Origin: an uncultured Cohaesibacter sp. | GTDB taxonomy: Bacteria > Pseudomonadota > Alphaproteobacteria > Rhizobiales > Cohaesibacteraceae | DNA: 64,000 nucleotides | NCBI RefSeq assembly: GCF_963678225.1 | Contig: NZ_OY782764.1 | Location: 2,175,001-2,239,000, forward strand | Reading direction: 5' to 3' | Shown: piece by piece, positions 1 through 64,000 of the stretch | Position numbering within the stretch: the stretch's first letter is position 1 | How the letters are laid out: each line of letters starts with the position of its first letter | Made by a program: the position numbers and the translations under genes | The notes under the pieces: generated by a model | What the model saw: only the letters and a program-made list of their open reading frames with translations | Told to the model about the DNA's origin: nothing | The model's database searches: none

Positions 1-500
1 TCAGCCTCTTCTGCGAGCGCTCTGGCAATGGCCACCATATGCTGCTGGCCGAGGCTGAGTTGTTTGAGCAGGATGGCCGGATCAATGTCGAGATCCACTT
101 CCTTGAGCAATGCAGTTGCTTTTTCATGCATCTGCTTCCAGTCCAACAAGCCACCGTTTTTCAGGCACGGATGCCCCATGAAGATATTCTCGACAACGGA
201 CAGTTCTTCAAACAGTGTCGTTTCCTGATGGATGGCAGTAATTCCCATCACAGCGGCAGCTTTGGCCGTTGCCAGTTTGACCGGAATTCCCTTGATTTTG
301 ATTGATCCACTGTCAGGGTGATAAAGCCCCGTCATGGACTTCACGAGCGTTGATTTTCCAGCTCCATTTTCGCCAATCAGCGCAACGACTTCTCCGGGAT
401 AGATCCGGCATTCGGCGTTCTTGAGAGCATGAATGCCACCAAATGTCTTGGTGATCCCCTTGAGCTCGACAAGGGGAGTGGTGTTCGCATGATCAGCCAT
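1..500 (-). CDS. Sugar ABC transporter ATP-binding protein, partial (rhamnose importer)
   Basis: This is the first 166 codons of the ATPase of a ribose/rhamnose-type importer; the rest lies beyond the window edge. It hydrolyses ATP at the inner membrane to drive uptake of sugar delivered by the binding protein encoded just upstream. The start is the ATG at 498-500, preceded by a GGAGG-type ribosome site. Walker A (GENGAGKST) is at residues 43-51 and the signature LSLGQQHMV is near the truncated end. The family normally has about 500 residues in two ATPase halves, so only the first half is seen. It is the last visible gene of the rha operon. The specificity for rhamnose is inferred from context. 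Confidence 0.9.
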   Translation of the reverse strand, partial: MADHANTTPLVELKGITKTFGGIHALKNAECRIYPGEVVALIGENGAGKSTLVKSMTGLYHPDSGSIKIKGIPVKLATAKAAAVMGITAIHQETTLFEELSVVENIFMGHPCLKNGGLLDWKQMHEKATALLKEVDLDIDPAILLKQLSLGQQHMVAIARALAEEA

Positions 501-517
501 AATTTCCTCCGTTGGGA

Positions 518-542
518 GGCAGGTCGGAATGTCCGACCTGCC
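518..542 (-). promoter_or_regulatory. Intercistronic stem-loop after the rhamnose binding-protein gene
   Basis: An 11-bp perfect inverted repeat (GGCAGGTCGGA / TCCGACCTGCC) with a 3-nt loop fills the 73-nt gap between the binding-protein stop and the ATPase start. No U-tract follows, so it looks like a 3'-end stabiliser or processing site that keeps the binding-protein message abundant, not a full terminator. Similar hairpins follow six other binding-protein genes in this window. Confidence 0.6.
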
Positions 543-573
543 CGGTAGTGGCTCTACACATCAAGCAATTCAC

Positions 574-1566
574 TCAGAAAATTTTGGAGTATTTGTCGAC
601 GTTGCTTGCGTCATAAACAAATGGCTGAGGCAGCGAGGTTTCCAGCTTGTCATCGAGCTTGAAGGTGCCCATTCGGCCCGCATCCAGCTCGTCACCAGCT
701 TTCACTTCACCCTTCTGGATCAGGTCATAGGCGAGGTAGGTGGCTGAGTAACCCAGATCGATCGGGTTCCAGATGGCAAATGACTTGATAGAACCGGTAT
801 GCACATAGCCAGCCAATTCAGAAGGCAGACCCAGACCGGTTACATAAACCTTGCCAACCATGCCCTGATCCTCAACCGCCTTGGCTGCGGCAGAAATCGC
901 GACCGTTGACGGAGCGATAATGGCTTTGAGGTCTGGATAGCGACGCAGCAGGGCGATGGTTTCGCGATAGGACTTGTCAGACTGTCCCATGCCATAGGCG
1001 ACATCCACGAGATTCAGCTTGGAGAATTCGTCAGATGGAAGCAGCTTTTTCATTTCTTCAATCCACTCATTCTGGTTGGTGGATTGAGGGGTTTCGGACA
1101 GGATGGCGATTTCGCCTTCCGGACCGATTGCGTCAACTGCCATTTCCAGCTGTGCCTTGGCTGCTCCGGCCGCAGTTGCCGGATGCATATGCAGCATGCG
1201 GCCTTCCGGTGCGATTGCGGAATCGAAGGACAAGACCTTGATGCCGCGTTTCATCGCCTTTTTGGCAACCGGAACAAGAGCGTCGGGGTCGTTTGAGGAA
1301 ATTGCAATGGCATCGACGCGTTGTGCGATCAGGGCGTTGATCACCTCGATCTGGCCTTCAGCGGTAACGACGGCCGGAGCGTTGAAGATGAGTTCAACCC
1401 CACCAATTTCCTTGGCGGCTTCGTTGCCCCCGTCTCGTGCTGCTTCAAAGAAGGCATTGCCGAGGCTTTTGGGCACCATGGCGATGCGGACATCAGCAGC
1501 CATAGCCGCAGATGTTGCCATAAGGCCGGCAATCGCGGCCATTGATAGCAGGTGTTTCAGTTTCAT
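574..1566 (-). CDS. rhaS: L-rhamnose ABC transporter periplasmic binding protein
   Basis: This 330-residue periplasmic protein belongs to the ribose-binding (PBP1, Peripla_BP_4) superfamily and captures the sugar for the ABC importer. A typical signal peptide ends at about residue 23 (...SAAMA/AD), and the two-lobe fold is evident from motifs such as DAIAISSNDPDAL and the hinge region. An AGGGAGAGAG ribosome site precedes the ATG. It sits between rhaD and the ATPase gene and is flanked by strong hairpins on both sides. The name follows the rhizobial rhamnose transporter nomenclature and should not be confused with the E. coli regulator RhaS. Rhamnose specificity rests on the kinase, isomerase and aldolase next door. 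Confidence 0.88.
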   Translation of the reverse strand: MKLKHLLSMAAIAGLMATSAAMAADVRIAMVPKSLGNAFFEAARDGGNEAAKEIGGVELIFNAPAVVTAEGQIEVINALIAQRVDAIAISSNDPDALVPVAKKAMKRGIKVLSFDSAIAPEGRMLHMHPATAAGAAKAQLEMAVDAIGPEGEIAILSETPQSTNQNEWIEEMKKLLPSDEFSKLNLVDVAYGMGQSDKSYRETIALLRRYPDLKAIIAPSTVAISAAAKAVEDQGMVGKVYVTGLGLPSELAGYVHTGSIKSFAIWNPIDLGYSATYLAYDLIQKGEVKAGDELDAGRMGTFKLDDKLETSLPQPFVYDASNVDKYSKIF

Positions 1567-1604
1567 AGTCTCTCTCCCTATCTACTATGGATTTTCCAAT
1601 GCAT

Positions 1605-1644
1605 GAAAGAGGCCCTTGGTTTTCCTCCCGAGAGGGCCTCTTTC
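1605..1644 (-). promoter_or_regulatory. Stem-loop between rhaD and the binding-protein gene
   Basis: GAAAGAGGCCC at 1605-1615 pairs perfectly with GGGCCTCTTTC at 1634-1644 across an 18-nt loop. It lies in the 86-nt gap between rhaD and the binding-protein gene. It could be an RNA-processing or stability element protecting the 5' end of the binding-protein segment. No adjacent U-tract makes a simple terminator unlikely. Confidence 0.5.
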
Positions 1645-1652
1645 GTTGCCTT

Positions 1653-2495
1653 TTAATCGTCCAGGAAGTCGGGTTTCTGGACGAGCAGTTTTTCGAAATA
1701 GTCGGTGAGTTGGCCGAGTAGTTCTTTCGAGATGGTTTGTCTTTCGCCACCGGCGGACAGCACCTTGCGGTGGATGCCTGCGGCCTTCTCGATGGTTTCA
1801 ATCAGTCCGAAGACGGAATCCGGGTTGGCTTCGGAAGCGAAAATGCCGTGGTGCGACCAGGAAATGATACGCCCCTTTTCCATTTCCTTGATGGAGGCAT
1901 CGGCGATCTGCGTGGTGCCGGGCAGCATGGGGGGAACGATGCGCACACCATCAGGGAAGATCACGATGCATTCGGGCATCTTGGTCCAGAGCGCCATCGT
2001 CAGTTCCTTGCTATCAAGGGGCAGGATGTAGCTGAGGGCAATGAATTCGGGGGCATGGCAATGCATGATGATCCGCTCGCGCCCTTCAGAGACACGCTTG
2101 CGCACCGCATGGCCTGCCAGATGGGTGGCAAATTCCGAGGTCGGCCGTCCGCCATTGCTAAAACCCCAGACGGTCTGATAGGCAGAGCCGCCCTCGACGA
2201 TCCGGACAATGCCGAAGACCTGATCGGGAAACTCAATGGCGTGGCGGAAATATTGCCCCGTGCCTGTGACGATGAAATAGTCCCCGTCAAGGGTCGGCTG
2301 CGGCTGGGGCAGCTTGACGGGAGCTGCGGGTGTCACGTTCGGGTAGCGGCGGGCGAGCACGCTTTCCACTTCATCGGTTGGCAGCCGCCATGAAATATTG
2401 CCACCGTTGGCTTCGTTCCATCCCATTTCCCAGCAAAGGCGCGCCAGAGAGGCGACCTGTTGCACAAAGGGGATCGGGTGCGAAAATACTGTCAT
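1653..2495 (-). CDS. rhaD: Rhamnulose-1-phosphate aldolase
   Basis: This class II (zinc) aldolase splits L-rhamnulose 1-phosphate into dihydroxyacetone phosphate and L-lactaldehyde in the cytoplasm. At 280 residues it is close to the E. coli enzyme. The class II aldolase phosphate motif GGNIS is at residues 31-35, and the zinc ligands are seen as HCH (His145, His147) and the later His215/216. Glu121 is the likely catalytic acid. It lies 12 nt after rhaA in the same operon. Confidence is high because the family motifs and all pathway partners are present. Confidence 0.95.
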   Translation of the reverse strand: MTVFSHPIPFVQQVASLARLCWEMGWNEANGGNISWRLPTDEVESVLARRYPNVTPAAPVKLPQPQPTLDGDYFIVTGTGQYFRHAIEFPDQVFGIVRIVEGGSAYQTVWGFSNGGRPTSEFATHLAGHAVRKRVSEGRERIIMHCHAPEFIALSYILPLDSKELTMALWTKMPECIVIFPDGVRIVPPMLPGTTQIADASIKEMEKGRIISWSHHGIFASEANPDSVFGLIETIEKAAGIHRKVLSAGGERQTISKELLGQLTDYFEKLLVQKPDFLDD

Positions 2496-2507
2496 GCTTT
2501 TTAATCC

Positions 2508-3755
2508 TTATCCGCGGGGGGCCACACTGGCCTGATAGCTGTTGAGGTCGGCGATGAGCGCCTTGCCAGTTGGAACATTGTTGCGCGCGCAGAATTCATC
2601 CCAGATCACGCCATAAGGCAGATCCTTGAGTTCTTCGGTCATCAGGAAGCGTTGGGTGAAGTCGAGTTTTTCCTCGATCGACTTCAGCTCGGCCTGTGGC
2701 ATGAGAAGGGCACGCAGCAGGGCTTTCTGCATGTTGCGCGTGCCAATGACCCAGGAGGATGTGCGGGCGATGGTCGCATCGAAGAAATCCAGCCCGATAT
2801 GGGTGCGTGGCAGAAGGTTGCCGAAGACCAGTTCCTGCGCCATGGCCAGAATGTCATCGTTGAGCAGGATCACATGGTCGCTATCCCAGCGCATCGGGCG
2901 GCTGACATGCAGCAGGATTTCCTTGACCGACTGGGAGACGGAGGACAGCTTGTCGGCCACATTCTCGGTCGGGTGGAAATGGCCCATATCAAGGCACAGG
3001 AGCGTGCCCTTGCGGATGGCATAGCCCATGTAGAATTCATGGCTGCCCACGGTGCAGGCTTCCACCCCGATGCCGAACAGTTTGGATTCCACGGCATCGA
3101 GCATATGGGCGGCATCATAGGGCTGTGCGATCATCTCGTCGATGGCGCTTTCCAGCCGGTCGCGGGCGGCCAGCCGGTCAATCGGCGTATCCTTGTAGCC
3201 ATCGGGCACCCAGATATTGTTGACGCAAGGGCTGCCCAGCTCCTCGCCGAATTTGGCGGCAATGGCACGGCAGCATTGGCCATGGCGAATCCAGAAATTG
3301 CGGATGGCCTTGTCCGGATGCGAAAGGGTCAGATTCTCATCCACCTTGGGGTGGCCAAAGAAGGTCGGGTTGAAGTCGAGGCCGAGGCCGTTGTCCTTTG
3401 CCCAATCGACCCAGCTGGCAAAATGGTGATAGTCCAGTTCGTCCCGGGCCGGCGTCTCGTCTGTGTCGAGATAGCTTGCATGCAGATTGAGGCGATGCTT
3501 GCCGGGGATCTTGCCATAGGCAAATTCGAGATCGGCGCGCAGCTCGGCTGCGCTGCGGGCGCGTCCGGGATAGTTGCCGGTGATCTGGATGCCACCGGCG
3601 CTGCCGCCTTCGCTTTGCTCAAAGCCGACAACATCATCGCCCTGCCAGCAATGCATGGAGATGGGAATATCGGCCAGCTGTTTGATGGCAGCATCGGCAT
3701 CTACGCCCCATTCCGCAAAAGCGTCGCGGGCGGCATCATAATTTAGGCGGGTCAT
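2508..3755 (-). CDS. rhaA: L-rhamnose isomerase
   Basis: The product interconverts L-rhamnose and L-rhamnulose, the first cytoplasmic step of the phosphorylating rhamnose pathway. The 415-residue TIM-barrel protein matches the usual RhaA length. Acidic metal-binding stretches are visible (for example LDFNPTFFGHPK and LCLDMGHFHPTE). The start codon overlaps the stop of rhaB by 4 bp (ATGA), which implies translational coupling. The order kinase, isomerase, aldolase, transporter is an unambiguous catabolic operon. Confidence 0.95.
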   Translation of the reverse strand: MTRLNYDAARDAFAEWGVDADAAIKQLADIPISMHCWQGDDVVGFEQSEGGSAGGIQITGNYPGRARSAAELRADLEFAYGKIPGKHRLNLHASYLDTDETPARDELDYHHFASWVDWAKDNGLGLDFNPTFFGHPKVDENLTLSHPDKAIRNFWIRHGQCCRAIAAKFGEELGSPCVNNIWVPDGYKDTPIDRLAARDRLESAIDEMIAQPYDAAHMLDAVESKLFGIGVEACTVGSHEFYMGYAIRKGTLLCLDMGHFHPTENVADKLSSVSQSVKEILLHVSRPMRWDSDHVILLNDDILAMAQELVFGNLLPRTHIGLDFFDATIARTSSWVIGTRNMQKALLRALLMPQAELKSIEEKLDFTQRFLMTEELKDLPYGVIWDEFCARNNVPTGKALIADLNSYQASVAPRG

Positions 3756-5251
3756 ATGGCCAGTTCCTTTTCTTTGTCAAATAGCATGTGATAACGCTGG
3801 CGAATGCATGTCTGCTGCCGGGAGGTCTGCGGCTGATATTGGGGCAGGTCTTCGCTGTTGCGAATGATCCGCCGCCCTTCATCAAGATCCGCAATCCAGC
3901 CAAGGCCAATCATCTGCACCACGGCGTTGCCCAGAGCGGATGCCTCAAACGGCCCGGCGATCACCGGGCTGCCGAGGAAATCGGCGGTCAGCTGGCACAA
4001 AAGGGCATTGCGGGCGCCACCTCCAACGATATGCAGTTCGGAGATCGGTTTCCCCTTGGAGAAGTCCATGAGCACATCTGCGAAATTGAGCGCCAGGCTC
4101 TCGAATATGCAGCGGGCCAGCTCGCCCCGGCTCTGCGGTACGGGTTGGCCAGTCTCCCGGCAGGCTGTCTTTATGGTCTCGACCATGGATGCGGCGCGGA
4201 AATAACGATCGGCCATGGGATCGATGAGGGATCGCCCCGGTTCGGCTTGTTCTGCATCGGCGACCCAGTCGGCAAAATCGCTGTCAGGGGCCAGTTCTTC
4301 GCGCACCCTCTGGATCAGCCAAAGGCCTGAGACATTGCGCAGCTGGCGATAGGTGTCAAACACGCCGCCCTCATTGGAGAGGCCATGGCGGAAGGCATAG
4401 TCGGAGAGATCGGGCACCTGCGCCTCCCGTCCGACGAGCGCCCATGTGCCCATGGATATGAAATAGGGCTCTGGCGTCAGGGAGGGCAGGGCGGCAACGG
4501 CGGAGGCTGTGTCATGGGTGCCGCACAGAACGACTTTCGGGGCCTGGTCGGCGCTATCGCCAAGGCCCCATTCAGAGCACCAGTCCGGTTTGAGCGGTCC
4601 GAGGATATCGCCAGCATTGCGAATGCGCGGCATCACCTTGGTGGGCATGGCGACTTGTTGGAGGAGATCGGGGTCCCAGCTCTTGTCATGCACGCTGAGC
4701 ATCTGGGTGGTGGTGGCATTGGTATATTCGCTCGACCAGATGCCGGTCAGCTGGAAATGGATCCAGTCGGGCAGCAGCATGAACCGGTCAAGCCGGCTGT
4801 AGCTTTCCAGCGGATGATCCTTGAGGGCGTAAAGCTGATAGAGGCTGTTGAGTTCCAGCGACTGGATGCCGGTCTTCTCGAACAGCTCATGGGCGCTGAT
4901 CCCGCTTCTGCGATAGAAATCGGGCATGATGCCTTCGGTGCGGGCATCGCGATAGCTGACAAAGGGCAACAAGGCCGCTCCGTGCCTATCCACGGGCACG
5001 AAATCAACCGCCCAGCTATCAACGCCGATGGAGGCGATGGTCGGATCGCTGGCTAAGGCCTTGCCGATGCCTTGCCGGATGCCACCCCAGAGATAATCAA
5101 GATCCCAGCAAAGCTGGCCATCAATGTTGGTTGGACCATGAGGAAAGCGATTGATCTCTTGCAAAGAGAGCTGTCCATCAGACAGCGCAACCTTGAGTAC
5201 GCGCCCTGATGACGCCCCCAGATCCACCGCAACAACGGCCTTGGTGACCAT
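3752..5251 (-). CDS. rhaB: L-rhamnulokinase
   Basis: This FGGY-family kinase (499 residues from the chosen start) phosphorylates L-rhamnulose with ATP. The N-terminal phosphate loop DLGASSGR, the mid-protein SMGTWALVG and the C-terminal GGGARNALL nucleotide segment mark the family. I chose the ATG at 5249-5251 because GGGAGGAG lies 6-8 nt upstream; an upstream in-frame start at 5290 would add 13 residues without a good ribosome site. It is the first gene of the operon, so the promoter should lie in 5252-5646. Confidence 0.94.
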   Translation of the reverse strand: MVTKAVVAVDLGASSGRVLKVALSDGQLSLQEINRFPHGPTNIDGQLCWDLDYLWGGIRQGIGKALASDPTIASIGVDSWAVDFVPVDRHGAALLPFVSYRDARTEGIMPDFYRRSGISAHELFEKTGIQSLELNSLYQLYALKDHPLESYSRLDRFMLLPDWIHFQLTGIWSSEYTNATTTQMLSVHDKSWDPDLLQQVAMPTKVMPRIRNAGDILGPLKPDWCSEWGLGDSADQAPKVVLCGTHDTASAVAALPSLTPEPYFISMGTWALVGREAQVPDLSDYAFRHGLSNEGGVFDTYRQLRNVSGLWLIQRVREELAPDSDFADWVADAEQAEPGRSLIDPMADRYFRAASMVETIKTACRETGQPVPQSRGELARCIFESLALNFADVLMDFSKGKPISELHIVGGGARNALLCQLTADFLGSPVIAGPFEASALGNAVVQMIGLGWIADLDEGRRIIRNSEDLPQYQPQTSRQQTCIRQRYHMLFDKEKELAI

Positions 5252-5646
5252 AATCTCCTCCCAAATGTGCAACGCTTTTGGCTCTCCCAAAGAAGATCTT
5301 TCGATCGAGCGCTACGCATTTAGTTAGCCATTGGCCTTGAATTCCTGACAGGGCAAAAAAAGAAACTTTTTACTTTATGTTGGCGGGAAATGACTGGTCT
5401 TTTGAATCTTTATTACTAATCAATGTTTTAAAAATTGTTTCGACTAAAGTATATAAAATCCGCGATAAGGCATGTTTACTGGTATTTGGTGGCTTTGAAA
5501 ATCTTATTGGAAATAGTTGGAAATAGAGAGAATAACAGTTGTTCCATTTGCTTCTAGCCTAGAGCGGAAATGGTCTCATCAAAACGTTCTTTTCAGGAAA
5601 ATAAGCTCCAATACAATGATTTACGTGGACGAGTTGCCTTGCGGCC
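5252..5646. other. Promoter region of the rha operon
   Basis: This 395-bp AT-rich gap lies between rhaB and the AraC-type regulator gene, both on the minus strand. It must hold the rhaB promoter and probably the activator site. I could not fix -35/-10 boxes or paired regulator half-sites with confidence, and I see no open reading frame or hairpin terminator of note. Confidence 0.5.
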
Positions 5647-6594
5647 CTATGAGGGTGAGACTTCCAGATCCGATGTCGAGGGGGGATTTGCTATGAAATA
5701 GGCGACCATATTCTGAACCTGCTTGGGTGACAGCTTGAGAAACTGGCGGCAATTTCTCGACATGGACCGATAATCGGAAAAGCCGGCCGTGATACAGACA
5801 TCTTCCAGTGTTTGGTCTGGTTGGTCCAGAAGAAGATTGAGAAAGGCGATGAACCGGTTGCAGATTGCCAAGTCATGGGGGGTCAGTCCGCTCATCTCCG
5901 GCAAGATACGCTCGAAGCTTCTCCAAGACAGCGCGTGACACTGAACAAGCGCTTCAAGGTCCTTCCGACATTTGCCCTCAGCCAGAGCCGGGTCAGCGAA
6001 GAGTTTCAAAATTTTGTTACGCGCCAATTGGTCCGGATCGGTGAGCGTGAAGTCTTCCTGCCGTCGATATTGGCGAAGTATCAAGACGAAGAATTCGACA
6101 AGATGCGCCATGGCGGTATATTCCGAATAGTCATCGGAACAGAATGTCTCCACATCCAGTAGGTCGGCCAGACTTTTGAGGCGCGCATAAGCGGTATAGT
6201 CGGTAAATAGCTGGCTATTGGTAGACTGCAGCGCGTGGAAATCTTCAACAAGGCTTCTCAGCTTTGGGAAATTCTCAATCAGGCGATCATGCAGAAAGAA
6301 GATATTGAGCAGTCGCAGCGAGTCGACCATGGGGTAGGCATGGGTATCTTCGGCGCGCAGATAGGTAACATTGCCGGGCAGGAGCAGTTGGAACCGATCG
6401 CCCATGAAGGTGATGCCGTGGCCTTTGATGATATAGGCGACTTCATCAAAATCATGATTGTGAAGGGGAAAATGCGGCTGCGGGTCTCTTCTGGAAATCT
6501 GGATCGGCAGCCATAGATTATGAAAATAGCGGGATCTGGTGACCTTGGTGATCTGCTTTGCAAGGGCAATGTCGAGTTGGAGGGGCGATAACAT
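5647..6594 (-). CDS. AraC-family activator of rhamnose genes (RhaR-like)
   Basis: The product has an N-terminal cupin-like sugar-sensing domain (HFPLHNHDFDEV, then THAYPMVDSLRL, resembling RhaR/RhaS of E. coli) and a C-terminal pair of helix-turn-helix motifs ending GFSDYRSMSRNCRQFLKLSP. It probably binds L-rhamnose and activates rhaB. I prefer the ATG at 6592-6594 (315 residues), which has AAGG 7 nt upstream. Longer starts reaching 6690 exist but lack a ribosome site. The first helix-turn-helix is degenerate compared with typical AraC members. Confidence 0.8.
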   Translation of the reverse strand: MLSPLQLDIALAKQITKVTRSRYFHNLWLPIQISRRDPQPHFPLHNHDFDEVAYIIKGHGITFMGDRFQLLLPGNVTYLRAEDTHAYPMVDSLRLLNIFFLHDRLIENFPKLRSLVEDFHALQSTNSQLFTDYTAYARLKSLADLLDVETFCSDDYSEYTAMAHLVEFFVLILRQYRRQEDFTLTDPDQLARNKILKLFADPALAEGKCRKDLEALVQCHALSWRSFERILPEMSGLTPHDLAICNRFIAFLNLLLDQPDQTLEDVCITAGFSDYRSMSRNCRQFLKLSPKQVQNMVAYFIANPPSTSDLEVSPS

Positions 6595-6803
6595 ATCATG
6601 ACCTTGTTGGGGCAAGCGGTATAAGGCTGATACTTGCAATTGCCAAACGACCTGGCTGAGCATTTTACCCAAGATATATGAGGAGTTCAACTGGTTGTAA
6701 GGCTGCTATTTCTCGATGCACCCTTCTGGACAAGCACCATTGGGAAGCTGACAAAACGTGCTCCTCTTCATTCCGCTTGATGGCCACTAGTGCTGATGGC
6801 TGA

Positions 6804-7871
6804 CTAGTCTGGTGTCATTGCCTTGACAATTACCGCCAGTCCGACTTGCTCATTGACAGGAATGACAATCAGTTTGGTATAGGCTGCAGAGGCTCTCAGC
6901 ACTGCCCTACCTGGAGTCTTGTCGAAAATTGCGAGATGTCCCTTAGCGGAATCAACGCGGTTTGTCTTGATATTCCATCTGACGACGGGCGCCTCTATCC
7001 GCACATATTTTGTTGCATCAGAAGAAAGGATTGTCGCGTCTTTGAAGATTTTTATGTCGCCGTCTTCAGAGCTTTCTGACGCCTTCACCACTATGACAGC
7101 ACGCTGGTCGAGGAGATCTGACAAATCTGGACGAGGGGCGTCGTTGATCTGGTTAGAGAAGGGGGAAAACAAGTCGATTGTGTATTCGATGAGCTCTGCA
7201 CCGCCGAACGGGCCGTGCCCTGGAATGACAATCCGGGCGGATCCATAAAGATCCTTAATCCGACGCGCAGTTGATGCCCAGTCCTTCAGGTTTGCATCTC
7301 CGATATTGCCAACCCACCCTTTATAGTTCCGGATCTCGTTTCCGCCGAACAGGACTTGCTCATTTGGAAGCCACACAACGATACCGTCTTCTGTATGGGC
7401 CTTCCCAAGGAAAGCACATTCAACCGTTTGATCGCCAACATGAATGATGGCTCTCTCATCCATTGCTTGTTGTGGAACCGGCAGTCCCTTTTGTTGGGCT
7501 ATCTGTTGGGTCCGCACGTAAGCATAAGAGGGAATGCCGTTGGCATGGACCGCAGCCAATCCTCCCATTGCATCCGGATGCCACCTGTCGATGACATAGC
7601 CAACGATCTTCACGTGCTTTTCCTGTGTGATCCAGTCAATCAGATCCTGCGTTTGCCTGTCTGTCTGCGGTGTCGAAACAATGAGTGCCTCTTTGCCGCT
7701 GATATAGATAAGGCCGTTGTTGTTATCAGAAGAATGAACGAAGGTGTTCTTCGTTATCTGCGTTATTGTGATGCCTTCGGATATGGCAAACCCTTCGGAC
7801 GACTGCGCACTCGGCAAGAGGAGGCTGAGCGACGCCAGCAATGTTGCCCAAAATATAATGAATTTCCGCAT
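6804..7871 (-). CDS. Secreted metallo-beta-lactamase-fold protein (B1-like, atypical zinc site)
   Basis: This 355-residue protein has a signal peptide (residues 1-23) and a class B1 beta-lactamase-like domain to about residue 245. About 110 residues of unrecognised C-terminal extension follow. Against IMP-type enzymes, His98, Asp100, His159 and His219 match zinc ligands 118, 120, 196 and 263. Ligand 116 is Arg96 (DRWHPDAMGG) and ligand 221 is Asn178 (VLFGGN in place of VLFGGC). A normal two-zinc site is therefore doubtful, and the activity may not be beta-lactam hydrolysis. I start at the second candidate methionine because MRKFIIFWA begins a clean signal peptide. It appears to be a single-gene unit. 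Confidence 0.75.
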   Translation of the reverse strand: MRKFIIFWATLLASLSLLLPSAQSSEGFAISEGITITQITKNTFVHSSDNNNGLIYISGKEALIVSTPQTDRQTQDLIDWITQEKHVKIVGYVIDRWHPDAMGGLAAVHANGIPSYAYVRTQQIAQQKGLPVPQQAMDERAIIHVGDQTVECAFLGKAHTEDGIVVWLPNEQVLFGGNEIRNYKGWVGNIGDANLKDWASTARRIKDLYGSARIVIPGHGPFGGAELIEYTIDLFSPFSNQINDAPRPDLSDLLDQRAVIVVKASESSEDGDIKIFKDATILSSDATKYVRIEAPVVRWNIKTNRVDSAKGHLAIFDKTPGRAVLRASAAYTKLIVIPVNEQVGLAVIVKAMTPD

Positions 7872-8597
7872 TTTTTCATCCCTTATACAGGGTGTAAACC
7901 GATATGATTTGCAGCCCGACGGGCATTGCGCTGCCCAATTTCGAGGGCAATATCTATTACTCCTGGTTGCGGGGCATTTCAATATGGTCAAAACCTGCGA
8001 GGATGCAGTGTTCAGGAGAGAGACCTGCAAGCTGTTCAACCTGAAGCAGATTTTCACTTCTGCTGCTGATCTTTAAGGCCTCTCTCATTCCCTTGGAAAT
8101 CGGCGACGTGATTGGCTGGTCTCTCTCTGCACCCATGAGGGGAGTTGTACCGCTCCAAAATTGCCTCGCCCAAACACCTCAATCTGTCCATAGGCTTTGA
8201 GGTTAGCCAAACGCCTGCATATAAATTATTGAACATCACTAAATATTATGGTATCAATTCACTAATTGAACAGAAATGTTCACTAAAAGTGGAGGATAGT
8301 CAATGCGTTCTAATTTATTCCGATTCAGGCACAGATTTCGCCTTTCATCGCTATGACCTGTGAGATTTGACAAAAAGTCAAAAAAATCTCCCGAAGAAAA
8401 TCAAAGATGGACAAGATTTATCCAGTTTAGGGTCGCGTGATAGCGGCCCTGAAGCGTGACTTTTGCAAACTTGTTCTTCTTGGATTTACTAAAATTTTTC
8501 GATTACATCACTTTTGTGGGTAACAAAATCGCGCAATTCGGCTGTTGCGATGTGGCCTGCCTGTTGCGCTTCACGCGACTGGAAGAGAATCTGACCA
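7872..8597. other. Divergent intergenic region upstream of dhaK
   Basis: This 726-bp region separates the metallo-beta-lactamase-like gene from dhaK. Its centre (8222-8290) is AT-rich and carries the repeated operator-like boxes described separately. A small hairpin (GGGTCGC/GCGGCCC, 8430-8449) lies in the presumed long dhaK leader. The small open frames here show no ribosome site or family resemblance, so I do not call a gene. Confidence 0.5.
8222..8290 (+). promoter_or_regulatory. Candidate operator cluster and promoter for the dhaK cluster
   Basis: Positions 8222-8243 are identical, in inverse orientation, to 14738-14759 upstream of the LacI regulator at the other end of the cluster. Two further TTCACTAA boxes (8258-8265 and 8279-8286) and a perfect dyad TGAACA-GAAA-TGTTCA (8267-8282) lie beside it. 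A promoter-like TTGAAC (8229-8234) and TATCAA (8252-8257) with 17-nt spacing overlaps the first box, so a bound repressor would block it. The distance to dhaK (over 300 nt) leaves a long leader. Confidence 0.5.
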
Positions 8598-9599
8598 ATG
8601 AAAAAGTTCCTGAACAAACCTGAAGATTTTGTCGATGAGATGCTGGAAGGCATCTATCGCGCACATCCGGAAGTGACCTTCACTGATGGTGATATGCGGT
8701 GTTTTGTAACGGCCAAACCTGTGCCCGGAAAAGTGGGCATCGTCACGGGGGGCGGATCAGGTCATCTGCCTTTGTTCCTTGGATATGTGGGCAAGAACAT
8801 GTTGGATGGTGCCGGCGTCGGGGGCGTCTTTCAGTCTCCGAGCTCGGATCAATTGCTCAACGTTACCAAATATGTCGATCAGGGCGCTGGCGTACTCTAT
8901 CTCTATGGCAATTATACCGGCGATATCATGAATTTCGACATGGCAGGAGAACTTGCCGAACTGGATGACATCGAAACCGCAACGGTTGTTGGCAATGACG
9001 ATGTAGCCTCATCTGTTGTTGGCGAAGAGCATAAGCGGCGCGGCGTTGCTGGCATTTTCTTTCTCTACAAGGTCGCCGGTGCGGCTGCGGCTCAGATGAA
9101 GCCTCTGGCCGAGGTCAAACGGCTCACCGAAAAGGCCAAGAGCCAGGTGCGGACCATGGGCGTTGCCCTGTCTCCATGCATTGTGCCTGAGGTCGGCAAG
9201 CCAAGCTTCCAGATCGGTGATGACGAAATGGAAATCGGCATGGGCATCCATGGCGAGCCGGGCATCTCGCGCAAGGCGCTTGAGCCGGTGGATGCTGTGG
9301 TCGAGGAAATGGCCAGCAAGATATTTGCCGAACAATCCTATGAAAAGGGAGACGAAGTGGCCGTTCTCATGAACGGGCTTGGCGGCACGCCCCTTGAAGA
9401 ACTCTATATCGCTTACCGGCGCCTTGGTCAGCTGCTGGATGAGAAAGAAGTCAAGATCCGTCATGTCTGGCTGGGTGAATTCGCCACCTCCATGGAAATG
9501 GCAGGTTTCTCGATCTCCATCATGAAGCTTGATGACGAGTTGGAACCGCTGATCGCAGCCGAGGTTGAAACGCCTTTCTTCAAGCATTTCGCTGGCTAA
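8598..9599 (+). CDS. dhaK: Dihydroxyacetone-kinase-type subunit DhaK
   Basis: This 333-residue protein is the substrate-binding half of a dihydroxyacetone (or related keto-triose/tetrose) kinase. The substrate loop GGGSGH (residues 51-56), the GD at 108-109 and the hemiaminal-forming His218 (GIHGEPG) are all present. A GGAAGAGAA sequence precedes the ATG. DhaL follows after 11 nt. There is no phosphotransferase partner DhaM nearby, so the pair probably uses ATP, as in related erythrulose kinases. The true substrate could be dihydroxyacetone, erythrulose or another small ketose; context does not settle it. Confidence 0.88.
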   Translation: MKKFLNKPEDFVDEMLEGIYRAHPEVTFTDGDMRCFVTAKPVPGKVGIVTGGGSGHLPLFLGYVGKNMLDGAGVGGVFQSPSSDQLLNVTKYVDQGAGVLYLYGNYTGDIMNFDMAGELAELDDIETATVVGNDDVASSVVGEEHKRRGVAGIFFLYKVAGAAAAQMKPLAEVKRLTEKAKSQVRTMGVALSPCIVPEVGKPSFQIGDDEMEIGMGIHGEPGISRKALEPVDAVVEEMASKIFAEQSYEKGDEVAVLMNGLGGTPLEELYIAYRRLGQLLDEKEVKIRHVWLGEFATSMEMAGFSISIMKLDDELEPLIAAEVETPFFKHFAG

Positions 9600-9610
9600 G
9601 GGAGCTTGTC

Positions 9611-10258
9611 ATGCAGACACTTGATGCGAAATCCGTTGCAGGTCTCTTTTCGCGCTTTGCTGAGAGGTTTGAAAAAGAGCGGGAGGCTCTGATTGAACTC
9701 GATAGCAAGGTTGGGGATAGCGACCTGGGGCTGACAATGGCGAAAGCCTTCCGAGCAGCCAGCGATGCCGTCGGGGCATTGGATGCACCCGATCTGGCCT
9801 CTCAAATGAAGACTGCCGGTGCGGCGATTGCCAAGGCAGCCCCTTCGACGATGGGGACGCTTATGGCGACCGGGTTCCTGCGAGGCTCCAAGGCGCTTGA
9901 CGGAGCTGTCGCTCTGGATGTCGCCGGACTTGCAAGCTTCTGGGAAGCCTATGCAAACGGCGTTGCCATGCGCGGCAAAGCTGCGCTTGGAGACAAGACC
10001 GTGCTTGATGTGCTGGACCCAATCGCGCGCTGTTTCAAGGCTGAAGCTGAAAAGGGCGCGCCACTGGAGGTGGCCTGTGAGGCGGCTGCCAAGGCTGCCG
10101 ATGAGGCGCTTGAAGCAACCAAGCTTCTGGTTGCTCAGCATGGCAAGGCCGCTGCTTTCCAGGAAAAATCGCGCGGTTTGCAGGATGCTGGTGGCACCGT
10201 CGCTTGTATTCTGGCTGATGAATTGAACGGATTTATGAAAGCTGCAACGGCAAGCTGA
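9611..10258 (+). CDS. dhaL: Dihydroxyacetone-kinase-type subunit DhaL
   Basis: The 215-residue helical-barrel subunit binds nucleotide and magnesium and transfers phosphate to the substrate held on DhaK. The metal motif ELDSKVGDSDLG (residues 29-40) keeps the three aspartates. It has Leu where the usual GDGDHG has His. The second nucleotide loop (RGKAALGDKTVLD) is intact. It is co-transcribed with dhaK. Stand-alone DhaL proteins usually accept phosphate from DhaM or use ATP, and the missing DhaM favours ATP. Confidence 0.87.
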   Translation: MQTLDAKSVAGLFSRFAERFEKEREALIELDSKVGDSDLGLTMAKAFRAASDAVGALDAPDLASQMKTAGAAIAKAAPSTMGTLMATGFLRGSKALDGAVALDVAGLASFWEAYANGVAMRGKAALGDKTVLDVLDPIARCFKAEAEKGAPLEVACEAAAKAADEALEATKLLVAQHGKAAAFQEKSRGLQDAGGTVACILADELNGFMKAATAS

Positions 10259-10277
10259 TCTGTTCCAAACCCTTTTT

Positions 10278-10308
10278 CTGCGCGTCATGCTGAGCCATTT
10301 GCGCGCAG
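10278..10308 (+). promoter_or_regulatory. Weak stem-loop between dhaL and tctC
   Basis: CTGCGCG at 10278-10284 pairs with CGCGCAG at 10302-10308 over a 17-nt loop in the 157-nt gap upstream of the binding-protein gene. It may be an RNA-processing or stability element. The short stem and long loop make this tentative. Confidence 0.3.
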
Positions 10309-10415
10309 GAAATACCGACCATCGCGCCAGGCCCCTGTTGGAGGGGGATCGACTGCGAGAGGAGCGGTGAATCCGGGAGGATTCGTAATTCAAAACTATC
10401 AGGTGGGAGGACACC

Positions 10416-11402
10416 ATGACAAAGAATCTGATGAAAGCCCTTTTGGGGGCAACAATTTTGGGCCTCGGAACGCTCGCAAGCTCGGTCGCTTCGGCTGAAT
10501 GTGACTGGAAACCGAAACGCGCGGTTACCTATATTGTTCCTTGGGGCGCTGGCGGAGGCACTGATGCGAATGCGCGTATGCTTTCGAGCCTGCTGAGCGA
10601 GGAAATGGGGCAGCCCTTCAATGTGGTGAACCGGACGGGCGGCAATGGTGTCACAGGGCACTCGGCCATTATTCGCGCCAAGCCAGATGGCTATACGATC
10701 GGTTCATCCACTACCGAGATCAATACGATGCATTGGATCGGCCTCACAGATATCAATTATGAGCAATTGACGCCGATTGCCCTGTTGGATCTGGTTCCTG
10801 CTGGCTTTACGGTCGCTGCGGACTCTCCTTACAACAGTCTTGCGGAAGTGCTGGCGGAGGCGAAAGCCAATCCGGGAAAAATCACGGCATCGGGTACGTC
10901 TCAGGGCGGTATCTGGCATCTGGCCCTTGCTGGCCTGTTGAATGCTGAAGGGATGGACCCCGCATCCATTCGCTGGATTCCCTCCAAGGGCGCAGCACCT
11001 GCAATCAAGGAACTGATGGCCGGGGGCGTGAATGTCATCACCGTTGCCCAGTCCGAGGTCAAGTCGCTCATCGAGCAAGGTGAACTCAAGGGCCTTGCCT
11101 ATATGAACGACGAGCGCATGCCTTCTTTGCCCGATATTCCCACCACAGTCGAACAGCTGGATTCTGGCTGGACGCTTTCTTCCTATCAGGCCCTCACTGG
11201 CCCGGCCGGAATGGACAAGGATATTGCCTGCTCTTATGAGAAAGCCGTGCTCAAGGTTTTGAAAACCAAGGAATGGGCCGACTTTAAAGCAAGCCGCGGC
11301 GCTGATGTCGTGATCATGGGAGCTGATGAAGTTGGCAGTCTTATTGCCAAAACCGATAAGAATCTCGGAGACACCATCAAGGCAATCGGCCTGGCCAAGT
11401 AG
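10416..11402 (+). CDS. tctC: Tripartite tricarboxylate transporter substrate-binding protein
   Basis: This 328-residue periplasmic protein of the TctC/Bug family delivers an organic acid or related solute to the TctAB membrane complex. The signal peptide covers residues 1-27 (ends VASA/EC). Bug-family motifs are present, including IVPWGAGGGTDANAR and VVNRTGGNGVTGHSAI. A GGTGGGAGG ribosome site precedes the ATG. TctB and TctA follow. The substrate is unknown; the neighbours suggest a small hydroxylated acid that ends in an aldol cleavage. Confidence 0.92.
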   Translation: MTKNLMKALLGATILGLGTLASSVASAECDWKPKRAVTYIVPWGAGGGTDANARMLSSLLSEEMGQPFNVVNRTGGNGVTGHSAIIRAKPDGYTIGSSTTEINTMHWIGLTDINYEQLTPIALLDLVPAGFTVAADSPYNSLAEVLAEAKANPGKITASGTSQGGIWHLALAGLLNAEGMDPASIRWIPSKGAAPAIKELMAGGVNVITVAQSEVKSLIEQGELKGLAYMNDERMPSLPDIPTTVEQLDSGWTLSSYQALTGPAGMDKDIACSYEKAVLKVLKTKEWADFKASRGADVVIMGADEVGSLIAKTDKNLGDTIKAIGLAK

Positions 11403-11431
11403 CCTCGTTCCATAATCCATATTCCGAAGCC

Positions 11432-11479
11432 GACGCGCAGCTTCACTCATCTCTTCATAAGAAGGGATGGCTGCGCGTC
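11432..11479 (+). promoter_or_regulatory. Intercistronic stem-loop after tctC
   Basis: GACGCGCAGC (11432-11441) pairs perfectly with GCTGCGCGTC (11470-11479). An inner stem CATCTCTTC/GAAGGGATG closes an ATAA loop. No U-tract follows. It lies between the binding-protein gene and tctB, the same place as hairpins after the other binding-protein genes here, and probably stabilises the upstream message or limits read-through to the membrane genes. Confidence 0.6.
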
Positions 11480-11638
11480 AGTCCGGAAAGGTGCGGGAGC
11501 ATGCCATATATCCGGGCATATCCACCTGTTTGGAAAGGGGCGTCCTTGAGGGCGCATTACCGTTCGCCAGTGCGGCTATGCTTCGTTGATGATGACCTCA
11601 CGCATCTTGACGAGAGGTTGGAGAATGCGAGTTATCTC

Positions 11639-12121
11639 ATGTTTAACAAGGATATTTTGACAGGGATCATCCTGTCCTGCTCAGGCGGCTGGATTGCCTG
11701 GCAAGCGCAAAGCTTTCCCCGGCTTGGCGGCATGAAGTTCGGCCCGGGCCTTTTCCCTACAATTGCCGGAACGGGACTGGCAATCTGTGGGCTTCTGGTC
11801 CTGATCACCGGTATCATGGCCATGAGAAGGGCTGAAGTAAGGGATGGCGCCGCTGCTACGGTTTCACGTCTTTCCCCCAAAGCCTGGATCAATTCCATCG
11901 CGCTGGTGCTCGGGGTCATTCTGTTTGCAGAATTTCTCGATACCGTCGGCTTTCACCTGTTGGCTTTTCCGCTGATGCTTTGCCTGCTGCTGCTCTATGG
12001 CACCAAATGGTGGAAGGCAATAGTGCTGGCGCTTGGTGTAACCATGCTCGTCCATTTCCTCTTCTATTCGTTTCTGCATGTTCCCCTGCCGTGGGGATGG
12101 CTGGAACCGTATGCTTGGTGA
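11639..12121 (+). CDS. tctB: Tripartite tricarboxylate transporter small membrane subunit
   Basis: The 160-residue protein has the four hydrophobic segments of the TctB family (DUF1468) and forms the membrane complex with TctA. I start at the ATG at 11639, because MFNKDILTGIILS opens directly into the first membrane helix. An upstream in-frame start at 11501 would add 46 charged residues that are not family-like. TctA begins 7 nt after the stop. Confidence 0.85.
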   Translation: MFNKDILTGIILSCSGGWIAWQAQSFPRLGGMKFGPGLFPTIAGTGLAICGLLVLITGIMAMRRAEVRDGAAATVSRLSPKAWINSIALVLGVILFAEFLDTVGFHLLAFPLMLCLLLLYGTKWWKAIVLALGVTMLVHFLFYSFLHVPLPWGWLEPYAW

Positions 12122-12127
12122 GCCACT

Positions 12128-13651
12128 ATGTTGACAAATGTTCTATTAACGGTGCTGGCGCCCGACAATCTTCTGATCATTGGCCTGACAACGATCTATG
12201 GCTGCTTTATCGGTGCTGTTCCCGGATTGACAGCAACAATGGCTGTGGCCTTGCTGGTGCCTTTCACATTCTTCCTCGATCCCATTCCGGCCATTAGCGC
12301 CATTGTCGCAACGACGACGACGGCCATTTTTGCAGGTGATATCTCCGGAACTTTGCTTCGGATACCCGGCACACCCGCGTCCGCTGCCTATGTCGATGAT
12401 GCTCATACCATTTCCCGCAATGGCAAACCGCGGACAACGCTTCTGATCTCTCTTCTGACCGCTTCGATTGGCGGAGTGATCGGTGTAATCATCCTGATGT
12501 TGATTGCTCCGCAGTTGGCCCATATTGCCATCAGCTTCTCAAGTTATGAAACCTTCTGGCTGGCTTGCCTCGGGCTGAGCTGTGCCGTGTTCGTAGGCGG
12601 CGGATCGGTCCCCAAAAACTTTGCCAGTCTATTTATCGGCCTGGCCATTGCATGTGTCGGCATCGATGTGGCGGTTGGCTATCCCCGTTTCACCTTCGGG
12701 GTTGATGATCTGATGGATGGCATCACGTTCATTCCGGCCATGATCGGTATTTTCGCCTTTTCAGAAGTGTTGCGCACGGTCCAGTCTCTGCGAAAAGAAG
12801 AGACGCAATTGCAAACGATCACCGAGCCATTCTGGGCTGCTCTGAAGGGAGCCGTGAACGCCATTCGTCGCTATGCTATAACGGTGTTGCGGTCTTCCGT
12901 AATTGGAACGGTGGTTGGCGCTCTGCCCGGTGCTGGCGCAGATATTGCCGCCTGGATCTGCTATGCGCTGGCACGGCGCACATCCAAAGAGCCTCAAACA
13001 TTCGGAAAAGGCAGCATGGATGGTATTGCCGCGGGCGGGTCGTCAAACAATGCGGCTATCAGCGGCGCATGGACACCAGCATTGGTGTTCGGGATTCCCG
13101 GTGATTCCGTAACCGCCATCGCCATCGGTGTGTTGCTGCTCAAGGGCATGACGCCGGGGCCGCGCATTTTCATTGACCAGCCGGAACTGACCTCTGCTCT
13201 GTTTGGCTCTTTTCTTGTTGCCAATATCATGATGATCCCCATGGGGATGCTGGCCATCTTCTGCTCGACCTACATTTTGAAGGTTCCGCGCGCGGTGATG
13301 GCCCCCGTTATCCTGCTCTTTTCCATGGTCGGGGCCTATGCCATTTCAGGGAGTGTCACAGCGATCTGGATCGTGCTGGTGCTCGGCTTGATGGGTTACC
13401 TCATGGCCAAAGTTGAAATCCCGTTGGCACCGGCGATTCTGGGCATCGTTCTTGGCAAGATCATCGAAGACAATTTCATGGTGTCGATGATCAAGGCACA
13501 GGGCAATTTCCTGACATTCTTCGACCGCTCCTACGCATTGGTGCTGGGGATCGTGACATTGATCATTTGGCTTCTGCTCATTGCAAGAGCCGTGCGCGAG
13601 ATGGTTTCCGGAGGATATCGGGCGAACAGCTCGGCACCGTCCGGAAAATGA
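12128..13651 (+). CDS. tctA: Tripartite tricarboxylate transporter large membrane subunit
   Basis: This 507-residue, roughly 12-helix permease uses an ion gradient to import the solute bound by TctC. The two conserved glycine-rich family motifs are visible: GAVPGLTATMAVALL near residue 31 and GGSSNNAAISGAWTPALVFGIPGD near residues 302-325. The gene overlaps no neighbour and lies 6 bases after tctB. Confidence 0.93.
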   Translation: MLTNVLLTVLAPDNLLIIGLTTIYGCFIGAVPGLTATMAVALLVPFTFFLDPIPAISAIVATTTTAIFAGDISGTLLRIPGTPASAAYVDDAHTISRNGKPRTTLLISLLTASIGGVIGVIILMLIAPQLAHIAISFSSYETFWLACLGLSCAVFVGGGSVPKNFASLFIGLAIACVGIDVAVGYPRFTFGVDDLMDGITFIPAMIGIFAFSEVLRTVQSLRKEETQLQTITEPFWAALKGAVNAIRRYAITVLRSSVIGTVVGALPGAGADIAAWICYALARRTSKEPQTFGKGSMDGIAAGGSSNNAAISGAWTPALVFGIPGDSVTAIAIGVLLLKGMTPGPRIFIDQPELTSALFGSFLVANIMMIPMGMLAIFCSTYILKVPRAVMAPVILLFSMVGAYAISGSVTAIWIVLVLGLMGYLMAKVEIPLAPAILGIVLGKIIEDNFMVSMIKAQGNFLTFFDRSYALVLGIVTLIIWLLLIARAVREMVSGGYRANSSAPSGK

Positions 13652-13750
13652 AATCCAAACGGGTTCGAAAAGGACACGTTGCTGAATTGAGACTTTTGGT
13701 ACGGGTTGAGAGCCAAAAACCGCGTGCCAGTAACTGAAAGAAGGTACAAA

Positions 13751-14515
13751 ATGAACTGGTTGCGAGAACAATTGAAAACCGGGCGCTGTGTGCGCTGTAT
13801 CTGGCTGGAACTCGCCTCTCCGGCACTGGCTGAAGCTGCCGTTTGGGCGGGATGGGACTGTGTTCTCATCGACAACGAACACGGACCGGCGGATCTGGAA
13901 GCGACGGTCAACATGGTTCGAGCCGTTGAAGCTGCTGGCGGTCATGCAGTCGTGCGGGTCCCCTGGAATGATCAGGTTTATCTCAAACGGATTCTCGAAC
14001 TTGGCATCAAGTCCCTGATGATCCCGATGATCTGCGACAAGGCTTCCGCAGAGGCAGCGGCGGCAGCGACACACTATCCTCCAACCGGTACCCGTGGATA
14101 TGCCGCACCATGCGGGCGGGCTTCTCACTATGGGGCCAAGACCGACTATCTGAAAACGTCTGATGAAGAGGTTTTTGTCATCGGTCAGATCGAGCATAAG
14201 GATGCGCTACCCAATATTGGTGAGATCGCCGAGGTGGACGGTATCGAAATGCTCTTTATCGGGCCGAACGATCTCGCTGGCACCATTGGTCTTCTGGAGC
14301 AGCTGGGCGAAGATGATGCAGAAGCTCTTGCTGCCGAAGCTGAAGAGAAAATCAAGGCTGCCGGCAAATATATGGGTACAGTCAAACGCCCGCGTTGGAG
14401 CTTTGCCGAGTTGAAGGGGCGTGGCCATAACTTTCTTGCTGGCCCGGGTGATATCGGGCTGTTTATGGAAGCTGCAAAAGCTGCCAATGAAGAGATGAAG
14501 AACGAGGTCGGTTGA
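13751..14515 (+). CDS. HpcH/HpaI-family 2-oxo-acid aldolase
   Basis: This 254-residue class II aldolase cleaves a 2-keto-4-hydroxy acid to pyruvate (or a related oxoacid) plus an aldehyde. Active-site residues line up with HpcH: His44 (DNEHGP), Arg69 (VVRVPWND), Glu148 (GQIEHKD) and Asp174 (IGPNDLA). I choose the ATG at 13751, preceded by GAAAGAAGG; an in-frame start at 13706 has no ribosome site. As the last gene of the dhaKL-tctCBA unit, it may supply the carbonyl compound that DhaKL phosphorylates. A 2-keto-3-deoxy sugar acid or a 4-hydroxy-2-oxo acid are possible substrates. Confidence 0.87.
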   Translation: MNWLREQLKTGRCVRCIWLELASPALAEAAVWAGWDCVLIDNEHGPADLEATVNMVRAVEAAGGHAVVRVPWNDQVYLKRILELGIKSLMIPMICDKASAEAAAAATHYPPTGTRGYAAPCGRASHYGAKTDYLKTSDEEVFVIGQIEHKDALPNIGEIAEVDGIEMLFIGPNDLAGTIGLLEQLGEDDAEALAAEAEEKIKAAGKYMGTVKRPRWSFAELKGRGHNFLAGPGDIGLFMEAAKAANEEMKNEVG

Positions 14516-14842
14516 TTTTCATCTCTGGCCATATGATTTCGTGCCGGTCTTCCCCACGGATGCAGGCAAAGACATCAACGAAAGCCCCTCCCGACCCTGT
14601 TTGGAAGGGGTTCCTGCCCTAACTGTAGTGTATGGCAAATGCATGGCGGAGAAAAAATCGGCTGTCAAACCAGCGATCGATGATCGTCCTAAATTTAGTG
14701 AATAGCATGAAAACTCAGTAGAAATTACATGTTTTTGTTTAGTGATGTTCAATAATTTAAATATTTGCTCATAGAAACCAGATGCATTAAAAAAACATTA
14801 TAGTTCGGTCAAAGAGGGCAAAGCGAGAGAGGAAAAACGCGA
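14516..14842. other. Intergenic region with promoter of the LacI regulator gene
   Basis: This 327-bp gap follows the aldolase gene. Its first part has a poor CCCCTCC...GGAAGGGG repeat near 14585-14610 that could terminate the upstream operon weakly. Its second half is AT-rich and carries the operator-like boxes at 14694-14759. Confidence 0.45.
14694..14759 (-). promoter_or_regulatory. Candidate autoregulatory operator of the LacI gene
   Basis: Positions 14738-14759 are the exact inverse copy of the 22-nt element at 8222-8243. A second box, TTTAGTGAAT (14694-14703), is the reverse complement of the TTCACTAA boxes upstream of dhaK. The pair lies 85-150 nt before the LacI-family start, which suits autoregulation by the same repressor. 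Confidence 0.5.
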
Positions 14843-15898
14843 ATGGCTGCTGGGCCTAAACAAAACCCAACTTTACGGCAGGTTGCTGAACATGCTGGTG
14901 TTTCAGTTACCACCGCGTCTCTTGTCCTTAATCGTAAAGGTGAAATCTCAGAAAATACGCGCGCGAATGTGCTGCGTGCCATGGCCGAATTGAATTACAC
15001 TCCGCGTGGAGAGCGAAGCACCGCGGATTCCGATGCCTCTGATGCGCAGAATGCCGTCCGCTTTCTCAAGATTGTGCGCCATGGACAGACCCTGAACCGA
15101 GATCACAACGTCTTCATATCGGACTATATTGACGGCATGTCCTATGAAGCAACCAGACGCGATTATTCGCTTCAGGTTGTCTCGCATGAAGCCGTGGATG
15201 TTGCATCGATAATCGAGGAAATTTCCAAGTCAGACCTGCGTGGTATCGTCGCTTTGGGAACCGAGTTGAGTGACGAAGACATTCATCTGATCAATGACTG
15301 CGGCGTCCCCAATGTGATCATCGATACATATCGTCCGTTCGTTGATGGCAATTTCATCGACATGGACAATGAACAACTGGTGCATCTTGCGCTCGCGCAC
15401 CTCGCCTCCAACGGATTTAGGCGGATTGGCCTTGTGAGCAGCTACTCTGAGGTGAATAATTTCAAGCTCCGCCATGAAGCCTATATGCGGGCCATGAACG
15501 CGCATGGGTTGGAGATTGAAGAGGAGAATATTCTTTCGGTCTGCGCCACCATAGAAGAAGCCTACGAAGATTCTATCAAGCAGCTCTCCAACATCAAAAA
15601 GCTTTCAGACGCCTATTTTTGTGCCAATGATGTGATCGCCTTCGGCTTTATTCGGGCGTTGCGTGAACTTGGTTATTCTGTGCCCGGCGATATTTCCGTC
15701 GTAGGGTTTGATAATCTGCCGATGGCAAGCATGTTTGACCCGCCGCTCACGTCTCTCAATGTGCCCAAGCAGCGCATTGGTGCCATGGCTATTCGCTTTC
15801 TGGATGATTTGATTGTCGCCAACGAAAAGCAGCCACCGGTCAAAGTGCTGTTGTCCGGAGATCTTGTTATCCGCAAAAGCGTCAAGCTGGCCGACTAA
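14843..15898 (+). CDS. LacI-family transcriptional regulator of the dhaKL-tct cluster
   Basis: The 351-residue protein has an N-terminal LacI helix-turn-helix (LRQVAEHAGVSVTTASLVLNR, about residues 10-30) and a periplasmic-binding-protein-like ligand domain ending SGDLVIRKSVK. It presumably represses the dhaK operon and its own gene until a pathway intermediate binds. GAGAGGAA precedes the ATG. The shared 22-nt element at both promoters is the best available operator candidate. Convergent with the EamA gene. Confidence 0.88.
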   Translation: MAAGPKQNPTLRQVAEHAGVSVTTASLVLNRKGEISENTRANVLRAMAELNYTPRGERSTADSDASDAQNAVRFLKIVRHGQTLNRDHNVFISDYIDGMSYEATRRDYSLQVVSHEAVDVASIIEEISKSDLRGIVALGTELSDEDIHLINDCGVPNVIIDTYRPFVDGNFIDMDNEQLVHLALAHLASNGFRRIGLVSSYSEVNNFKLRHEAYMRAMNAHGLEIEEENILSVCATIEEAYEDSIKQLSNIKKLSDAYFCANDVIAFGFIRALRELGYSVPGDISVVGFDNLPMASMFDPPLTSLNVPKQRIGAMAIRFLDDLIVANEKQPPVKVLLSGDLVIRKSVKLAD

Positions 15899-16117
15899 GC
15901 GGCGCCTCTGTTCATCCCGATTTTATACTGCGGTCAACCTGGCTGCCAATCACCTCATGCAGGATGGAATGCGCCAAAGGGGATAGACCGATGGCGTTGG
16001 AAGGGGAGGGACCTTGTTTTTTTCCAAGATGATCCGGACCTATGTTAAGGCCCGAATCTCCTTTAAGCCCAAATCACCTTTGGGTATGAGCCGGAGCTCT
16101 TCTTGTCCTCACACATG

Positions 16118-17155
16118 CTATGACTTGGATGGTGTGGAGGCCCTGCGGGATTTTGTCCGATCCAGCCCCAAGGCATGTTCACGGAAAATGACGAAAATGC
16201 CAGCACAGATCACCACAACTGCGCCAATGAGCACCTGTGGCAGCGGCACATCAGAAAACAGAAGATAACCGAAAAGTACGGCCCAGATCATGCTGGTATA
16301 ATCAAATGGCGCAATCGTTGAAGCATCTGCATATCGATAACTCTGGGTCATCAGAATTTGTCCGATACCACCAGAAATACCAACTATGAGCAGCAACATC
16401 AGGCTTTTCATGTCCGGCACGACCCAGGCCCAGTCTGTCCATATAAAGCCGATGGGGATTGAGAAGAGGGCTAGCCCTGTGCCCGCGCCATGGAACCAGA
16501 CAACTATGGTTGATGTTCGTTCTGTCTCGCAAAGCTTGCGTACGAAAATCATGGCAAGGCCCCCAAGAAAGGCCGATGTTGCCGCGCACATGGAGCCTAT
16601 GAACGCATTGCTATCCATCTCTCCAGCGCCCATGTGAGGGGAAAGGATGATGATGATGCCAAGAAAGCCAACTCCAACGGCTCCCCAGCGATAGATCCGG
16701 ACCTTTTCCTTAAGTATGAAGAAGGCCAATATGATGACGAAAAGCGGTGAAGCGAAGCCGATGGCGGTGGCATCCGGAAGCGGTAGCAAGGCATAAGCGG
16801 TGAAGGAGAACATCATCGAGATGATGCCGATACCTGATCGACCCAGATGTCCCAATGGGTGATTGGTTCTGAACGCAACGCCCAGTTCTCCCCGCAAAGC
16901 GACCATCAGTAACACAGGCCACAGGCCGATGAAGTTGCGGGCAAACACAATTTCGCCGACCGGCACCGTTTCCGAGGCGATCTTGAGTGTGACGGTCATG
17001 ATGCTGAACACCAGAGTGGAAGCCAGCTTGAGACCAATGCCCAGCACTGGTGCAGCGACCGTCATCGACTGTTTGGTATTACTTGGACCGGATGTGTCCT
17101 GTTCAACGGATTTTGCGGTGCCGCTGGTTTCTGGGGTGTTCTTTGTGAGCGTCAT
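16118..17155 (-). CDS. EamA/DMT-family transporter
   Basis: This 345-residue membrane protein has ten predicted helices in two EamA repeats, typical of the drug/metabolite transporter superfamily. Members export or import small metabolites and the substrate cannot be told from sequence. The N-terminal 40 residues are polar and cytoplasmic. The ATG at 17153-17155 has GAGGAG about 7-12 nt upstream; an earlier start at 17191 is less likely. It is divergent from the TRAP operon. Confidence 0.82.
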   Translation of the reverse strand: MTLTKNTPETSGTAKSVEQDTSGPSNTKQSMTVAAPVLGIGLKLASTLVFSIMTVTLKIASETVPVGEIVFARNFIGLWPVLLMVALRGELGVAFRTNHPLGHLGRSGIGIISMMFSFTAYALLPLPDATAIGFASPLFVIILAFFILKEKVRIYRWGAVGVGFLGIIIILSPHMGAGEMDSNAFIGSMCAATSAFLGGLAMIFVRKLCETERTSTIVVWFHGAGTGLALFSIPIGFIWTDWAWVVPDMKSLMLLLIVGISGGIGQILMTQSYRYADASTIAPFDYTSMIWAVLFGYLLFSDVPLPQVLIGAVVVICAGIFVIFREHALGLDRTKSRRASTPSKS

Positions 17156-17752
17156 CGCCCTGCTCCTCAAGTTCGCTTGGCCAATCACCAATACCCCTCG
17201 GCTGGCCTGCTGGCAGAGAGACCGGGAGAATCTGGCTATACGGGCCTTAGGAAGCGAGCCGTGTTACTTTTCTGGTGTGAAGATCAAGGGGTCTTCTTAA
17301 TCATGTCATGAAGGGATTCATAAAAGGCGAGTCTATCCGGGATCGGTTCGCCTGAGTTGGCTTGTTTTCAGCTTTTCCCCTGCCAACCCAACTGGCGCGA
17401 TTAATACTCGGGTTCATGGCAGTTTCAAGGTGCGTGTGCAGACATTCATGGTCTGCCAGCAAGGTTGTTGGGGAAATCCGTTTTCCCCAAGAGCAGCTTT
17501 GCCCATTCTTATTATTTTCCACGCAGCGACGAGGGTTTCTAGCGGCTTTCAACGGAGTTGAAACGATGCAGGTGGGGTCTTTCGAGAAATAACATATCAG
17601 TAGTAGATCAGTGGTACTTTTACTCTTGAATGAGTGATTTGATCATGTCTATAGTGGCCAGATCGGCTCGTGGAGGAATTGTCGGGTCGAGTCCATACAC
17701 GCAGTCGCCCCATGTGATTGCGCTTAGAGGTAATTAGTTCTGGGAGGAAATA
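17156..17752. other. Intergenic region between the EamA gene and the TRAP operon
   Basis: This 597-bp region contains a promoter for the TRAP genes near its right end (17626-17655). An open frame on the minus strand (17301-17552) has no family resemblance or ribosome site and is not called. I see no other structure. Confidence 0.4.
17626..17655 (+). promoter_or_regulatory. Sigma-70-like promoter of the TRAP operon
   Basis: TTGAAT (17626-17631) and TATAGT (17650-17655) are separated by 18 nt and lie about 100 nt before the dctP start. A TGATCA palindrome sits in the spacer and could be part of a regulator site, but that is speculative. Confidence 0.45.
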
Positions 17753-18748
17753 ATGAAGCCCTCGATTTTTTCACCCGCCAGCCTTGTGGCTGCTGCGGCA
17801 ATGACGCTTTGTGTCTCTGCAACCATGCCTGCAAATGCGGCCGATGTGACCATCCGTTGGGGTGACGTCGTTGGCGGATCGCATCCTCAGGTGATGATGA
17901 TCGACAAGGTTGCTGACATCGTTTCCAAGAAGAGTGATGGCCGGATCGAGATCCAGTCCTTCCCGGGTGGCCAGCTCGGTGGCTCTCGCGACATGATCGA
18001 AGCCGTCAGCTCTGGCGTGCAGCATATCGTGACTGAAGGGGCCGCCAACTTCGGCCAGTGGGTGCCATGGATTTCTGTCGTTGAAGCGCCTTTCATCTGG
18101 AAGACGCCAGAGCAGATGATCTCTGTTCTCAATGGCGAAATGCTTGATGAAATCAACGCACAGCTTGCTCCAGCGGGTATGCATGCCATTTCCGCGCTCT
18201 ATTACGGTACGCGCCACCTGACCACCAGCGACAAGGAAATCAAGACCGTTGCTGATATGGAAGGATTCAAGGTTCGCGTGCCGCAGAATGACGTGTTTGT
18301 GGCCATGGCCAAGGCATGGGGTGCCAAGCCGACGCCGATCAACTTCAATGAGTTGTATCTTGCTCTGCAGCAGGGACTGGTCGATGGTCAGGAAAACCCG
18401 CTGCCGACCATCAAGTCCGGCAAGCTGAACGAAGTGCAGAAATACATCATCCTGACCGGCCACATCCGCACGCCGCGCATGGTTGTCGTCAATAATGACT
18501 TCTGGATGGGCCTCAGTGAAGAAGACCGCACCATCATCACCGATGCAGTCAAGGAAGCCAGCACCTGGGCAAACGAAGAGATCATGAAGCAGGAAGACAG
18601 TCTGATCAGCGAATTCAAGGCTGGTGGCGTCACCGTGATCGAGCCGGATGTTGAGAGCTTCCGCAAGGCTACGGTTGATGCGGTTCCCCCTCTCTTCACC
18701 GAAGTCTGGGGTGAAGGCACCTACGAGAAACTCCAGAATATGGAGTAA
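17753..18748 (+). CDS. dctP: TRAP transporter substrate-binding protein (DctP family)
   Basis: The 331-residue periplasmic receptor delivers a carboxylated solute to the DctQM permease. The signal peptide covers residues 1-29 (PANA/AD). The conserved ligand-binding arginine appears in the family motif FKVRVP, and the GLVDGQENP motif follows. GGGAGG precedes the ATG. Operon partners follow after a hairpin, and a GntR regulator gene ends the cluster. The substrate is unknown; sugar acids such as hexuronates are common for this subfamily. Confidence 0.92.
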   Translation: MKPSIFSPASLVAAAAMTLCVSATMPANAADVTIRWGDVVGGSHPQVMMIDKVADIVSKKSDGRIEIQSFPGGQLGGSRDMIEAVSSGVQHIVTEGAANFGQWVPWISVVEAPFIWKTPEQMISVLNGEMLDEINAQLAPAGMHAISALYYGTRHLTTSDKEIKTVADMEGFKVRVPQNDVFVAMAKAWGAKPTPINFNELYLALQQGLVDGQENPLPTIKSGKLNEVQKYIILTGHIRTPRMVVVNNDFWMGLSEEDRTIITDAVKEASTWANEEIMKQEDSLISEFKAGGVTVIEPDVESFRKATVDAVPPLFTEVWGEGTYEKLQNME

Positions 18749-18764
18749 TCCCTCTTCATTCTCC

Positions 18765-18792
18765 GGACGGGCGTTCAGTTGAGCGCCCGTCC
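18765..18792 (+). promoter_or_regulatory. Intercistronic stem-loop after dctP
   Basis: GGACGGGCG (18765-18773) pairs perfectly with CGCCCGTCC (18784-18792) over a 10-nt loop, 17 nt after the binding-protein stop. No U-tract follows. It sits in the 190-nt gap before the membrane subunits and likely raises binding-protein message relative to permease message. Confidence 0.6.
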
Positions 18793-18938
18793 TCTTCAAG
18801 ACAACACCGGACACACGCCCCCATCATTTCGCGGGATGGCGTATCCGGTTGAAAAATGTGGCGTGTTCCATTGGCTGCCAGTCAGTCGCCCCGTCAGTCT
18901 GATGCTGAAGGATATGCGCCGGATCCGAGGAGGCCATC

Positions 18939-19451
18939 TTGTTTTCTCTACGCCGTCTCGTCGATGCCATTTTCAAGGTTCTCAGCGGTTTTGCCATCGT
19001 GCTGTTCACCTTGTTGTTCGTGGTTGTCATGACGCAGATCATTCTCCGCTATCTCTTCAACTCTCCGCTCGTCTGGAGTGATGAATTTGCACAATATGCC
19101 TTTATCTGGCTGTGTTTCATCGGCTGGCTGATGGCGAGCCGCAACAATCAGCATATCGTGATTACCACCGTGATCGGACGGCTTTCCGAAAGCAACCGCA
19201 AGATCATGCTGTTTTTCATCGAAATTGCGGCGATCATCTTCTCTTGCGTCATGCTCTATGAGGGCTATGCCATCACCTTGCGCAACGTCACGGTGAGCAC
19301 GGCAAGCCTGTTTTTCCCTTTTGCCGTGGTCTACGCCATCGTGCCGGTTTTCGCCGCTGTGGCCATTCTGGTTTCTCTGGTCAAGATTCTCGACCTGTTT
19401 GTGCCTGAAGCTGCCCAAGAGGCTTCCGAAAACGGGGAGACGCGCTCATGA
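18939..19451 (+). CDS. dctQ: TRAP transporter small membrane subunit (DctQ family)
   Basis: The 170-residue protein has four hydrophobic helices and the family motif WSDEFAQYAFIWLCFIG. It pairs with the large subunit. The start is a TTG at 18939-18941, chosen because GAGGAGG lies just upstream and no in-frame ATG fits; a TTG start may lower its translation. The stop overlaps the dctM start by 4 bp. Confidence 0.88.
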   Translation: MFSLRRLVDAIFKVLSGFAIVLFTLLFVVVMTQIILRYLFNSPLVWSDEFAQYAFIWLCFIGWLMASRNNQHIVITTVIGRLSESNRKIMLFFIEIAAIIFSCVMLYEGYAITLRNVTVSTASLFFPFAVVYAIVPVFAAVAILVSLVKILDLFVPEAAQEASENGETRS

Positions 19452-20737
19452 CTGAAACCATGTTCATGATCCTGCCGATCTGGTTCATTGCCATCATCAT
19501 CGGCTTTCCGCTCTATCTGGCCATCAGTCTGGCCGGTACGGCCTTCATTGTCATCAATGGGATTCCCGCGCTTGCCGTGCCACAGAAAATCGTCATGGCT
19601 GCCAATTCCTTCCCGCTTCTGGCTGCGCCTTTCTTTATTTTGATGGGCAATGTGATGAACTATTCTGGTGTCACGACTCGTCTTTTCCGCTTCGTCTCGG
19701 TTATTTCGAGTTGGATGCGGGGCGGGCTCGCGCACGCCAACATTATCGCCAGTGTGGTGTTCGCCGGTATGAGTGGATCTGCGGTTGCCGATGCTGGCGG
19801 GTTGGGCGCGCTCGAAATCAAAGCGATGAAGGATGCTGGCTATCGGTCTGATCTGGCGGTTGCCGTTACGTCTGCTTCGGCCACCATCGGGCCGATTCTT
19901 CCCCCAAGTCTGCCCATGGTGATCTATGGTGTGACGGCAGAAGCCTCGATCGGGTCGCTGTTTGTGGGCGCTATCGTGCCGGGCCTTTTGATGGCGTTGG
20001 CGCTGATGGTAACGGTTCGGGCTATTGCCAAACGCCACAATCTGCCTCGGGACAAGTTTCCCGGGCTGTGTGAGGTTGGCCGGGCCTTCTGTGATGCCTT
20101 CTTTGCCTTGATGACGCCGGTCATCCTGCTCGGCGGCATCATGTCGGGTGTCTTCACCCCAACCGAGGCCGCGGTTGTTGCGGCAGCCTACGCGCTGGTG
20201 GTTGGTGGTCTCGTCTATCGCGATTTCAGCCTTTCCGATCTGCCTCAGGTTATTCTCAGCACGGTTCAGACCACTGGTCTGGTGATGGCGCTGGTGATGA
20301 CTGCCGGTCTGCTCGGCTGGGCGCTTTCGGTTGCCCGGATTCCCTTCATGGTCGGTTCTCTGCTGGCGGATATTTCGCATAACCCGTTGATCTTCCTTCT
20401 GATCGTCAACATCTCATTGCTGGTTGTCGGGCTTTTCATGGAAGCTATCGCGGCGATGCTGATCCTCATCCCGATCTTTGTGCCTGTGGCCATGGCCAAT
20501 GGCATCGACCCAACCCAGTTCGGGGTGCTGTTCGTGCTCAATCTGATGATTGGCACAATCACGCCACCGGTGGGGGTCGTGCTGTTTCTGACCGCATCAA
20601 TTGCTGATGTGCCGCCTGAGCGGGCCATTCGTGCGATGATTCCGTTCCTGATCCCTCTGATCGTGGTTCTGGGGGCGGTTACCTGCATTCCGAGCCTCAC
20701 GACCTGGTTGCCCCATCTTCTGGGGTTGGGGGGATAG
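19448..20737 (+). CDS. dctM: TRAP transporter large permease subunit (DctM family)
   Basis: This 429-residue, about 12-helix sodium-coupled permease forms the transport channel of the TRAP system. Typical motifs are GMSGSAVADAGGLG (residues 99-112) and the C-terminal NLMIGTITPPVGVVLF. It is translationally coupled to dctQ by an ATGA overlap. Confidence 0.93.
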   Translation: MTETMFMILPIWFIAIIIGFPLYLAISLAGTAFIVINGIPALAVPQKIVMAANSFPLLAAPFFILMGNVMNYSGVTTRLFRFVSVISSWMRGGLAHANIIASVVFAGMSGSAVADAGGLGALEIKAMKDAGYRSDLAVAVTSASATIGPILPPSLPMVIYGVTAEASIGSLFVGAIVPGLLMALALMVTVRAIAKRHNLPRDKFPGLCEVGRAFCDAFFALMTPVILLGGIMSGVFTPTEAAVVAAAYALVVGGLVYRDFSLSDLPQVILSTVQTTGLVMALVMTAGLLGWALSVARIPFMVGSLLADISHNPLIFLLIVNISLLVVGLFMEAIAAMLILIPIFVPVAMANGIDPTQFGVLFVLNLMIGTITPPVGVVLFLTASIADVPPERAIRAMIPFLIPLIVVLGAVTCIPSLTTWLPHLLGLGG

Positions 20738-20752
20738 GCTTTCGAACCTTGT

Positions 20753-20782
20753 CGCCAGACCTTGTCATGCTTTGGTCTGGCG
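20753..20782 (+). terminator. Stem-loop after dctM
   Basis: CGCCAGACC (20753-20761) pairs with GGTCTGGCG (20774-20782) over a 12-nt loop, 15 nt after the dctM stop. There is no clear U-tract, so it may be a weak terminator or 3'-end stabiliser before the regulator gene. Confidence 0.45.
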
Positions 20783-20926
20783 GCTCATGATGTCCCCGCC
20801 TGTCGGGATTGACCCGGCTGTTTCGAATAGGTAACTAGATACGCGAATGACCCAATGATGTTTGGCCTTCATGCTCCTCTGCTAAGAATCTGAAATGGTG
20901 CGTCAGGGTCCCGGAACAAGCAGACC

Positions 20927-21577
20927 ATGAAGCTTAGTGACAAAGCCTACGAAAAATTCAAATACCATCTGATGATGGGGGACCTAAAACCCGGCCAGTT
21001 CATTTCGCAACGCGAACTGGCGACCATGACCGGTGTCCCTCTCGCGCCAGTGCGGGAAGCTCTGTTGCGCCTGGAGCTGGAAGGGGTTGTCCAGATAGCC
21101 CCGCAGCGCGGCATCCAGATTGTCGAAGTGAGCTTGCGGTTCATTCGCGACACCTATCAGTTACGTATGATGATCGAGAAGGAAGCGGCCGCCAAATTCG
21201 CAGGCAACGCCAGCGAAGCCATGATCAGCCAACTGCGTGAGGTTCATAGGTCTGTGATTGCGCGCGTCGATGAGGAGGGGCCTGGCGATGATCTCCTGAA
21301 AGATGCGCAAGGCATCGATGACAGCCTGCACGATACCATTGTGTCTTCGCTCGGCAATGAGTTGGTCGACTGGCTCTATGCGATGAATAATCAGCGTATC
21401 CAGTTGATCCGACTGGCGCACGGGCATCTGACGCTGATAACGCCGGGCACCTTCCGTCAGGTGATGACCGAGCATATGGCCATTATTGAAGCGCTGGAAA
21501 GCCACGATCCTGACGCCGCTGCCTCTGCTATTGAGAAGCATCTAACAGCCGCGCTCCATAGGGCACTGGGGCTTTAG
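20927..21577 (+). CDS. GntR-family (FCD) transcriptional regulator
   Basis: The 216-residue protein has an N-terminal winged helix (QRELATMTGVPLAPVREALLRLE, about residues 27-49) and an FCD ligand domain with metal-binding-type histidines in the C-terminal half. FCD regulators usually sense organic acids and control the adjacent transporter, so it probably controls the TRAP genes upstream. It is convergent with the isomerase-like gene. Confidence 0.87.
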   Translation: MKLSDKAYEKFKYHLMMGDLKPGQFISQRELATMTGVPLAPVREALLRLELEGVVQIAPQRGIQIVEVSLRFIRDTYQLRMMIEKEAAAKFAGNASEAMISQLREVHRSVIARVDEEGPGDDLLKDAQGIDDSLHDTIVSSLGNELVDWLYAMNNQRIQLIRLAHGHLTLITPGTFRQVMTEHMAIIEALESHDPDAAASAIEKHLTAALHRALGL

Positions 21578-21674
21578 GTTCTCGCTTTCGTCTTATTTGC
21601 GCCATTCCGATTGCGAGTCTGGCGCTCTGGCTGTGTCTCAAGCAGGCCTCAACTCTATGGAATTTCGACTAAAA

Positions 21675-21707
21675 ATCCCCGTTGCAAGATTTGGCTGCAA
21701 CGGGAAT
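21675..21707 (-). terminator. Intrinsic terminator of the second rhamnose-type operon
   Basis: On the minus strand CCCGTTGCA and TGCAACGGG (21678-21704) form a 9-bp stem, followed by GATTTTTAG. It lies just after the isomerase-like stop and is convergent with the GntR gene. Confidence 0.7.
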
Positions 21708-21730
21708 GTATTCTCATCTGCCTCTGATAT

Positions 21731-23152
21731 CTAGCAGATGCGGTTGGTCTCAATCCCGAGGATCTTGGCAATCGCTTCGATCTCGGCTCCCTTGTGGCCG
21801 ACCCCGATAGCACAATGGTGAGCCGGGCCGCCAAGGCTCCAATTCTTCGTGAAGGCCTTTGCCCCGATGGGGAAGCTGTAGTTGGAATTGGTATTGCCGA
21901 TATCCAGCACGTCTCCGGCAACCGACTGCCCTTCAGCATATTGCAGCACCACTTCGCCGGTGCGCTTCTCCACCACGGACAGGAAGGTGACCGGCCCGTT
22001 GGCAACGGACATCTGGATGGAAACACCCTTGCCCGGCTTGCCGTGATAGACCGGAAGCTCGACTAGCTTGACCTCTCCTTCGGCGATTTTCGGGTGGGCC
22101 GGACCATCGTGGCCCCACTGCACCAGATCTGCGTCGAAATTCATGCCATAGGGTTCGGAGAAGGAGCCGCCGGCACCAAGCAGGCTCATGATCTTCATTG
22201 CCAGAACATTCTTGATTTCGCCTTCTCCGGCGACCGGCACATCGCGGGCCGTGAGCAGGGTGTTGCCCAGAATGACCGAGGTGATGATATTCTCTTCAGG
22301 GGATGCTGGACGGCCCTCGTAATAATAGGCCATGGCGCCAAGACCATGTTCCTCAACAAGCCGGTCAAGCGCGCAGGAAGTAACGACGGCCCGATCCACT
22401 TCGGCTGGATCGCAGCTATCTTCCACCTTCATGACTGCATGCAGCTCTTCAACCTTGGCTTTTTTCTGCTCTGGCGTGACGGCGTTGCGATATTCGAGCA
22501 ATTCGCACATCTCCAGAATATCGAAGCGGATACCAAGGCGGGAAGACAGGTTGGTGACGTCCGAATAGGTGTCATACATGCCCTGGAAATTGTGCCCCAG
22601 AATGCCGACATTGGTGGTGCCAAGGGTCTTTACCGTCTTGAGTGCGGTGATGTAGGCGTAGATTTCGTTCCAGCTTGCATCATCATCAAGATAGCCCACC
22701 ACCATTTCGTATGGAATGGCCGCGCGATTGAAGACATTGGCCAGTTCCGGCGCCGTACAAGCCTGACAATGGGCAAGCCATTGACCGGTGCGGGTGCCGC
22801 GGTCTTCCACGCTATTGATTTCATTGACCGGCACGCGGGTTTGCGGCTGCAAGGCAAGAACGAGGACCGGTTTGCCTATATGCTGGACCAGCGGCAGGAT
22901 GGAGCCACTTTTCGCGTAGGTCGTGATGTAGAGCACAAGGGCATCGACGGAAGCATCGCGAAATTTTTCTTCAACGCCCTCGCTCATTTCTACGCTATCA
23001 ACCAGACCTCCATTGACGATTTCCACTCCGGATTTGGCGATATTCTGGCCAACCTGATCGAGATAGCCTTCCAGTTGTGCCTTGAGGCCGTCAAACTGGG
23101 GCCAGTAGGTATCAAGGCCAATACCGAATACGCCTAGCTTGAGGTTTGTCAT
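21731..23152 (-). CDS. L-fucose/L-arabinose isomerase-family protein
   Basis: This 473-residue cytoplasmic protein belongs to the FucI/AraA-fold superfamily (COG2407-like), which interconverts aldoses and ketoses with a divalent metal. Family features include the N-terminal Rossmann-like domain ([15 protein letters not shown]) and a metal-site region with acidic residues and [12 protein letters not shown] near residue 444. It is shorter than classical FucI (about 590). Being next to a rhamnose mutarotase and RhaT symporter, it may be a second, non-homologous L-rhamnose isomerase or act on another 6-deoxy sugar. The exact substrate is open. Confidence 0.72.
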
Positions 23153-23232
23153 GTAAAATTCTCCAGATAATTAAATGCTTTGCTATGAGCCGAGACAGTC
23201 TTGTTGCTGCGACCGCCTCTTTGGCGCGGGGC

Positions 23233-23547
23233 TTAGGCCAGATAGAAGACTTCTTTGAGCGGGATGCAGACCGGCGAGTCATCGGGGTTGGTTTCCATGA
23301 TGTCCGCCATATAGCTCCACCATTTCTGCACGATTTCCTCTGCCCCGAGATCGGCAGCACCGGCCTCACTGGAGACCTTCTGAACCGCGAACAGTTCGTT
23401 GGTTGTTGCGTCGAAATAGATGGCATAGTCGGAAATGCCTGCGTCCCTGAGAAGATTGACCAGCTCAGGCCAGATTTCTGCGTGGCGGCGCTGATATTCC
23501 TTGGCGACATCGCCAATCAGCTTCATCTTGAATGCTTCGCGTTTCAT
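23233..23547 (-). CDS. rhaM: L-rhamnose mutarotase
   Basis: The 104-residue dimeric alpha/beta-barrel protein interconverts the alpha and beta anomers of L-rhamnose so that the isomerase gets the right form. The family motif EYQRRHAEIWPEL (residues 17-29) holds the catalytic His22 and flanking residues, and the C-terminal KWWSYMADIMETNPD is diagnostic. It starts at the ATG at 23545-23547 with GGAGGGGG upstream and lies 12 nt after rhaT. Confidence 0.93.
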   Translation of the reverse strand: MKREAFKMKLIGDVAKEYQRRHAEIWPELVNLLRDAGISDYAIYFDATTNELFAVQKVSSEAGAADLGAEEIVQKWWSYMADIMETNPDDSPVCIPLKEVFYLA

Positions 23548-23559
23548 GAGATCCCCCTC

Positions 23560-24585
23560 CTAGTTGGCCGCAATGCCGATAACGATGGTGGAGCAGATGA
23601 TGACTCCCATGCCCGCATACTGGACACGGCGGGTGAGTGCGCTGCTGCCGACCCATTCCTTCATCAGGAAGCCGAACAGGCCGCCGCAGAAGACGAGCAG
23701 GGACATATGAAGGGTCCAACTGATGAAGCCGAGATTCGAACCGACCATCTGGACGTGCCCCCAGCCATAGAAGAAGAACTGCAAATACCAGATCACACCG
23801 CCAGCCATGGACATAAGAGTGTTGCGAACGAGGCCGCTGCGGTCCTCCCGAATTTTCTGGATTGTGTTGTTCTGGCGGGCTTTGTAGATGCAGTAAACGG
23901 CGTTGGTGGTGAAACCGCCCAGCATGATGATCACGTAGCTCGGCATGATCTGGTAAAGTGGATCGACACCCAGCTCGACCGCCAGATTCTGCATCGGTTG
24001 GCCTGCTTCGATGGCAAAGGCCATGAAGGCACTCAGCACACCGCAAATAACAGCGATGATGACGCCCTTCTTGAGGTTAAACTCATCGCTTTTCTCGCCG
24101 GTTTCCGCTTCCTTGCGTCGTCCAGCCTGAGAGCATACGAAGATACCGACCACGGCCAGAAGGACACCGCCCAGAGCGATCAAGCCCGAGGTTGTTGATA
24201 CAAAATGTCCGATCTGACCATCGACTATGGGGGGCATGAGGGTCCCGACAACAAGCGTGATGCCGATTGCCACGCCATAACCGACTGACAGGCCTAGATA
24301 CCGCATGGTCATGCCGAAGGTCAGGCCACCAATGCCCCACAGTGCGCCTAGTAGATAGGTCTTGATCAAAACACTGGCCGGAATGGCCGCATAAAAGGCT
24401 CCCAAGTCTGGCAAAAGCAGACTGGATATCAAAATTGGCATGATGATCCAGGATGCTATGCCATTGAGAAACCAAGAGGCTTCCCATTCCCAGTTTTTGA
24501 CCAGAGAGATCGGAATGTAGAATGAGGAAGCCGCCAAGGCTCCCAGCAAGTGATAGAATATCCCCAGATTAGCCGAGTATTCCAT
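23560..24585 (-). CDS. rhaT: L-rhamnose/proton symporter
   Basis: This 341-residue, ten-helix membrane protein resembles RhaT of the drug/metabolite superfamily and imports L-rhamnose with protons. RhaT-like signatures include HLLGALAASSFYIPISLVK, GGFTTNAVYCIYK and WYLQFFFYGWG. The start at 24583-24585 follows GAGGAAAATGGGAA; an earlier in-frame start at 24651 would add 22 poorly matching residues. Rhamnose can thus enter by this symporter or by the ABC system at the left edge. Confidence 0.88.
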   Translation of the reverse strand: MEYSANLGIFYHLLGALAASSFYIPISLVKNWEWEASWFLNGIASWIIMPILISSLLLPDLGAFYAAIPASVLIKTYLLGALWGIGGLTFGMTMRYLGLSVGYGVAIGITLVVGTLMPPIVDGQIGHFVSTTSGLIALGGVLLAVVGIFVCSQAGRRKEAETGEKSDEFNLKKGVIIAVICGVLSAFMAFAIEAGQPMQNLAVELGVDPLYQIMPSYVIIMLGGFTTNAVYCIYKARQNNTIQKIREDRSGLVRNTLMSMAGGVIWYLQFFFYGWGHVQMVGSNLGFISWTLHMSLLVFCGGLFGFLMKEWVGSSALTRRVQYAGMGVIICSTIVIGIAAN

Positions 24586-25011
24586 TTCCCATTTTCCTCG
24601 CAACATATGACAGGGTCGCAGAGACAAGGGATTAGCAGACGGGCATAGCATCCGCGCTTTCCGAAAAGCCGCAAATACCAGTATGGGCCTTTAGGATGGG
24701 TGCTTTCTGCGATTTGTTGCTGCAGCCGACCCGCCAAAAGACAAGGCTTCACTGTAGGTGCCTGTGTTTTCACAAGCCCATTTTCCCTCATGACACGCGG
24801 CTACCGGATTAAATCACGCCAGATCTCATTCTGCTAAGTTCCTCCCACGAACTGTATCGTATCTATTTTGGATAGCTCGCAGAACTCCATTCCCAAACTG
24901 CGAGCTGGGTAAAGCTTACGCATCTCGATGCTTGGAAATAATAGGCATTACTACTAATTATGTTTTCTAAAATGATCCATATGATATCAAAATTGATTTT
25001 GGGGAGGGGCG
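24586..25011. other. Divergent promoter region between rhaT and an AraC gene
   Basis: This 426-bp AT-rich region must contain the promoters for the rhaT operon and the divergent AraC regulator. I did not find a convincing paired half-site or unambiguous -35/-10 boxes. Confidence 0.4.
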
Positions 25012-25872
25012 ATGCGAAACTATTTCGTCTATTTGCCGGATAATGGACTGTGCGATGCATGGCGATGCACCGCTATCTCCATGGGGCACACGGTCATCCC
25101 ACCTGGCAGCATCTATCCGCCACGCCGGCACCCGGATGATCACCATCTTGATTGGCGCAACGGGCGTATTTTACAGGCCTATCAGATCGTCTATATCAGC
25201 GCAGGGCAGGGAACCTTTGAATATGGGCCCGAGCACACCAGAGTGGCGATCCAGACGGGAGATATATTTGTGCTCTTCCCCGGGGTGTGGCATCGCTATG
25301 AGCCTGACCCGGCCATGGGCTGGACAGAGAATTGGATTGAATGCAAGAGCGCAGCCTATGATAGCCTGACGGAGAAAGGGCTGCTATCGCCTGATCGCCC
25401 CGTGATGCATAGCAATGGGCACATATCGGACCTTTTTGTGCGGATTCATCAACTGGCCCTAGAAGGGGCAACAGACAATCAAGCGCTTTTGTCTACGCAG
25501 GCGCTTTCACTTCTGTCTCTGTTGGCGCGTCCTCGTGAGGAGGTCTCGCGCAAATACGAACAAATCGTCGATGCGGTGCGCATGTATTTGCTTGAGCACC
25601 ACACACAAGTGTTGGATATGGATGAGCTGGCCCGTCATTTCGGCATCAGCTACTCCTATCTGAGGCGGTTGTTCCGTGAGCAGACCGGTGTATCAATCAA
25701 GCAATTCCAGCTTAATATACGGCTTCAGAGAGGCTGCGATTTTCTGATCAATACCGATAAATCGATCAAAGAGATTGCCTCTCTTCTCGGCTTTGCCAAT
25801 ACATTCCATTTCTCGAAGTTTTTCAGCAAAGAGAAAGGGATGTCTCCAACGGAGTGGCGGAAAAGAAGATAA
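25012..25872 (+). CDS. AraC-family regulator of the second rhamnose-type locus
   Basis: The 286-residue protein has a cupin-like effector domain (RHPDDHHLDWRNGRILQAYQ) and a C-terminal AraC DNA-binding domain with two helix-turn-helix motifs (LARHFGISYSYLRRLFREQT and IASLLGFANTFHFSKFFSKE). GGGGAGGGG precedes the ATG. Being divergent from rhaT-rhaM-isomerase, it probably activates that operon in response to its sugar. Confidence 0.88.
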   Translation: MRNYFVYLPDNGLCDAWRCTAISMGHTVIPPGSIYPPRRHPDDHHLDWRNGRILQAYQIVYISAGQGTFEYGPEHTRVAIQTGDIFVLFPGVWHRYEPDPAMGWTENWIECKSAAYDSLTEKGLLSPDRPVMHSNGHISDLFVRIHQLALEGATDNQALLSTQALSLLSLLARPREEVSRKYEQIVDAVRMYLLEHHTQVLDMDELARHFGISYSYLRRLFREQTGVSIKQFQLNIRLQRGCDFLINTDKSIKEIASLLGFANTFHFSKFFSKEKGMSPTEWRKRR

Positions 25873-26052
25873 AGCATTGGACGGGGCTCACCTTTGACAA
25901 TCGCGCCATTTTCAAAACCGATCCTCCTCACACAAAGAAAGAGGAGAACGAGAAGTGTGATCCTTGACCTTTATTGGCAAAGTGTTGTGCGGCGAGAAGA
26001 GACTGCGCTGATCTGTCAATTGACAGGTCAAGGCAATTGCAACAGAAATTGG

Positions 26053-26230
26053 GTGTCGGTTTCCAAAAGGAATGAAAAGGGAATCCGGTGTGTGGCAAGA
26101 CGTGTGCCTTGTCGTGAATCCGGAGCTGCCCCCGCAACTGTAAACAGAGAATGCTTTTCTCTTTTGCCACTGGTTCGAGCCGGGAAGGTAGAAAAGCATA
26201 TTGACCTGTGAGCCAGGAGACCTGCCGACA
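26053..26230 (+). ncRNA. Cobalamin riboswitch
   Basis: The stretch carries the conserved B12-riboswitch landmarks in order: GGGAATCCGGTG (26080-26091), the B12 box segment GCTGCCCCCGCAACTGTAA near 26126-26144, GCCACTGG, GCCGGGAAGG and GTGAGCCAGGAGACCTGCC. P1 can be closed by TGTCGG (26053-26058) with CCGACA (26225-26230). It should switch off the downstream transporter genes when adenosylcobalamin is abundant. A weak hairpin with a T-run (26265-26293) could be the terminator of the expression platform. Confidence 0.93.
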
Positions 26231-26264
26231 TGCCACTCATTCAGATCTGGGCGGGGTGCTCCAG

Positions 26265-26293
26265 AAGGAAGGTCTTTTTTGTATTCCTTTTTT
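26265..26293 (+). terminator. Possible riboswitch expression-platform terminator
   Basis: AAGGAA (26265-26270) can pair with TTCCTT (26284-26289), followed by TTTT. The 6-bp stem with 13-nt loop is weak, so the switch might instead act on translation or through Rho. Confidence 0.3.
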
Positions 26294-26430
26294 CAAACTG
26301 GTGTCGTATTTGGCCTGCCTGCTGCCACGGGGCGCTTGCCTCATGCCAGAATGTTCCCTTGGACTCTGGCTACTGACGGCCTCGGAATCTGTGTGAATTT
26401 TCTTCCCCATTCCTTGAAAATGGTCATGTC

Positions 26431-27525
26431 ATGAAAATTCGATATCTATTTGCCAGCGCCTTGGTGCTTGTATCTTTCAGTCTTCCTGCTTCTGCACGTA
26501 TCGTCAAAGATGCCTTGGGCGTCGTGCACGATATTCCAGACAAGGTTGATCATGTGATTTGCTCCGGTGCAGGCTGCTTGCGGCTTCTCACTTATCTTGG
26601 CGTCGAAGATCGTGTCGTCGGGGTAGACGGAATGGAGAAACGCAAATCGCCTTTTGACTCGCGTCCCTACGCGCTGGTCAACCCTGCCTATAAGAGCTTG
26701 CCTCTTTTCGGGCAACATCTGGGACGGGATAATCCAGAGCTGATCATGGCGCTTGATCCTGCCCCGCAGGTTATCTTCAAAACGGTTGGCTCTTCTGGGT
26801 TGAAGCCGGACGTGCTGCAGCAGAAGACGCATATTCCCGTGATCGCCGTGGAATATGGGGATCTTGATGGTCAGAGCGAGCAATTCTATCAGGCACTGGA
26901 AATTATGGGCGACGCGCTGGATCGCAAAGAGAGAGCGGCCGATCTGGTCTCCTTCTTCAAGGACACAAGATCCGATCTTGAGGTGCGCGCCTCTGCGTCT
27001 GAGACGGACGCTCCGAGTATCTATGTCGGAGGCATCTCCTACCGAGGGTCGCGCGGGCTCGCATCCACCGATCCGGTTTATGCGCCTTTTGCTGCTTTGG
27101 GGCTTCAAAATCTTGCCGCATCCAAAGCAAAAGCGAGTGGGGGGCACGCCACCACTATTGCAAAGGAAAAGCTGATCGAGTGGGATCCGGAGATCATTCT
27201 GCTTGATCTTGCAACCCTGCAGCTTGGTCCCGATGCCGGAGGGCAGGCCGAACTGATGAACGATCCTGCCTATCAAATTCTCTCCGCCAGAGAGAAGGGG
27301 CAGGTTTGGGGCACACTGCCTTATGCGCTTTATACCAAGAATTATGGCTCCATTCTTGCTGACGCATATTTTATCGGCAAGCTGGTCTATTCGGATAGCT
27401 TTTCGGACATCGATCCTGTCTCGAAAGCGGATGAGATATATAGCTTCCTGTTCGGTAAGCCTGTGTTTGATGAAATGAATCGCATTTTCAATGATCTGGT
27501 TTTCCGTCAGGTGCCAGTCCAATGA
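26431..27525 (+). CDS. B12-regulated metal-chelate ABC transporter binding protein
   Basis: This 364-residue periplasmic protein belongs to the FepB/BtuF (Peripla_BP_2) fold. The signal peptide covers residues 1-22 (ASA/RI). Two cysteines in VICSGAGCLRLL (Cys44, Cys49) recur in this subfamily and could contact a metal or corrinoid. The riboswitch upstream implies a role in cobalamin, cobinamide or cobalt-chelate uptake. The permease start overlaps the stop by 4 bp. It is the only binding-protein gene in the window with no intercistronic hairpin. The ligand is inferred, not shown. Confidence 0.83.
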   Translation: MKIRYLFASALVLVSFSLPASARIVKDALGVVHDIPDKVDHVICSGAGCLRLLTYLGVEDRVVGVDGMEKRKSPFDSRPYALVNPAYKSLPLFGQHLGRDNPELIMALDPAPQVIFKTVGSSGLKPDVLQQKTHIPVIAVEYGDLDGQSEQFYQALEIMGDALDRKERAADLVSFFKDTRSDLEVRASASETDAPSIYVGGISYRGSRGLASTDPVYAPFAALGLQNLAASKAKASGGHATTIAKEKLIEWDPEIILLDLATLQLGPDAGGQAELMNDPAYQILSAREKGQVWGTLPYALYTKNYGSILADAYFIGKLVYSDSFSDIDPVSKADEIYSFLFGKPVFDEMNRIFNDLVFRQVPVQ

Positions 27526-28595
27526 TGCTTAAGGCCTGTGATACCAACTTGGGTGGCTATGCCCTTTATATTCGTCGCAAGACTCTGGTTCTTGCACTGC
27601 TGGTTTTGGCGCTCGTACCTGCGCTGATTGCGGCCCTCTCTTTGGGGGCGGCAGCAGTGCCGATCAAAGATGTGGTCTTGTCCCTGATCGGAGCTGACGC
27701 CCCGCGCCGAAGCGACATTATTGTCTGGAGCATTCGGCTGCCGCAGGCTGTGGCGGCCATGCTTGCCGGGGCAGGATTGGCTGTGTCCGGAGCTGCCATG
27801 CAGTCGGTTCTGCGCAACCCGCTTGGCTCTCCCTTCACTCTGGGCATTTCTCACGCAGCGGCCTTCGGGGCCGCTCTGAGCGTTATGGCCGTCGGAGCCA
27901 TGGAGATCCCTTCGGCGGAGGGAGGCGCGGTTGCGGTTTATAATCCGGTTGCCGTTACGCTGTCTGCCTTCGGTTTTAGCCTGCTTGCAGCGGCACTCAT
28001 CACTCTGATTGCTCGGGTGAGGGGGGCGTCACCCGAGGTCATGGTACTGACGGGGGTGGCTCTGGGCTCGCTCTTTACGGCGGGCACCATGTTCCTGCAA
28101 TTCTTTGCAGATGATGTGCAATTGGCGGCCATGGTCTTTTGGACCTTTGGCGACACGGCCCGTGCCACCTGGCGCGACATTGGACTGATAGCCGCTGTCA
28201 CCTTACCGATCTCAATCTATTTTATCGCGCAATGCTGGAACTATAATGCCATTGATGCCGGAGACGAGACCGCGCAAGGGCTGGGCGTGAGAGTGGAGCG
28301 CTTGCGCCTTATCAGCATGTTTGCCGCCTCCCTTCTGACCGCAGTATCAATCTCGTTTCTCGGTATCATCGGCTTTGTCGGTCTCGTGGTGCCTCATATG
28401 GTGCGCAGGGTCATCGGAGCGGATCATCGCTTCCTTTTGCCCGCCAGCCTGATTGGCGGAGCGCTCTTGTTGCTGGTCGCCGATACGGCTGCGCGTCTGG
28501 TGCTTTCGCCCAATGTTCTGCCGGTGTCTGTGTTGACTTCTTTTCTCGGCGTGCCGGTGTTTCTGTGGCTCATTTTACGCGGAGGACGACACTGA
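27522..28595 (+). CDS. FecCD-family ABC transporter permease
   Basis: This 357-residue, about ten-helix permease belongs to the BtuC/FecCD family and forms the channel for the chelate. Family motifs include RLPQAVAAMLAGAGLAVSGAAMQ and the C-terminal GFVGLVVPHMVRRVIGADHR. It is coupled to the binding protein by an ATGA overlap and to the ATPase by TGATG. Confidence 0.92.
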   Translation: MMLKACDTNLGGYALYIRRKTLVLALLVLALVPALIAALSLGAAAVPIKDVVLSLIGADAPRRSDIIVWSIRLPQAVAAMLAGAGLAVSGAAMQSVLRNPLGSPFTLGISHAAAFGAALSVMAVGAMEIPSAEGGAVAVYNPVAVTLSAFGFSLLAAALITLIARVRGASPEVMVLTGVALGSLFTAGTMFLQFFADDVQLAAMVFWTFGDTARATWRDIGLIAAVTLPISIYFIAQCWNYNAIDAGDETAQGLGVRVERLRLISMFAASLLTAVSISFLGIIGFVGLVVPHMVRRVIGADHRFLLPASLIGGALLLLVADTAARLVLSPNVLPVSVLTSFLGVPVFLWLILRGGRH

Positions 28596-29389
28596 TGCTC
28601 GACGTTCAGGACATCCATTTTGCCTATCGCAACAGAGCCATTCTCAATGACATCGCCTTTGACCTCAAACCCGGACGCATTCTTGTCATTCTCGGCCCCA
28701 ATGGCGTTGGCAAGACGACCCTGCTCAAATGCCTTAATGCAATCCAGAAACCGAAAGGTGGAAGCGTTTTGCTCGATAGCGAGAATCTGCTCTCCCTTAC
28801 GCCGCCACAATTGGCCGCAAAGGTGGGCTATGTGGCGCAGAAATCGCAAACAGCCCGTCTCACTGTGTTTGATGCCGTGCTGATGGGGCGCAAGCCGCAT
28901 ATGGGCTGGCGCGTGAAGGATCATGATCTCGCAATGGTGGGAGAGACCATTGCGCGTCTGGGCCTTGAGGCGCTGAGTTTACGCTATCTCGATGAGCTTT
29001 CAGGGGGAGAGTTGCAAAAGGTCTCAATCGCCAGAGCCTTTGTTCAGCAACCGCGCCTGCTGTTGCTAGACGAGCCGACCAGCGCACTTGATATGCGCAA
29101 TCAGTTCGAGCTCTTGTCGCTCCTGTTTTCTGTTGTAAGAGAGCGCAAAACGGCTACCGTTGTAACCATGCATGATCTCAACACCGCCCTTCGTTTTGCG
29201 GATGAATTTCTGCTTCTGAAAGACGGGCGCGTTCTGGCGCGCGGGGAAGTCGAGGAGATTTCTCCAAAGCTCATAGAGGCGACCTATGATATTCCGGTTA
29301 GCATTCACACCATCGATGGTGCTCCCGTCGTCGTGCCAAAACCGACAGAAATCCCAACAGCCACAAGGCCAACCATTTTGGCTGAGTGA
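28595..29389 (+). CDS. FepC/BtuD-type ABC transporter ATPase
   Basis: The 264-residue ATPase powers the chelate importer. Walker A GPNGVGKTT, signature LSGGELQKV and Walker B LLLLDEPTSALD are intact. I use the ATG at 28595 with GGAGGA upstream, overlapping the permease stop by one base; a longer start at 28565 lies inside the permease gene. Confidence 0.92.
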   Translation: MLDVQDIHFAYRNRAILNDIAFDLKPGRILVILGPNGVGKTTLLKCLNAIQKPKGGSVLLDSENLLSLTPPQLAAKVGYVAQKSQTARLTVFDAVLMGRKPHMGWRVKDHDLAMVGETIARLGLEALSLRYLDELSGGELQKVSIARAFVQQPRLLLLDEPTSALDMRNQFELLSLLFSVVRERKTATVVTMHDLNTALRFADEFLLLKDGRVLARGEVEEISPKLIEATYDIPVSIHTIDGAPVVVPKPTEIPTATRPTILAE

Positions 29390-29431
29390 CGCCGTTATGT
29401 GAAAGTTTGATGGAAAGAAAGGAAGAGAACC

Positions 29432-29881
29432 ATGTCAGAACAGCTCCCCCCATTCACCCTGCAACCGATTGGCAAAATATGGACCGGCTTTAAAAGCCGC
29501 GAAGAATGCCCGCGCAACAGCCGCTTTAACGAGAGTGAAAGCGTGATCGAGGTCGATCCTGCTTTTGCCGATGCCTTTCTGGGCCTTGAGGTCGGGCGCC
29601 ATATTGCCGTGCTCTATTGGTTTGACAAGGCCGATAGAACAAAGCTGCAGACGACCCCGCCCAATGCTGAAAAGCAATATGGTGTTTTTGCCACGCGTTC
29701 GCCCCATCGGCCCAACCCGATCGCTCTGAGTGCCGTCAAGATCCTCGCGATTGAAGGCACGAAACTGACGGTCAGCGGGCTTGATTGCATCGATGGCACA
29801 CCGCTGCTTGATATCAAGATCTATGTTCCGATGATTGATACTCCTGAAGGGGCGACAGAGGCTTTGCCATGGGGGCGATGA
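29432..29881 (+). CDS. TrmO-family (TsaA/YaeB-like) methyltransferase
   Basis: The 149-residue protein has the TrmO beta-barrel fold that methylates N6-threonylcarbamoyladenosine at tRNA position 37 using S-adenosylmethionine. Motifs ATRSPHRPNPIALSAV and DCIDGTPLLDIKIYVP are diagnostic. E. coli TrmO has an extra C-terminal domain (about 235 residues) that is absent here. It sits 42 nt after the B12-regulated ATPase with its own GGAAAGAAAGGAAGAG ribosome site, so it probably belongs to that operon. A role tied to metal or corrinoid handling instead of tRNA is possible. Confidence 0.82.
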   Translation: MSEQLPPFTLQPIGKIWTGFKSREECPRNSRFNESESVIEVDPAFADAFLGLEVGRHIAVLYWFDKADRTKLQTTPPNAEKQYGVFATRSPHRPNPIALSAVKILAIEGTKLTVSGLDCIDGTPLLDIKIYVPMIDTPEGATEALPWGR

Positions 29882-29969
29882 CCGTCACTCGTGGTGGATC
29901 GTTGAAAAGATGTCCGACATGATCCGGCTTTGCACGAGCCAAATGTAAAATTTGGCGCGATATTTTGCA

Positions 29970-30134
29970 CAATGTCCAACCATCGGTGGAACAGCTCAAG
30001 AAGCCGCTTTCCGTCAGCTAACTCTTCAGATACAGCAACAGGCATCCATTATGGCCTGGAACGATGTGTTCCTGTTCTTGGCGGCCATTTCCATCTGTAT
30101 CATGCCCTTGACCTTCATTTGGCCAAACCAGTAG
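29970..30134 (+). pseudogene. C-terminal remnant of an MFS (DHA2/EmrB-like) transporter
   Basis: An open frame ending at 30134 encodes AFRQLTLQIQQQASIMAWND, followed by one hydrophobic helix (VFLFLAAISICIMPLTFIW). This pattern resembles the last helix and preceding loop of EmrB-type efflux pumps (QA...AxNDAFxxLA). No upstream part of such a gene remains, so it looks like a relic. It could alternatively be a small membrane protein starting inside this frame. Confidence 0.45.
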
Positions 30135-30256
30135 CGGCCGTGTCTGAAGGGCATTGAGACGATTTATTGGGTGTTCTTAAGGGCGCCTTCTGAAGTGTAA
30201 AGCTCGAAGCAATGTCTCGAAGAGGCGTAATCTGCTTCGGTTGAACGGAGTAATTG

Positions 30257-30835
30257 ATGTCACAAGTAAAGATAGTCGTTTTTGCCGGTTCTGTTCGAAC
30301 CGGCTCTTTCAATGCAAAACTGGCCGATCTGGCGCAAAAGCGCCTTGAAGCGAATGGCGCTATGGTCACCCGCGTCGATCTCAAGGATTATGAATTGCCC
30401 ATCTATTGCGGCGATATCGAGGAGCAGCAGGGTGTGCCGGAAGCGGCCAAAAAACTTCACAAGATCATTGCTGATCACGATGGTGTCGTTGTTACGAGCC
30501 CTGAATTCAATTCGAGCATTGGCCCGCTCCTGATCAACACACTGAACTGGTTGTCCCGCGTTTCTGAAAATGGCGGCAAGGCAGCCATCTTTGGCAACAA
30601 GGTCTACGCCATCAGCAGCGCTTCTCCTGGGGGGTTCGGGGGCTATCGCGGTCTTATGGCTCTGCGAGGCTTTCTTGAACTCGGCGTTGGAGCTCATGTC
30701 TTGCCTGAAATGGTTTCTATTGCTTCCGCTCATGAAGCCTTTGATGAAGAGGGCGAACTGAAGGTGCCATTTGCCGACAGTATGCTGACAACCATGCTTG
30801 AAAAACTGGTTGAAAAGTCAGCAAAAACAGCCTGA
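30257..30835 (+). CDS. NADPH-dependent FMN reductase-family flavoprotein
   Basis: The 192-residue flavodoxin-like protein matches NADPH-dependent FMN/quinone reductases of the SsuE/ChrR type. The phosphate-binding loop GSVRTGSFNAKLA is near residue 11, and SPEFNSSIGPLLINTLNWLSR is the usual flavin-site segment. The ATG at 30257 has GGAG 6 nt upstream; a TTG one codon earlier is less likely. It appears to be a single-gene unit. Confidence 0.9.
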   Translation: MSQVKIVVFAGSVRTGSFNAKLADLAQKRLEANGAMVTRVDLKDYELPIYCGDIEEQQGVPEAAKKLHKIIADHDGVVVTSPEFNSSIGPLLINTLNWLSRVSENGGKAAIFGNKVYAISSASPGGFGGYRGLMALRGFLELGVGAHVLPEMVSIASAHEAFDEEGELKVPFADSMLTTMLEKLVEKSAKTA

Positions 30836-30907
30836 TTTCATGTGCTTGCAGGGGGCTCGGCTGCGTTGCCCGATGCCCTCGCAAATGAGCAAGCTCACAA
30901 ACAGACA

Positions 30908-30943
30908 GACCCTATGGCTTCCGGCTTGGTGGAAGCCATAGGG
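30908..30943. terminator. Terminator between convergent genes
   Basis: A perfect 14-bp stem (ACCCTATGGCTTCC / GGAAGCCATAGGGT) with an 8-nt loop is followed on the plus strand by ATATTTAT. It separates the reductase gene from the convergent alpha-galactosidase gene and may serve both. Confidence 0.7.
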
Positions 30944-30961
30944 TATATTTATGTCCGCGAT

Positions 30962-33034
30962 CTAGATCTTTTCTCCCTCAACCACCCACATGGTTGCTGG
31001 CCATGAGAGAGGCAGGTTGAGGCCGTGGGTCATCAGGGCGGTGCCGGAAAGAACCAACGCACCATCAACCAGAGCCGTGTGACCGCGTGATTGTGGCGGC
31101 CGGTCTTCCGGGTTGATGAGGCGCACCCGATAGTGGGCATCAGGGTCAAGGCCAGCCAGCCTCTGGGCAAGTGGCAAAGTGTGACGTGGCGTCGCAAAGC
31201 GGCCCGCGAAAAGAACAAAACGCGCTCCGTCATTGGCCATCTGAAGCTCTGAAATGACGGAGTCATCGTCGCTTTCAAGCGGAAGCACATATCCTTTCAT
31301 GCGCCAGTCGCGTGTTGCCTTCCACCAGTTGGTGACGCGCTGTAGAATGGTAAATTCCTCGTCTGTCAGCTCCCTTGGATCCATTTCGAAGCCCATATGG
31401 CGCTCGGCGGCCACCCATGCCCGGAAGGACATCGGCAAGATCCTTCCCGATGAGTGGCATTTGCGCGGGCCTACGTGGCTTCCGGTAACCGCTGGAGGAA
31501 TGAAAAGGGTGGCCTCATGTTGGATACGAAGCCGCTCAATGGCGTCGTTGGAATCGGATAGCCATACCCGATGGGTCCGCGCGAGAATGCCTGCATCGAT
31601 GCGACCGCCGCCGGACGCACAGCTTTCTATCTCCACCATGGGGTGAGCGGCCCGAAGCCGATCAAGAAGGGTATAGACCCCTTCGGTCTGGGCAGACGTC
31701 ACCACTGGTAACAGTCGATTGTGGTCCCATTTGAGATAATCGACGTCATACGCGTCCAGAAGATCACTGAGCGCAGAAAACAGATAGTCGCAGACTTCCG
31801 GTCTGGAAAGATCGAGCAGATGCTGGAAACGTCCGGTCAACTGATCTGCCGGACCTAGCAGCCAGTCCGGATGGGCGCGATACAGATCGCTGTCCATATT
31901 GACCATTTCCGGCTCCACCCACAGGCCAAAAGCCATGCCCTCGGCATGCACCTTGTCGATGAGTGGGGTGAGACCATTTGGCCATTTTCTGGTGTCGATC
32001 GTCCAGTCTCCCAGCGAGCTGGTGTCGTCATCCCGTTTGCCGAACCAGCCATCATCGAGCACGAAGCGTTCGGCCCCAAGAGCCGCAGCACGCTCGGCAA
32101 TCTGGGACAGGGCTTCAAGGGAATGGTCGAAATAGATCGCTTCCCAGCAATTATAATGCACAGGGCGCGGGCGGTCCGGGTCTGGCCATGTCACCACATG
32201 ATCCCGAATATAGCGCTGATAGGCGCGGGCGATACCGGCTTCCCCTTCGCTGGAGCAGGCTAGGATCAGCTCGGATGAATGAAACTGTGTGCCATTACCT
32301 TCCGAATCCCATGTGCGGCCCATTTGCAGCTGCCGTCGCCCGTCTGGCAGCTCCTCGGCAATGAAGCGATGTCCGCCAGACCATGCAAGTTGCAGGGCCA
32401 GAACGGTGCCTTCGGTTTTGGTTGCACCACGAAGCGGGATCATGGCAACAGGCGGATGTTCATGGCCTGAGCGGCCCGTGCGTGCCTCCCGCATGCGGAT
32501 GCCGGCGGACCAGGGCGTCTTCTGGCGTTGGAATTCCTTGAGCCATGTGCCATGCCAGTCGAGAATCTCATCGGACATATGCGGTGCGGGCAAAACCGGC
32601 GCTGCCAGCCAGTGGCAGAGGATAGGAATGTCGGACGAGAGTGCGGCCGAAGCGATGATGACATCACCAATAGGGGCAAAATGCGCGACATAGCGCAAGC
32701 CATGCATGGCGTCATAAAAGAAGAGCCGCAACCCTTCGCTGTGCTCTGCCTTTTCAAACCGGAAGCGAGGCAGAATGGCCTTTTCACCGCATGAGAGGGA
32801 AAGCCCGACCTGACCGGGAAAGGGAGCGCTGGCCTCCGGGCAGATGGAAAGAGGAATGGTCGCATCCAGCATGCCACCACCCAGATCAATCACATGGGCC
32901 TTTGACAATTGTGCCAGATCTTCCGCGTCGGGTAGGCGTTGCCCCCAATAGATGGCCTCTGCCATACGGTTATCTTCTATACGCAGGACAAGGGTTTGTG
33001 TTGGCGTATCCAGTCTATGATGGATGGAAGTCAT
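30962..33034 (-). CDS. Alpha-galactosidase (GH36)
   Basis: This 690-residue cytoplasmic enzyme hydrolyses terminal alpha-galactose from raffinose-type sugars or melibiose. GH36 motifs are clear: the nucleophile Asp437 in YLKWDHNR, SCASGGGRID (471-480) and WLSDSND (491-497) with the acid/base. The N-terminal beta-sandwich and C-terminal domains give the usual length of 690-730. There is no signal peptide, so substrates must be imported by the ABC system upstream in the same operon. Confidence 0.92.
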   Translation of the reverse strand: MTSIHHRLDTPTQTLVLRIEDNRMAEAIYWGQRLPDAEDLAQLSKAHVIDLGGGMLDATIPLSICPEASAPFPGQVGLSLSCGEKAILPRFRFEKAEHSEGLRLFFYDAMHGLRYVAHFAPIGDVIIASAALSSDIPILCHWLAAPVLPAPHMSDEILDWHGTWLKEFQRQKTPWSAGIRMREARTGRSGHEHPPVAMIPLRGATKTEGTVLALQLAWSGGHRFIAEELPDGRRQLQMGRTWDSEGNGTQFHSSELILACSSEGEAGIARAYQRYIRDHVVTWPDPDRPRPVHYNCWEAIYFDHSLEALSQIAERAAALGAERFVLDDGWFGKRDDDTSSLGDWTIDTRKWPNGLTPLIDKVHAEGMAFGLWVEPEMVNMDSDLYRAHPDWLLGPADQLTGRFQHLLDLSRPEVCDYLFSALSDLLDAYDVDYLKWDHNRLLPVVTSAQTEGVYTLLDRLRAAHPMVEIESCASGGGRIDAGILARTHRVWLSDSNDAIERLRIQHEATLFIPPAVTGSHVGPRKCHSSGRILPMSFRAWVAAERHMGFEMDPRELTDEEFTILQRVTNWWKATRDWRMKGYVLPLESDDDSVISELQMANDGARFVLFAGRFATPRHTLPLAQRLAGLDPDAHYRVRLINPEDRPPQSRGHTALVDGALVLSGTALMTHGLNLPLSWPATMWVVEGEKI

Positions 33035-33089
33035 GGATCAGTCCGCTTCGGTTGCTCTGGAGTATCGGGGTGTCAGGTCGTTCTGGCAT

Positions 33090-34178
33090 CTAGCGCAGGC
33101 GCATGCCTGCTGCGTTGAACAGGAAGGCTTTTTCCTCATCGAAGGCCGCCACTATGGCTTCACCCGTTTTGAACTGGCGGGCATCTGCCAGCTTCATGAC
33201 GATGCGCTGACCGGTCTGCGTACGGGCGTAGATGTAGGACTCTCCGCCCAGATGCTCGACGATGTCTGTGGTGAGCTTGAGCTGTACTGACCCTTCCGGA
33301 GAAAGAAACTCAGGCCGGACGCCAACAGTCAGTTTATCTCCCTCAGCGGGTAAAGCACCTTTAAGCGCCATGGTGAAAGGAGTCGCCTCGACCCCTTCAA
33401 GATGAAGCGTCACGCGCTGGTCCGCCACCGCCTGCACTGTGGCTTCAAGAAAGTTCATCTTGGGCGAACCGATGAAACCGGCAATGAAAAGATTGTCCGG
33501 ATCATCATACAAGGTAAGGGGGGCCCCGACCTGCTCGATACAGCCCGCGCGCAAAACAACGATCTTGTCCGCCAAAGTCATAGCTTCCACCTGATCATGC
33601 GTGACATAGATGATTGTCGTACCCAGCTCTTTATGCAGACGGGCGATCTCGACGCGCATATTCACCCGTAATTCTGCATCTAGGTTGGAAAGGGGTTCGT
33701 CAAACAAGAACACATTGGGCTTGCGCACAATGGCGCGACCTATGGCAACGCGCTGACGCTGGCCACCGGACAAGGCCTTCGGTTTTCTATCCAGAAGGCC
33801 ATCTAGTTCGAGCACCTCAGCTGCCTCATTGACCCGGCGGGTTATTTCTTCCTTGGGTGTTTTGTCAAAGCGCAGACCGAAGCCCATATTCTCGCGCACC
33901 GTCATGTGGGGATAGAGCGCATAGCTCTGGAACACCATGGCGACGCCGCGTTTGGCCGGATCTACATCATTCATGGGCTCGCCACCAATGGCCAGTGAAC
34001 CGCTTGAAATGTCCTCAAGGCCGGCGATCATACGCAGCAATGTGGATTTGCCGCAGCCCGAGGGCCCAACGAAAACGCAGAACTCTCCGGCTTCGATTTT
34101 CAGGTTGATGTCGTGAATGATATGGGCTTCTCCATAGCGTTTGTTGACATCCTTGAGTTCCAGACTGGACATGCTCAC
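33090..34178 (-). CDS. MsmK/UgpC-type sugar ABC transporter ATPase
   Basis: The 362-residue protein combines an ATPase domain (Walker [10 protein letters not shown], signature LSGGQRQRV, Walker [17 protein letters not shown]) with a C-terminal TOBE/MOP regulatory domain (about residues 235-362). It energises the alpha-galactoside importer. GGGAGGTGAGC precedes the ATG. It is fourth in the permease, permease, binding protein, ATPase, GH36 order. Confidence 0.93.
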   Translation of the reverse strand: MSMSSLELKDVNKRYGEAHIIHDINLKIEAGEFCVFVGPSGCGKSTLLRMIAGLEDISSGSLAIGGEPMNDVDPAKRGVAMVFQSYALYPHMTVRENMGFGLRFDKTPKEEITRRVNEAAEVLELDGLLDRKPKALSGGQRQRVAIGRAIVRKPNVFLFDEPLSNLDAELRVNMRVEIARLHKELGTTIIYVTHDQVEAMTLADKIVVLRAGCIEQVGAPLTLYDDPDNLFIAGFIGSPKMNFLEATVQAVADQRVTLHLEGVEATPFTMALKGALPAEGDKLTVGVRPEFLSPEGSVQLKLTTDIVEHLGGESYIYARTQTGQRIVMKLADARQFKTGEAIVAAFDEEKAFLFNAAGMRLR

Positions 34179-34238
34179 CTCCCGGGTTGGCCTGACCGGA
34201 TTGCACTTCGGGCTCCGGCTGAAATGAGGGGGCTAGGT

Positions 34239-34266
34239 GCGGCCGGACAGAAGGCTATCCGGCCGC
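34239..34266 (-). promoter_or_regulatory. Intercistronic stem-loop after the alpha-galactoside binding-protein gene
   Basis: GCGGCCGGA (34239-34247) pairs with TCCGGCCGC (34258-34266) over a 10-nt loop in the 143-nt gap before the ATPase gene, with no U-tract on the minus strand. It likely protects the binding-protein message. Confidence 0.6.
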
Positions 34267-34321
34267 TAAGGGCTGCAGCGTCGCCCCCAGACGATGCTGC
34301 GCCCTGCAAAAGATCGAACGA

Positions 34322-35623
34322 TCAGAAAAGGCTGTTAACCTCTTCATTGGCATCGGTAAGGATTTCTTCAGGATTTTCTCGTCCCAGCATGACTCTTTCG
34401 AGCGCTGCTTTCACGATGGAGGAAATCTCGTTGCCGTAGTCGGTAATCGGCGGAGCAAATGTGGTCTCTTCAGTGGCAACCTTGGTGAAGGCTGAGACAT
34501 CGACACCCTTGTCCTCGAAGGCCTTGACGGTGGTCTCGATCTGGTCCTGCTGGGCAGGGAAAACCACGCCCGCTTTGGCAACGGTTGCCTGACATGCATC
34601 AGAGCCCAGATATTGCACCCATTTCCAAGCCGCATCCTTGACCGGGCTGCCCGTCCATATGGAATCCGCCAGCCCGTTGAACATGGTTTTGCGCCCTTGT
34701 GGCCCGGCAGGAATGGGGGCAAAGGCAACCGATGGCTTTGACTGGTGGTAGAGGCCCACAAGCCATGAACCGGTCACTGTCATGGCTCCCTTATCCGAGA
34801 ACATCAGCGTTTCCGCCCCTAGGCGCCCCGTCTGCTCCACTGTCGGCATCAGGTGGTGTACACGGGCCAGATCCCTGATCCATGTCAGGGTTTGGGCGAG
34901 GCGTGGATCATCGAAGTTATAGTGGGTCGACCATGGTTCATCGATAAAATTCCAGCCCGTGCTGGCGGCCAGATAGGCCCACTCGGTTTCCCCTTGCGGG
35001 CTGAGCGGATTAAGCACAAGGCCAAAGGTGGCAATGGAATTGGGGTCAAAGCCCTCTTCATCACCTCGCTTGCCATTGGTGTCGACGGTGAGATGCGCGA
35101 TGATCTTCTGGAAGCTGCCCCCATCTTCGGGGTTCCAGGTCATATCGGCCAGATCAGATGGTTCAAGACCGGCGGCCTTCAGCTTGTCCTGGTCATAGGC
35201 GACTGCGACGGTTGCCCAGTCTTTGGGAAGACCGTAGATTGCGCCATCCTTGGACCAGTTCTCCAGCAAGCCCGGCAGATAGCCCGATGTATCATAGGAG
35301 GCGTCAGCAAGAAGCGGAGTGAGATCCTCGATCATCTGGTTGGCGGCAAATTCTGGCAGGCGCATCAGGTGATTGACGAAAACGTCAGGTGCATCACCGG
35401 AAATGAAGCTGGTCGTCAGGTTCGTCCAATATTGATCCCAGCCTGTTTGCGTGATCTCGATATGGATGTCGCTGTTCAGTGCCTCGAAATCATTTGCGCA
35501 CTGCTGATAGACAGGCGCCTGTTGCCCATCCCACATCCAGTAGCGCACGGTGTCTTGCGCAAAAACGGTTGTCGGAGCCAGAATGGCTGCGGACACAAGA
35601 AGATAGTTCGTTAGGTTCTTCAT
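34322..35623 (-). CDS. Alpha-galactoside ABC transporter binding protein
   Basis: The 433-residue periplasmic protein of the MalE/UgpB (SBP_bac_1) family has a signal peptide ending at about residue 22 (VFA/QD). It captures an oligosaccharide for the two permeases encoded upstream. The substrate (raffinose, melibiose or stachyose-like) is inferred from the GH36 gene. A stem-loop follows the gene. Confidence 0.9.
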   Translation of the reverse strand: MKNLTNYLLVSAAILAPTTVFAQDTVRYWMWDGQQAPVYQQCANDFEALNSDIHIEITQTGWDQYWTNLTTSFISGDAPDVFVNHLMRLPEFAANQMIEDLTPLLADASYDTSGYLPGLLENWSKDGAIYGLPKDWATVAVAYDQDKLKAAGLEPSDLADMTWNPEDGGSFQKIIAHLTVDTNGKRGDEEGFDPNSIATFGLVLNPLSPQGETEWAYLAASTGWNFIDEPWSTHYNFDDPRLAQTLTWIRDLARVHHLMPTVEQTGRLGAETLMFSDKGAMTVTGSWLVGLYHQSKPSVAFAPIPAGPQGRKTMFNGLADSIWTGSPVKDAAWKWVQYLGSDACQATVAKAGVVFPAQQDQIETTVKAFEDKGVDVSAFTKVATEETTFAPPITDYGNEISSIVKAALERVMLGRENPEEILTDANEEVNSLF

Positions 35624-35656
35624 AATTCTCTCTCCCTAGAAAATTCGAATATCGGC

Positions 35657-36532
35657 CTATTTCATGCCGCTTGTTTGCAAGGATTCCACGATACGGCGAC
35701 CAAAGAAGACGAGCAGGATCAGCACCGGAATGATCGATAGCATCACGGCGGCCATCAGGCCGGTCCAATCCGGCTGACCTTGTCCGGTCTGGCTTTGATA
35801 GTTGGCGAGGGCAACGGCCATCACCTGTACATTTTCTTTCTGGCCCACGAGGAACGGCCAGAAGAAGTCATTCCAGGCCTGAATGGAAAGCAGGATGGCC
35901 AGTGTGGCCAGCGGCCCGCGCTGTAGCGGCAAGGCGATATGCCAATAGACCTTGAACCAGCTCAGGCCATCCAGCCGCGCTGCTTCTTCCAGCTCCTTGG
36001 GGGTTGAAAGGAAGAACTGACGCAGGAAAAAGACTGCGAAAGGCAGCATCAGGATGTTGGGAGCCACCATGCCCGCAAAGCTGTTGAGCAGGCCCAACTG
36101 GCGGATGAGGATGAAATTGGGAATGAACAGCACGATCGAAGGGATCATCGTCGCCGCGATGAAGCTGTAGAAGAGCGCATCCCGTCCGGGAAAGCGCAGA
36201 CGTGCAAAGGCATAGGCGGCCAGTGACGAAAAGAAGAGCTGACCGGTGACAAGAAGGCCGGTATAGACCACGCTGTTTCGAAGGGCGATCATGAAGTTGA
36301 TTGGCGATCCTGAGTTTGCAGGTGGTGGCACATCGCTGGGCAGGCCCAAAACGCGCAGGAAATTGCCAAAAACCGGATTGTTAACCCATAGACTATTCGC
36401 CGTGGAAAAGACATCCGAGGGCATGGTGATCGCTGTTTTGAGCGCCATCCAAATGGGCAACAGCGAGATGATGCAGAAAATGGCAAGGCCCGCATAGCCG
36501 AACAGTTTGGGCAGGTTGAGTTTCTTTGACAT
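35657..36532 (-). CDS. Sugar ABC transporter permease (MalG type)
   Basis: This 291-residue permease has six helices and the coupling motif EEAARLDGLSWFKVYWHIALP (EAA loop). It forms the channel with the MalF-type partner encoded 11 nt upstream. It is followed by the binding-protein gene after 33 nt. Confidence 0.92.
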   Translation of the reverse strand: MSKKLNLPKLFGYAGLAIFCIISLLPIWMALKTAITMPSDVFSTANSLWVNNPVFGNFLRVLGLPSDVPPPANSGSPINFMIALRNSVVYTGLLVTGQLFFSSLAAYAFARLRFPGRDALFYSFIAATMIPSIVLFIPNFILIRQLGLLNSFAGMVAPNILMLPFAVFFLRQFFLSTPKELEEAARLDGLSWFKVYWHIALPLQRGPLATLAILLSIQAWNDFFWPFLVGQKENVQVMAVALANYQSQTGQGQPDWTGLMAAVMLSIIPVLILLVFFGRRIVESLQTSGMK

Positions 36533-36543
36533 GAGGTTTCTCC

Positions 36544-37482
36544 CTATCCCAGATCCGAACGGTCAGCATGCAGCAGGCGCATCTGCAACAGCGTCACTAA
36601 AATGAGGAAGACAAACAGCACCATGGACATGGCAGAGGCATAGCCCATGCGGCTGAACTGGAAGGCATTCTCATAGATGTACCAGAGCACGGCGCGGGTG
36701 GAGTTGGCAGGCCCCCCTTGCGTGGTCACGGCGATCACATCGAACACTTGGAAAGACCCGACCACGCTGGTTACCAGAACGAACACCATGACAGGGCGCA
36801 ACAGCGGTAGCGTGATCATGCGGAACATGGCGCTTTCGCTGGCGCCATCCAGACGGGCGGCTTCATAAAGATCGCGTGGGATCGACTGCAGGCCGGCATA
36901 GAAGAGCAAGGCAGTGAAGCCGACGTGGCGCCAGATCGAGATACCTGCCACGGAAATAAGAGCCTGATCGGGCGAGCTGAGAAAGGATTGTGGCGGAATG
37001 CCGATTCCGGTGAGAAAAGCGTTGGTCAGGCCGATTAACGGATCCAGCATGAGCAACCAGACAAGACCGGCCACCACGTTAGAAATGAGATAGGGCGCGA
37101 TGATCACAGCCCGGAACAGGACCGACTTGGCGAGCCTGTCTGCGAGCACGGCAATGATCAGGCCGAGGGCTGTTTGCAAGGGAATGTTATAGATCACATA
37201 GAGCAGCGTGATCTGCATCGAGTCCCAGAATTTCCCATCGGCCCAGAGCTTGCCGTAGTTATCAAAACCGATCCAGTGTGCTGGGCGCATCAGGTTCCAG
37301 TTGGTCAGGCTGATCTGCGCGGCCCGGATGGTGGGAAAAGCAAAAAAGGCAATGAGGCCGATAAGGGCTGGCAAAATGAAAAGATAGCCCGTCAGGGCTT
37401 CCTTCCTGCGCAGCCTGTTTCCAAACAGGCCTGATTCTTTGTCCGCGTTGACCGATTTATCGGTTCTTCGGCTGGTCATCAT
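36544..37482 (-). CDS. Sugar ABC transporter permease (MalF type)
   Basis: The 312-residue permease has about six helices after a polar N-terminus and the EAA motif YEAARLDGASESAMFRMITLP. It is the first gene of the alpha-galactoside operon; its promoter and the LacI operators lie just upstream. Confidence 0.92.
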   Translation of the reverse strand: MMTSRRTDKSVNADKESGLFGNRLRRKEALTGYLFILPALIGLIAFFAFPTIRAAQISLTNWNLMRPAHWIGFDNYGKLWADGKFWDSMQITLLYVIYNIPLQTALGLIIAVLADRLAKSVLFRAVIIAPYLISNVVAGLVWLLMLDPLIGLTNAFLTGIGIPPQSFLSSPDQALISVAGISIWRHVGFTALLFYAGLQSIPRDLYEAARLDGASESAMFRMITLPLLRPVMVFVLVTSVVGSFQVFDVIAVTTQGGPANSTRAVLWYIYENAFQFSRMGYASAMSMVLFVFLILVTLLQMRLLHADRSDLG

Positions 37483-37544
37483 GCTCCTCCCTTCTTGTAT
37501 GCTGTGCTGGATTTGTAGGGTTCCTCTATCCCCAGCCTAGCCTT

Positions 37545-37560
37545 ACTAACACGTGTTAGT
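37545..37560. promoter_or_regulatory. LacI-type operator 1 (alpha-galactoside locus)
   Basis: ACTAACACGTGTTAGT is a perfect 16-bp palindrome in the gap between the divergent permease and LacI genes. A near copy lies 54 bp (centre to centre) away, about five helical turns, which would suit repression by looping or binding at both promoters. Confidence 0.8.
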
Positions 37561-37598
37561 GTAGTTTTGAATTTGCATCTGTCAATGAAAAAAGTTCG

Positions 37599-37614
37599 AC
37601 TAACACGCGTTAGT
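37599..37614. promoter_or_regulatory. LacI-type operator 2 (alpha-galactoside locus)
   Basis: ACTAACACGCGTTAGT differs from operator 1 by one base and lies 17-32 nt before the LacI start codon, so it should mediate autorepression. Confidence 0.8.
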
Positions 37615-37630
37615 ATGGTATCCAGTTGGA

Positions 37631-38677
37631 ATGAAAGCAAAATCTGTCACCAGCCATGATGTGGCCAAACTGGCCGGCGTTTCCCGTTCGACCGTGTCTC
37701 TGGTTCTGAACGGTTCAAATGCTGTTAGCCTCAGCGAAGAAACCAAGGAGCGCGTGCGTGAAGCTGCGCGCATTCTGGGCTATCGTCCCAATTCTGCGGC
37801 GCTTATGCTGCGCAAAGGGCGAACGGATACGATCGGTCTGGTGATCACTGAAACGCGCTCCATCCGTGTGGATGCCTATATCCCCATATTGCATTACGCG
37901 ATTGCCGATGTTCTGAAAGAGGCGGGTTACAGCCTGCTATTGGAGACCTTCGAACGGAAGAAGGGCGTCAATCCCTATACGGATCTGGTCTTTTCCCATC
38001 GGATAGACGGGCTGATGGTGCTCAGCCCTCATGTTGAAGACAAGGATCTTCATGCCTTGCTGGATAGCGGCTTTCCCGTTGTGCAGATCGGCTCGATCGG
38101 ACATCCAGAAGAGCTGAGCGTGACGACCTGCACCAGTGACAGCACAATGGAAGCCGTGCGCCATATCGTGGATTTGGGACACCGAAATATCGGCAGCGTT
38201 CCCTTTTCGCCTGCGGGCTTTTCCGCGACCGATTCCCGGTTGGAGGAACTGCGCCAGGAACTTTTAAAAAGTGGAATAACGCTCGACGCTGATTGCATCG
38301 AGTTCGGCGATTTCAGTGCAGAAAGCGGCTATAACGCAACCCTGCGCCTGATGAAGCGGCAGCCACGATTAACGGCCATATTTGCAGGCAATGATACCAT
38401 CGCGCTGGGCGTGATCGGGGCGCTCAATAGCCTTGGGCTGTCGGTGCCCGGCGATGTATCCGTTGTTGGCTATGATGATCTACCCTTCTCGGGTTTCATC
38501 TCGCCGCCCTTGACGACCGTGAAAATGAATGCAGACCATCAGGGCCGGCTTGCAGCGGACCTTATGGTCAAACGGTTGAAGGGTGAGACGATACCGCAAA
38601 AGCGGCTTGTCTTGCCTTCGCAAGTGGTCTTGCGCGCATCAACAGCCAAAGCGAGAAAGCAGGCCTCAGATCTGTAA
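37631..38677 (+). CDS. LacI-family regulator of alpha-galactoside genes
   Basis: The 348-residue repressor has the LacI helix-turn-helix (DVAKLAGVSRSTVSLVLNGS, residues 9-28) and a sugar-binding core ending PSQVVLRAS. It is divergent from the ABC transporter operon and has two palindromic operators in between. It probably senses galactosides or galactose. Confidence 0.92.
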   Translation: MKAKSVTSHDVAKLAGVSRSTVSLVLNGSNAVSLSEETKERVREAARILGYRPNSAALMLRKGRTDTIGLVITETRSIRVDAYIPILHYAIADVLKEAGYSLLLETFERKKGVNPYTDLVFSHRIDGLMVLSPHVEDKDLHALLDSGFPVVQIGSIGHPEELSVTTCTSDSTMEAVRHIVDLGHRNIGSVPFSPAGFSATDSRLEELRQELLKSGITLDADCIEFGDFSAESGYNATLRLMKRQPRLTAIFAGNDTIALGVIGALNSLGLSVPGDVSVVGYDDLPFSGFISPPLTTVKMNADHQGRLAADLMVKRLKGETIPQKRLVLPSQVVLRASTAKARKQASDL

Positions 38678-38732
38678 AAGCCTTTGGTCCCCATAGACCG
38701 CAGGAGCTGGGAGAGGCTGAAGGAAAGACATT

Positions 38733-38790
38733 CCGAACCGGACTAGATGGTAAGCGCCTTGAGAGCAATCTTCTCGGCATTGATCCTCGG
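38733..38790 (-). pseudogene. Relic of a nucleotidyltransferase 3' end
   Basis: Read on the minus strand, this segment encodes AEKIALKALTI followed by a stop and CCGGTTC. It closely resembles the C-terminus (AEQVALKALRTI, stop) and trailing bases of the nucleotidyltransferase gene that ends at 48640. Only about 50 bp match. It lies directly after the pxpA stop in another frame, so it is probably a leftover of a duplicated or recombined copy. Confidence 0.45.
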
Positions 38791-38795
38791 GGCGA

Positions 38796-39557
38796 TCAGA
38801 TCGCGTAGGAGCCGATTTCGAAGGCGGCATCTGCGATACCCTGACGAATGGCATGGGCTAGTTTCAGGGCATTTGGCGTATCGCTATGGACCAGAATGGA
38901 ATCGATCTTGACAGGAATGGCTTCGCCCGTCGTGAGCTTCAGCTGGCCTGATGAAAGGGTTTCAGCAACTCTGAGTCGGATATCTTCAGGCTCATGCAGT
39001 AACGCACCAACCGTGCCGCGCGGAGCAAGACGCCCCGGAGCAGAGTAACCCCGATCAGCCAGAAAGGAATAGACAACCTCTATACTCTCTTCTTCGGCTA
39101 TACGAGAGGCCTCGGTATCGGCCAGCCCGATGAATTTGAGGGAGGGATCGAAGGACTTCATGGCCTTGATGAGTGTCCGCGCAACATCGGCGTCCGCAAA
39201 GGACAGGTTCCCCAATGCCCCATGGAAATTGGCATGGGTGAGCTGTGCACCGCGGTGTGCGGCAATGGCTGCAAGCGCACCAAGCTGAGTGATGGTCATC
39301 AACTCAAGTTCTTTGAGCGTCATTGTCATCATCCGGCGGCCGAAATTCTCTCGATCTGGATAGCCAATATGAGCCCCGACCCGCACCTTGTTTGTTTGCG
39401 CAAGGGAAACGGTTTCATCCATGATCAGGGGATCGCCAGCATGGGCGCCACAGGCAATATTGGCCGATGTGATCAACGGCATCAGATCGGCATCTGGCGC
39501 AATACGGTAAGGACCGAATCCTTCACCAAGATCGGAATTGACATCAATGCTTTTCAT
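38796..39557 (-). CDS. pxpA: 5-oxoprolinase subunit A (LamB/YcsF family)
   Basis: This 253-residue protein of the LamB/YcsF family is the ring-opening component of the ATP-dependent 5-oxoprolinase PxpABC. Motifs DLGEGFGPYRI (near residue 8) and SANIACGAHAGDP (residues 31-43) match the family. It is the last gene of a five-gene minus-strand operon. In this context the substrate may be a substituted pyroglutamate. Confidence 0.93.
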   Translation of the reverse strand: MKSIDVNSDLGEGFGPYRIAPDADLMPLITSANIACGAHAGDPLIMDETVSLAQTNKVRVGAHIGYPDRENFGRRMMTMTLKELELMTITQLGALAAIAAHRGAQLTHANFHGALGNLSFADADVARTLIKAMKSFDPSLKFIGLADTEASRIAEEESIEVVYSFLADRGYSAPGRLAPRGTVGALLHEPEDIRLRVAETLSSGQLKLTTGEAIPVKIDSILVHSDTPNALKLAHAIRQGIADAAFEIGSYAI

Positions 39558-39692
39558 CAGAACTCTCCCTAGTGAAGGCGGGGTGTTTGTTGTTTATTCC
39601 AGATACCCGGGGCTGGTCTATATGGTAGTAAAGAGTGGTGCAGGACCGACCAAAGCCGCACAAGCCACTCTTGAAGACAAAGGGCCTGTTGG

Positions 39693-40661
39693 TTAGGGCG
39701 CCAAATGGAATGCTGCGCAGGTCCTGATTTCATCCAGCATCCGATTTTGCTTTTCGGTTGCCGCCTTTGCTTCCTCTAAAGCGCAAGGGACAAAGCGCAC
39801 TGTGCTGCCAAGCCTTGCCTGCGCCAGAAGTGGCAGGTCTGCTTCAATCACGACACCCAGTTTGGGGTATCCACCTGCTGTATTGGCATCCGCCAGCTGA
39901 ATGACAGGTTTGCCGGAAGAAGGAAGCTGAATGGTGCCGGGCAATATACCGTGTGACAACAATTCCTTGCGCTCCATGGGGATAATTTCTTCCCCCTCCA
40001 ACCGATAGCCTATGCGGTTGCTATCTTGCGAAATCTGCCAGGCCTGTGCAGTAAACAGCGTCTGGTTTTCACGGTCGTAATCGCCCCATTCTGCTGCCTG
40101 AATGAAGCGTAGAGGCTGGGGAATAGCCGTGCTTTCAAACAAGGATTGCCAGATAGTAGAGCTCAAGCCAAAGGCAAGGGGAGGCGAAAGAGTGGCTTTG
40201 TGAAGCGCTGCGAGGCGATCTCCCTTTTGCAGGGCTCGCCCTTCAAGACCGCCAAAGCCGCCTTTCATATCAGTTGCGCGTGAACCTAGAATTTCAGGAA
40301 CATTCAGCCCGCCCCGCACAGCCAGATAACCGCGCATGCCGTTGGTGCTAAAGCCCATCTTGAGGGTCTGGCCGGGGCGCAGGCTTTGCACCCACCAGCG
40401 CGGCAACGGCTTGCCATCCAGCATGGCCTTGCAGTCGGCTCCGGCAAGGCAGATATCAACCGCTTCCAGAATGCGACATTCAAAGCCACCCAAGGTGATT
40501 TCGATGCCTGCGGCGGTTTCTTCGTTGCCCAACATGGCGTTGGCTATGCGCAATGCCAACGCATCCATCGCACCACTGCGACCGACGCCGAGTGATCCGA
40601 AGCCGGGGCGTCCGAGATCCTGTATGGTTGCCAGCAGACCCGGCGCAGAGATCTCGATCAT
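39693..40661 (-). CDS. pxpC: 5-oxoprolinase subunit C (KipA family)
   Basis: The 322-residue protein of the biotin-dependent-carboxylase-like/KipA family forms the PxpBC complex that activates the lactam with ATP. The start LLATIQDLGRPGFGSLGVGRSGAMD is diagnostic. Its ATG overlaps the pxpB stop by 4 bp. Confidence 0.92.
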   Translation of the reverse strand: MIEISAPGLLATIQDLGRPGFGSLGVGRSGAMDALALRIANAMLGNEETAAGIEITLGGFECRILEAVDICLAGADCKAMLDGKPLPRWWVQSLRPGQTLKMGFSTNGMRGYLAVRGGLNVPEILGSRATDMKGGFGGLEGRALQKGDRLAALHKATLSPPLAFGLSSTIWQSLFESTAIPQPLRFIQAAEWGDYDRENQTLFTAQAWQISQDSNRIGYRLEGEEIIPMERKELLSHGILPGTIQLPSSGKPVIQLADANTAGGYPKLGVVIEADLPLLAQARLGSTVRFVPCALEEAKAATEKQNRMLDEIRTCAAFHLAP

Positions 40662-41317
40662 GCTATCAACTCCTGAACAACGAACCGGATCCTGTCTCCG
40701 GGCATGATGAGGGAAGGGCTCCGTTTGGTTTCGTCAAAGAAGGAAAGCTCCGTCTTGCCGATGATATGCCACCCTGAAGGCGATGTCTTGGCAATGACGC
40801 CAGCCTGAGCGCCCCCGATCACCACGCTGCCTTCTTGCACGCTCAAACGGGGCTGGGCGCGGCGAGGTGTGGTCAATCTTGGATTCATGCCGCCAAGATA
40901 GGCAAATCCGGGCTGGCTGCCGAGGGCAAAGGCGACATAGTCCGGTTCCGAGTGCAGGGCGACGACTTCATCGACACGAAGACCGCAATAGTCTGAGAGC
41001 TCGCCAAGATCCATGCCCGTCTCACCGCCATAAATAACCGGGATTTCGACGAGGCGCCCATCGATCTGTTGTGGCCTTGTCCGTTGCCAAACCTGTTCAA
41101 GCTCAACCGTCATGCGCATCGGGTCGCAGTCGGGTGCCAGATAGACCAGAAGGGAATGCATGCCCAATACGGTCTCAACCACGCCTTCAAGCGCTTTGCA
41201 GGCTTGATCATAGGCCCAATAGCGGCTTTGTATGTCAACCGAAAGAGGTCCGCCTGACTGCACCAGCAAAGCGGAGGCCCCCATATGGGAGATGCTTATG
41301 GCTACGGAAGACGGCAT
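40658..41317 (-). CDS. pxpB: 5-oxoprolinase subunit B (KipI family)
   Basis: The roughly 219-residue protein of the KipI/allophanate-hydrolase subunit 1 family partners with PxpC. Motifs PVIYGGETGMDLGELS and FALGSQPGFAYLGGMNPRL are clear. I start at the ATG at 41315-41317, which matches the normal family length; an upstream GTG at 41419 would add 34 arginine-rich residues. The ribosome site for either is weak. Confidence 0.88.
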   Translation of the reverse strand: MPSSVAISISHMGASALLVQSGGPLSVDIQSRYWAYDQACKALEGVVETVLGMHSLLVYLAPDCDPMRMTVELEQVWQRTRPQQIDGRLVEIPVIYGGETGMDLGELSDYCGLRVDEVVALHSEPDYVAFALGSQPGFAYLGGMNPRLTTPRRAQPRLSVQEGSVVIGGAQAGVIAKTSPSGWHIIGKTELSFFDETKRSPSLIMPGDRIRFVVQELIA

Positions 41318-41438
41318 TGTTTCTTTCACAGAAGGTGGCTTTCGGCTTGGACGTCTGTGCCCGTATCTGTCAGGCACAAACGCGCGATTGGGGAACCCCT
41401 CGATTGAGAGCTTTACCACGGGATTTTAGAGACTTTCC

Positions 41439-42080
41439 CTATTTTGCATAGGCTCCGGTGTACGTGCCTGCAGCAACGGAAGCAAGAATTTCTTCTTCCT
41501 TCTTCTGCTGGGCGCGCGTGTTTGCCAGAAGGGTTTCGGCTTCCTGCGGCGCGATGGCCACGACGCCATCGGCGTCCCCCATGATGATATCACCCGGATG
41601 CACCATCATGCCGCCGATGCTGACTGGAATGTTGATGGCTCCCGGACCGTCCTTGTAGGGGCCGAGATGGATGAAATCCCGCGCGAATACCGGAAAGTCA
41701 TTGCTAGAAATATTGTCTATGTCGCGGATCGCACCATCAATCACATAGCCCGCAGCCCCACGCGATTTGGCAATGGCTACCATGATTTCGCCGATGAGCG
41801 CCCGGTCGCAATAACCGCCACCATCGACAACGAGAATTTCGCCCGGTTTCACAATGTCCAGCGCACGGTGGATGAAGCCATTGCTGCCCGGCACAACCTT
41901 GATCGTAAGCGCACGGCCGACCATGACACCGGCCCGATGGAATGGCTTGATGCCCTTGGCGCCTCTCAGACGATCCAGATTATCGCTGACATTGGCCACA
42001 GCGCAGGTCGCGAACTCGGCAATGAGGTGATCCAGTTTGTCTTCACTCGGGACCATTTCGGTCTTGCTCATCGCGGTCAT
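41439..42080 (-). CDS. RraA/HMG-aldolase-family protein
   Basis: The 213-residue protein belongs to the RraA/4-hydroxy-4-methyl-2-oxoglutarate aldolase family. Arg119-Asp120 in VIDGAIRD and the GGGYCDRALIGE loop match residues that bind metal and pyruvate in the aldolases, so an aldolase or oxaloacetate-decarboxylase activity is more likely than RNase E inhibition. The start overlaps the aminotransferase stop by 4 bp. With that gene it could take a 4-hydroxyglutamate-type amino acid to pyruvate plus a second oxo-acid. Confidence 0.85.
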   Translation of the reverse strand: MTAMSKTEMVPSEDKLDHLIAEFATCAVANVSDNLDRLRGAKGIKPFHRAGVMVGRALTIKVVPGSNGFIHRALDIVKPGEILVVDGGGYCDRALIGEIMVAIAKSRGAAGYVIDGAIRDIDNISSNDFPVFARDFIHLGPYKDGPGAINIPVSIGGMMVHPGDIIMGDADGVVAIAPQEAETLLANTRAQQKKEEEILASVAAGTYTGAYAK

Positions 42081-43318
42081 TGGGCCGCCTCCTGGTTTGA
42101 CGGGTTGTCAGCCAACTGCAGTGTTGACACAGCTTGAGAAATGGCAGTCATGCCCTCGGCGATGACCTTTTCTGAGGCCGCGAAGCTAAGACGCAGGAAG
42201 CCGGGCAGCCCATAGGATGTGCCGTCCATGAGAGCGACATGGGCCTCTTCAAGAAGGTAACTGACCAAGTCCAGGTCTGTTTCAATCCGTTCTCCGGCTG
42301 CCGTCTTGCTGCCCAGAAGGGCGCGAACATCCGGGAACACATAGAAAGCAGCATCCGGTGCCTTGCAGCGGATGCCGGGCACTGCGTTAAGGCCATCGAC
42401 AATGGCTGCGCGTCGCTTTGTATAGAGTGCTACCATATCGTCAACACAGGACTGATCGGCGTTAAGCGCGACCGTTGCTGCCGATTGAGAGAAGGAGCAA
42501 GCGCAAGTGGTGCTCTGTCCAAGCAGCTTGACGACGGCTTTGACCAGATCTGACGGGCAGACGGCGTAGCCTATCCGCCAGCCTGTCATGGCATAGGCCT
42601 TGGACATACCATTGACAATGACGCAACGCTCAGCAATCGAAGGGTCGACCGCCATCGGGGAATAGTTTTTTACGCCCTCGAAAGCGATATGCTCATAGAT
42701 CTCGTCAGTCATGATGCCGACCTGCGGATGCTTTTTAAGCACCTCGATCAAGCCACGCCATTCCTCGCGGGTATAAACGGCGCCGGTCGGGTTCGACGGC
42801 GAGTTGATGATCAGCCAACGGGTGCGGCTGGTAATCTGGCCCTCGAGCATATCCGGCGTCAGCTTAAAGCCCGTTTCCGGGCCACAAGCGACGATCTTCG
42901 GCTCACCACCGTTAAGAGAAACAATGTCCGGATAGCTCACCCAGTAGGGCGCAGGAATAATCACCTCATCGCCCGGATCAAGAGTGGCGGAAAAAATGTC
43001 GAAAATCAGCTGCTTTGCGCCATTTGCCACCACAATCTGGCTCGCGGGAACGTCGATGTCATTGTCCCGCTTGAGCTTGTCGGCAATGGCTTGCCGCAGT
43101 GCCGGAGTGCCTTGCGATCCCGTATAGTGGGTGTCTCCAGACAGCATCGATTGGTGGGCTGCTTCTATAATATGAGCGGGCGTGTCAAAGTCTGGTTCGC
43201 CAAGGCAAAAGTCCAGAATCTCGACACCCTGAGCGCGCAGCTCATCCACTTTCTGCTTGGCAGCAATGCTCGCGGAAGGTCGCAGTTTGCGAACTTTTTG
43301 CGAAATTGTGATCGACAT
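42077..43318 (-). CDS. Class I aminotransferase (aspartate aminotransferase-like)
   Basis: This 413-residue PLP enzyme belongs to the class I fold. The PLP lysine lies in NGMSKAYAMTGWRIGY, the NSPSNPTGAVY loop binds cofactor, and the C-terminal arginine in LPGFLRLSFA binds the substrate carboxylate. The ATG at 43316-43318 (MSITISQKVRKLRPS) has AGAGG upstream. It is first in the operon with the RraA-like and pxp genes, so it probably transaminates the amino acid released by the lactamase instead of serving general aspartate metabolism. Confidence 0.9.
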   Translation of the reverse strand: MSITISQKVRKLRPSASIAAKQKVDELRAQGVEILDFCLGEPDFDTPAHIIEAAHQSMLSGDTHYTGSQGTPALRQAIADKLKRDNDIDVPASQIVVANGAKQLIFDIFSATLDPGDEVIIPAPYWVSYPDIVSLNGGEPKIVACGPETGFKLTPDMLEGQITSRTRWLIINSPSNPTGAVYTREEWRGLIEVLKKHPQVGIMTDEIYEHIAFEGVKNYSPMAVDPSIAERCVIVNGMSKAYAMTGWRIGYAVCPSDLVKAVVKLLGQSTTCACSFSQSAATVALNADQSCVDDMVALYTKRRAAIVDGLNAVPGIRCKAPDAAFYVFPDVRALLGSKTAAGERIETDLDLVSYLLEEAHVALMDGTSYGLPGFLRLSFAASEKVIAEGMTAISQAVSTLQLADNPSNQEAAQ

Positions 43319-43655
43319 GCGATTAGACCTCTTAGACAAATTTGACAAGAAGGTAGGCGGCAAGTCTCAGCAAAAAAAGCGAATTAAAATTATTCGAAAG
43401 GATCAATTTTGGGAATGCATAGGATAATTGCGGACCTGTTGTTTAAAAAGGTAGAATGTGGAAAGACTTATGGATTGCGTTGTCTATGTCGTTGTTGTTC
43501 TCGCTTCAGTAGAAAAGTGATAGATCAGTAATTTTCTCACTATCAATTCCTTTTTCTCATGAGAAGAGCCGAATTTAATTCGCTTTCTTTTGTTGCTCAA
43601 TGTGGCAAGTATGTGGTCAAGTCAAAATAACACCAGCACCTGAGGAGACACTCCT
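43319..43655. other. Divergent promoter region, aminotransferase and TRAP operons
   Basis: This 337-bp AT-rich gap must carry both promoters. ATCAATTTTGGGAATG (43402-43417) matches 14 of 16 bases with a site upstream of the LysR gene (47681-47696) and may be the regulator's target. I see no gene here. Confidence 0.45.
43402..43417 (+). promoter_or_regulatory. Possible LysR-regulator site, copy 1
   Basis: ATCAATTTTGGGAATG lies 84 nt before the aminotransferase start and about 240 nt before dctP. It resembles copy 2 upstream of the LysR gene that ends this cluster. Confidence 0.35.
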
Positions 43656-44621
43656 ATGATTACCCGCAGCAGTTTGGCACTTTTGCTCCTGGCCACTTCT
43701 CCCGCTCTGGCAGACAATTGGGATCTGCCTCTGGCATGGCCTGCCGACAACTATATCAGCGTTGGCGCTCAGTCCTTCGCAGACCGCGTTCGTGAAGAAA
43801 CCGAAGGGCGTATCGACATCACCTTGCACACCGGTGGTTCCCTTGGCTTCAAGGGCCCGGAAATGCTGGGTGCCGTGCGCGATGGCCTCGTGCCGATCGG
43901 CGACATGCTGATGAACCAGCAGATTGGTGACGAGCCAATGCTCGGTCTGACATCTCTGCCTTACTTCCTTTCTTCGTTTGAAGAATTGCAGGCTTTCGAA
44001 AAATATTTCCGTGCTGACCTGGAAGACATCTTTGCGAAGAACAACCAGAAACTGCTCTATACCATTCCTTGGCCACAGCAGCAGATCTGGACCAAAAGCG
44101 AAGTCACCGATCTGGCATCCATCAAGGACATGAAGATCCGCTCTTATGACCGCTCTTCCACCGACGTGTTCGCCTCCGCTGACATGACTCCGGTTCAGTT
44201 GCCTTGGGGCGAAGTCATTCCTTCCCTCGCAGCAGGCACCATCAACGCTGTGGCAACCTCTTCTCCGTCTGCTGTCGATGGCTCCTTCTGGGAATTCCTG
44301 GACTATGGCTTCCCGACACGCCAGACCTGGAACATGAATGCCATGACGGTAAACATGGACAGCTGGAACGGGCTGAGCGAGGAAGACCAGAAGGCCCTGA
44401 CATCCATCGCAAATGAAATGCAGCCAGCTCTGTGGCAATCTGCGCAGGACGAAGACACCAAAAACATGAAGATCCTCGCAGAGCAGGGCATGACCCTTGC
44501 TCCGATCTCTGATGAATTGCGTGCAATTCTTGCTGAACGGGCAGAACCTCTGCGTGCCGCTGCAATCGAAAAAATGGGCGCAAAAGCTAAGGACGTTGTC
44601 GAAGGCTTCAAAACCAAATAA
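43656..44621 (+). CDS. dctP: TRAP transporter substrate-binding protein
   Basis: The 321-residue receptor has a short signal peptide (residues 1-19, ...SPALA/DN) and the carboxylate-binding arginine in MKIRSYD. GAGGAGACACTCCT precedes the ATG. It is divergent from the pxp operon. The substrate is likely the organic or amino acid (or lactam) degraded by that operon; this is inferred from position. Confidence 0.9.
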   Translation: MITRSSLALLLLATSPALADNWDLPLAWPADNYISVGAQSFADRVREETEGRIDITLHTGGSLGFKGPEMLGAVRDGLVPIGDMLMNQQIGDEPMLGLTSLPYFLSSFEELQAFEKYFRADLEDIFAKNNQKLLYTIPWPQQQIWTKSEVTDLASIKDMKIRSYDRSSTDVFASADMTPVQLPWGEVIPSLAAGTINAVATSSPSAVDGSFWEFLDYGFPTRQTWNMNAMTVNMDSWNGLSEEDQKALTSIANEMQPALWQSAQDEDTKNMKILAEQGMTLAPISDELRAILAERAEPLRAAAIEKMGAKAKDVVEGFKTK

Positions 44622-44647
44622 GAGCCCGACAACAATAAACCAGCCTG

Positions 44648-44677
44648 TCGAGGCGAATGCTCTGTCATTCGCCTCGA
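44648..44677 (+). promoter_or_regulatory. Intercistronic stem-loop after the second dctP
   Basis: TCGAGGCGAATG (44648-44659) pairs perfectly with CATTCGCCTCGA (44666-44677) over a 6-nt loop, 26 nt after the binding-protein stop, with no proper U-tract. It lies just before the dctQ ribosome site. Confidence 0.65.
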
Positions 44678-44712
44678 TCCTTATAAAACACTCTCACACC
44701 GGGAGTAGCATT

Positions 44713-45231
44713 GTGAAAATCTTGAAAGCCATTGATCGCTTTTCCATGGGGCTTTCGCTCTTATCCGGCATTATGCTTGGATGCATGGCCTTGCTGATCG
44801 TTGCCGAAATCTTTCTGCGTAAATTTGCAGACATCAGCTTGCATTATGTCTGGGAAGTGAGCGTGTTTGCCCATATGGCCGCAGTCTTTCTTGGCGCTGG
44901 CTGGACCTTGCGCACCGGAGGACATATTCGCGTCACCCTGTTGCTGGGCAAGTTGCCGCGTTTGGGAGAATGGATTGCCACATTGTTCGGTCTTGCCATC
45001 TCGGCCTATATGAGCAGTGCTCTCACCAAACTGGCATGGAGCTATTATGCCAGCGGACGGACGAGCGGTTCGGTGACTGACACCCCGCTTGCAATCCCCG
45101 CCACGATCATCGCCTTCGGAGCCTGTATGATGACGCTGCAGATTCTCCTGCGCGCCCTACGGCTTGTACTTGGCGAAGCACCTGATCTTGATACGACTGG
45201 CGAAGACGCCCCAGCCCCGATTATGGATTGA
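44713..45231 (+). CDS. dctQ: TRAP transporter small membrane subunit (DctQ family)
   Basis: The 172-residue protein has four helices and the DctQ motif LHYVWEVSVFAHMAAVFLG. The start is a GTG at 44713-44715 with GGGAG about 8 nt upstream; longer in-frame extensions would run back through the hairpin and binding-protein gene. It lies 7 nt before dctM. Confidence 0.86.
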   Translation: MKILKAIDRFSMGLSLLSGIMLGCMALLIVAEIFLRKFADISLHYVWEVSVFAHMAAVFLGAGWTLRTGGHIRVTLLLGKLPRLGEWIATLFGLAISAYMSSALTKLAWSYYASGRTSGSVTDTPLAIPATIIAFGACMMTLQILLRALRLVLGEAPDLDTTGEDAPAPIMD

Positions 45232-45238
45232 AGAGCCC

Positions 45239-46543
45239 ATGCCCGCTTCTGTTATTCTCCCTCTCGTTCTGCTTGTTGTCATTCTGGGGTCTGGCGTCTG
45301 GATTGGCCTTGGTCTTGCCGGTATCGGCCTGATCAGTCTTGAGGTCTTCCGCAATGTGCCCGTTGACAAGCTCTTTTCCCAATCCATCTGGAATGGCCTG
45401 TCTTCGGCTGAATTGTTGGCCCTGCCGCTCTTCATTCTGATGGCTGAGCTGATCTATCGCTCCAAGTTTATCGACGGTGTTTTTGGTGCTCTTGAACCCT
45501 GGTTGCGCAATCTGCCCGGTGGCCTGTTGCACACCAACATCATCGGCTGCGCCCTGTTCGCGCTGATTTCTGGCTCCTCTGCAGCCACCACCAGCTCCAT
45601 CGGCCGGATTACGGTCGGCGAATTGCGCCAGCGCGGGTATGATGAACGCATGACCATCGGTACGCTGGCCGGTGCCGGTACGCTCGGATTTCTCATTCCG
45701 CCGTCCATCGTCATGATCATCTATGGCGTGCTGTCGCGCACATCGGTGCTCAAGCTGTTTGCTGCTGGCATCATTCCCGGTATCTTTCTCTGTGTCGCCT
45801 TCATGGGCTATGTTGCAATTGTCACCAAGATGAATCCGGGCATGGTTGGCAAGACAGAGCCAATGAGCAAGCCGGACCTTTGGCGGGCGCGTTTCAAGCA
45901 GCTTCCGCTGTTGTTACCATTTCTTCTGCTGATCGTCGCGGTTCTTGGCTCCATGTATGGCGGCCTTGCCAGCCCTACAGAAGCGGCAGCTTTTGCTGTG
46001 GTCGCGACCGTTGTTATCATGGCTTTTGAGGGCTCTCTGACCATTTCCAACCTCAAGGATGCAGCAATTGGCACCTCTCGCACGGTCTCCATGTTGGGGT
46101 TGATCGTCGCAGCGGCTTCCTTCCTCTCCGTAGCTATGGGATTTCTGGCCATTCCTACCACGATCTCGCGGATCGTGACGCAGATGGATCTTGCTCCATT
46201 TGCCTTGATCCTGCTGCTGATCGTTATCTACATGATCCTTGGAACCTTCCTTGAAGGCATGTCCATGATCGTCATGACCATCCCAATCGTATTGCCACTG
46301 GTGCAGTCCGCAGGCTATGACAAGATCTGGTTTGGCATCTTTCTTGTGATCATGGTGGAACTGGCTCAGATCTCTCCACCTGTGGGCATGAACCTGTTCG
46401 TGTTACAGGGTATCACGAAAAAACCTCTTGGTGAGGTGGTGAAAGCGGCGATGCCATTCTTCCTGATCATGATGGCCTTTGTTTTGCTGCTGGCCCTGTT
46501 CCCGCAAATTATCAGCTTCCTGCCCAATCTGGTGATGGCCTGA
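45239..46543 (+). CDS. dctM: TRAP transporter large permease subunit (DctM family)
   Basis: The 434-residue sodium-coupled permease has about 12 helices. Motifs LISGSSAATTSSIGRITV and GTLAGAGTLGFLIPPSIVMIIYG match DctM, as does the C-terminal AQISPPVGMNLF. I use the ATG at 45239; a start at 45164 inside dctQ is unlikely. It is the last gene of the TRAP unit and ends at a strong bidirectional terminator. Confidence 0.92.
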   Translation: MPASVILPLVLLVVILGSGVWIGLGLAGIGLISLEVFRNVPVDKLFSQSIWNGLSSAELLALPLFILMAELIYRSKFIDGVFGALEPWLRNLPGGLLHTNIIGCALFALISGSSAATTSSIGRITVGELRQRGYDERMTIGTLAGAGTLGFLIPPSIVMIIYGVLSRTSVLKLFAAGIIPGIFLCVAFMGYVAIVTKMNPGMVGKTEPMSKPDLWRARFKQLPLLLPFLLLIVAVLGSMYGGLASPTEAAAFAVVATVVIMAFEGSLTISNLKDAAIGTSRTVSMLGLIVAAASFLSVAMGFLAIPTTISRIVTQMDLAPFALILLLIVIYMILGTFLEGMSMIVMTIPIVLPLVQSAGYDKIWFGIFLVIMVELAQISPPVGMNLFVLQGITKKPLGEVVKAAMPFFLIMMAFVLLLALFPQIISFLPNLVMA

Positions 46544-46580
46544 GGAAGGCGCTGAATAATTCAAATGGGTGAACAATACA

Positions 46581-46613
46581 AAAAGGGTGGGCCGGTTTTG
46601 GGCTCACCCTTTT
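46581..46613. terminator. Bidirectional terminator between dctM and the LysR gene
   Basis: AAAAGGGTGGGCC and GGCTCACCCTTTT form a 13-bp stem (one G-U pair) with a 7-nt loop, A-rich before and T-rich after, so it can end transcription from both convergent genes. Confidence 0.85.
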
Positions 46614-46639
46614 GTCTGGAATGAACAGCTATAGGCAGC

Positions 46640-47551
46640 TTAGATCGTTGCGCCATAGATCGGCGAGACAGTGAAATCGCAATGGGCCTGTGCCAACTCC
46701 ACTACTCGCAGCTTGAATTGCGACAGGCGGTCATGCCGATAGAGCAGGGCATAGCGCACATGTGGCATCTGCGATTGCATGACCAGTCGCCTCAGACTCC
46801 CAGCCTGAATGAGAGAGCGCACAGCAGCGATCGGGAGATAACTCACCCCCAGACCGGACATCGTGAATCCGATCTGTGCCAACAGGCTTTCGCAATTGAT
46901 GGTCTTGGAGGGAGTGATGCCCTGACTTGATAACCACCTGCCATAAACAAGCCCGGTTCCGGATTTGTTGCCCTGAACGAGCATCGTGAAATTGGCCAGA
47001 TCCGACAAAGAGAGAGGGGTGTCGGAGTCATCCAGATCGGGAGAACACATCCATGCATTTTCAACCAGTCCCAAGGGCTCTGAAACGCAGCGGGAATCGT
47101 TGAAGACATCAGGAATGACGATCATGTCGATTGTATCTTCCATCAGCCTGTCAAACAGGGCTGAGCTGGATTCGACAACCGGCTCAATGTTGATGCCGGA
47201 ATAATCTGCCTTGATGCTCTTGACCAGATTGGGCAACCAGGTCATTGCCGTCAATTCGGTCACGCCAAGACGAAATTGGCGGATGAGAACATCCTGTGAG
47301 CTGATCCGTTCTATGAATGTGTCTCGCCCTTCCAGCAATCCTCTGGCATAGTCAAGCGCCTCAGCCCCTTTTTCAGTGAGGCGCGCTGACCGTTTGCTCC
47401 GATCAAAAATAGCCACATTGAAAAGCAGCTCGAAATCCTGAACACGTTTCGAGACAGCAGACTGCGTGGTGTTGAGCTTGTCCGCCGCAGCGGCAAAGCT
47501 ACCAAGTTCAGCGATCCAATAGATTGCCTCAAGCTGCTTGAAGGTAATCAA
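46640..47551 (-). CDS. LysR-family transcriptional regulator
   Basis: The 303-residue protein has a LysR helix-turn-helix (FAAAADKLNTTQSAVSKRVQ, about residues 19-38) and a substrate-binding domain. Convergent with the TRAP operon, it probably controls the TRAP and pxp genes in response to their substrate. A box shared with the divergent promoter (see 43402 and 47681) supports that weakly. Confidence 0.87.
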   Translation of the reverse strand: MITFKQLEAIYWIAELGSFAAAADKLNTTQSAVSKRVQDFELLFNVAIFDRSKRSARLTEKGAEALDYARGLLEGRDTFIERISSQDVLIRQFRLGVTELTAMTWLPNLVKSIKADYSGINIEPVVESSSALFDRLMEDTIDMIVIPDVFNDSRCVSEPLGLVENAWMCSPDLDDSDTPLSLSDLANFTMLVQGNKSGTGLVYGRWLSSQGITPSKTINCESLLAQIGFTMSGLGVSYLPIAAVRSLIQAGSLRRLVMQSQMPHVRYALLYRHDRLSQFKLRVVELAQAHCDFTVSPIYGATI

Positions 47552-47872
47552 GGCGTGCGATGTCCTATCATGTCGACTGCTCGGGTGGCAGATCCAAAAG
47601 CAGTGTCATTGCGTCTAAATTTCTCGACATGATAGCACGAGTTAATAATGAGAATAAGTGATTATATATGATAATATTGTATCAAAATTGGGAATGAAAG
47701 TCTGGTTAAACGAAGCAATTGTCTTTCGGATCAGTGGCTTTTTGCTTTGGACTGCCTCGGAAAGGAGAAAGGGCTGCAAATCTCGCGGCCATTCAGATTG
47801 CCTCTCTTCTTCAATTGCTTCTCCGAAATGATTGACGTCTTGAGACAGGGAAAGAGGCCATCTCCTGAAGCT
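47552..47872. other. Intergenic region upstream of the LysR gene
   Basis: This 321-bp gap lies between two minus-strand genes. The half next to the LysR gene is AT-rich and includes the box at 47681-47696. The half next to the rhomboid stop shows no clear terminator or gene. Confidence 0.4.
47681..47696 (+). promoter_or_regulatory. Possible LysR-regulator site, copy 2
   Basis: ATCAAAATTGGGAATG lies 130 nt upstream of the LysR start and matches the site at 43402-43417 in 14 of 16 bases. Autoregulation by LysR proteins is common. Confidence 0.35.
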
Positions 47873-48490
47873 TTATCCTGGCTTCCTGCCCTCTGAGCGC
47901 GCGCGCTCATTAAAAATTAATCCCAACAGACCTCCCAACAAAAGCGCCATCGCATGGCCGGGCTTGGGATAACCTGCTGTCATCAAATCAAGCGCCAGCC
48001 CGGGAACCAACGACAAGGCGACCAAAACAGTCCCGAGCACCCGCTTGACGTTGCGATCAAAGATCAAAACGAGAGCAACGGCAGCCAACGCAAAGACGGC
48101 TTGAGATGCTCCGGTTCCAACGTCCCAAGGGGCCTTTATCCCAATCGGGCTGATATATGTGGCAAGTCCGCCTGCAAACAACCAAATGACGAGTATCCGG
48201 ATCGGGCCTATCTTTCTCTCAACCAGACTGCCAACAAGCAAAAGACACACCGCATTGTAGAGCATATGACCTTGTTTAACATGAATGAGCTGGGCAGTGA
48301 TAAATCGCCATAGTTCAAGATTTGCAATGTCTGCAAAAGTCGTCCCGCCATAGTCTCTGAGTGCTGAAACTCTGACCGTGCTAAACAGGCTCCCATTTGC
48401 GTCATAGGCAACCCAGACGGAAGCAACTATGGTCGCCAAGGTTAGCGTTGCGGATGCAGGTTTGATTGAAAATTTAAGGAATTGGCGCAT
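47873..48490 (-). CDS. Rhomboid-family intramembrane serine protease
   Basis: This 205-residue protein has about six helices. The rhomboid catalytic pattern is present: WRFITAQLIHVKQGHMLYN (residues 61-79, with HxxxN), Ser129 in GTGASQ and His179 in GHAMALL. Gln replaces the usual second Gly in the GxSG motif. Rhomboids cleave membrane proteins within the bilayer; the target is unknown. Its neighbours offer no functional clue. Confidence 0.88.
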   Translation of the reverse strand: MRQFLKFSIKPASATLTLATIVASVWVAYDANGSLFSTVRVSALRDYGGTTFADIANLELWRFITAQLIHVKQGHMLYNAVCLLLVGSLVERKIGPIRILVIWLFAGGLATYISPIGIKAPWDVGTGASQAVFALAAVALVLIFDRNVKRVLGTVLVALSLVPGLALDLMTAGYPKPGHAMALLLGGLLGLIFNERARSEGRKPG

Positions 48491-48639
48491 TTGAATAACC
48501 GGGGTGTTCTTTCAGAAGGAACGCGGAGTGTTTATGTGATTGGGTCCGTTTTGAGGAATGAAACTCACACCGCGCTTGGGGCGTGCCTCATCGGTCGTGC
48601 TCAAGGCAGAGAAAGCACAAAACGCTATTCTGAACCGGA

Positions 48640-49422
48640 TTAGATAGTCCGCAGCGCCTTGAGAGCAACTTGCTCGGCTCTCGTGCAGGCCATCACATCC
48701 GGGCTCCTCATGGCTTTGTAAAGCACAATGGCATGTTCGGTGGCGGCCTGTAGCTGCATCTTCTCAGGTTGGGCTACCGTCTGGCGGAGCCGGTCTGCAA
48801 ACTCCGGGAGCAGATGTTCGATTTTTCTGACGCCTCTGGCTTCAAAACCGGCCTGCTGCAACGCCAAAGGCCCTAAAACCTGCCCCCTAAGAAAGCCGAG
48901 AAAATCAGTCGCCTCAAAATATTCGCCGCGCCCGATTTTACCCGCGCAGTAATGAATCCATGTCCAGAATCGGTCTTCGACCCATTGTTCATCAAGGCGT
49001 GGATAGGCGCCAACGCCCGTTTTGAGAGCGTCGGAAAGCTGGTTGTCTCTTTCCCATAGGACCGTCGGCTCGTCCACACGATCGGCGGCATCTTCAACTT
49101 CGACGAATTTGAAATCCACATGCAGGCCGTCCGGCCCATAAAGCGCAATGACCAGCCTAGGCTCGCCCACATGCTCCCCTGTGAAAGCGGAGAGGAGTTC
49201 CCCCAGACTAGCGACAATGTCCAGCCGTTCATTCTCAACGGCGCCATAGCAATCAGCAGCAACGGCAACCACCAAGTCAAGATCACTGAACGCATCAAGG
49301 GCATCTTCGCTGTAGGAGCCGGAGCAGGCCAGGCCAACGATGCGTGCATCGACACTGAGCGTTTCTATCGCCTGCCGTATGAAGGCGCGGTGTGCTGGGG
49401 TTGCTGTGCTGGGAAAGTCCAT
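48640..49422 (-). CDS. Nucleotidyltransferase-domain protein
   Basis: The 260-residue protein has the polymerase-beta-type motif GSYSEDALDAFSDLD (residues 35-49), with the two metal aspartates at 47 and 49. A helical C-terminal domain follows, similar to aminoglycoside adenylyltransferase-like proteins. It may nucleotidylate a small molecule or be an antitoxin-like protein; there is no evidence for drug resistance. A shortened relic of its 3' end lies at 38733-38790. Confidence 0.75.
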   Translation of the reverse strand: MDFPSTATPAHRAFIRQAIETLSVDARIVGLACSGSYSEDALDAFSDLDLVVAVAADCYGAVENERLDIVASLGELLSAFTGEHVGEPRLVIALYGPDGLHVDFKFVEVEDAADRVDEPTVLWERDNQLSDALKTGVGAYPRLDEQWVEDRFWTWIHYCAGKIGRGEYFEATDFLGFLRGQVLGPLALQQAGFEARGVRKIEHLLPEFADRLRQTVAQPEKMQLQAATEHAIVLYKAMRSPDVMACTRAEQVALKALRTI

Positions 49423-49511
49423 CGTGAAATCCTGTTGCTGGGCTGTCGATTTCTGAGGGCAAAATTCTGTCAGGCGGTCAATGGAGAGCAGGAAGATGGC
49501 TGCGCGCTCGG

Positions 49512-50519
49512 TTATTGGCTTTTCGGGCTCTTGGTGGAGTCTCGTACCACCAGTTCCGTTGGCAGTGTGATCTGGTTGAACGGCACATCCAGCCCGGCGA
49601 TCATGGCCATCAGCATGTTGACCGCCGAACGCCCCATTTGCTGCAGGGGCTGGTGCACGGTCGTCAGGGCTGGATGCATCTGTTCGGAAAGGGTAATATC
49701 GTCAAAGCCGACAAGGGAAATGTCATCAGGCACCGAGAGACCGGCTTCGCGAATGGCGGACATAGCCCCAAGGGCGCTGACGTCATTGGAGGCGAAAATC
49801 GCTGTGGGCCGCTCTTTGAGCGCCAGTAGCTGCTTGGCCGCATCATAGCCACCCAGCTGCATATAGTCCCCCTCACAGATCAGGGCGGGGTCAGTATCCA
49901 GATCATACTGGGCGACCATATCCTGATAGGCCTTTAAACGACTACGCGCGGAAAGCAGTTTGAGATTGCCTGTGATAAAGCCGATGCGCTTGTGGCCCAA
50001 CTCGATCAAATGGGACATCGCCTGCCGGCCGCCCTGATAGCCGTCAGTAATCACGGCGGGGAAGGTGGGTTCGTCAAAAACGGTTTCCACCGTAACCACC
50101 GGCAAGGAGGCATCACGCAGCTTTTCCAGATAATCGGCCTCGTAAGGCAACAGAACAATGATGCCGTCTGCGACCTGTTGCAACAGGTTGACCACACTGG
50201 AAGGCGGCTGGGTGTCATTGTCTGGCAGGGAATAGACGAGCATCTCATAGCCCGCCCCCCGGATTGTTGTGCCAATGCCCATAACCATCTCGCCTGTGAA
50301 AGAGGTGTGCAGCTGCGCCACGACGCCGATGATATGAGTGCGACCGTTGGAAAGCTTCTGCGCCAGAGGGTTGGCCACATAGCCCATTTCACTGGCAATG
50401 CGCTGGATATCCTCGCGCGTCTTGTCTGAGACACCCGGTTTGTCATTGAGCGCACGGGACGCCGTCATGCGTGAAACACCAGCAACTTTTGCAACATCGG
50501 CGAGGGTGGGTTTTGGCAT
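49512..50519 (-). CDS. LacI-family regulator of the beta-glucoside genes
   Basis: The 335-residue repressor has the LacI helix-turn-helix (DVAKVAGVSRMTASRALNDK) and a sugar-binding core ending PTELVVRDST. It is divergent from the ABC transporter and beta-glucosidase operon, whose promoter carries a perfect palindrome. I start at the ATG at 50517-50519; an in-frame start at 50531 adds four residues. Confidence 0.9.
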   Translation of the reverse strand: MPKPTLADVAKVAGVSRMTASRALNDKPGVSDKTREDIQRIASEMGYVANPLAQKLSNGRTHIIGVVAQLHTSFTGEMVMGIGTTIRGAGYEMLVYSLPDNDTQPPSSVVNLLQQVADGIIVLLPYEADYLEKLRDASLPVVTVETVFDEPTFPAVITDGYQGGRQAMSHLIELGHKRIGFITGNLKLLSARSRLKAYQDMVAQYDLDTDPALICEGDYMQLGGYDAAKQLLALKERPTAIFASNDVSALGAMSAIREAGLSVPDDISLVGFDDITLSEQMHPALTTVHQPLQQMGRSAVNMLMAMIAGLDVPFNQITLPTELVVRDSTKSPKSQ

Positions 50520-50876
50520 CTTCACTTGCAACCGTCTAGTTCAGCCCGAATTGGCAAATTGATCAAGATATAACGCTATCGTGTAACGCAACAGCCTTTC
50601 CCGATAGGCGACTTTATACTTACACCGCTTGCTTCTCAGAAGCCTTCAGACAGATCACTCTTCGACTTTTGTATAGTTTTTTGTGGTCTTAGTCTTAATT
50701 TTCGGGCTACATCGGCAGGAAACGGCCTTTTTGTCGCTCAGTTTGACCTTCATACAGTCTTCTGCGCTCTTTTCAAGTTTATTGACATGCAATAACGTTA
50801 CCGGTAACGTAGCATCTGTAAGATTGAAGGATCAAGCCTCGGGTCTGATCAACTCTTGAAAATATGGGAGGAAAGG
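50520..50876. other. Divergent promoter region of the beta-glucoside locus
   Basis: This 357-bp region lies between the LacI gene and the importer operon. It holds the operator-promoter at 50782-50810. Near 50570-50588 TAACGCTATCGTGTAACG has imperfect symmetry and might be a second, weaker LacI site for autoregulation. Confidence 0.5.
50782..50810 (+). promoter_or_regulatory. Promoter with LacI operator for the beta-glucoside operon
   Basis: TTGACA at 50782-50787 is a perfect -35 box, and TAACGT 17 nt later serves as the -10. The perfect 16-bp palindrome ACGTTACCGGTAACGT (50795-50810) covers the spacer and -10, so a bound repressor would block RNA polymerase. The central CG is typical of LacI operators. 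Confidence 0.8.
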
Positions 50877-52169
50877 ATGCAGCTAAAACATTCAGGGCGC
50901 GTCGCCGGTCTTCTGTGCGGTGTTGCCATGGCAGGCCTTCTGCCAATGAGCGCATCGGCTGACGACACAAAAATCATCACATCATGGGATTTGCAAACGC
51001 AGGAACGCACGGTTGCCACGATCCGCGACGCAGCGGACCGTTTCGAAGCTGCCAATCCCGGCTTCAAGGTCGAAGATGTGCACATCGCAAACGATGCCTA
51101 TAAAACCAAATTGAAAATTGCGTTCGGTGCAAACGAAGCCCCTTGTGTATTCACCAGCTGGGGTGGAGGCCCTCTGCGTGAATATATCAAGGCAGGCAAC
51201 GTGACCAATCTGACGCCCTATCTGCAAAAGAACAAGGAATTCGCCGACCGGTTCCTACCAGCCAGTTTCTCGCCAGCCAAATATGATGGCGATGTCTATG
51301 GTCTGCCTGTGATGGGCACCTCTGTAGCGGTGATCATCTACAACAAGGCCATCTTCGAGAAATTCGACATCAAGCCGCCAAAGACCTGGGCGGAGCTGAT
51401 GGATGTGGTCGAAACCCTTAACGAGCACAAGATCGCGCCGTTTGCGCTGGCCAACAAGGCCAAGTGGCCCGGCTCCATGTTCTTCGTCTATCTGGCAGAT
51501 CGCATCGGCGGTCCAGAAGTGTTCCAGAAAGCAGCCGACCGCGAGCCGGGTGGCTCCTTTGAAGATCCGACCTTCATCAAGGCCGGCAAGTTGCTTCAGG
51601 ATCTGGTCAAGGCTGGCGGCTTTGCCAGAGGCTATAACGGGCTCGATTATGACATTGGCGGCTCGCGTCGTCTGCTCTATTCCGGCCGTGCGGCCATGGA
51701 GCTGATGGGTAGTTGGGAATTTGGTTCTATCGAGAATGAAAATCCCGAGTTCGCTAAGAATGTCGGCTTCTTTACCTTCCCGGCAGTGGAAGGGGGCAAG
51801 GGCGACCCGAACAATGCCATCGGCACCATGGGAGACAATTATATCTCCATCAACTCTGCATGCCCTTATCAGGACAAAGCCTTTGAGCTGCTGATGTATT
51901 CAACCGATGACACGGCTGCCAAACTGAAGATGGAAGACAACAAGATCTTGCCCATTCAGGACGCCAAGGTTGAAGATCCTTACCTTGCTGACGTGATGGA
52001 TGCCGTTGCCAAGGCTCCGAGTATCCAGCTCTGGTATGATCAGGAACTGGCACCATCGCTGGCCGAGATCCATAAGGATACCACACAGCAACTGCTGGGG
52101 CTCTCCATCACGCCGGAAGAAGCTGCCGCCAAGATGGAAGCCGCAGCCAAAGAGCTTGCGGGCAAATAA
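50877..52169 (+). CDS. Beta-glucoside ABC transporter binding protein
   Basis: The 430-residue SBP_bac_1 family protein has a signal peptide to about residue 25 (SASA/DD) and binds a sugar or oligosaccharide in the periplasm. I use the ATG at 50877 with GGGAGGAAAGG directly upstream; a start 21 nt earlier lacks it. The linked GH3 enzyme suggests a beta-gluco-oligosaccharide such as cellobiose or a laminari-oligomer, which is inference. Confidence 0.9.
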   Translation: MQLKHSGRVAGLLCGVAMAGLLPMSASADDTKIITSWDLQTQERTVATIRDAADRFEAANPGFKVEDVHIANDAYKTKLKIAFGANEAPCVFTSWGGGPLREYIKAGNVTNLTPYLQKNKEFADRFLPASFSPAKYDGDVYGLPVMGTSVAVIIYNKAIFEKFDIKPPKTWAELMDVVETLNEHKIAPFALANKAKWPGSMFFVYLADRIGGPEVFQKAADREPGGSFEDPTFIKAGKLLQDLVKAGGFARGYNGLDYDIGGSRRLLYSGRAAMELMGSWEFGSIENENPEFAKNVGFFTFPAVEGGKGDPNNAIGTMGDNYISINSACPYQDKAFELLMYSTDDTAAKLKMEDNKILPIQDAKVEDPYLADVMDAVAKAPSIQLWYDQELAPSLAEIHKDTTQQLLGLSITPEEAAAKMEAAAKELAGK

Positions 52170-52211
52170 TCTCTCTTGAGAGACAATCCGTCGACATTGT
52201 GATCGATCTTT

Positions 52212-52242
52212 CCGGCCGCTGCCTTTCAGGGGCAACGGTCGG
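52212..52242 (+). promoter_or_regulatory. Intercistronic stem-loop after the beta-glucoside binding-protein gene
   Basis: CCGGCCGCTGCC (52212-52223) pairs with GGCAACGGTCGG (52231-52242) with one mismatch and one G-U pair over a 7-nt loop. No U-tract follows. It separates the binding-protein gene from the permease genes. Confidence 0.55.
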
Positions 52243-52269
52243 GTGCGGCCAAATGAAGGGATACTCCTC

Positions 52270-53196
52270 ATGTCTGGTGGATCTCAACAATCCATGACAC
52301 TTCGTTCAAGACAATCCTACCGGCGAGCGCAAAAGCTGGCCCCGTTTGTCTTTCTCGCTCCGGCAATCATCCTGTTGTCGGTCTTCCTCCTCTATCCGTT
52401 GATCTACAGTTTCCAGCTTTCTTTCCTGGATTGGAACGGGCTGGGCAATGGCGCCCGCTTCAACGGACTGGACAATTGGGAGCGGCTGCTCTCCGATGCC
52501 ATATTCTGGCAATCGGCGCTGAACAACATCTATCTGGCTGTCTTCTCGGTGCTGATCCAGCTGCCCATCGCGGTGGTGCTGGCTGTGGTGCTGGATGAAG
52601 CTGCCAAGGGATCGCGGATACTCAAAATCCTCTATTTCATCCCGCTGCTCATGTCGAGCGTGGCGCTGGGAGTGCTGTTCAAGAATATCTTTGACCCCAA
52701 CTTTGGCCCCATCAACGCCATTCTCTCAGAACTGGGTCTTTATGACTGGACACAAGACTGGCTGGGCGATCCTGATCTGGCGTTGGGCTCGGTCATCGCC
52801 GTTGTCTGCTGGCAGAATATACCATTCTACATGGTGCTGTTCCTCGCTGCCCTTTCTTCCTTCCCCCGGGAGATTGTGGAAGCTGCCAATCTGGATGGCG
52901 CCAGCCAGTCGACCATATTCTGGCGATTGAAGTTGCCCCATCTGCAAGGCACGTTCCGCACGGCGGTGCTGCTCGCGGTCATCGGGTCCATGCGTTATTT
53001 CGACCTTGTCTATGTGATGACGGACGGCGGGCCTGAACATTCCTCGGAAATGATGGCGACCTACATGTACCACACCGTCTTCAACTCCTTTGAGATGGGC
53101 TATGGCAGCACCATTGCCTCGGCGATGTTCATCATCATCACCGTGATTGCCGCTATCTCCATGCGTCTTTCCAAACGCTTTGAAACGGAGGTCTGA
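52270..53196 (+). CDS. Sugar ABC transporter permease (MalF type)
   Basis: This 308-residue six-helix permease has the EAA loop VEAANLDGASQSTIFWRLKLP. I start at the ATG at 52270 with AAGGGA upstream; an in-frame start at 52243 is possible. Its partner permease gene begins 4 nt after its stop. Confidence 0.9.
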   Translation: MSGGSQQSMTLRSRQSYRRAQKLAPFVFLAPAIILLSVFLLYPLIYSFQLSFLDWNGLGNGARFNGLDNWERLLSDAIFWQSALNNIYLAVFSVLIQLPIAVVLAVVLDEAAKGSRILKILYFIPLLMSSVALGVLFKNIFDPNFGPINAILSELGLYDWTQDWLGDPDLALGSVIAVVCWQNIPFYMVLFLAALSSFPREIVEAANLDGASQSTIFWRLKLPHLQGTFRTAVLLAVIGSMRYFDLVYVMTDGGPEHSSEMMATYMYHTVFNSFEMGYGSTIASAMFIIITVIAAISMRLSKRFETEV

Positions 53197-53199
53197 GCG

Positions 53200-54033
53200 A
53201 TGCAAAAGAAACCGTTCAAATTCTCGAAAATCGCCTTTCCCGTGCTCGGCCTGTTCTGGCTTCTGGTCACCACGCTGCCCTTCATCTTCGTGGCTTTCAC
53301 CAGCTTCAAGAGTCTGCAGGAGACCTATACCAATGCGGTCTGGATGCCGCCAGAGCATTGGAATTTTGACAATTACATCCAGTTGCTCAATGGATCCTTC
53401 CTGACCTATCTGCGCAACTCGATCTTTGTGATTTCCGTCTCTGTCATTCTTATTGTGCTTGTCAGCTCCATGGCGGCCTATGCGCTGGCGCGGCTCAAAT
53501 TCCGTTTCAACAATCTGCTGTTCGGCCTCATCGTGGCTGGCATGATCGTGCCGCTGCATGTCACGCTCGTGCCCATCTATCTGATGATCAAGAATATGGG
53601 TCTGTATGACACCATGTTCGCCCTCATCGGCCCCTATGTCGCCTGTAGCCTGCCGATTTCGGTGTTCATTCTCACCGAGTTCATGCGGCAGGTGCCCAAA
53701 GAGCTTGAGGAAGCCGCCTTTCTGGATGGCTGTGGCCCGTTCAAGATTTTCTTCAAGATCTTCTTCCCGCTGTCGGGGCCGGGCATCTCCACTGTGGCCA
53801 TCTATAACGGCATCATGCTGTGGAACGAGTTTGTCTTTGCCTATGTGCTGACCAGCTCGCCTGGCACGCGCACCCTGCCGCTCGCCGTTTGGGATTTCCA
53901 GGGGCAATATGCCGCCGATATCCCGGCGATCCTTGCCGTGGTCACCCTCAGCACCCTGCCATTGATCATCGTCTATGCCATCGGTCAGGAAAAGATCGTC
54001 AACGGCATGATGGCTGGATCTTTGAAGGGATAG
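53200..54033 (+). CDS. Sugar ABC transporter permease (MalG type)
   Basis: The 277-residue six-helix permease has the EAA loop [21 protein letters not shown]. It completes the membrane part of the beta-glucoside importer and is followed after 125 nt by the ATPase gene. Confidence 0.91.
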
Positions 54034-54158
54034 GCCATGACAGAGCATCGACCCAACCAATTGAACCAAGCTTTTTCCCCTCGCCGCTCGACGCATCCCC
54101 TTGATGGGCAGGCGCCGCGGCAGACCAAAGACATCTCTGCAAAGAGGATCCATCAGTC

Positions 54159-55319
54159 ATGACAAGCATTTCCCTAGACAATGCAGCCAAACGATTTGGC
54201 CGGGTGACCGTGCTGAATGACATCAATCTGGACATCGAAGATGGCAAATTCTGCGTCTTCCTTGGCCCTTCCGGCTGTGGCAAATCCACCCTTTTGCGCA
54301 TGATCGCCGGCATCGAGACCCTCTCCGATGGCGAGCTGAAGATCGGTGGCCAGCGCATGAACGAGGCCTTGCCTGCCGAGCGCCGTGTGGCAATGGTGTT
54401 CCAGAATTATGCGCTCTACCCCCATATGAGCGTGTTCGAGAATATGGCTTTCGGCCTCAAGCAGGCCAAGACACCAAAGGATGAAATCACCAATCGGGTC
54501 AATGAGGCAGCCCGCATCCTGCAAATTGAAAATCTGCTCGAGCGCAAGCCCAAGGAGCTGTCCGGGGGGCAGCGCCAGCGCGTGGCCATTGGTCGGGCCA
54601 TCGTGCGTCAGCCTGCGGTATTCCTGTTCGATGAGCCTCTATCCAACCTCGATGCCGCCCTGCGAGTGCATATGCGCACCGAGATTGCCAATCTGCATCG
54701 CAAATTCCCCGAAGCGAGCATGATCTATGTGACCCACGACCAGACCGAAGCGATGGCGCTGGCCGACAAGATCGTGTTGCTGCGGGCAGGGGACGATGTG
54801 ATCAAGAAGGGCTCCATTGCCCAAATCGGCTCGCCGCTCGAGCTGTATCACAGGCCGCAAAATCTCTTCGTGGCAGGGTTTCTCGGCTCCCCTTCCATGA
54901 ATTTTCTACCCGTCACTCTTACGGAAGCATCAAGCGAAGGGGCAACGGTCAAGCTGGAAAGTGGCGAAGAGCTGTTTGTGCCTGTTTCCGCCAGCCATCT
55001 GGTAGCGGGTACATCCCTGACGCTTGGCATCCGCCCCGAGCATATGCTGCCCGTTGGTGAGGATGTGAGCGAGCAGGTCTTTTCCCGATCCCTCAACGCG
55101 GTCGAGAATTTTGGCGAGTACAGCTTCCTTTATCTCTCAAGCAATGCCGAGCAGCCAATGATTGCCAAGGTCTCCGATGAAGCCGTGGTGAATGTGCGCG
55201 GTGCCATCCGCTTCCATGTGCGTCCAGAGCTTTGCCATCTGTTCGACGGGGAAGGCGAAGCGCTGACCCATCTCAACCCCGCCCCCAAATCTCTCAGCTT
55301 CGACGCTCTTTCGCTGTGA
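54159..55319 (+). CDS. MsmK/UgpC-type sugar ABC transporter ATPase
   Basis: The 386-residue ATPase has Walker [10 protein letters not shown], signature LSGGQRQRV, Walker [17 protein letters not shown] and a C-terminal TOBE domain. It energises the two permeases upstream. The GH3 gene follows after 25 nt. Confidence 0.93.
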
Positions 55320-55344
55320 TGCGTGCTTTCAAGGACTGAAAATA

Positions 55345-57717
55345 ATGACTGACATATTTAAAGACGCAACCCAAAGCCCAGAAGCGCGTGCGGATGATCT
55401 GCTATCCCGTATGACGCTGGACGAGAAAATCGGGCAGATGCACGCCGTTTGGCTGTTTCTCAACGAGAATGGCGAACATAATGTGCGTAGTGACCAGTTC
55501 ACCGGCGAAAGCGATGCTGACACCCTGCGGCAGATGCTGGGGCGAGGACTGGGCCAGATCACCCGGCCGCTTGGCACCCGCAGCATAGACCCGGCAGAAG
55601 GCGTCCGGGCGCTCAACGCATTGCAAAAATTCATGCTAGAGGAAACCCGCCTCGGCATTCCGGTAATGTCGCATGAAGAATGCCTCTCGGGGCTGATGAT
55701 CAAGGGGGCGACCCTGTTCCCCTCGGCGCTTGGCTATGGCGCGACATGGAACCCGGAACTCATCGAAGAAGTTGGCAAGATGATCGGCGAGGAAGCCCGG
55801 GCCGTGGGCTGCCATCAGGGTTTGGCTCCGGTGCTGGATGTGGCCCGCGACGCCCGCTGGGGTCGTACGGAAGAAACTTTCGGCGAAGACCCCTATCTCT
55901 GCGGGCTCATGGCGACCCATTATGTGAAGGGCCTGCAAGGCGAGAAGCGCGATTTGCTGGCCACTCTGAAGCATTATGCAGGCCATTCGGCCAGCGAGGG
56001 CGGACGCAACCATGCCCCGGTGCATATGGGCTGGCGCGAACTCAACGACATGTTCCTGCTGCCATTTGAAATGGCCGTGAAACTGGCCAATGCAGGCTCG
56101 GTCATGCCCGCCTATCATGACATCGACAATGAGCCGGTGCATGCCTCCCGTCATTTGCTGACCAAGGTACTACGCGAGGATTGGGGCTTTGATGGCCTGA
56201 TCGTGGCCGACTATGTGGGCGTTTCTCTGCTGTATCAGCATCATGGCGTCGCAAGCGATGAAGCGGAAGCTGCTGCCTTGTCCTTCAATGCCGGTCTGGA
56301 CATCGAATTGCCGGGGGATGATTGCGCCAAGGATCTGGAAGATGCCGTCAAACGCGGTCTCATCACCGAGGATACCATCAACGAAATTGTGAAACGGGTT
56401 CTCGTTGAGAAGTTCCGCATCGGCTTGTTTGAGAAACCTTACGCAGATGACAGCGCGGTTACGCTGCAAAGCGAAAAGGCCGTGGATGTCGCCCGTGAAG
56501 TGGCCGAACAGTCGGTCGTCATCGTGTCCAATGATGGCATCCTGCCGCTCAGCAGTCAGAAGAAAATTGCCGTCATCGGCCCGACGGCGGACGATCCATT
56601 GGCATTGCTGGGGGATTATAGCTTCCCGGTTCACCTCATCCATAATGACGAGGAAGAGGAAATCGGCAATGTCCTCACCCCGCTTGCCGGGCTTAAGGAT
56701 CTCATCGGTGAAAAGGTGGAAATCACCTACGCGCGCGGCTGCAACATCCTTGATGAACGCAAGGCCGGAGCGCCGGTCTTCCCCGGTGATGTGGACGACA
56801 GCACCAGTCTGGAACAGGCATCAAGCCTGTCAACGCGGCTGGACATGATCCCCGATGCGGTAGCGGCCGCTGAGGATGCCGATGTGGCCATCGTCTGCGT
56901 GGGCGATCTGTCCGGTATCTTCCAGACCGGCACCGTGGGCGAAGGCTCCGATGTCGACACCCTCAGGCTGCCCGCCGTGCAGCAAGAGCTTCTGGATGCG
57001 GTGGTTGCCACGGGCAAGCCGGTCATTGTGGTGCTGTCCTCCGGTCGCCCTTACAATCTGGGTGGTCTTGAAGACAAACTTGCAGCGCAGGTCATGACCT
57101 TCTTCTCCGGACAACAGGGGGGCGCAGCTCTTGCCAATGTCCTCACCGGAGCGGTGGAACCATCCGGACGTCTGACCCTGTCCATTCCGAAGAGTGCAGG
57201 GGCTGCGCCTTACTTTTATAACCACAATTTCAAAAGTTCAGGCACACCGATCGCGCGCCACTTCGGCTCGGCTTACCCCTTCGGGCATGGCTTGAGTTAT
57301 ACCGACTTCGCATTCTCGGATCTTTCTCTCGCTGAGGATGAGGTGGATTGCGAAAGCGGTGACATCCGCCTGAGTTTCACCATTACCAATACGGGGCAAC
57401 GGGCTGGCATCGCGGTGCCTCAGCTTTATGTGCGTGATGAGCTGGCCAGTGTCGTTCGCCCCGTCAAGGAACTGAAGGCTTTCACGCGCATCGCGCTGGA
57501 AGCCGGTCAGACGGGTAAGGTAACCTTTGTGGTGCCAACCGACATGCTCTGCTTTACCGGTCCGCAAGGGCATAGGATCGTCGAGCCGGGACAGTTTGAA
57601 CTGATGGTGGGTGCATCCAGTGGTGATATTCGCCTCAAGACAAAGTTAGCCCTGACAGGGTCGCTCCACACCCTTGCGCGTGATTGGCGCATGGTCAGCA
57701 AAGCCGAGATCAGCTAA
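55345..57717 (+). CDS. Beta-glucosidase (GH3)
   Basis: This 790-residue cytoplasmic enzyme releases glucose (or xylose) from imported beta-linked sugars. The GH3 TIM barrel is followed by the alpha/beta sandwich and a fibronectin-III-like C-terminal domain (LSFTITNTGQRAGIAVPQLY). The nucleophile Asp289 sits in LIVADYVG, where most relatives have SDW. Other GH3 signatures are KHYAGHS (209-215) and the ETFGEDPYL segment. No signal peptide. Related GH3 enzymes include beta-xylosidases, so the substrate remains open. Confidence 0.92.
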   Translation: MTDIFKDATQSPEARADDLLSRMTLDEKIGQMHAVWLFLNENGEHNVRSDQFTGESDADTLRQMLGRGLGQITRPLGTRSIDPAEGVRALNALQKFMLEETRLGIPVMSHEECLSGLMIKGATLFPSALGYGATWNPELIEEVGKMIGEEARAVGCHQGLAPVLDVARDARWGRTEETFGEDPYLCGLMATHYVKGLQGEKRDLLATLKHYAGHSASEGGRNHAPVHMGWRELNDMFLLPFEMAVKLANAGSVMPAYHDIDNEPVHASRHLLTKVLREDWGFDGLIVADYVGVSLLYQHHGVASDEAEAAALSFNAGLDIELPGDDCAKDLEDAVKRGLITEDTINEIVKRVLVEKFRIGLFEKPYADDSAVTLQSEKAVDVAREVAEQSVVIVSNDGILPLSSQKKIAVIGPTADDPLALLGDYSFPVHLIHNDEEEEIGNVLTPLAGLKDLIGEKVEITYARGCNILDERKAGAPVFPGDVDDSTSLEQASSLSTRLDMIPDAVAAAEDADVAIVCVGDLSGIFQTGTVGEGSDVDTLRLPAVQQELLDAVVATGKPVIVVLSSGRPYNLGGLEDKLAAQVMTFFSGQQGGAALANVLTGAVEPSGRLTLSIPKSAGAAPYFYNHNFKSSGTPIARHFGSAYPFGHGLSYTDFAFSDLSLAEDEVDCESGDIRLSFTITNTGQRAGIAVPQLYVRDELASVVRPVKELKAFTRIALEAGQTGKVTFVVPTDMLCFTGPQGHRIVEPGQFELMVGASSGDIRLKTKLALTGSLHTLARDWRMVSKAEIS

Positions 57718-57774
57718 GGCCTCGCGAACCAGATGCAGGCGGGTATTCCCCGCACCTAGTCTAATCTGACAAAT

Positions 57775-57809
57775 AAAACCCTCATGGTTCTCAAGGCTGT
57801 GAGGGCTTT
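57775..57809. terminator. Terminator after the GH3 gene
   Basis: CCCTCA (57779-57784) pairs with TGAGGG (57800-57805), extended by A-T pairs after one mismatch, over a 15-nt loop. CTTTCT follows on the plus strand and TTTTATTT on the minus strand, so it can work in both directions. Confidence 0.55.
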
Positions 57810-57864
57810 CTGATTCTGAAGGGGCTTGGCCTTTCGCGCTGTCACAAAAAGAAGCGGATTCAAT

Positions 57865-57976
57865 AAAAAAGGCTCCTCTGTCGCCAGAGGAGCCCTTGTA
57901 AATTGGACTTCCCGTTCATCCGTGCTGATGACAAACAGGGAAATCACAGCCTCAACATAAAAATAGGTTATAAAAT
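57865..57976 (-). ncRNA. Candidate small RNA (about 110 nt)
   Basis: On the minus strand TTGTAC (58006-58011) and TATATA (57983-57988) form a sigma-70 promoter with ideal 17-nt spacing. About 90 nt downstream, GGCTCCTCT and AGAGGAGCC (57871-57894) form a 9-bp stem directly followed by TTTTTTATT. No open reading frame with a ribosome site lies between. The transcript could also fold a TTCCC/GGGAA hairpin in its middle. No minus-strand gene exists to the right that would otherwise need this terminator. Confidence 0.45.
57871..57894 (-). terminator. Strong intrinsic terminator on the minus strand
   Basis: A perfect 9-bp GC-rich stem with a 6-nt loop is followed by six T residues on the minus strand only. 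On the plus strand the stem is followed by CTTGTAAATT, so termination there would be weak. Confidence 0.8.
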
Positions 57977-58307
57977 ACCACTTATATACACTTTAATCCA
58001 AAGTTGTACAATTCGAACGGATGACCTAAGTAAAAGTATCAATGTACGCTTATCGTCTTCCCCTTTTCATTCGGCCAGTGAATTCACGCGCTGACACAGT
58101 CTTCGCCCAATGAATGTATGGAAAAATTTGTGGAAATTTGCGAGTGTAAATTTATTAATGCAACCTAGGGGTTTGTTTTTATAGTCCCTTCAGGTGATAC
58201 TCATGCGCCTACTTATGGAATTTCTTCTTAGGAATAAGACCTTGGGATGCCAAGGATTGATTGCTTGCCTTGAATAGCTGATACGAATTTTGAAAGCGGA
58301 GTTTTTG

Positions 58308-60002
58308 ATGGCTACATTTAATACAATTTTTTGGACGGAGCTTGGACGGGTACCATTTGACTTTTCGGATGACTATGTCCCGGATCCTACCAATTACAGC
58401 GTTCAGAGATATGATAATTATACCTATAAAGGGGTGACTTACGAAGAATTCGCGATAATTTATGAGACGTGGGATCTAGGTGAGTGGGGCCTTGAGGAAG
58501 ACTACACCTATGTCGGTGGTAAAGATCTGCTAATCCAGGAGAACGAACTTGTTGGCGGTATTGTACAGACAATAGTTTACAGCTCTAATGAAGAAGATTT
58601 TACAACCTTTGAAGAATGGCAAAATTGGTCAGGTTTCACTCTTGATCTTGCCGATGCCTATAAGGCAGCTGAAACCGCAAGTGCCAAAGATGATTTCGCT
58701 CTTTGGCAGAGAATCCTGAGTGGCAATGACACCATTGCAGCCGGCAGTTATCATACTCCAATTTCTGACGCAGAAAGCATTAAATGGGATAGTGGCTCCA
58801 CCATTTACAGCTATGCCGGCAATGACGTCATCACTACTTATAATGGCGTCGACAAGCTCTATGGTGGCCTTGGAAACGATATCATTAAAGCTGGCAATAA
58901 TGGTGATTTACTTTTCGGCGGCGCCGGGCTTGATCGCCTCTTGGGTCAGGCTGGAGATGACAAGCTCTTCGGCGGCCTTGGTGCGGATGTGCTGAATGGC
59001 GGTGCAGGCAATGACCGTCTGTTTGGTAACCAGCATGGTGACACGCTGATTGGTGGTCTTGGCAATGACTTGCTCAATGGCGGCATTGGTGCCGACACCA
59101 TGGCGGGCAACCAGGGCAACGATACCTATATCGTTGACAATGTGGGGGACAAGGTCAGTGAGGCGGCGGGCCAGGGCATTGATCTGGTCAAAAGCACGGT
59201 CAGCTTTTCCTTGAAAGCTCATAGTCAGAATATCGAAGCCCTGACCCTTCTGGGCAATCAGGCCCTTGACGGTACGGGCAATGGCTTGGGCAATGCCATC
59301 ACCGGCAACATGAAAGACAATGTGCTGAACGGCCTGTTCGGCAATGATACCCTGACAGGGCGCGGCGGCAACGACACGCTGAATGGCGGCTTCGGCAATG
59401 ACATTCTCAATGGTGGTTTTGGCGACGATATCCTTAATGGTGGCAAGGGCAATGACAAGCTCTATGCCTCCAATGGCAATGACAAACTGAACGGACATCA
59501 AGGCGCGGACAGTCTCAATGGCGGCCTTGGCAACGACACCCTGAACGGTGGGGGTGGCAACGATATCCTCAATGGTCATGGCGGTAACGACACTCTCATT
59601 GGCGCCCTCGGCTGGGACAAGCTTTTTGGTGGCGCTGGAGCGGACAGTTTCACGGGAGGTCTCGGAGCCGACGCCATGTTTGCTGGCGCTGACAATGCCG
59701 TTGATCGCTTCTTTTTCAACTCTATCAACGACAGCAAGGCTGGCGCGGTACATGACAAGATCGCCCAGTTCGATAGCGGCGAAGATGTGCTTGATCTCTC
59801 CGGGATCGATGCCAACAGCACAGCAAATGGCGATCAGTCCTTCGCCTTTGCAGGTACGACCGCTGCGGCTCATTCTATCTGGTTGGAAAATGACGGATCG
59901 GATCTGCTGGTCTTTGCCGATGTGAATGGCGATGCCGTCGCTGATTTCGAGATCCAGATGGTCAATACCTCCACGCTGGTGGAAGGCGATTTCGTGCTTT
60001 AG
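58308..60002 (+). CDS. RTX-repeat calcium-binding secreted protein
   Basis: The 564-residue protein carries many GGxGxDxLxG nonapeptide repeats between about residues 165 and 460, which bind calcium as a parallel beta-roll. A serralysin-like C-terminal domain (DRFFFNSI...) and a hydrophobic tail (STLVEGDFVL) suit type I secretion. There is no N-terminal signal peptide. The N-terminal 150 residues are unique and acidic and AT-rich in DNA, unlike the neighbours. No secretion-system genes are adjacent. The start at 58308 has GCGGAG upstream. Function (adhesin, enzyme or matrix protein) is unknown. Confidence 0.85.
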   Translation: MATFNTIFWTELGRVPFDFSDDYVPDPTNYSVQRYDNYTYKGVTYEEFAIIYETWDLGEWGLEEDYTYVGGKDLLIQENELVGGIVQTIVYSSNEEDFTTFEEWQNWSGFTLDLADAYKAAETASAKDDFALWQRILSGNDTIAAGSYHTPISDAESIKWDSGSTIYSYAGNDVITTYNGVDKLYGGLGNDIIKAGNNGDLLFGGAGLDRLLGQAGDDKLFGGLGADVLNGGAGNDRLFGNQHGDTLIGGLGNDLLNGGIGADTMAGNQGNDTYIVDNVGDKVSEAAGQGIDLVKSTVSFSLKAHSQNIEALTLLGNQALDGTGNGLGNAITGNMKDNVLNGLFGNDTLTGRGGNDTLNGGFGNDILNGGFGDDILNGGKGNDKLYASNGNDKLNGHQGADSLNGGLGNDTLNGGGGNDILNGHGGNDTLIGALGWDKLFGGAGADSFTGGLGADAMFAGADNAVDRFFFNSINDSKAGAVHDKIAQFDSGEDVLDLSGIDANSTANGDQSFAFAGTTAAAHSIWLENDGSDLLVFADVNGDAVADFEIQMVNTSTLVEGDFVL

Positions 60003-60042
60003 ATAGCGTTCGGCCATATGGCCATGTGCCAATCGAGATAGA

Positions 60043-60077
60043 AAAAGGCAGGATATCTTCCCGATATCCTGCCTTTT
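60043..60077. terminator. Bidirectional terminator between convergent genes
   Basis: AAAAGGCAGGATATC and GATATCCTGCCTTTT form a perfect 15-bp stem with a 5-nt loop, serving the RTX gene and the convergent amino-acid transporter gene. Confidence 0.9.
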
Positions 60078-60107
60078 CAGTTTGAAACTTGTGCAAAGGA
60101 TCGCTGT

Positions 60108-61619
60108 TTACAGCACCTCTTGCAGGAAGTGTTTGAGGCGTTCGTTCTTCGGATTGTCGAAGATCTGTTGCGGGGCACCGGCCTCGATGATGCGGCCTTC
60201 ATCCATGAAGACCACCTGATCGGCAACCTTGCGGGCGAAGCCCATTTCATGCGTGACCACAACCATGGTCATGCCGCGCTTACCAAGGTCGGTCATCAGT
60301 TCAAGAACACCCTTGACCAATTCGGGGTCGAGCGCACTGGTGACTTCGTCAAACAGGATGACTTCCGGTTCCATTGCCAATGTACGGGCAATGGCCACAC
60401 GCTGCTGCTGCCCACCAGACAAGTTGGCCGGACGATGGTTCATGCGCGAAGCAAGGCCTACGTCTGTGAGACGTTCCTCAGCCAGTTTGCGGGCTTCGGA
60501 CGTCGGCATTTTCTTGACCTTGTTAAGAGCGAGGCTGACATTCTGCAAGGCAGTATGATCCGGGAACAGGTTGAACTGCTGGAACACCATGCCAATGCGG
60601 CGTCTGAGGGTCTCCGGCTGCATGGTCAGCACGTCGCTGCCATCCAGTGTCACCGCTCCCGCCTTTGGCTCAACCAATCGGTTGAGGCCGCGCAAGAGGG
60701 TTGATTTGCCCGAGCCCGAGGGTCCGATCACGCAGGTAACCGATCCGGCGGGCACTTCCAGAGTCACATCTTTGAGCACCTCGACATCGCCATAGGCCAT
60801 CGTCAGGTTTTCGATCTTCAGACTTCCACCCTTGAAGGTCGGCCTTGCATCTGCATTCTTGACGGCGGCCTGCTCGGAGACCTCTTCAAGCCCGGAAACC
60901 GGAGCCTGTTTGACAATGCGTCCCGTACGCAAGCGGTCATCGATATAGTTGACCAGATGGGTCAGGGGAACCGTGATGATTAGATAGAAGATACCCGCCA
61001 GTAGCAGCGGCGAGAGGTTGCCCGTGACCACGGCCTGATCCTGCCCAACGCGAAACAGATCGCGCTGATAGGTGAGTAGACCGAGGAAATAGACAAGGCT
61101 CGAATCCTTGACGTTGCCGATGAACTGGTTGACCAGCGCAGGCAGAATGCGTCGGATACCCTGCGGCACAACGATCAGGCGCATGCCCTGGCCATAGCTC
61201 ATGGAAAGAGCACGACAGGCTTCCATCTGCCCTTTGTCAACGCTCTGGATACCGGAGCGGAAAATCTCACCGATATAGGCGCCTGCAATCAAGCTGAGGG
61301 CGGCAATGCCCAGAGGAAAGGGGGAGGGGCCGAAAAGCTCACGACCGATACGGGCAAAGCCCTGACCGATCAGCAGGATGGTGACGGTTGCGGGCAGGCC
61401 GCGGAAAATATCAGTATAGATGCGCGCTGGCAGTTTCAGCCAGGGCGAGCGGGAAATGCCCATGACAGCCAGCACGATGCCGATCAAGACACCGAAAAAG
61501 GTTGAAAATGCAGCGAGAATTAGAGTGTTCTTGAGCCCGATGTAAAACATGCTGGGCAGAACGGAGGCCATAGCATCAAAATCCAGAAAACTACGCCGTA
61601 AGGTTTCTAACCATTCCAT
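60108..61619 (-). CDS. Amino-acid ABC transporter permease-ATPase fusion
   Basis: This 503-residue protein joins a HisM/GlnP-type permease (about residues 1-235, with the EAA-like loop [21 protein letters not shown]) to a GlnQ-type ATPase (from about residue 265; Walker [10 protein letters not shown], signature LSGGQQQRV, Walker [15 protein letters not shown]). Most relatives use two separate proteins. The binding protein is encoded upstream. Polar amino acids or opine-like compounds are likely substrates. Confidence 0.9.
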
Positions 61620-61753
61620 TTATAAAGTTGTCCCGTTAATTACCGTTGGCGAGAAAGCCTCAAAATACGAAAAAGGTGCCGCATTAAATCAGGGAGAGGA
61701 GGCTATTCCAGGCTGGACCACGTCTTGAATATGAGAGGTGTTTTCTGCCGGTC

Positions 61754-61779
61754 TCGAGGGCGGGCTGTGCCGCCCTCGA
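61754..61779 (-). promoter_or_regulatory. Intercistronic stem-loop after the amino-acid binding-protein gene
   Basis: TCGAGGGCGG (61754-61763) pairs perfectly with CCGCCCTCGA (61770-61779) over a 6-nt loop in the 197-nt gap before the permease-ATPase gene, with no U-tract on the minus strand. Confidence 0.6.
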
Positions 61780-61816
61780 TCTTTGCGGTAAGCTGGTTTT
61801 GCTCAATGTGCGAACA

Positions 61817-62650
61817 TTACTCTTTTGGCAGATACTGTTCAGGCATTGGGCTGCCCGGGAACCATTTTGTGTGCAGTTCCTTCCAGGTGCCATCCTGCAT
61901 GGCTTCGTGGATTTTCTCGTTCAGTGCGTCAAGCAGTTTCGGATTGTCTTTGCGGACAACAAAACCGGCAGGCGCATCGAAGGAAGCAAAATTCTGCTGA
62001 ACCTTTAGATCCGGGAAGTTCTGGCCGAACTGTTTGGCTGCTTCAAAATCAAGGAAGTGCGCATCGATCATGCCATTGTTCATGGCTGCAACGGCACTGT
62101 TGTTATCGGGGAAACGTACCAGCTGGGCATCAGGGAAATGCTTCTGGGCATAGTCGTCCTGCAGCGTACCCTGAACGATACCAAGGCGCTTGTCTTTGAG
62201 GCTCTCAATGGTGGTGAGCGAGGAATCTGCACTCAGAACCGAGAGGAAGCCTGCCAGATAGCCATCGGTGAAGTTGGCAACTTCCTTGCGTTTTGCAGTG
62301 GTGCCGATAGCACCGACAGCAACGTCGAAGCGGCCGTTGGCAACGGACGGAATAAGGGCAGCAAAATCCTGGCCGACGAAGGTGACCTGATCTTTTTCAA
62401 AACCGAGGCGGCTAGCGATATTCTGGAAAAATTCCACGTCAAAACCGGAGAAGGTTCCTTCTGCGGTGACAAAGGCATATGGCTTGGCATCGGACATGGT
62501 GCCAACCATGATGGAATTCGGGTCGAGCAGATCATAGGGATTATCATCTGCAGCATTGGCGGGGACTGCAATAAAGGATACAAAGAGTCCTGACATCAGC
62601 GCCATGCAGGAACGGCGGGTGAGTTTGCCGAGTGTTGTGGTGAGCTTCAT
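61817..62650 (-). CDS. Amino-acid ABC transporter binding protein
   Basis: The 277-residue protein of the SBP_bac_3 family (HisJ/GlnH-like) has a signal peptide to about residue 33 (PANA/AD). The [21 protein letters not shown] motif and the later [19 protein letters not shown] motif are typical. I choose the ATG at 62648-62650 because GGAG lies 6 nt upstream; in-frame starts at 62662 and 62707 are less likely. It is divergent from a LacI gene. Confidence 0.88.
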
Positions 62651-62756
62651 GCTGTTCTCCATCGGATCTTTGCCGGTGTCCAAATAATCGAACGAATTTT
62701 CCGGCAAAGTCGAATTTTGTTTCGAGTTTGGCGTTTATTAGGCCGATCCTTATTTG

Positions 62757-62770
62757 TGAGACCGGTCTCA
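62757..62770. promoter_or_regulatory. LacI-type operator between the amino-acid importer and LacI genes
   Basis: TGAGACCGGTCTCA is a perfect 14-bp palindrome with a central CG, about 57 nt before the LacI start and 107 nt before the binding-protein start. It is well placed to control both divergent promoters. Confidence 0.7.
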
Positions 62771-62826
62771 ATCAAAGACTATGATGAACTTGACTGCACG
62801 TCAACTCATCTGTAGGCATTTAAATT

Positions 62827-63894
62827 ATGGAAAAAAAGAATCTGCATTCTTCGTCCGTGACTGTGGCCGATGTTGCCCGGCATGCGAACGTTTCAAAGTC
62901 AACCGCAGCGCGTGTGCTCGGGGGCTATGGCGTAACGAGCGAAAAGGTGCGCGAACGCGTGCAGGCTTCGGCTAAAGCTCTGAAATATCGGCCGAATGAG
63001 CTGGCCCGCTCGATGACGACCGGAAAGTCGAAAACAATCGGCGTTGTTGTTGGGGATATTGAGAACTCATTCTTTGGTATCGCTGTGCGCAGCATCACCG
63101 ATGTGGCCAATGCCCATGGGTTCAATGTGATTCTGGCCAATTCCGACGAAAATTTCGATGTGGAACGTGAAGCTGTGAATGTTCTGGTGGGAAAACAGGT
63201 CGATGGTTTGATCGTTACACCCGCCAGCCGCTATGAGATTGGCCATCTGGAAAATCTAAAATCGGAGAATTGCAAGGTCGTGCTTTTCGACCGCGAGATT
63301 CCCAGCCTCGATATGGATACGGTTGTCAGTGATGATCAGGAAGCCGCCGCTGCCGTGACCAAACAGTTTCTGGACGCAGGGCACAGCCGTCTGGCTTTCG
63401 TGACTGCGACAGAGGAAAAAGACACCGATGCAGACGGTGCCTTGCATATTCCCACCTCATCGGTCGGGCGTCGTATTGAGGGCTTTCTCACCGCTTGCAA
63501 TGAGGGCGGCATTGCCAAAGAGGATAGCCGAATTGTGCTCAATTCCGATCCCAAGACAGGGCTCGGGGTTTCAATCAGTAAAATGCTGGATCAGCCCAAC
63601 CGGCCCACGGCCATTCTGGCCTCTGATAGTCATGTTGCTCTCGAGATCTTCAAACAGGCTCAGGAGCGCAATATCGAGATGCCGAGCCAGCTTTCTCTGA
63701 TCGCATTCCATAATGCCGATTGGACCGAGGTCACGCGTCCTGCCATCACGGTGGTGGATCAGCCCGTTGCCCAAATGGGCCGCTGGAGTGCAGAGCAGTT
63801 GATCAAGCGGATAGAAGGCTGCACCGAACCAGCTTTGCGGCATGTCATGAAAATGAAGGTGATCAATCGACAGTCGGTTGTGCCTCCGGCCTGA
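62827..63894 (+). CDS. LacI-family regulator of the amino-acid-type importer
   Basis: The 355-residue repressor has the LacI helix-turn-helix (DVARHANVSKSTAARVLGGY, about residues 14-33) and a core domain ending KMKVINRQSV. LacI proteins usually sense sugars or nucleosides, yet the divergent operon encodes an amino-acid-type transporter. The importer may carry an amino sugar or sugar-amino-acid conjugate. Confidence 0.88.
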   Translation: MEKKNLHSSSVTVADVARHANVSKSTAARVLGGYGVTSEKVRERVQASAKALKYRPNELARSMTTGKSKTIGVVVGDIENSFFGIAVRSITDVANAHGFNVILANSDENFDVEREAVNVLVGKQVDGLIVTPASRYEIGHLENLKSENCKVVLFDREIPSLDMDTVVSDDQEAAAAVTKQFLDAGHSRLAFVTATEEKDTDADGALHIPTSSVGRRIEGFLTACNEGGIAKEDSRIVLNSDPKTGLGVSISKMLDQPNRPTAILASDSHVALEIFKQAQERNIEMPSQLSLIAFHNADWTEVTRPAITVVDQPVAQMGRWSAEQLIKRIEGCTEPALRHVMKMKVINRQSVVPPA

Positions 63895-63980
63895 TGGAAG
63901 GGGAGAGGCGGCCCGGCATGTGCGGCTTTAACACCACATGCAGGGGATAGCATGCCTTTTCGGGAGAAAATGCCGGACCG

Positions 63981-64000
63981 ATGAGTGACCCCGCCCTTTG
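63981..64000 (+). CDS. Possible start of a further gene (cut by the window edge)
   Basis: An ATG at 63981 opens MSDPAL up to the edge, with GGGAG 14 nt upstream, somewhat far for a ribosome site. The direction matches the LacI gene before it. Too little is visible to name it. Confidence 0.3.

Follow-up and report, generated by a model that had tools for sequence, protein, structure and literature searches.

The window, a 64-kb stretch of Cohaesibacter DNA, carries nine genes of the expected families, which bear out, gene for gene and position for position, the content proposed by a first-pass annotation. Five lie on the minus strand and encode a PxpA-like protein of the LamB/YcsF family (38796–39557), a PxpC-like protein with carboxyltransferase subdomains A/B (39693–40661), a PxpB-like protein with subdomains C/D (40658–41419), an RraA/HMG-CHA aldolase-family protein (41439–42080), and a class I/II aminotransferase of the aspartate type (42077–43363). 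The 4-bp overlaps claimed for aminotransferase/RraA (42077–42080) and PxpB/PxpC (40658–40661) are both exact, and good ribosome-binding sites precede RraA and PxpC. The aminotransferase frame opens with TTG, but translation more likely begins at the ATG at 43318, which is preceded by an AAGAGG element and would give a 413-residue product. On the plus strand, a TRAP transporter comprises a DctP-type receptor (43656–44621), the small permease DctQ (44497–45231, with an uncertain start probably downstream of 44497), and the large permease DctM (45164–46543). A LysR regulator with a TTG start (46640–47551, minus strand) is convergent with the TRAP genes; a longer form of it is open in Cohaesibacter marisflavi. 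No aromatic-ring genes, biotin carboxylase, biotin carrier proteins, or SDR oxidoreductase occur among the locus's genes, and a megablast search of the locus against plasmids returned a single 257-bp match. The gene order is the same in C. marisflavi, and dN/dS values against that species of 0.011 to 0.21 for eight of the nine genes (all but DctQ) indicate that the locus is under purifying selection. With four RraA-family genes in the 4.94-Mb genome, any given gene is estimated to have one no farther than 12 kb away in about 2% of cases; chance is an unlikely source of the RraA–Pxp adjacency.

PxpA sets this locus apart. Among 51 PxpA sequences compared, 20 form a distinct clade, referred to here as class 2 (support 100/99), within which the window PxpA nests (also 100/99). 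The PxpA and second aminotransferase (AAT) trees were built with a careful method, and the PxpC, RraA, and receptor trees with a quick one. The lysine of the VK.HGAL motif is present in all 31 sequences of the other class, E. coli PxpA included, while the same position is Asn or Ser in 20/20 class-2 proteins; the window protein has Asn110, together with FL at 165–166 and Leu222. The annotated records examined name class-2 PxpA proteins 5-oxoprolinase. Like the PxpABC 5-oxoprolinases of E. coli (ybgJKL) and C. glutamicum (pxpTABC), the window holds homologues of all three subunits together, and the importer within the C. glutamicum operon is a further likeness; the window set differs in lacking the lysine of the 31 others and in its linkage to an aminotransferase and RraA. 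A structure prediction for the window PxpA, run with two near-identical sequences as input, gave a mean pLDDT of just 34.8 and was set aside.

PxpB exceeds the TIGR00370 cut-off, and PxpC (321 bits) falls below the cut-off of 500 for the NCBIfam 5-oxoprolinase PxpC equivalog NF045499; the E. coli protein, at 592 bits, lies above it. This cut-off is narrow, since the lysine-type PxpC encoded in the same genome (228 bits) also fails it. Class-2-specific columns number three in PxpB and one in PxpC, none of which the window shares, and its PxpC groups beside lysine-type Mesorhizobium copies, apart from other class-2 PxpC (90, unstarred, quick tree). The genome's second, lysine-type PxpABC set (L016) lies elsewhere, has no RraA in the 16 kb examined around it, and adjoins two aminotransferases, of class I/II and class IV, from families other than that at the locus. 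It could serve ordinary pyroglutamate.

The first-pass annotation had held that a lack of co-conservation would count against its reading; related sets instead recur, among others in bacteria from soil and plants. All 20 class-2 PxpA neighborhoods contain PxpB, PxpC, and an aminotransferase of the aspartate type, and an RraA/HMG-aldolase-family gene is found in 18 of them, spanning alpha-, beta-, and gammaproteobacteria; it is missing from the Rahnella (L162) and G849 (L168) loci, where 19.5–19.7 kb were examined. For loci picked by PxpA match alone, RraA accompanies 12/14 class-2 and 0/14 lysine-type sets (Fisher P ~6e-6, with related genomes treated as independent). This count excludes L102 to L106, chosen for clustered matches of several genes, and becomes 11/13 for class 2 without the Variovorax H92 locus, whose nearby aminotransferase match had been seen beforehand. 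The stretches spanned 12 to 19 kb for the 14 lysine-type loci and at least 19 kb for the 20 class-2 loci. The rows are not independent, because Shinella L163 and "Roseateles" L164 carry an almost identical cluster and L140–L142 are close relatives. Three Mesorhizobium-like loci found via RraA (L051, L052, and L060) are lysine-type and also have RraA nearby, which argues against lysine loss and RraA being strictly coupled. Most class-2 relatives add an SDR oxidoreductase (19/20), biotin carboxylase (15/20), and biotin carrier proteins; the window has neither of the first two.

These counts derive from 40 genomes with 41 PxpA places, counting that of the window, of which 20 others were examined, from a phylum search yielding eight genomes (two new, both examined), and from 161 plasmid records in which PxpA was matched, with six loci (L162–L167, the Variovorax H92 locus being one) examined among the 40 matches listed. 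Genes were recognized by similarity to a labeled set, so more distant aminotransferases, such as those of L016, can be missed. For L140–L143, an added adjoining stretch beyond the 12-kb limit applied to the other loci supplied the counts of the aminotransferase, the 2-hydroxyacid dehydrogenase, and the glutamate dehydrogenase.

The window RraA retains the aldolase residues N67, H71, R119, D120, G140, K143, and E195, which match Asn71, His75, Arg123, Asp124, Gly144, Lys147, and Glu199 of Pseudomonas putida F1 ProA, whereas Arg40, Thr145, and Arg195 of ProA are not conserved in the alignment. With the HMG/CHA aldolases of aromatic 4,5-cleavage pathways (ProA, LigK) it has family PF03737 in common, but it belongs to another subfamily, PRK06201 (267 bits, cut-off 231), and fails the CHA-aldolase equivalog NF006731 (133 bits, cut-off 179). 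Both subfamilies occur beside class-2 PxpABC and are separate in the quick RraA tree: the Paracoccus partner scores 220 over the cut-off of 179 for LigK/PRK09262, the subfamily to which the Shinella, Roseateles, Phyllobacterium, and Sinorhizobium copies also belong by annotation, and the Bradyrhizobium partner scores 305 over the PRK06201 cut-off of 231. The catalytic residues were dropped as a pointer to the proposed substrate because they are kept in nearly all 68 distinct RraA sequences, whatever their neighbors. RraA is a general-purpose module, since 34/45 RraA-chosen neighborhoods lack Pxp as well as any close aminotransferase relative.

Another seven of these 45 neighborhoods combine an aminotransferase, RraA, and an amino-acid ABC importer without Pxp, one of them also with glutamate dehydrogenase. 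The window aminotransferase nests with four of the seven copies (100/99, careful tree, built after removal of three very long-branched rows), and its RraA groups with three Pxp-less-locus copies and a Pseudomonas syringae plasmid copy (92, unstarred, quick tree). Several aminotransferase lineages accompany class-2 PxpABC; the window protein (530 bits) fails the PRK06107 aspartate transaminase cut-off of 617, which the Paracoccus partner passes (676). The window thus looks like a hybrid, with its aminotransferase and RraA nearest the Pxp-less type and its PxpA and TRAP receptor of the lactam type, an origin that the individual trees back to differing degrees.

The best solved relatives of the window DctP are 6wgm, followed by 2pfy (122 bits) and 2pfz (113 bits), which take second and third place among 79 distinct sequences. 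We take 2pfy and 2pfz to be Bordetella pertussis DctP7 and DctP6, respectively. DctP6 and DctP7 were reportedly solved with 5-oxoproline, and their genes placed near a eukaryote-type oxoprolinase gene (PMC13274462), whereas the window receptor adjoins PxpABC. By sequence, the window DctP is kin to 5-oxoproline TRAP receptors.

The gene set is real and conserved, and we found no description of it in the open literature searched. Building on the observed gene order, co-conservation, and class-2 PxpA clade, we consider it nearly an even proposition that the locus serves catabolism of a substituted 5-oxoproline, the five-ring lactam of a glutamate analogue, with a C4-hydroxy type fitting best. Sequence comparison supports a putative route from lactam to amino acid to 2-oxo acid to a pyruvate-forming cleavage. 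The TRAP system, judging from its receptor kinship, would import the lactam. The PxpABC family is known for ATP-dependent opening of 5-oxoproline, and the class-2 enzyme would likewise use ATP to open the substituted lactam to the open-chain amino acid. The aminotransferase would convert this to a 2-oxo acid, which the RraA-family enzyme, with its residues kept, may cleave to pyruvate and a small oxo acid. The order of ring opening, transamination, and RraA step, put forward in the first-pass annotation, also fits the aminotransferase–RraA loci without PxpABC. The scheme does not account for the window's lack of the SDR and biotin carboxylase seen in most class-2 loci.

With an HMG/CHA-type aldolase as the last step, the best-fitting candidate substrate would be 4-hydroxy- or 4-hydroxy-4-alkyl-pyroglutamate, predicted to yield pyruvate and glyoxylate, or pyruvate and a second 2-oxo acid. 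As generally understood, mammalian 4-hydroxyproline breakdown, through 4-hydroxyglutamate, 4-hydroxy-2-oxoglutarate, and HOGA1, resembles the last two proposed chemical steps; its enzymes are unrelated, its entry is hydroxyproline, and lactam opening is absent. Both 4-hydroxyglutamate and HOGA1 are treated in PMC13117884. Literature passages place 4-hydroxyglutamate in plants and mammals, and in them 4-hydroxy-5-oxoproline appears only as a synthetic compound or sample-preparation product. Peanut and ferns contain 4-methylene- or 4-hydroxy-4-methyl-glutamate. Since peanut nodules are the source of some class-2 loci, one may guess that such a plant compound is the substrate. A search for plant 4-substituted glutamates in this role found nothing usable, and a peanut-exudate transcriptome (PMC10061817) could not be linked to the window locus.

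An unlikely alternative keeps the same gene order and makes RraA an oxaloacetate-type decarboxylase, with transamination giving oxaloacetate or a substituted analogue that is then converted to pyruvate or its analogue. In NCBIfam, the LigK-type partners carry the name aldolase/oxaloacetate decarboxylase, and the aminotransferase family is called aspartate transaminase. The Pxp-less loci would make sense alone as a pathway that imports aspartate, transaminates it, and decarboxylates the product, with glutamate dehydrogenase alongside. The P. putida enzyme catalyzes both the aldolase and the oxaloacetate decarboxylase reactions (PMC5065237). However, no common five-ring lactam is known to give aspartate on opening, oxaloacetate needs no dedicated decarboxylase, and the pyroglutamate-type receptor favors a glutamate analogue.

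Ordinary pyroglutamate use, in which PxpABC yields glutamate, the aminotransferase yields 2-oxoglutarate, and RraA is a passenger, strikes us as improbable. PxpABC with a transporter is a known 5-oxoproline pathway (PMC13274462), and the window receptor is nearest to 5-oxoproline-binding receptors. PxpABC with an aminotransferase is in itself not special, because the genome's own lysine-type set adjoins aminotransferases too. Against such use stand the recurrence of RraA, from two subfamilies, at 18/20 class-2 loci compared with 0/14 PxpA-chosen lysine-type loci, the class-2 PxpA sequence changes, and the presence of a second PxpABC set, of the lysine type, elsewhere in this genome. Finally, it is less likely still that the substrate is an amino sugar acid lactam or amide whose pathway takes in the neighboring gluconate genes and those for idonate and 2-hydroxyacid dehydrogenases: an L-idonate dehydrogenase homologue occurs in 11/20 and a 2-hydroxyacid dehydrogenase in 10/20 class-2 neighborhoods, and S. 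chiapasense and B. pyrrocinia have a gluconokinase there, but the former was not found in 9/20 and the latter in 10/20, the window included, and these genes may form a separate adjoining pathway.

Extending the preferred reading of substituted 5-oxoproline catabolism, we tentatively suggest, as possible though on balance doubtful, that class-2 PxpABC is a new, mostly biotin-assisted lactam-opening class that works with the aminotransferase and RraA aldolase in an undescribed catabolism of C4-hydroxylated pyroglutamate or glutamate in plant-associated and marine Proteobacteria, the window having drawn on two lineages. A PxpA clade with a changed signature and ties to a pyruvate-aldolase family predicts that 5-oxoprolinase annotations of class 2 are wrong, and further predicts an unrecognized route to pyruvate for a nitrogen-bearing nutrient from roots and sea water.

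Among the 68 distinct RraA sequences compared, a position adjoining the active-site Asn holds Asp in 66 and a gap in one; the window protein has Ser there.

The nine genes at 38796-47551, within G000:C2:2175001-2239000 of a 4.94 Mb genome, lie exactly where the first-pass annotation had placed them, and their family assignments were as expected. By family matches, PxpA, PxpC, PxpB, the RraA-like protein and an aspartate-type aminotransferase are encoded on the minus strand, a DctP-DctQ-DctM TRAP importer is divergent from them, and a LysR gene forms part of the locus. The 4-bp overlaps between aminotransferase and RraA and between PxpB and PxpC both proved exact on checking. The genome is assigned to Cohaesibacter by its kinship with Cohaesibacter marisflavi (L009), in which the gene order is the same and RraA is 99% identical; dN/dS values of 0.011 to 0.21 for the eight genes measured between these two genomes indicate that the locus is under selection.

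Comparison of 51 distinct PxpA sequences separated two types. Thirty-one, including the E. coli protein, three paralogues from the window's own genome and the Mesorhizobium type, carry Lys at window position 110 (VK.HGAL motif), Ile or Val then Phe or Tyr before ADR, and Cys at 222. In the remaining 20, that of the window among them, position 110 is Asn or Ser, positions 165-166 are Phe-Leu and position 222 is Leu, with zero exceptions. These class-2 proteins form one side of a tree branch (support 100/99, from an alignment that included the signature columns); the window PxpA has a long branch and an unsure placement within the class. The changed signature suggests something other than simple hydrolysis of 5-oxoproline by class-2 enzymes. 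The whole genome holds four PxpA and four RraA genes, and the three other PxpA (34.5 to 37.3% identical to that of the window) retain the lysine. A second complete PxpABC set, of the lysine type, lies at about G000:C2:2802458-2805186 (neighborhood L016, 7459-10187), adjoined by one class I/II and one class IV aminotransferase, both of a different kind from the window's; RraA was absent from the 16 kb examined.

RraA accompanies most of the closer PxpA relatives. An order-level search examined the neighborhoods of 20 further PxpA matches: RraA lay within ~10 kb in all six at 46 to 49% identity (L139-L143, L145) and in 0/14 at ≤43% identity, even at a laxer threshold. A phylum-level search added two matches, one with RraA (L169) and one without (L168), and plasmid records chosen by PxpA had RraA in five of six, the Rahnella record lacking it. 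Pooled, PxpA-chosen loci gave 12/14 for class 2 versus 0/14 for the lysine type (Fisher P ~6e-6, although relatives are not independent). The window and five plasmid loci, the latter selected for several such genes standing close together, bring the 14 to 20 class-2 neighborhoods. The first-pass annotation's gene set is indeed conserved together in these: aminotransferase, PxpB and PxpC each occur in 20/20 and RraA in 18/20, alongside a short-chain dehydrogenase (SDR, 19/20), biotin carboxylase (15/20), an amino-acid ABC receptor (13/20), a 2-hydroxyacid dehydrogenase (10/20), a TRAP receptor (7/20) and glutamate dehydrogenase (4/20). In four other Cohaesibacter genomes (L170-L173), the aminotransferase sits beyond the TRAP genes, on the far side.

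The partners of PxpA also occur without it. Among 45 RraA-chosen neighborhoods, seven (L010, L011, L050, L071, L072, L095, L099) combine aminotransferase, RraA and an amino-acid ABC importer without Pxp, and four (L051, L052, L060, L061) contain Pxp genes. A LysR-like gene is present in six of the seven Pxp-free modules, L072 being cut off by the end of its contig. The ABC genes of L099 stand between RraA and aminotransferase. The Haematobacter module ends in glutamate dehydrogenase, as expected if the amino acceptor is 2-oxoglutarate. Four other Cohaesibacter genomes likewise have a glutamate dehydrogenase homologue (L170 5210, L171 5325, L172 4806, L173 4513) close to the aminotransferase, there with a 2-hydroxyacid dehydrogenase also nearby.

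Because gene-by-gene tree placements differ, the window locus reads as a hybrid of lineages. This reading is firm for the aminotransferase, which clusters with L010, L011, L050 and L099 (100/99), and for PxpA, which clusters with class 2 (100/99). It is less firm, on quick-tree support, for RraA (with L010, L011, L050 and a Pseudomonas syringae plasmid copy; 92), the receptor (with those of class-2 TRAP loci; 93) and PxpC (beside lysine-type Mesorhizobium-like copies; 90). Class-2 loci have aminotransferases of several lineages and RraA genes of two subfamilies, PRK06201 and LigK/CHA-aldolase type. Recruitment of these two activities on repeated occasions offers the strongest evidence that each is required once the ring has been opened.

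The window RraA belongs to PRK06201 (267 bits, cut-off 231) and falls below the CHA-aldolase equivalog (133 bits, cut-off 179). Aligned to 3noj and compared with residues named in PMC5065237, it keeps Asn71, His75, Arg123, Asp124, Gly144, Lys147 and Glu199 and lacks Arg40, Thr145 and Arg195. The retained residues, except His75, are near-universal among 68 distinct RraA aligned, so aldolase-type chemistry is possible and no substrate is indicated. Alternatively, RraA may decarboxylate an oxaloacetate-like product. The window shares His at position 75 with most RraA compared; 11/11 LigK-type copies adjoining class-2 PxpABC have Gln there, and the ten other Pxp-linked sequences have His (five), Leu (four) or Phe (one). 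The second product may thus differ between lineages.

The first-pass annotation had proposed import of a substituted pyroglutamate, ring opening by PxpABC, transamination and RraA cleavage to pyruvate. The solved structures closest to the window TRAP receptor are 6wgm, a marine receptor with bound pyroglutamate, and 2pfy and 2pfz, which are Bordetella DctP7 and DctP6. According to PMC13274462, 5-oxoproline is present in solved DctP6 and DctP7 structures. At Pxp-free loci, the imported compound is probably an amino acid, transaminated first and then acted on by RraA; at class-2 loci, PxpABC would open a lactam to give an amino acid of the same kind. A C4-hydroxylated amino acid would suit both situations, as plausibility and not proof. 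Mammals and several plants contain 4-hydroxyglutamate (PMC6350885), from which 4-hydroxy-5-oxoproline forms when samples are worked up (PMC13117884). Amino-acid receptors of the two locus kinds are only 37 to 42% identical, so the two need not share a ligand. No title or abstract among the matches listed in the open-access literature searched describes this gene set.

Several features do not fit: the window locus lacks the SDR and biotin genes found in most relatives, two class-2 loci have no nearby RraA, and three lysine-type loci carry RraA and biotin genes. One Mesorhizobium variant (L052 2168-9609) combines lysine-type PxpA, biotin genes, RraA and a branched-chain importer; it also has a gene of the proline racemase family whose top score is to trans-3-hydroxy-L-proline dehydratase (403, under the cut-off of 550). 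An L-idonate 5-dehydrogenase homologue, often with a 2-hydroxyacid dehydrogenase, lies near class-2 PxpABC in 11/20 neighborhoods (L102, L105, L106, L140-L143, L145, L163, L164, L166), with one further at the L165 edge by annotation; both recur, and neither is assigned a pathway step. RraA-family genes also stand near HyuA/HyuB hydantoinase/oxoprolinase genes in Bradyrhizobium and Nitratireductor (L055 3410-9627, L056 3413-9624, L107 8591-14382), possibly a parallel solution with another ring-opening family.

Around the window locus, a 260-aa open frame (48640-49422), kept in C. marisflavi, matched none of the Pfam families searched at E 0.001 and reads like a nucleotidyltransferase. Two LacI-family regulators flank the locus (37631-38677 and 49512-50531), each ~26% identical to a LacI near a Paracoccus class-2 cluster, and a sugar-type extracellular solute-binding protein (PF01547) is encoded at 34322-35623.
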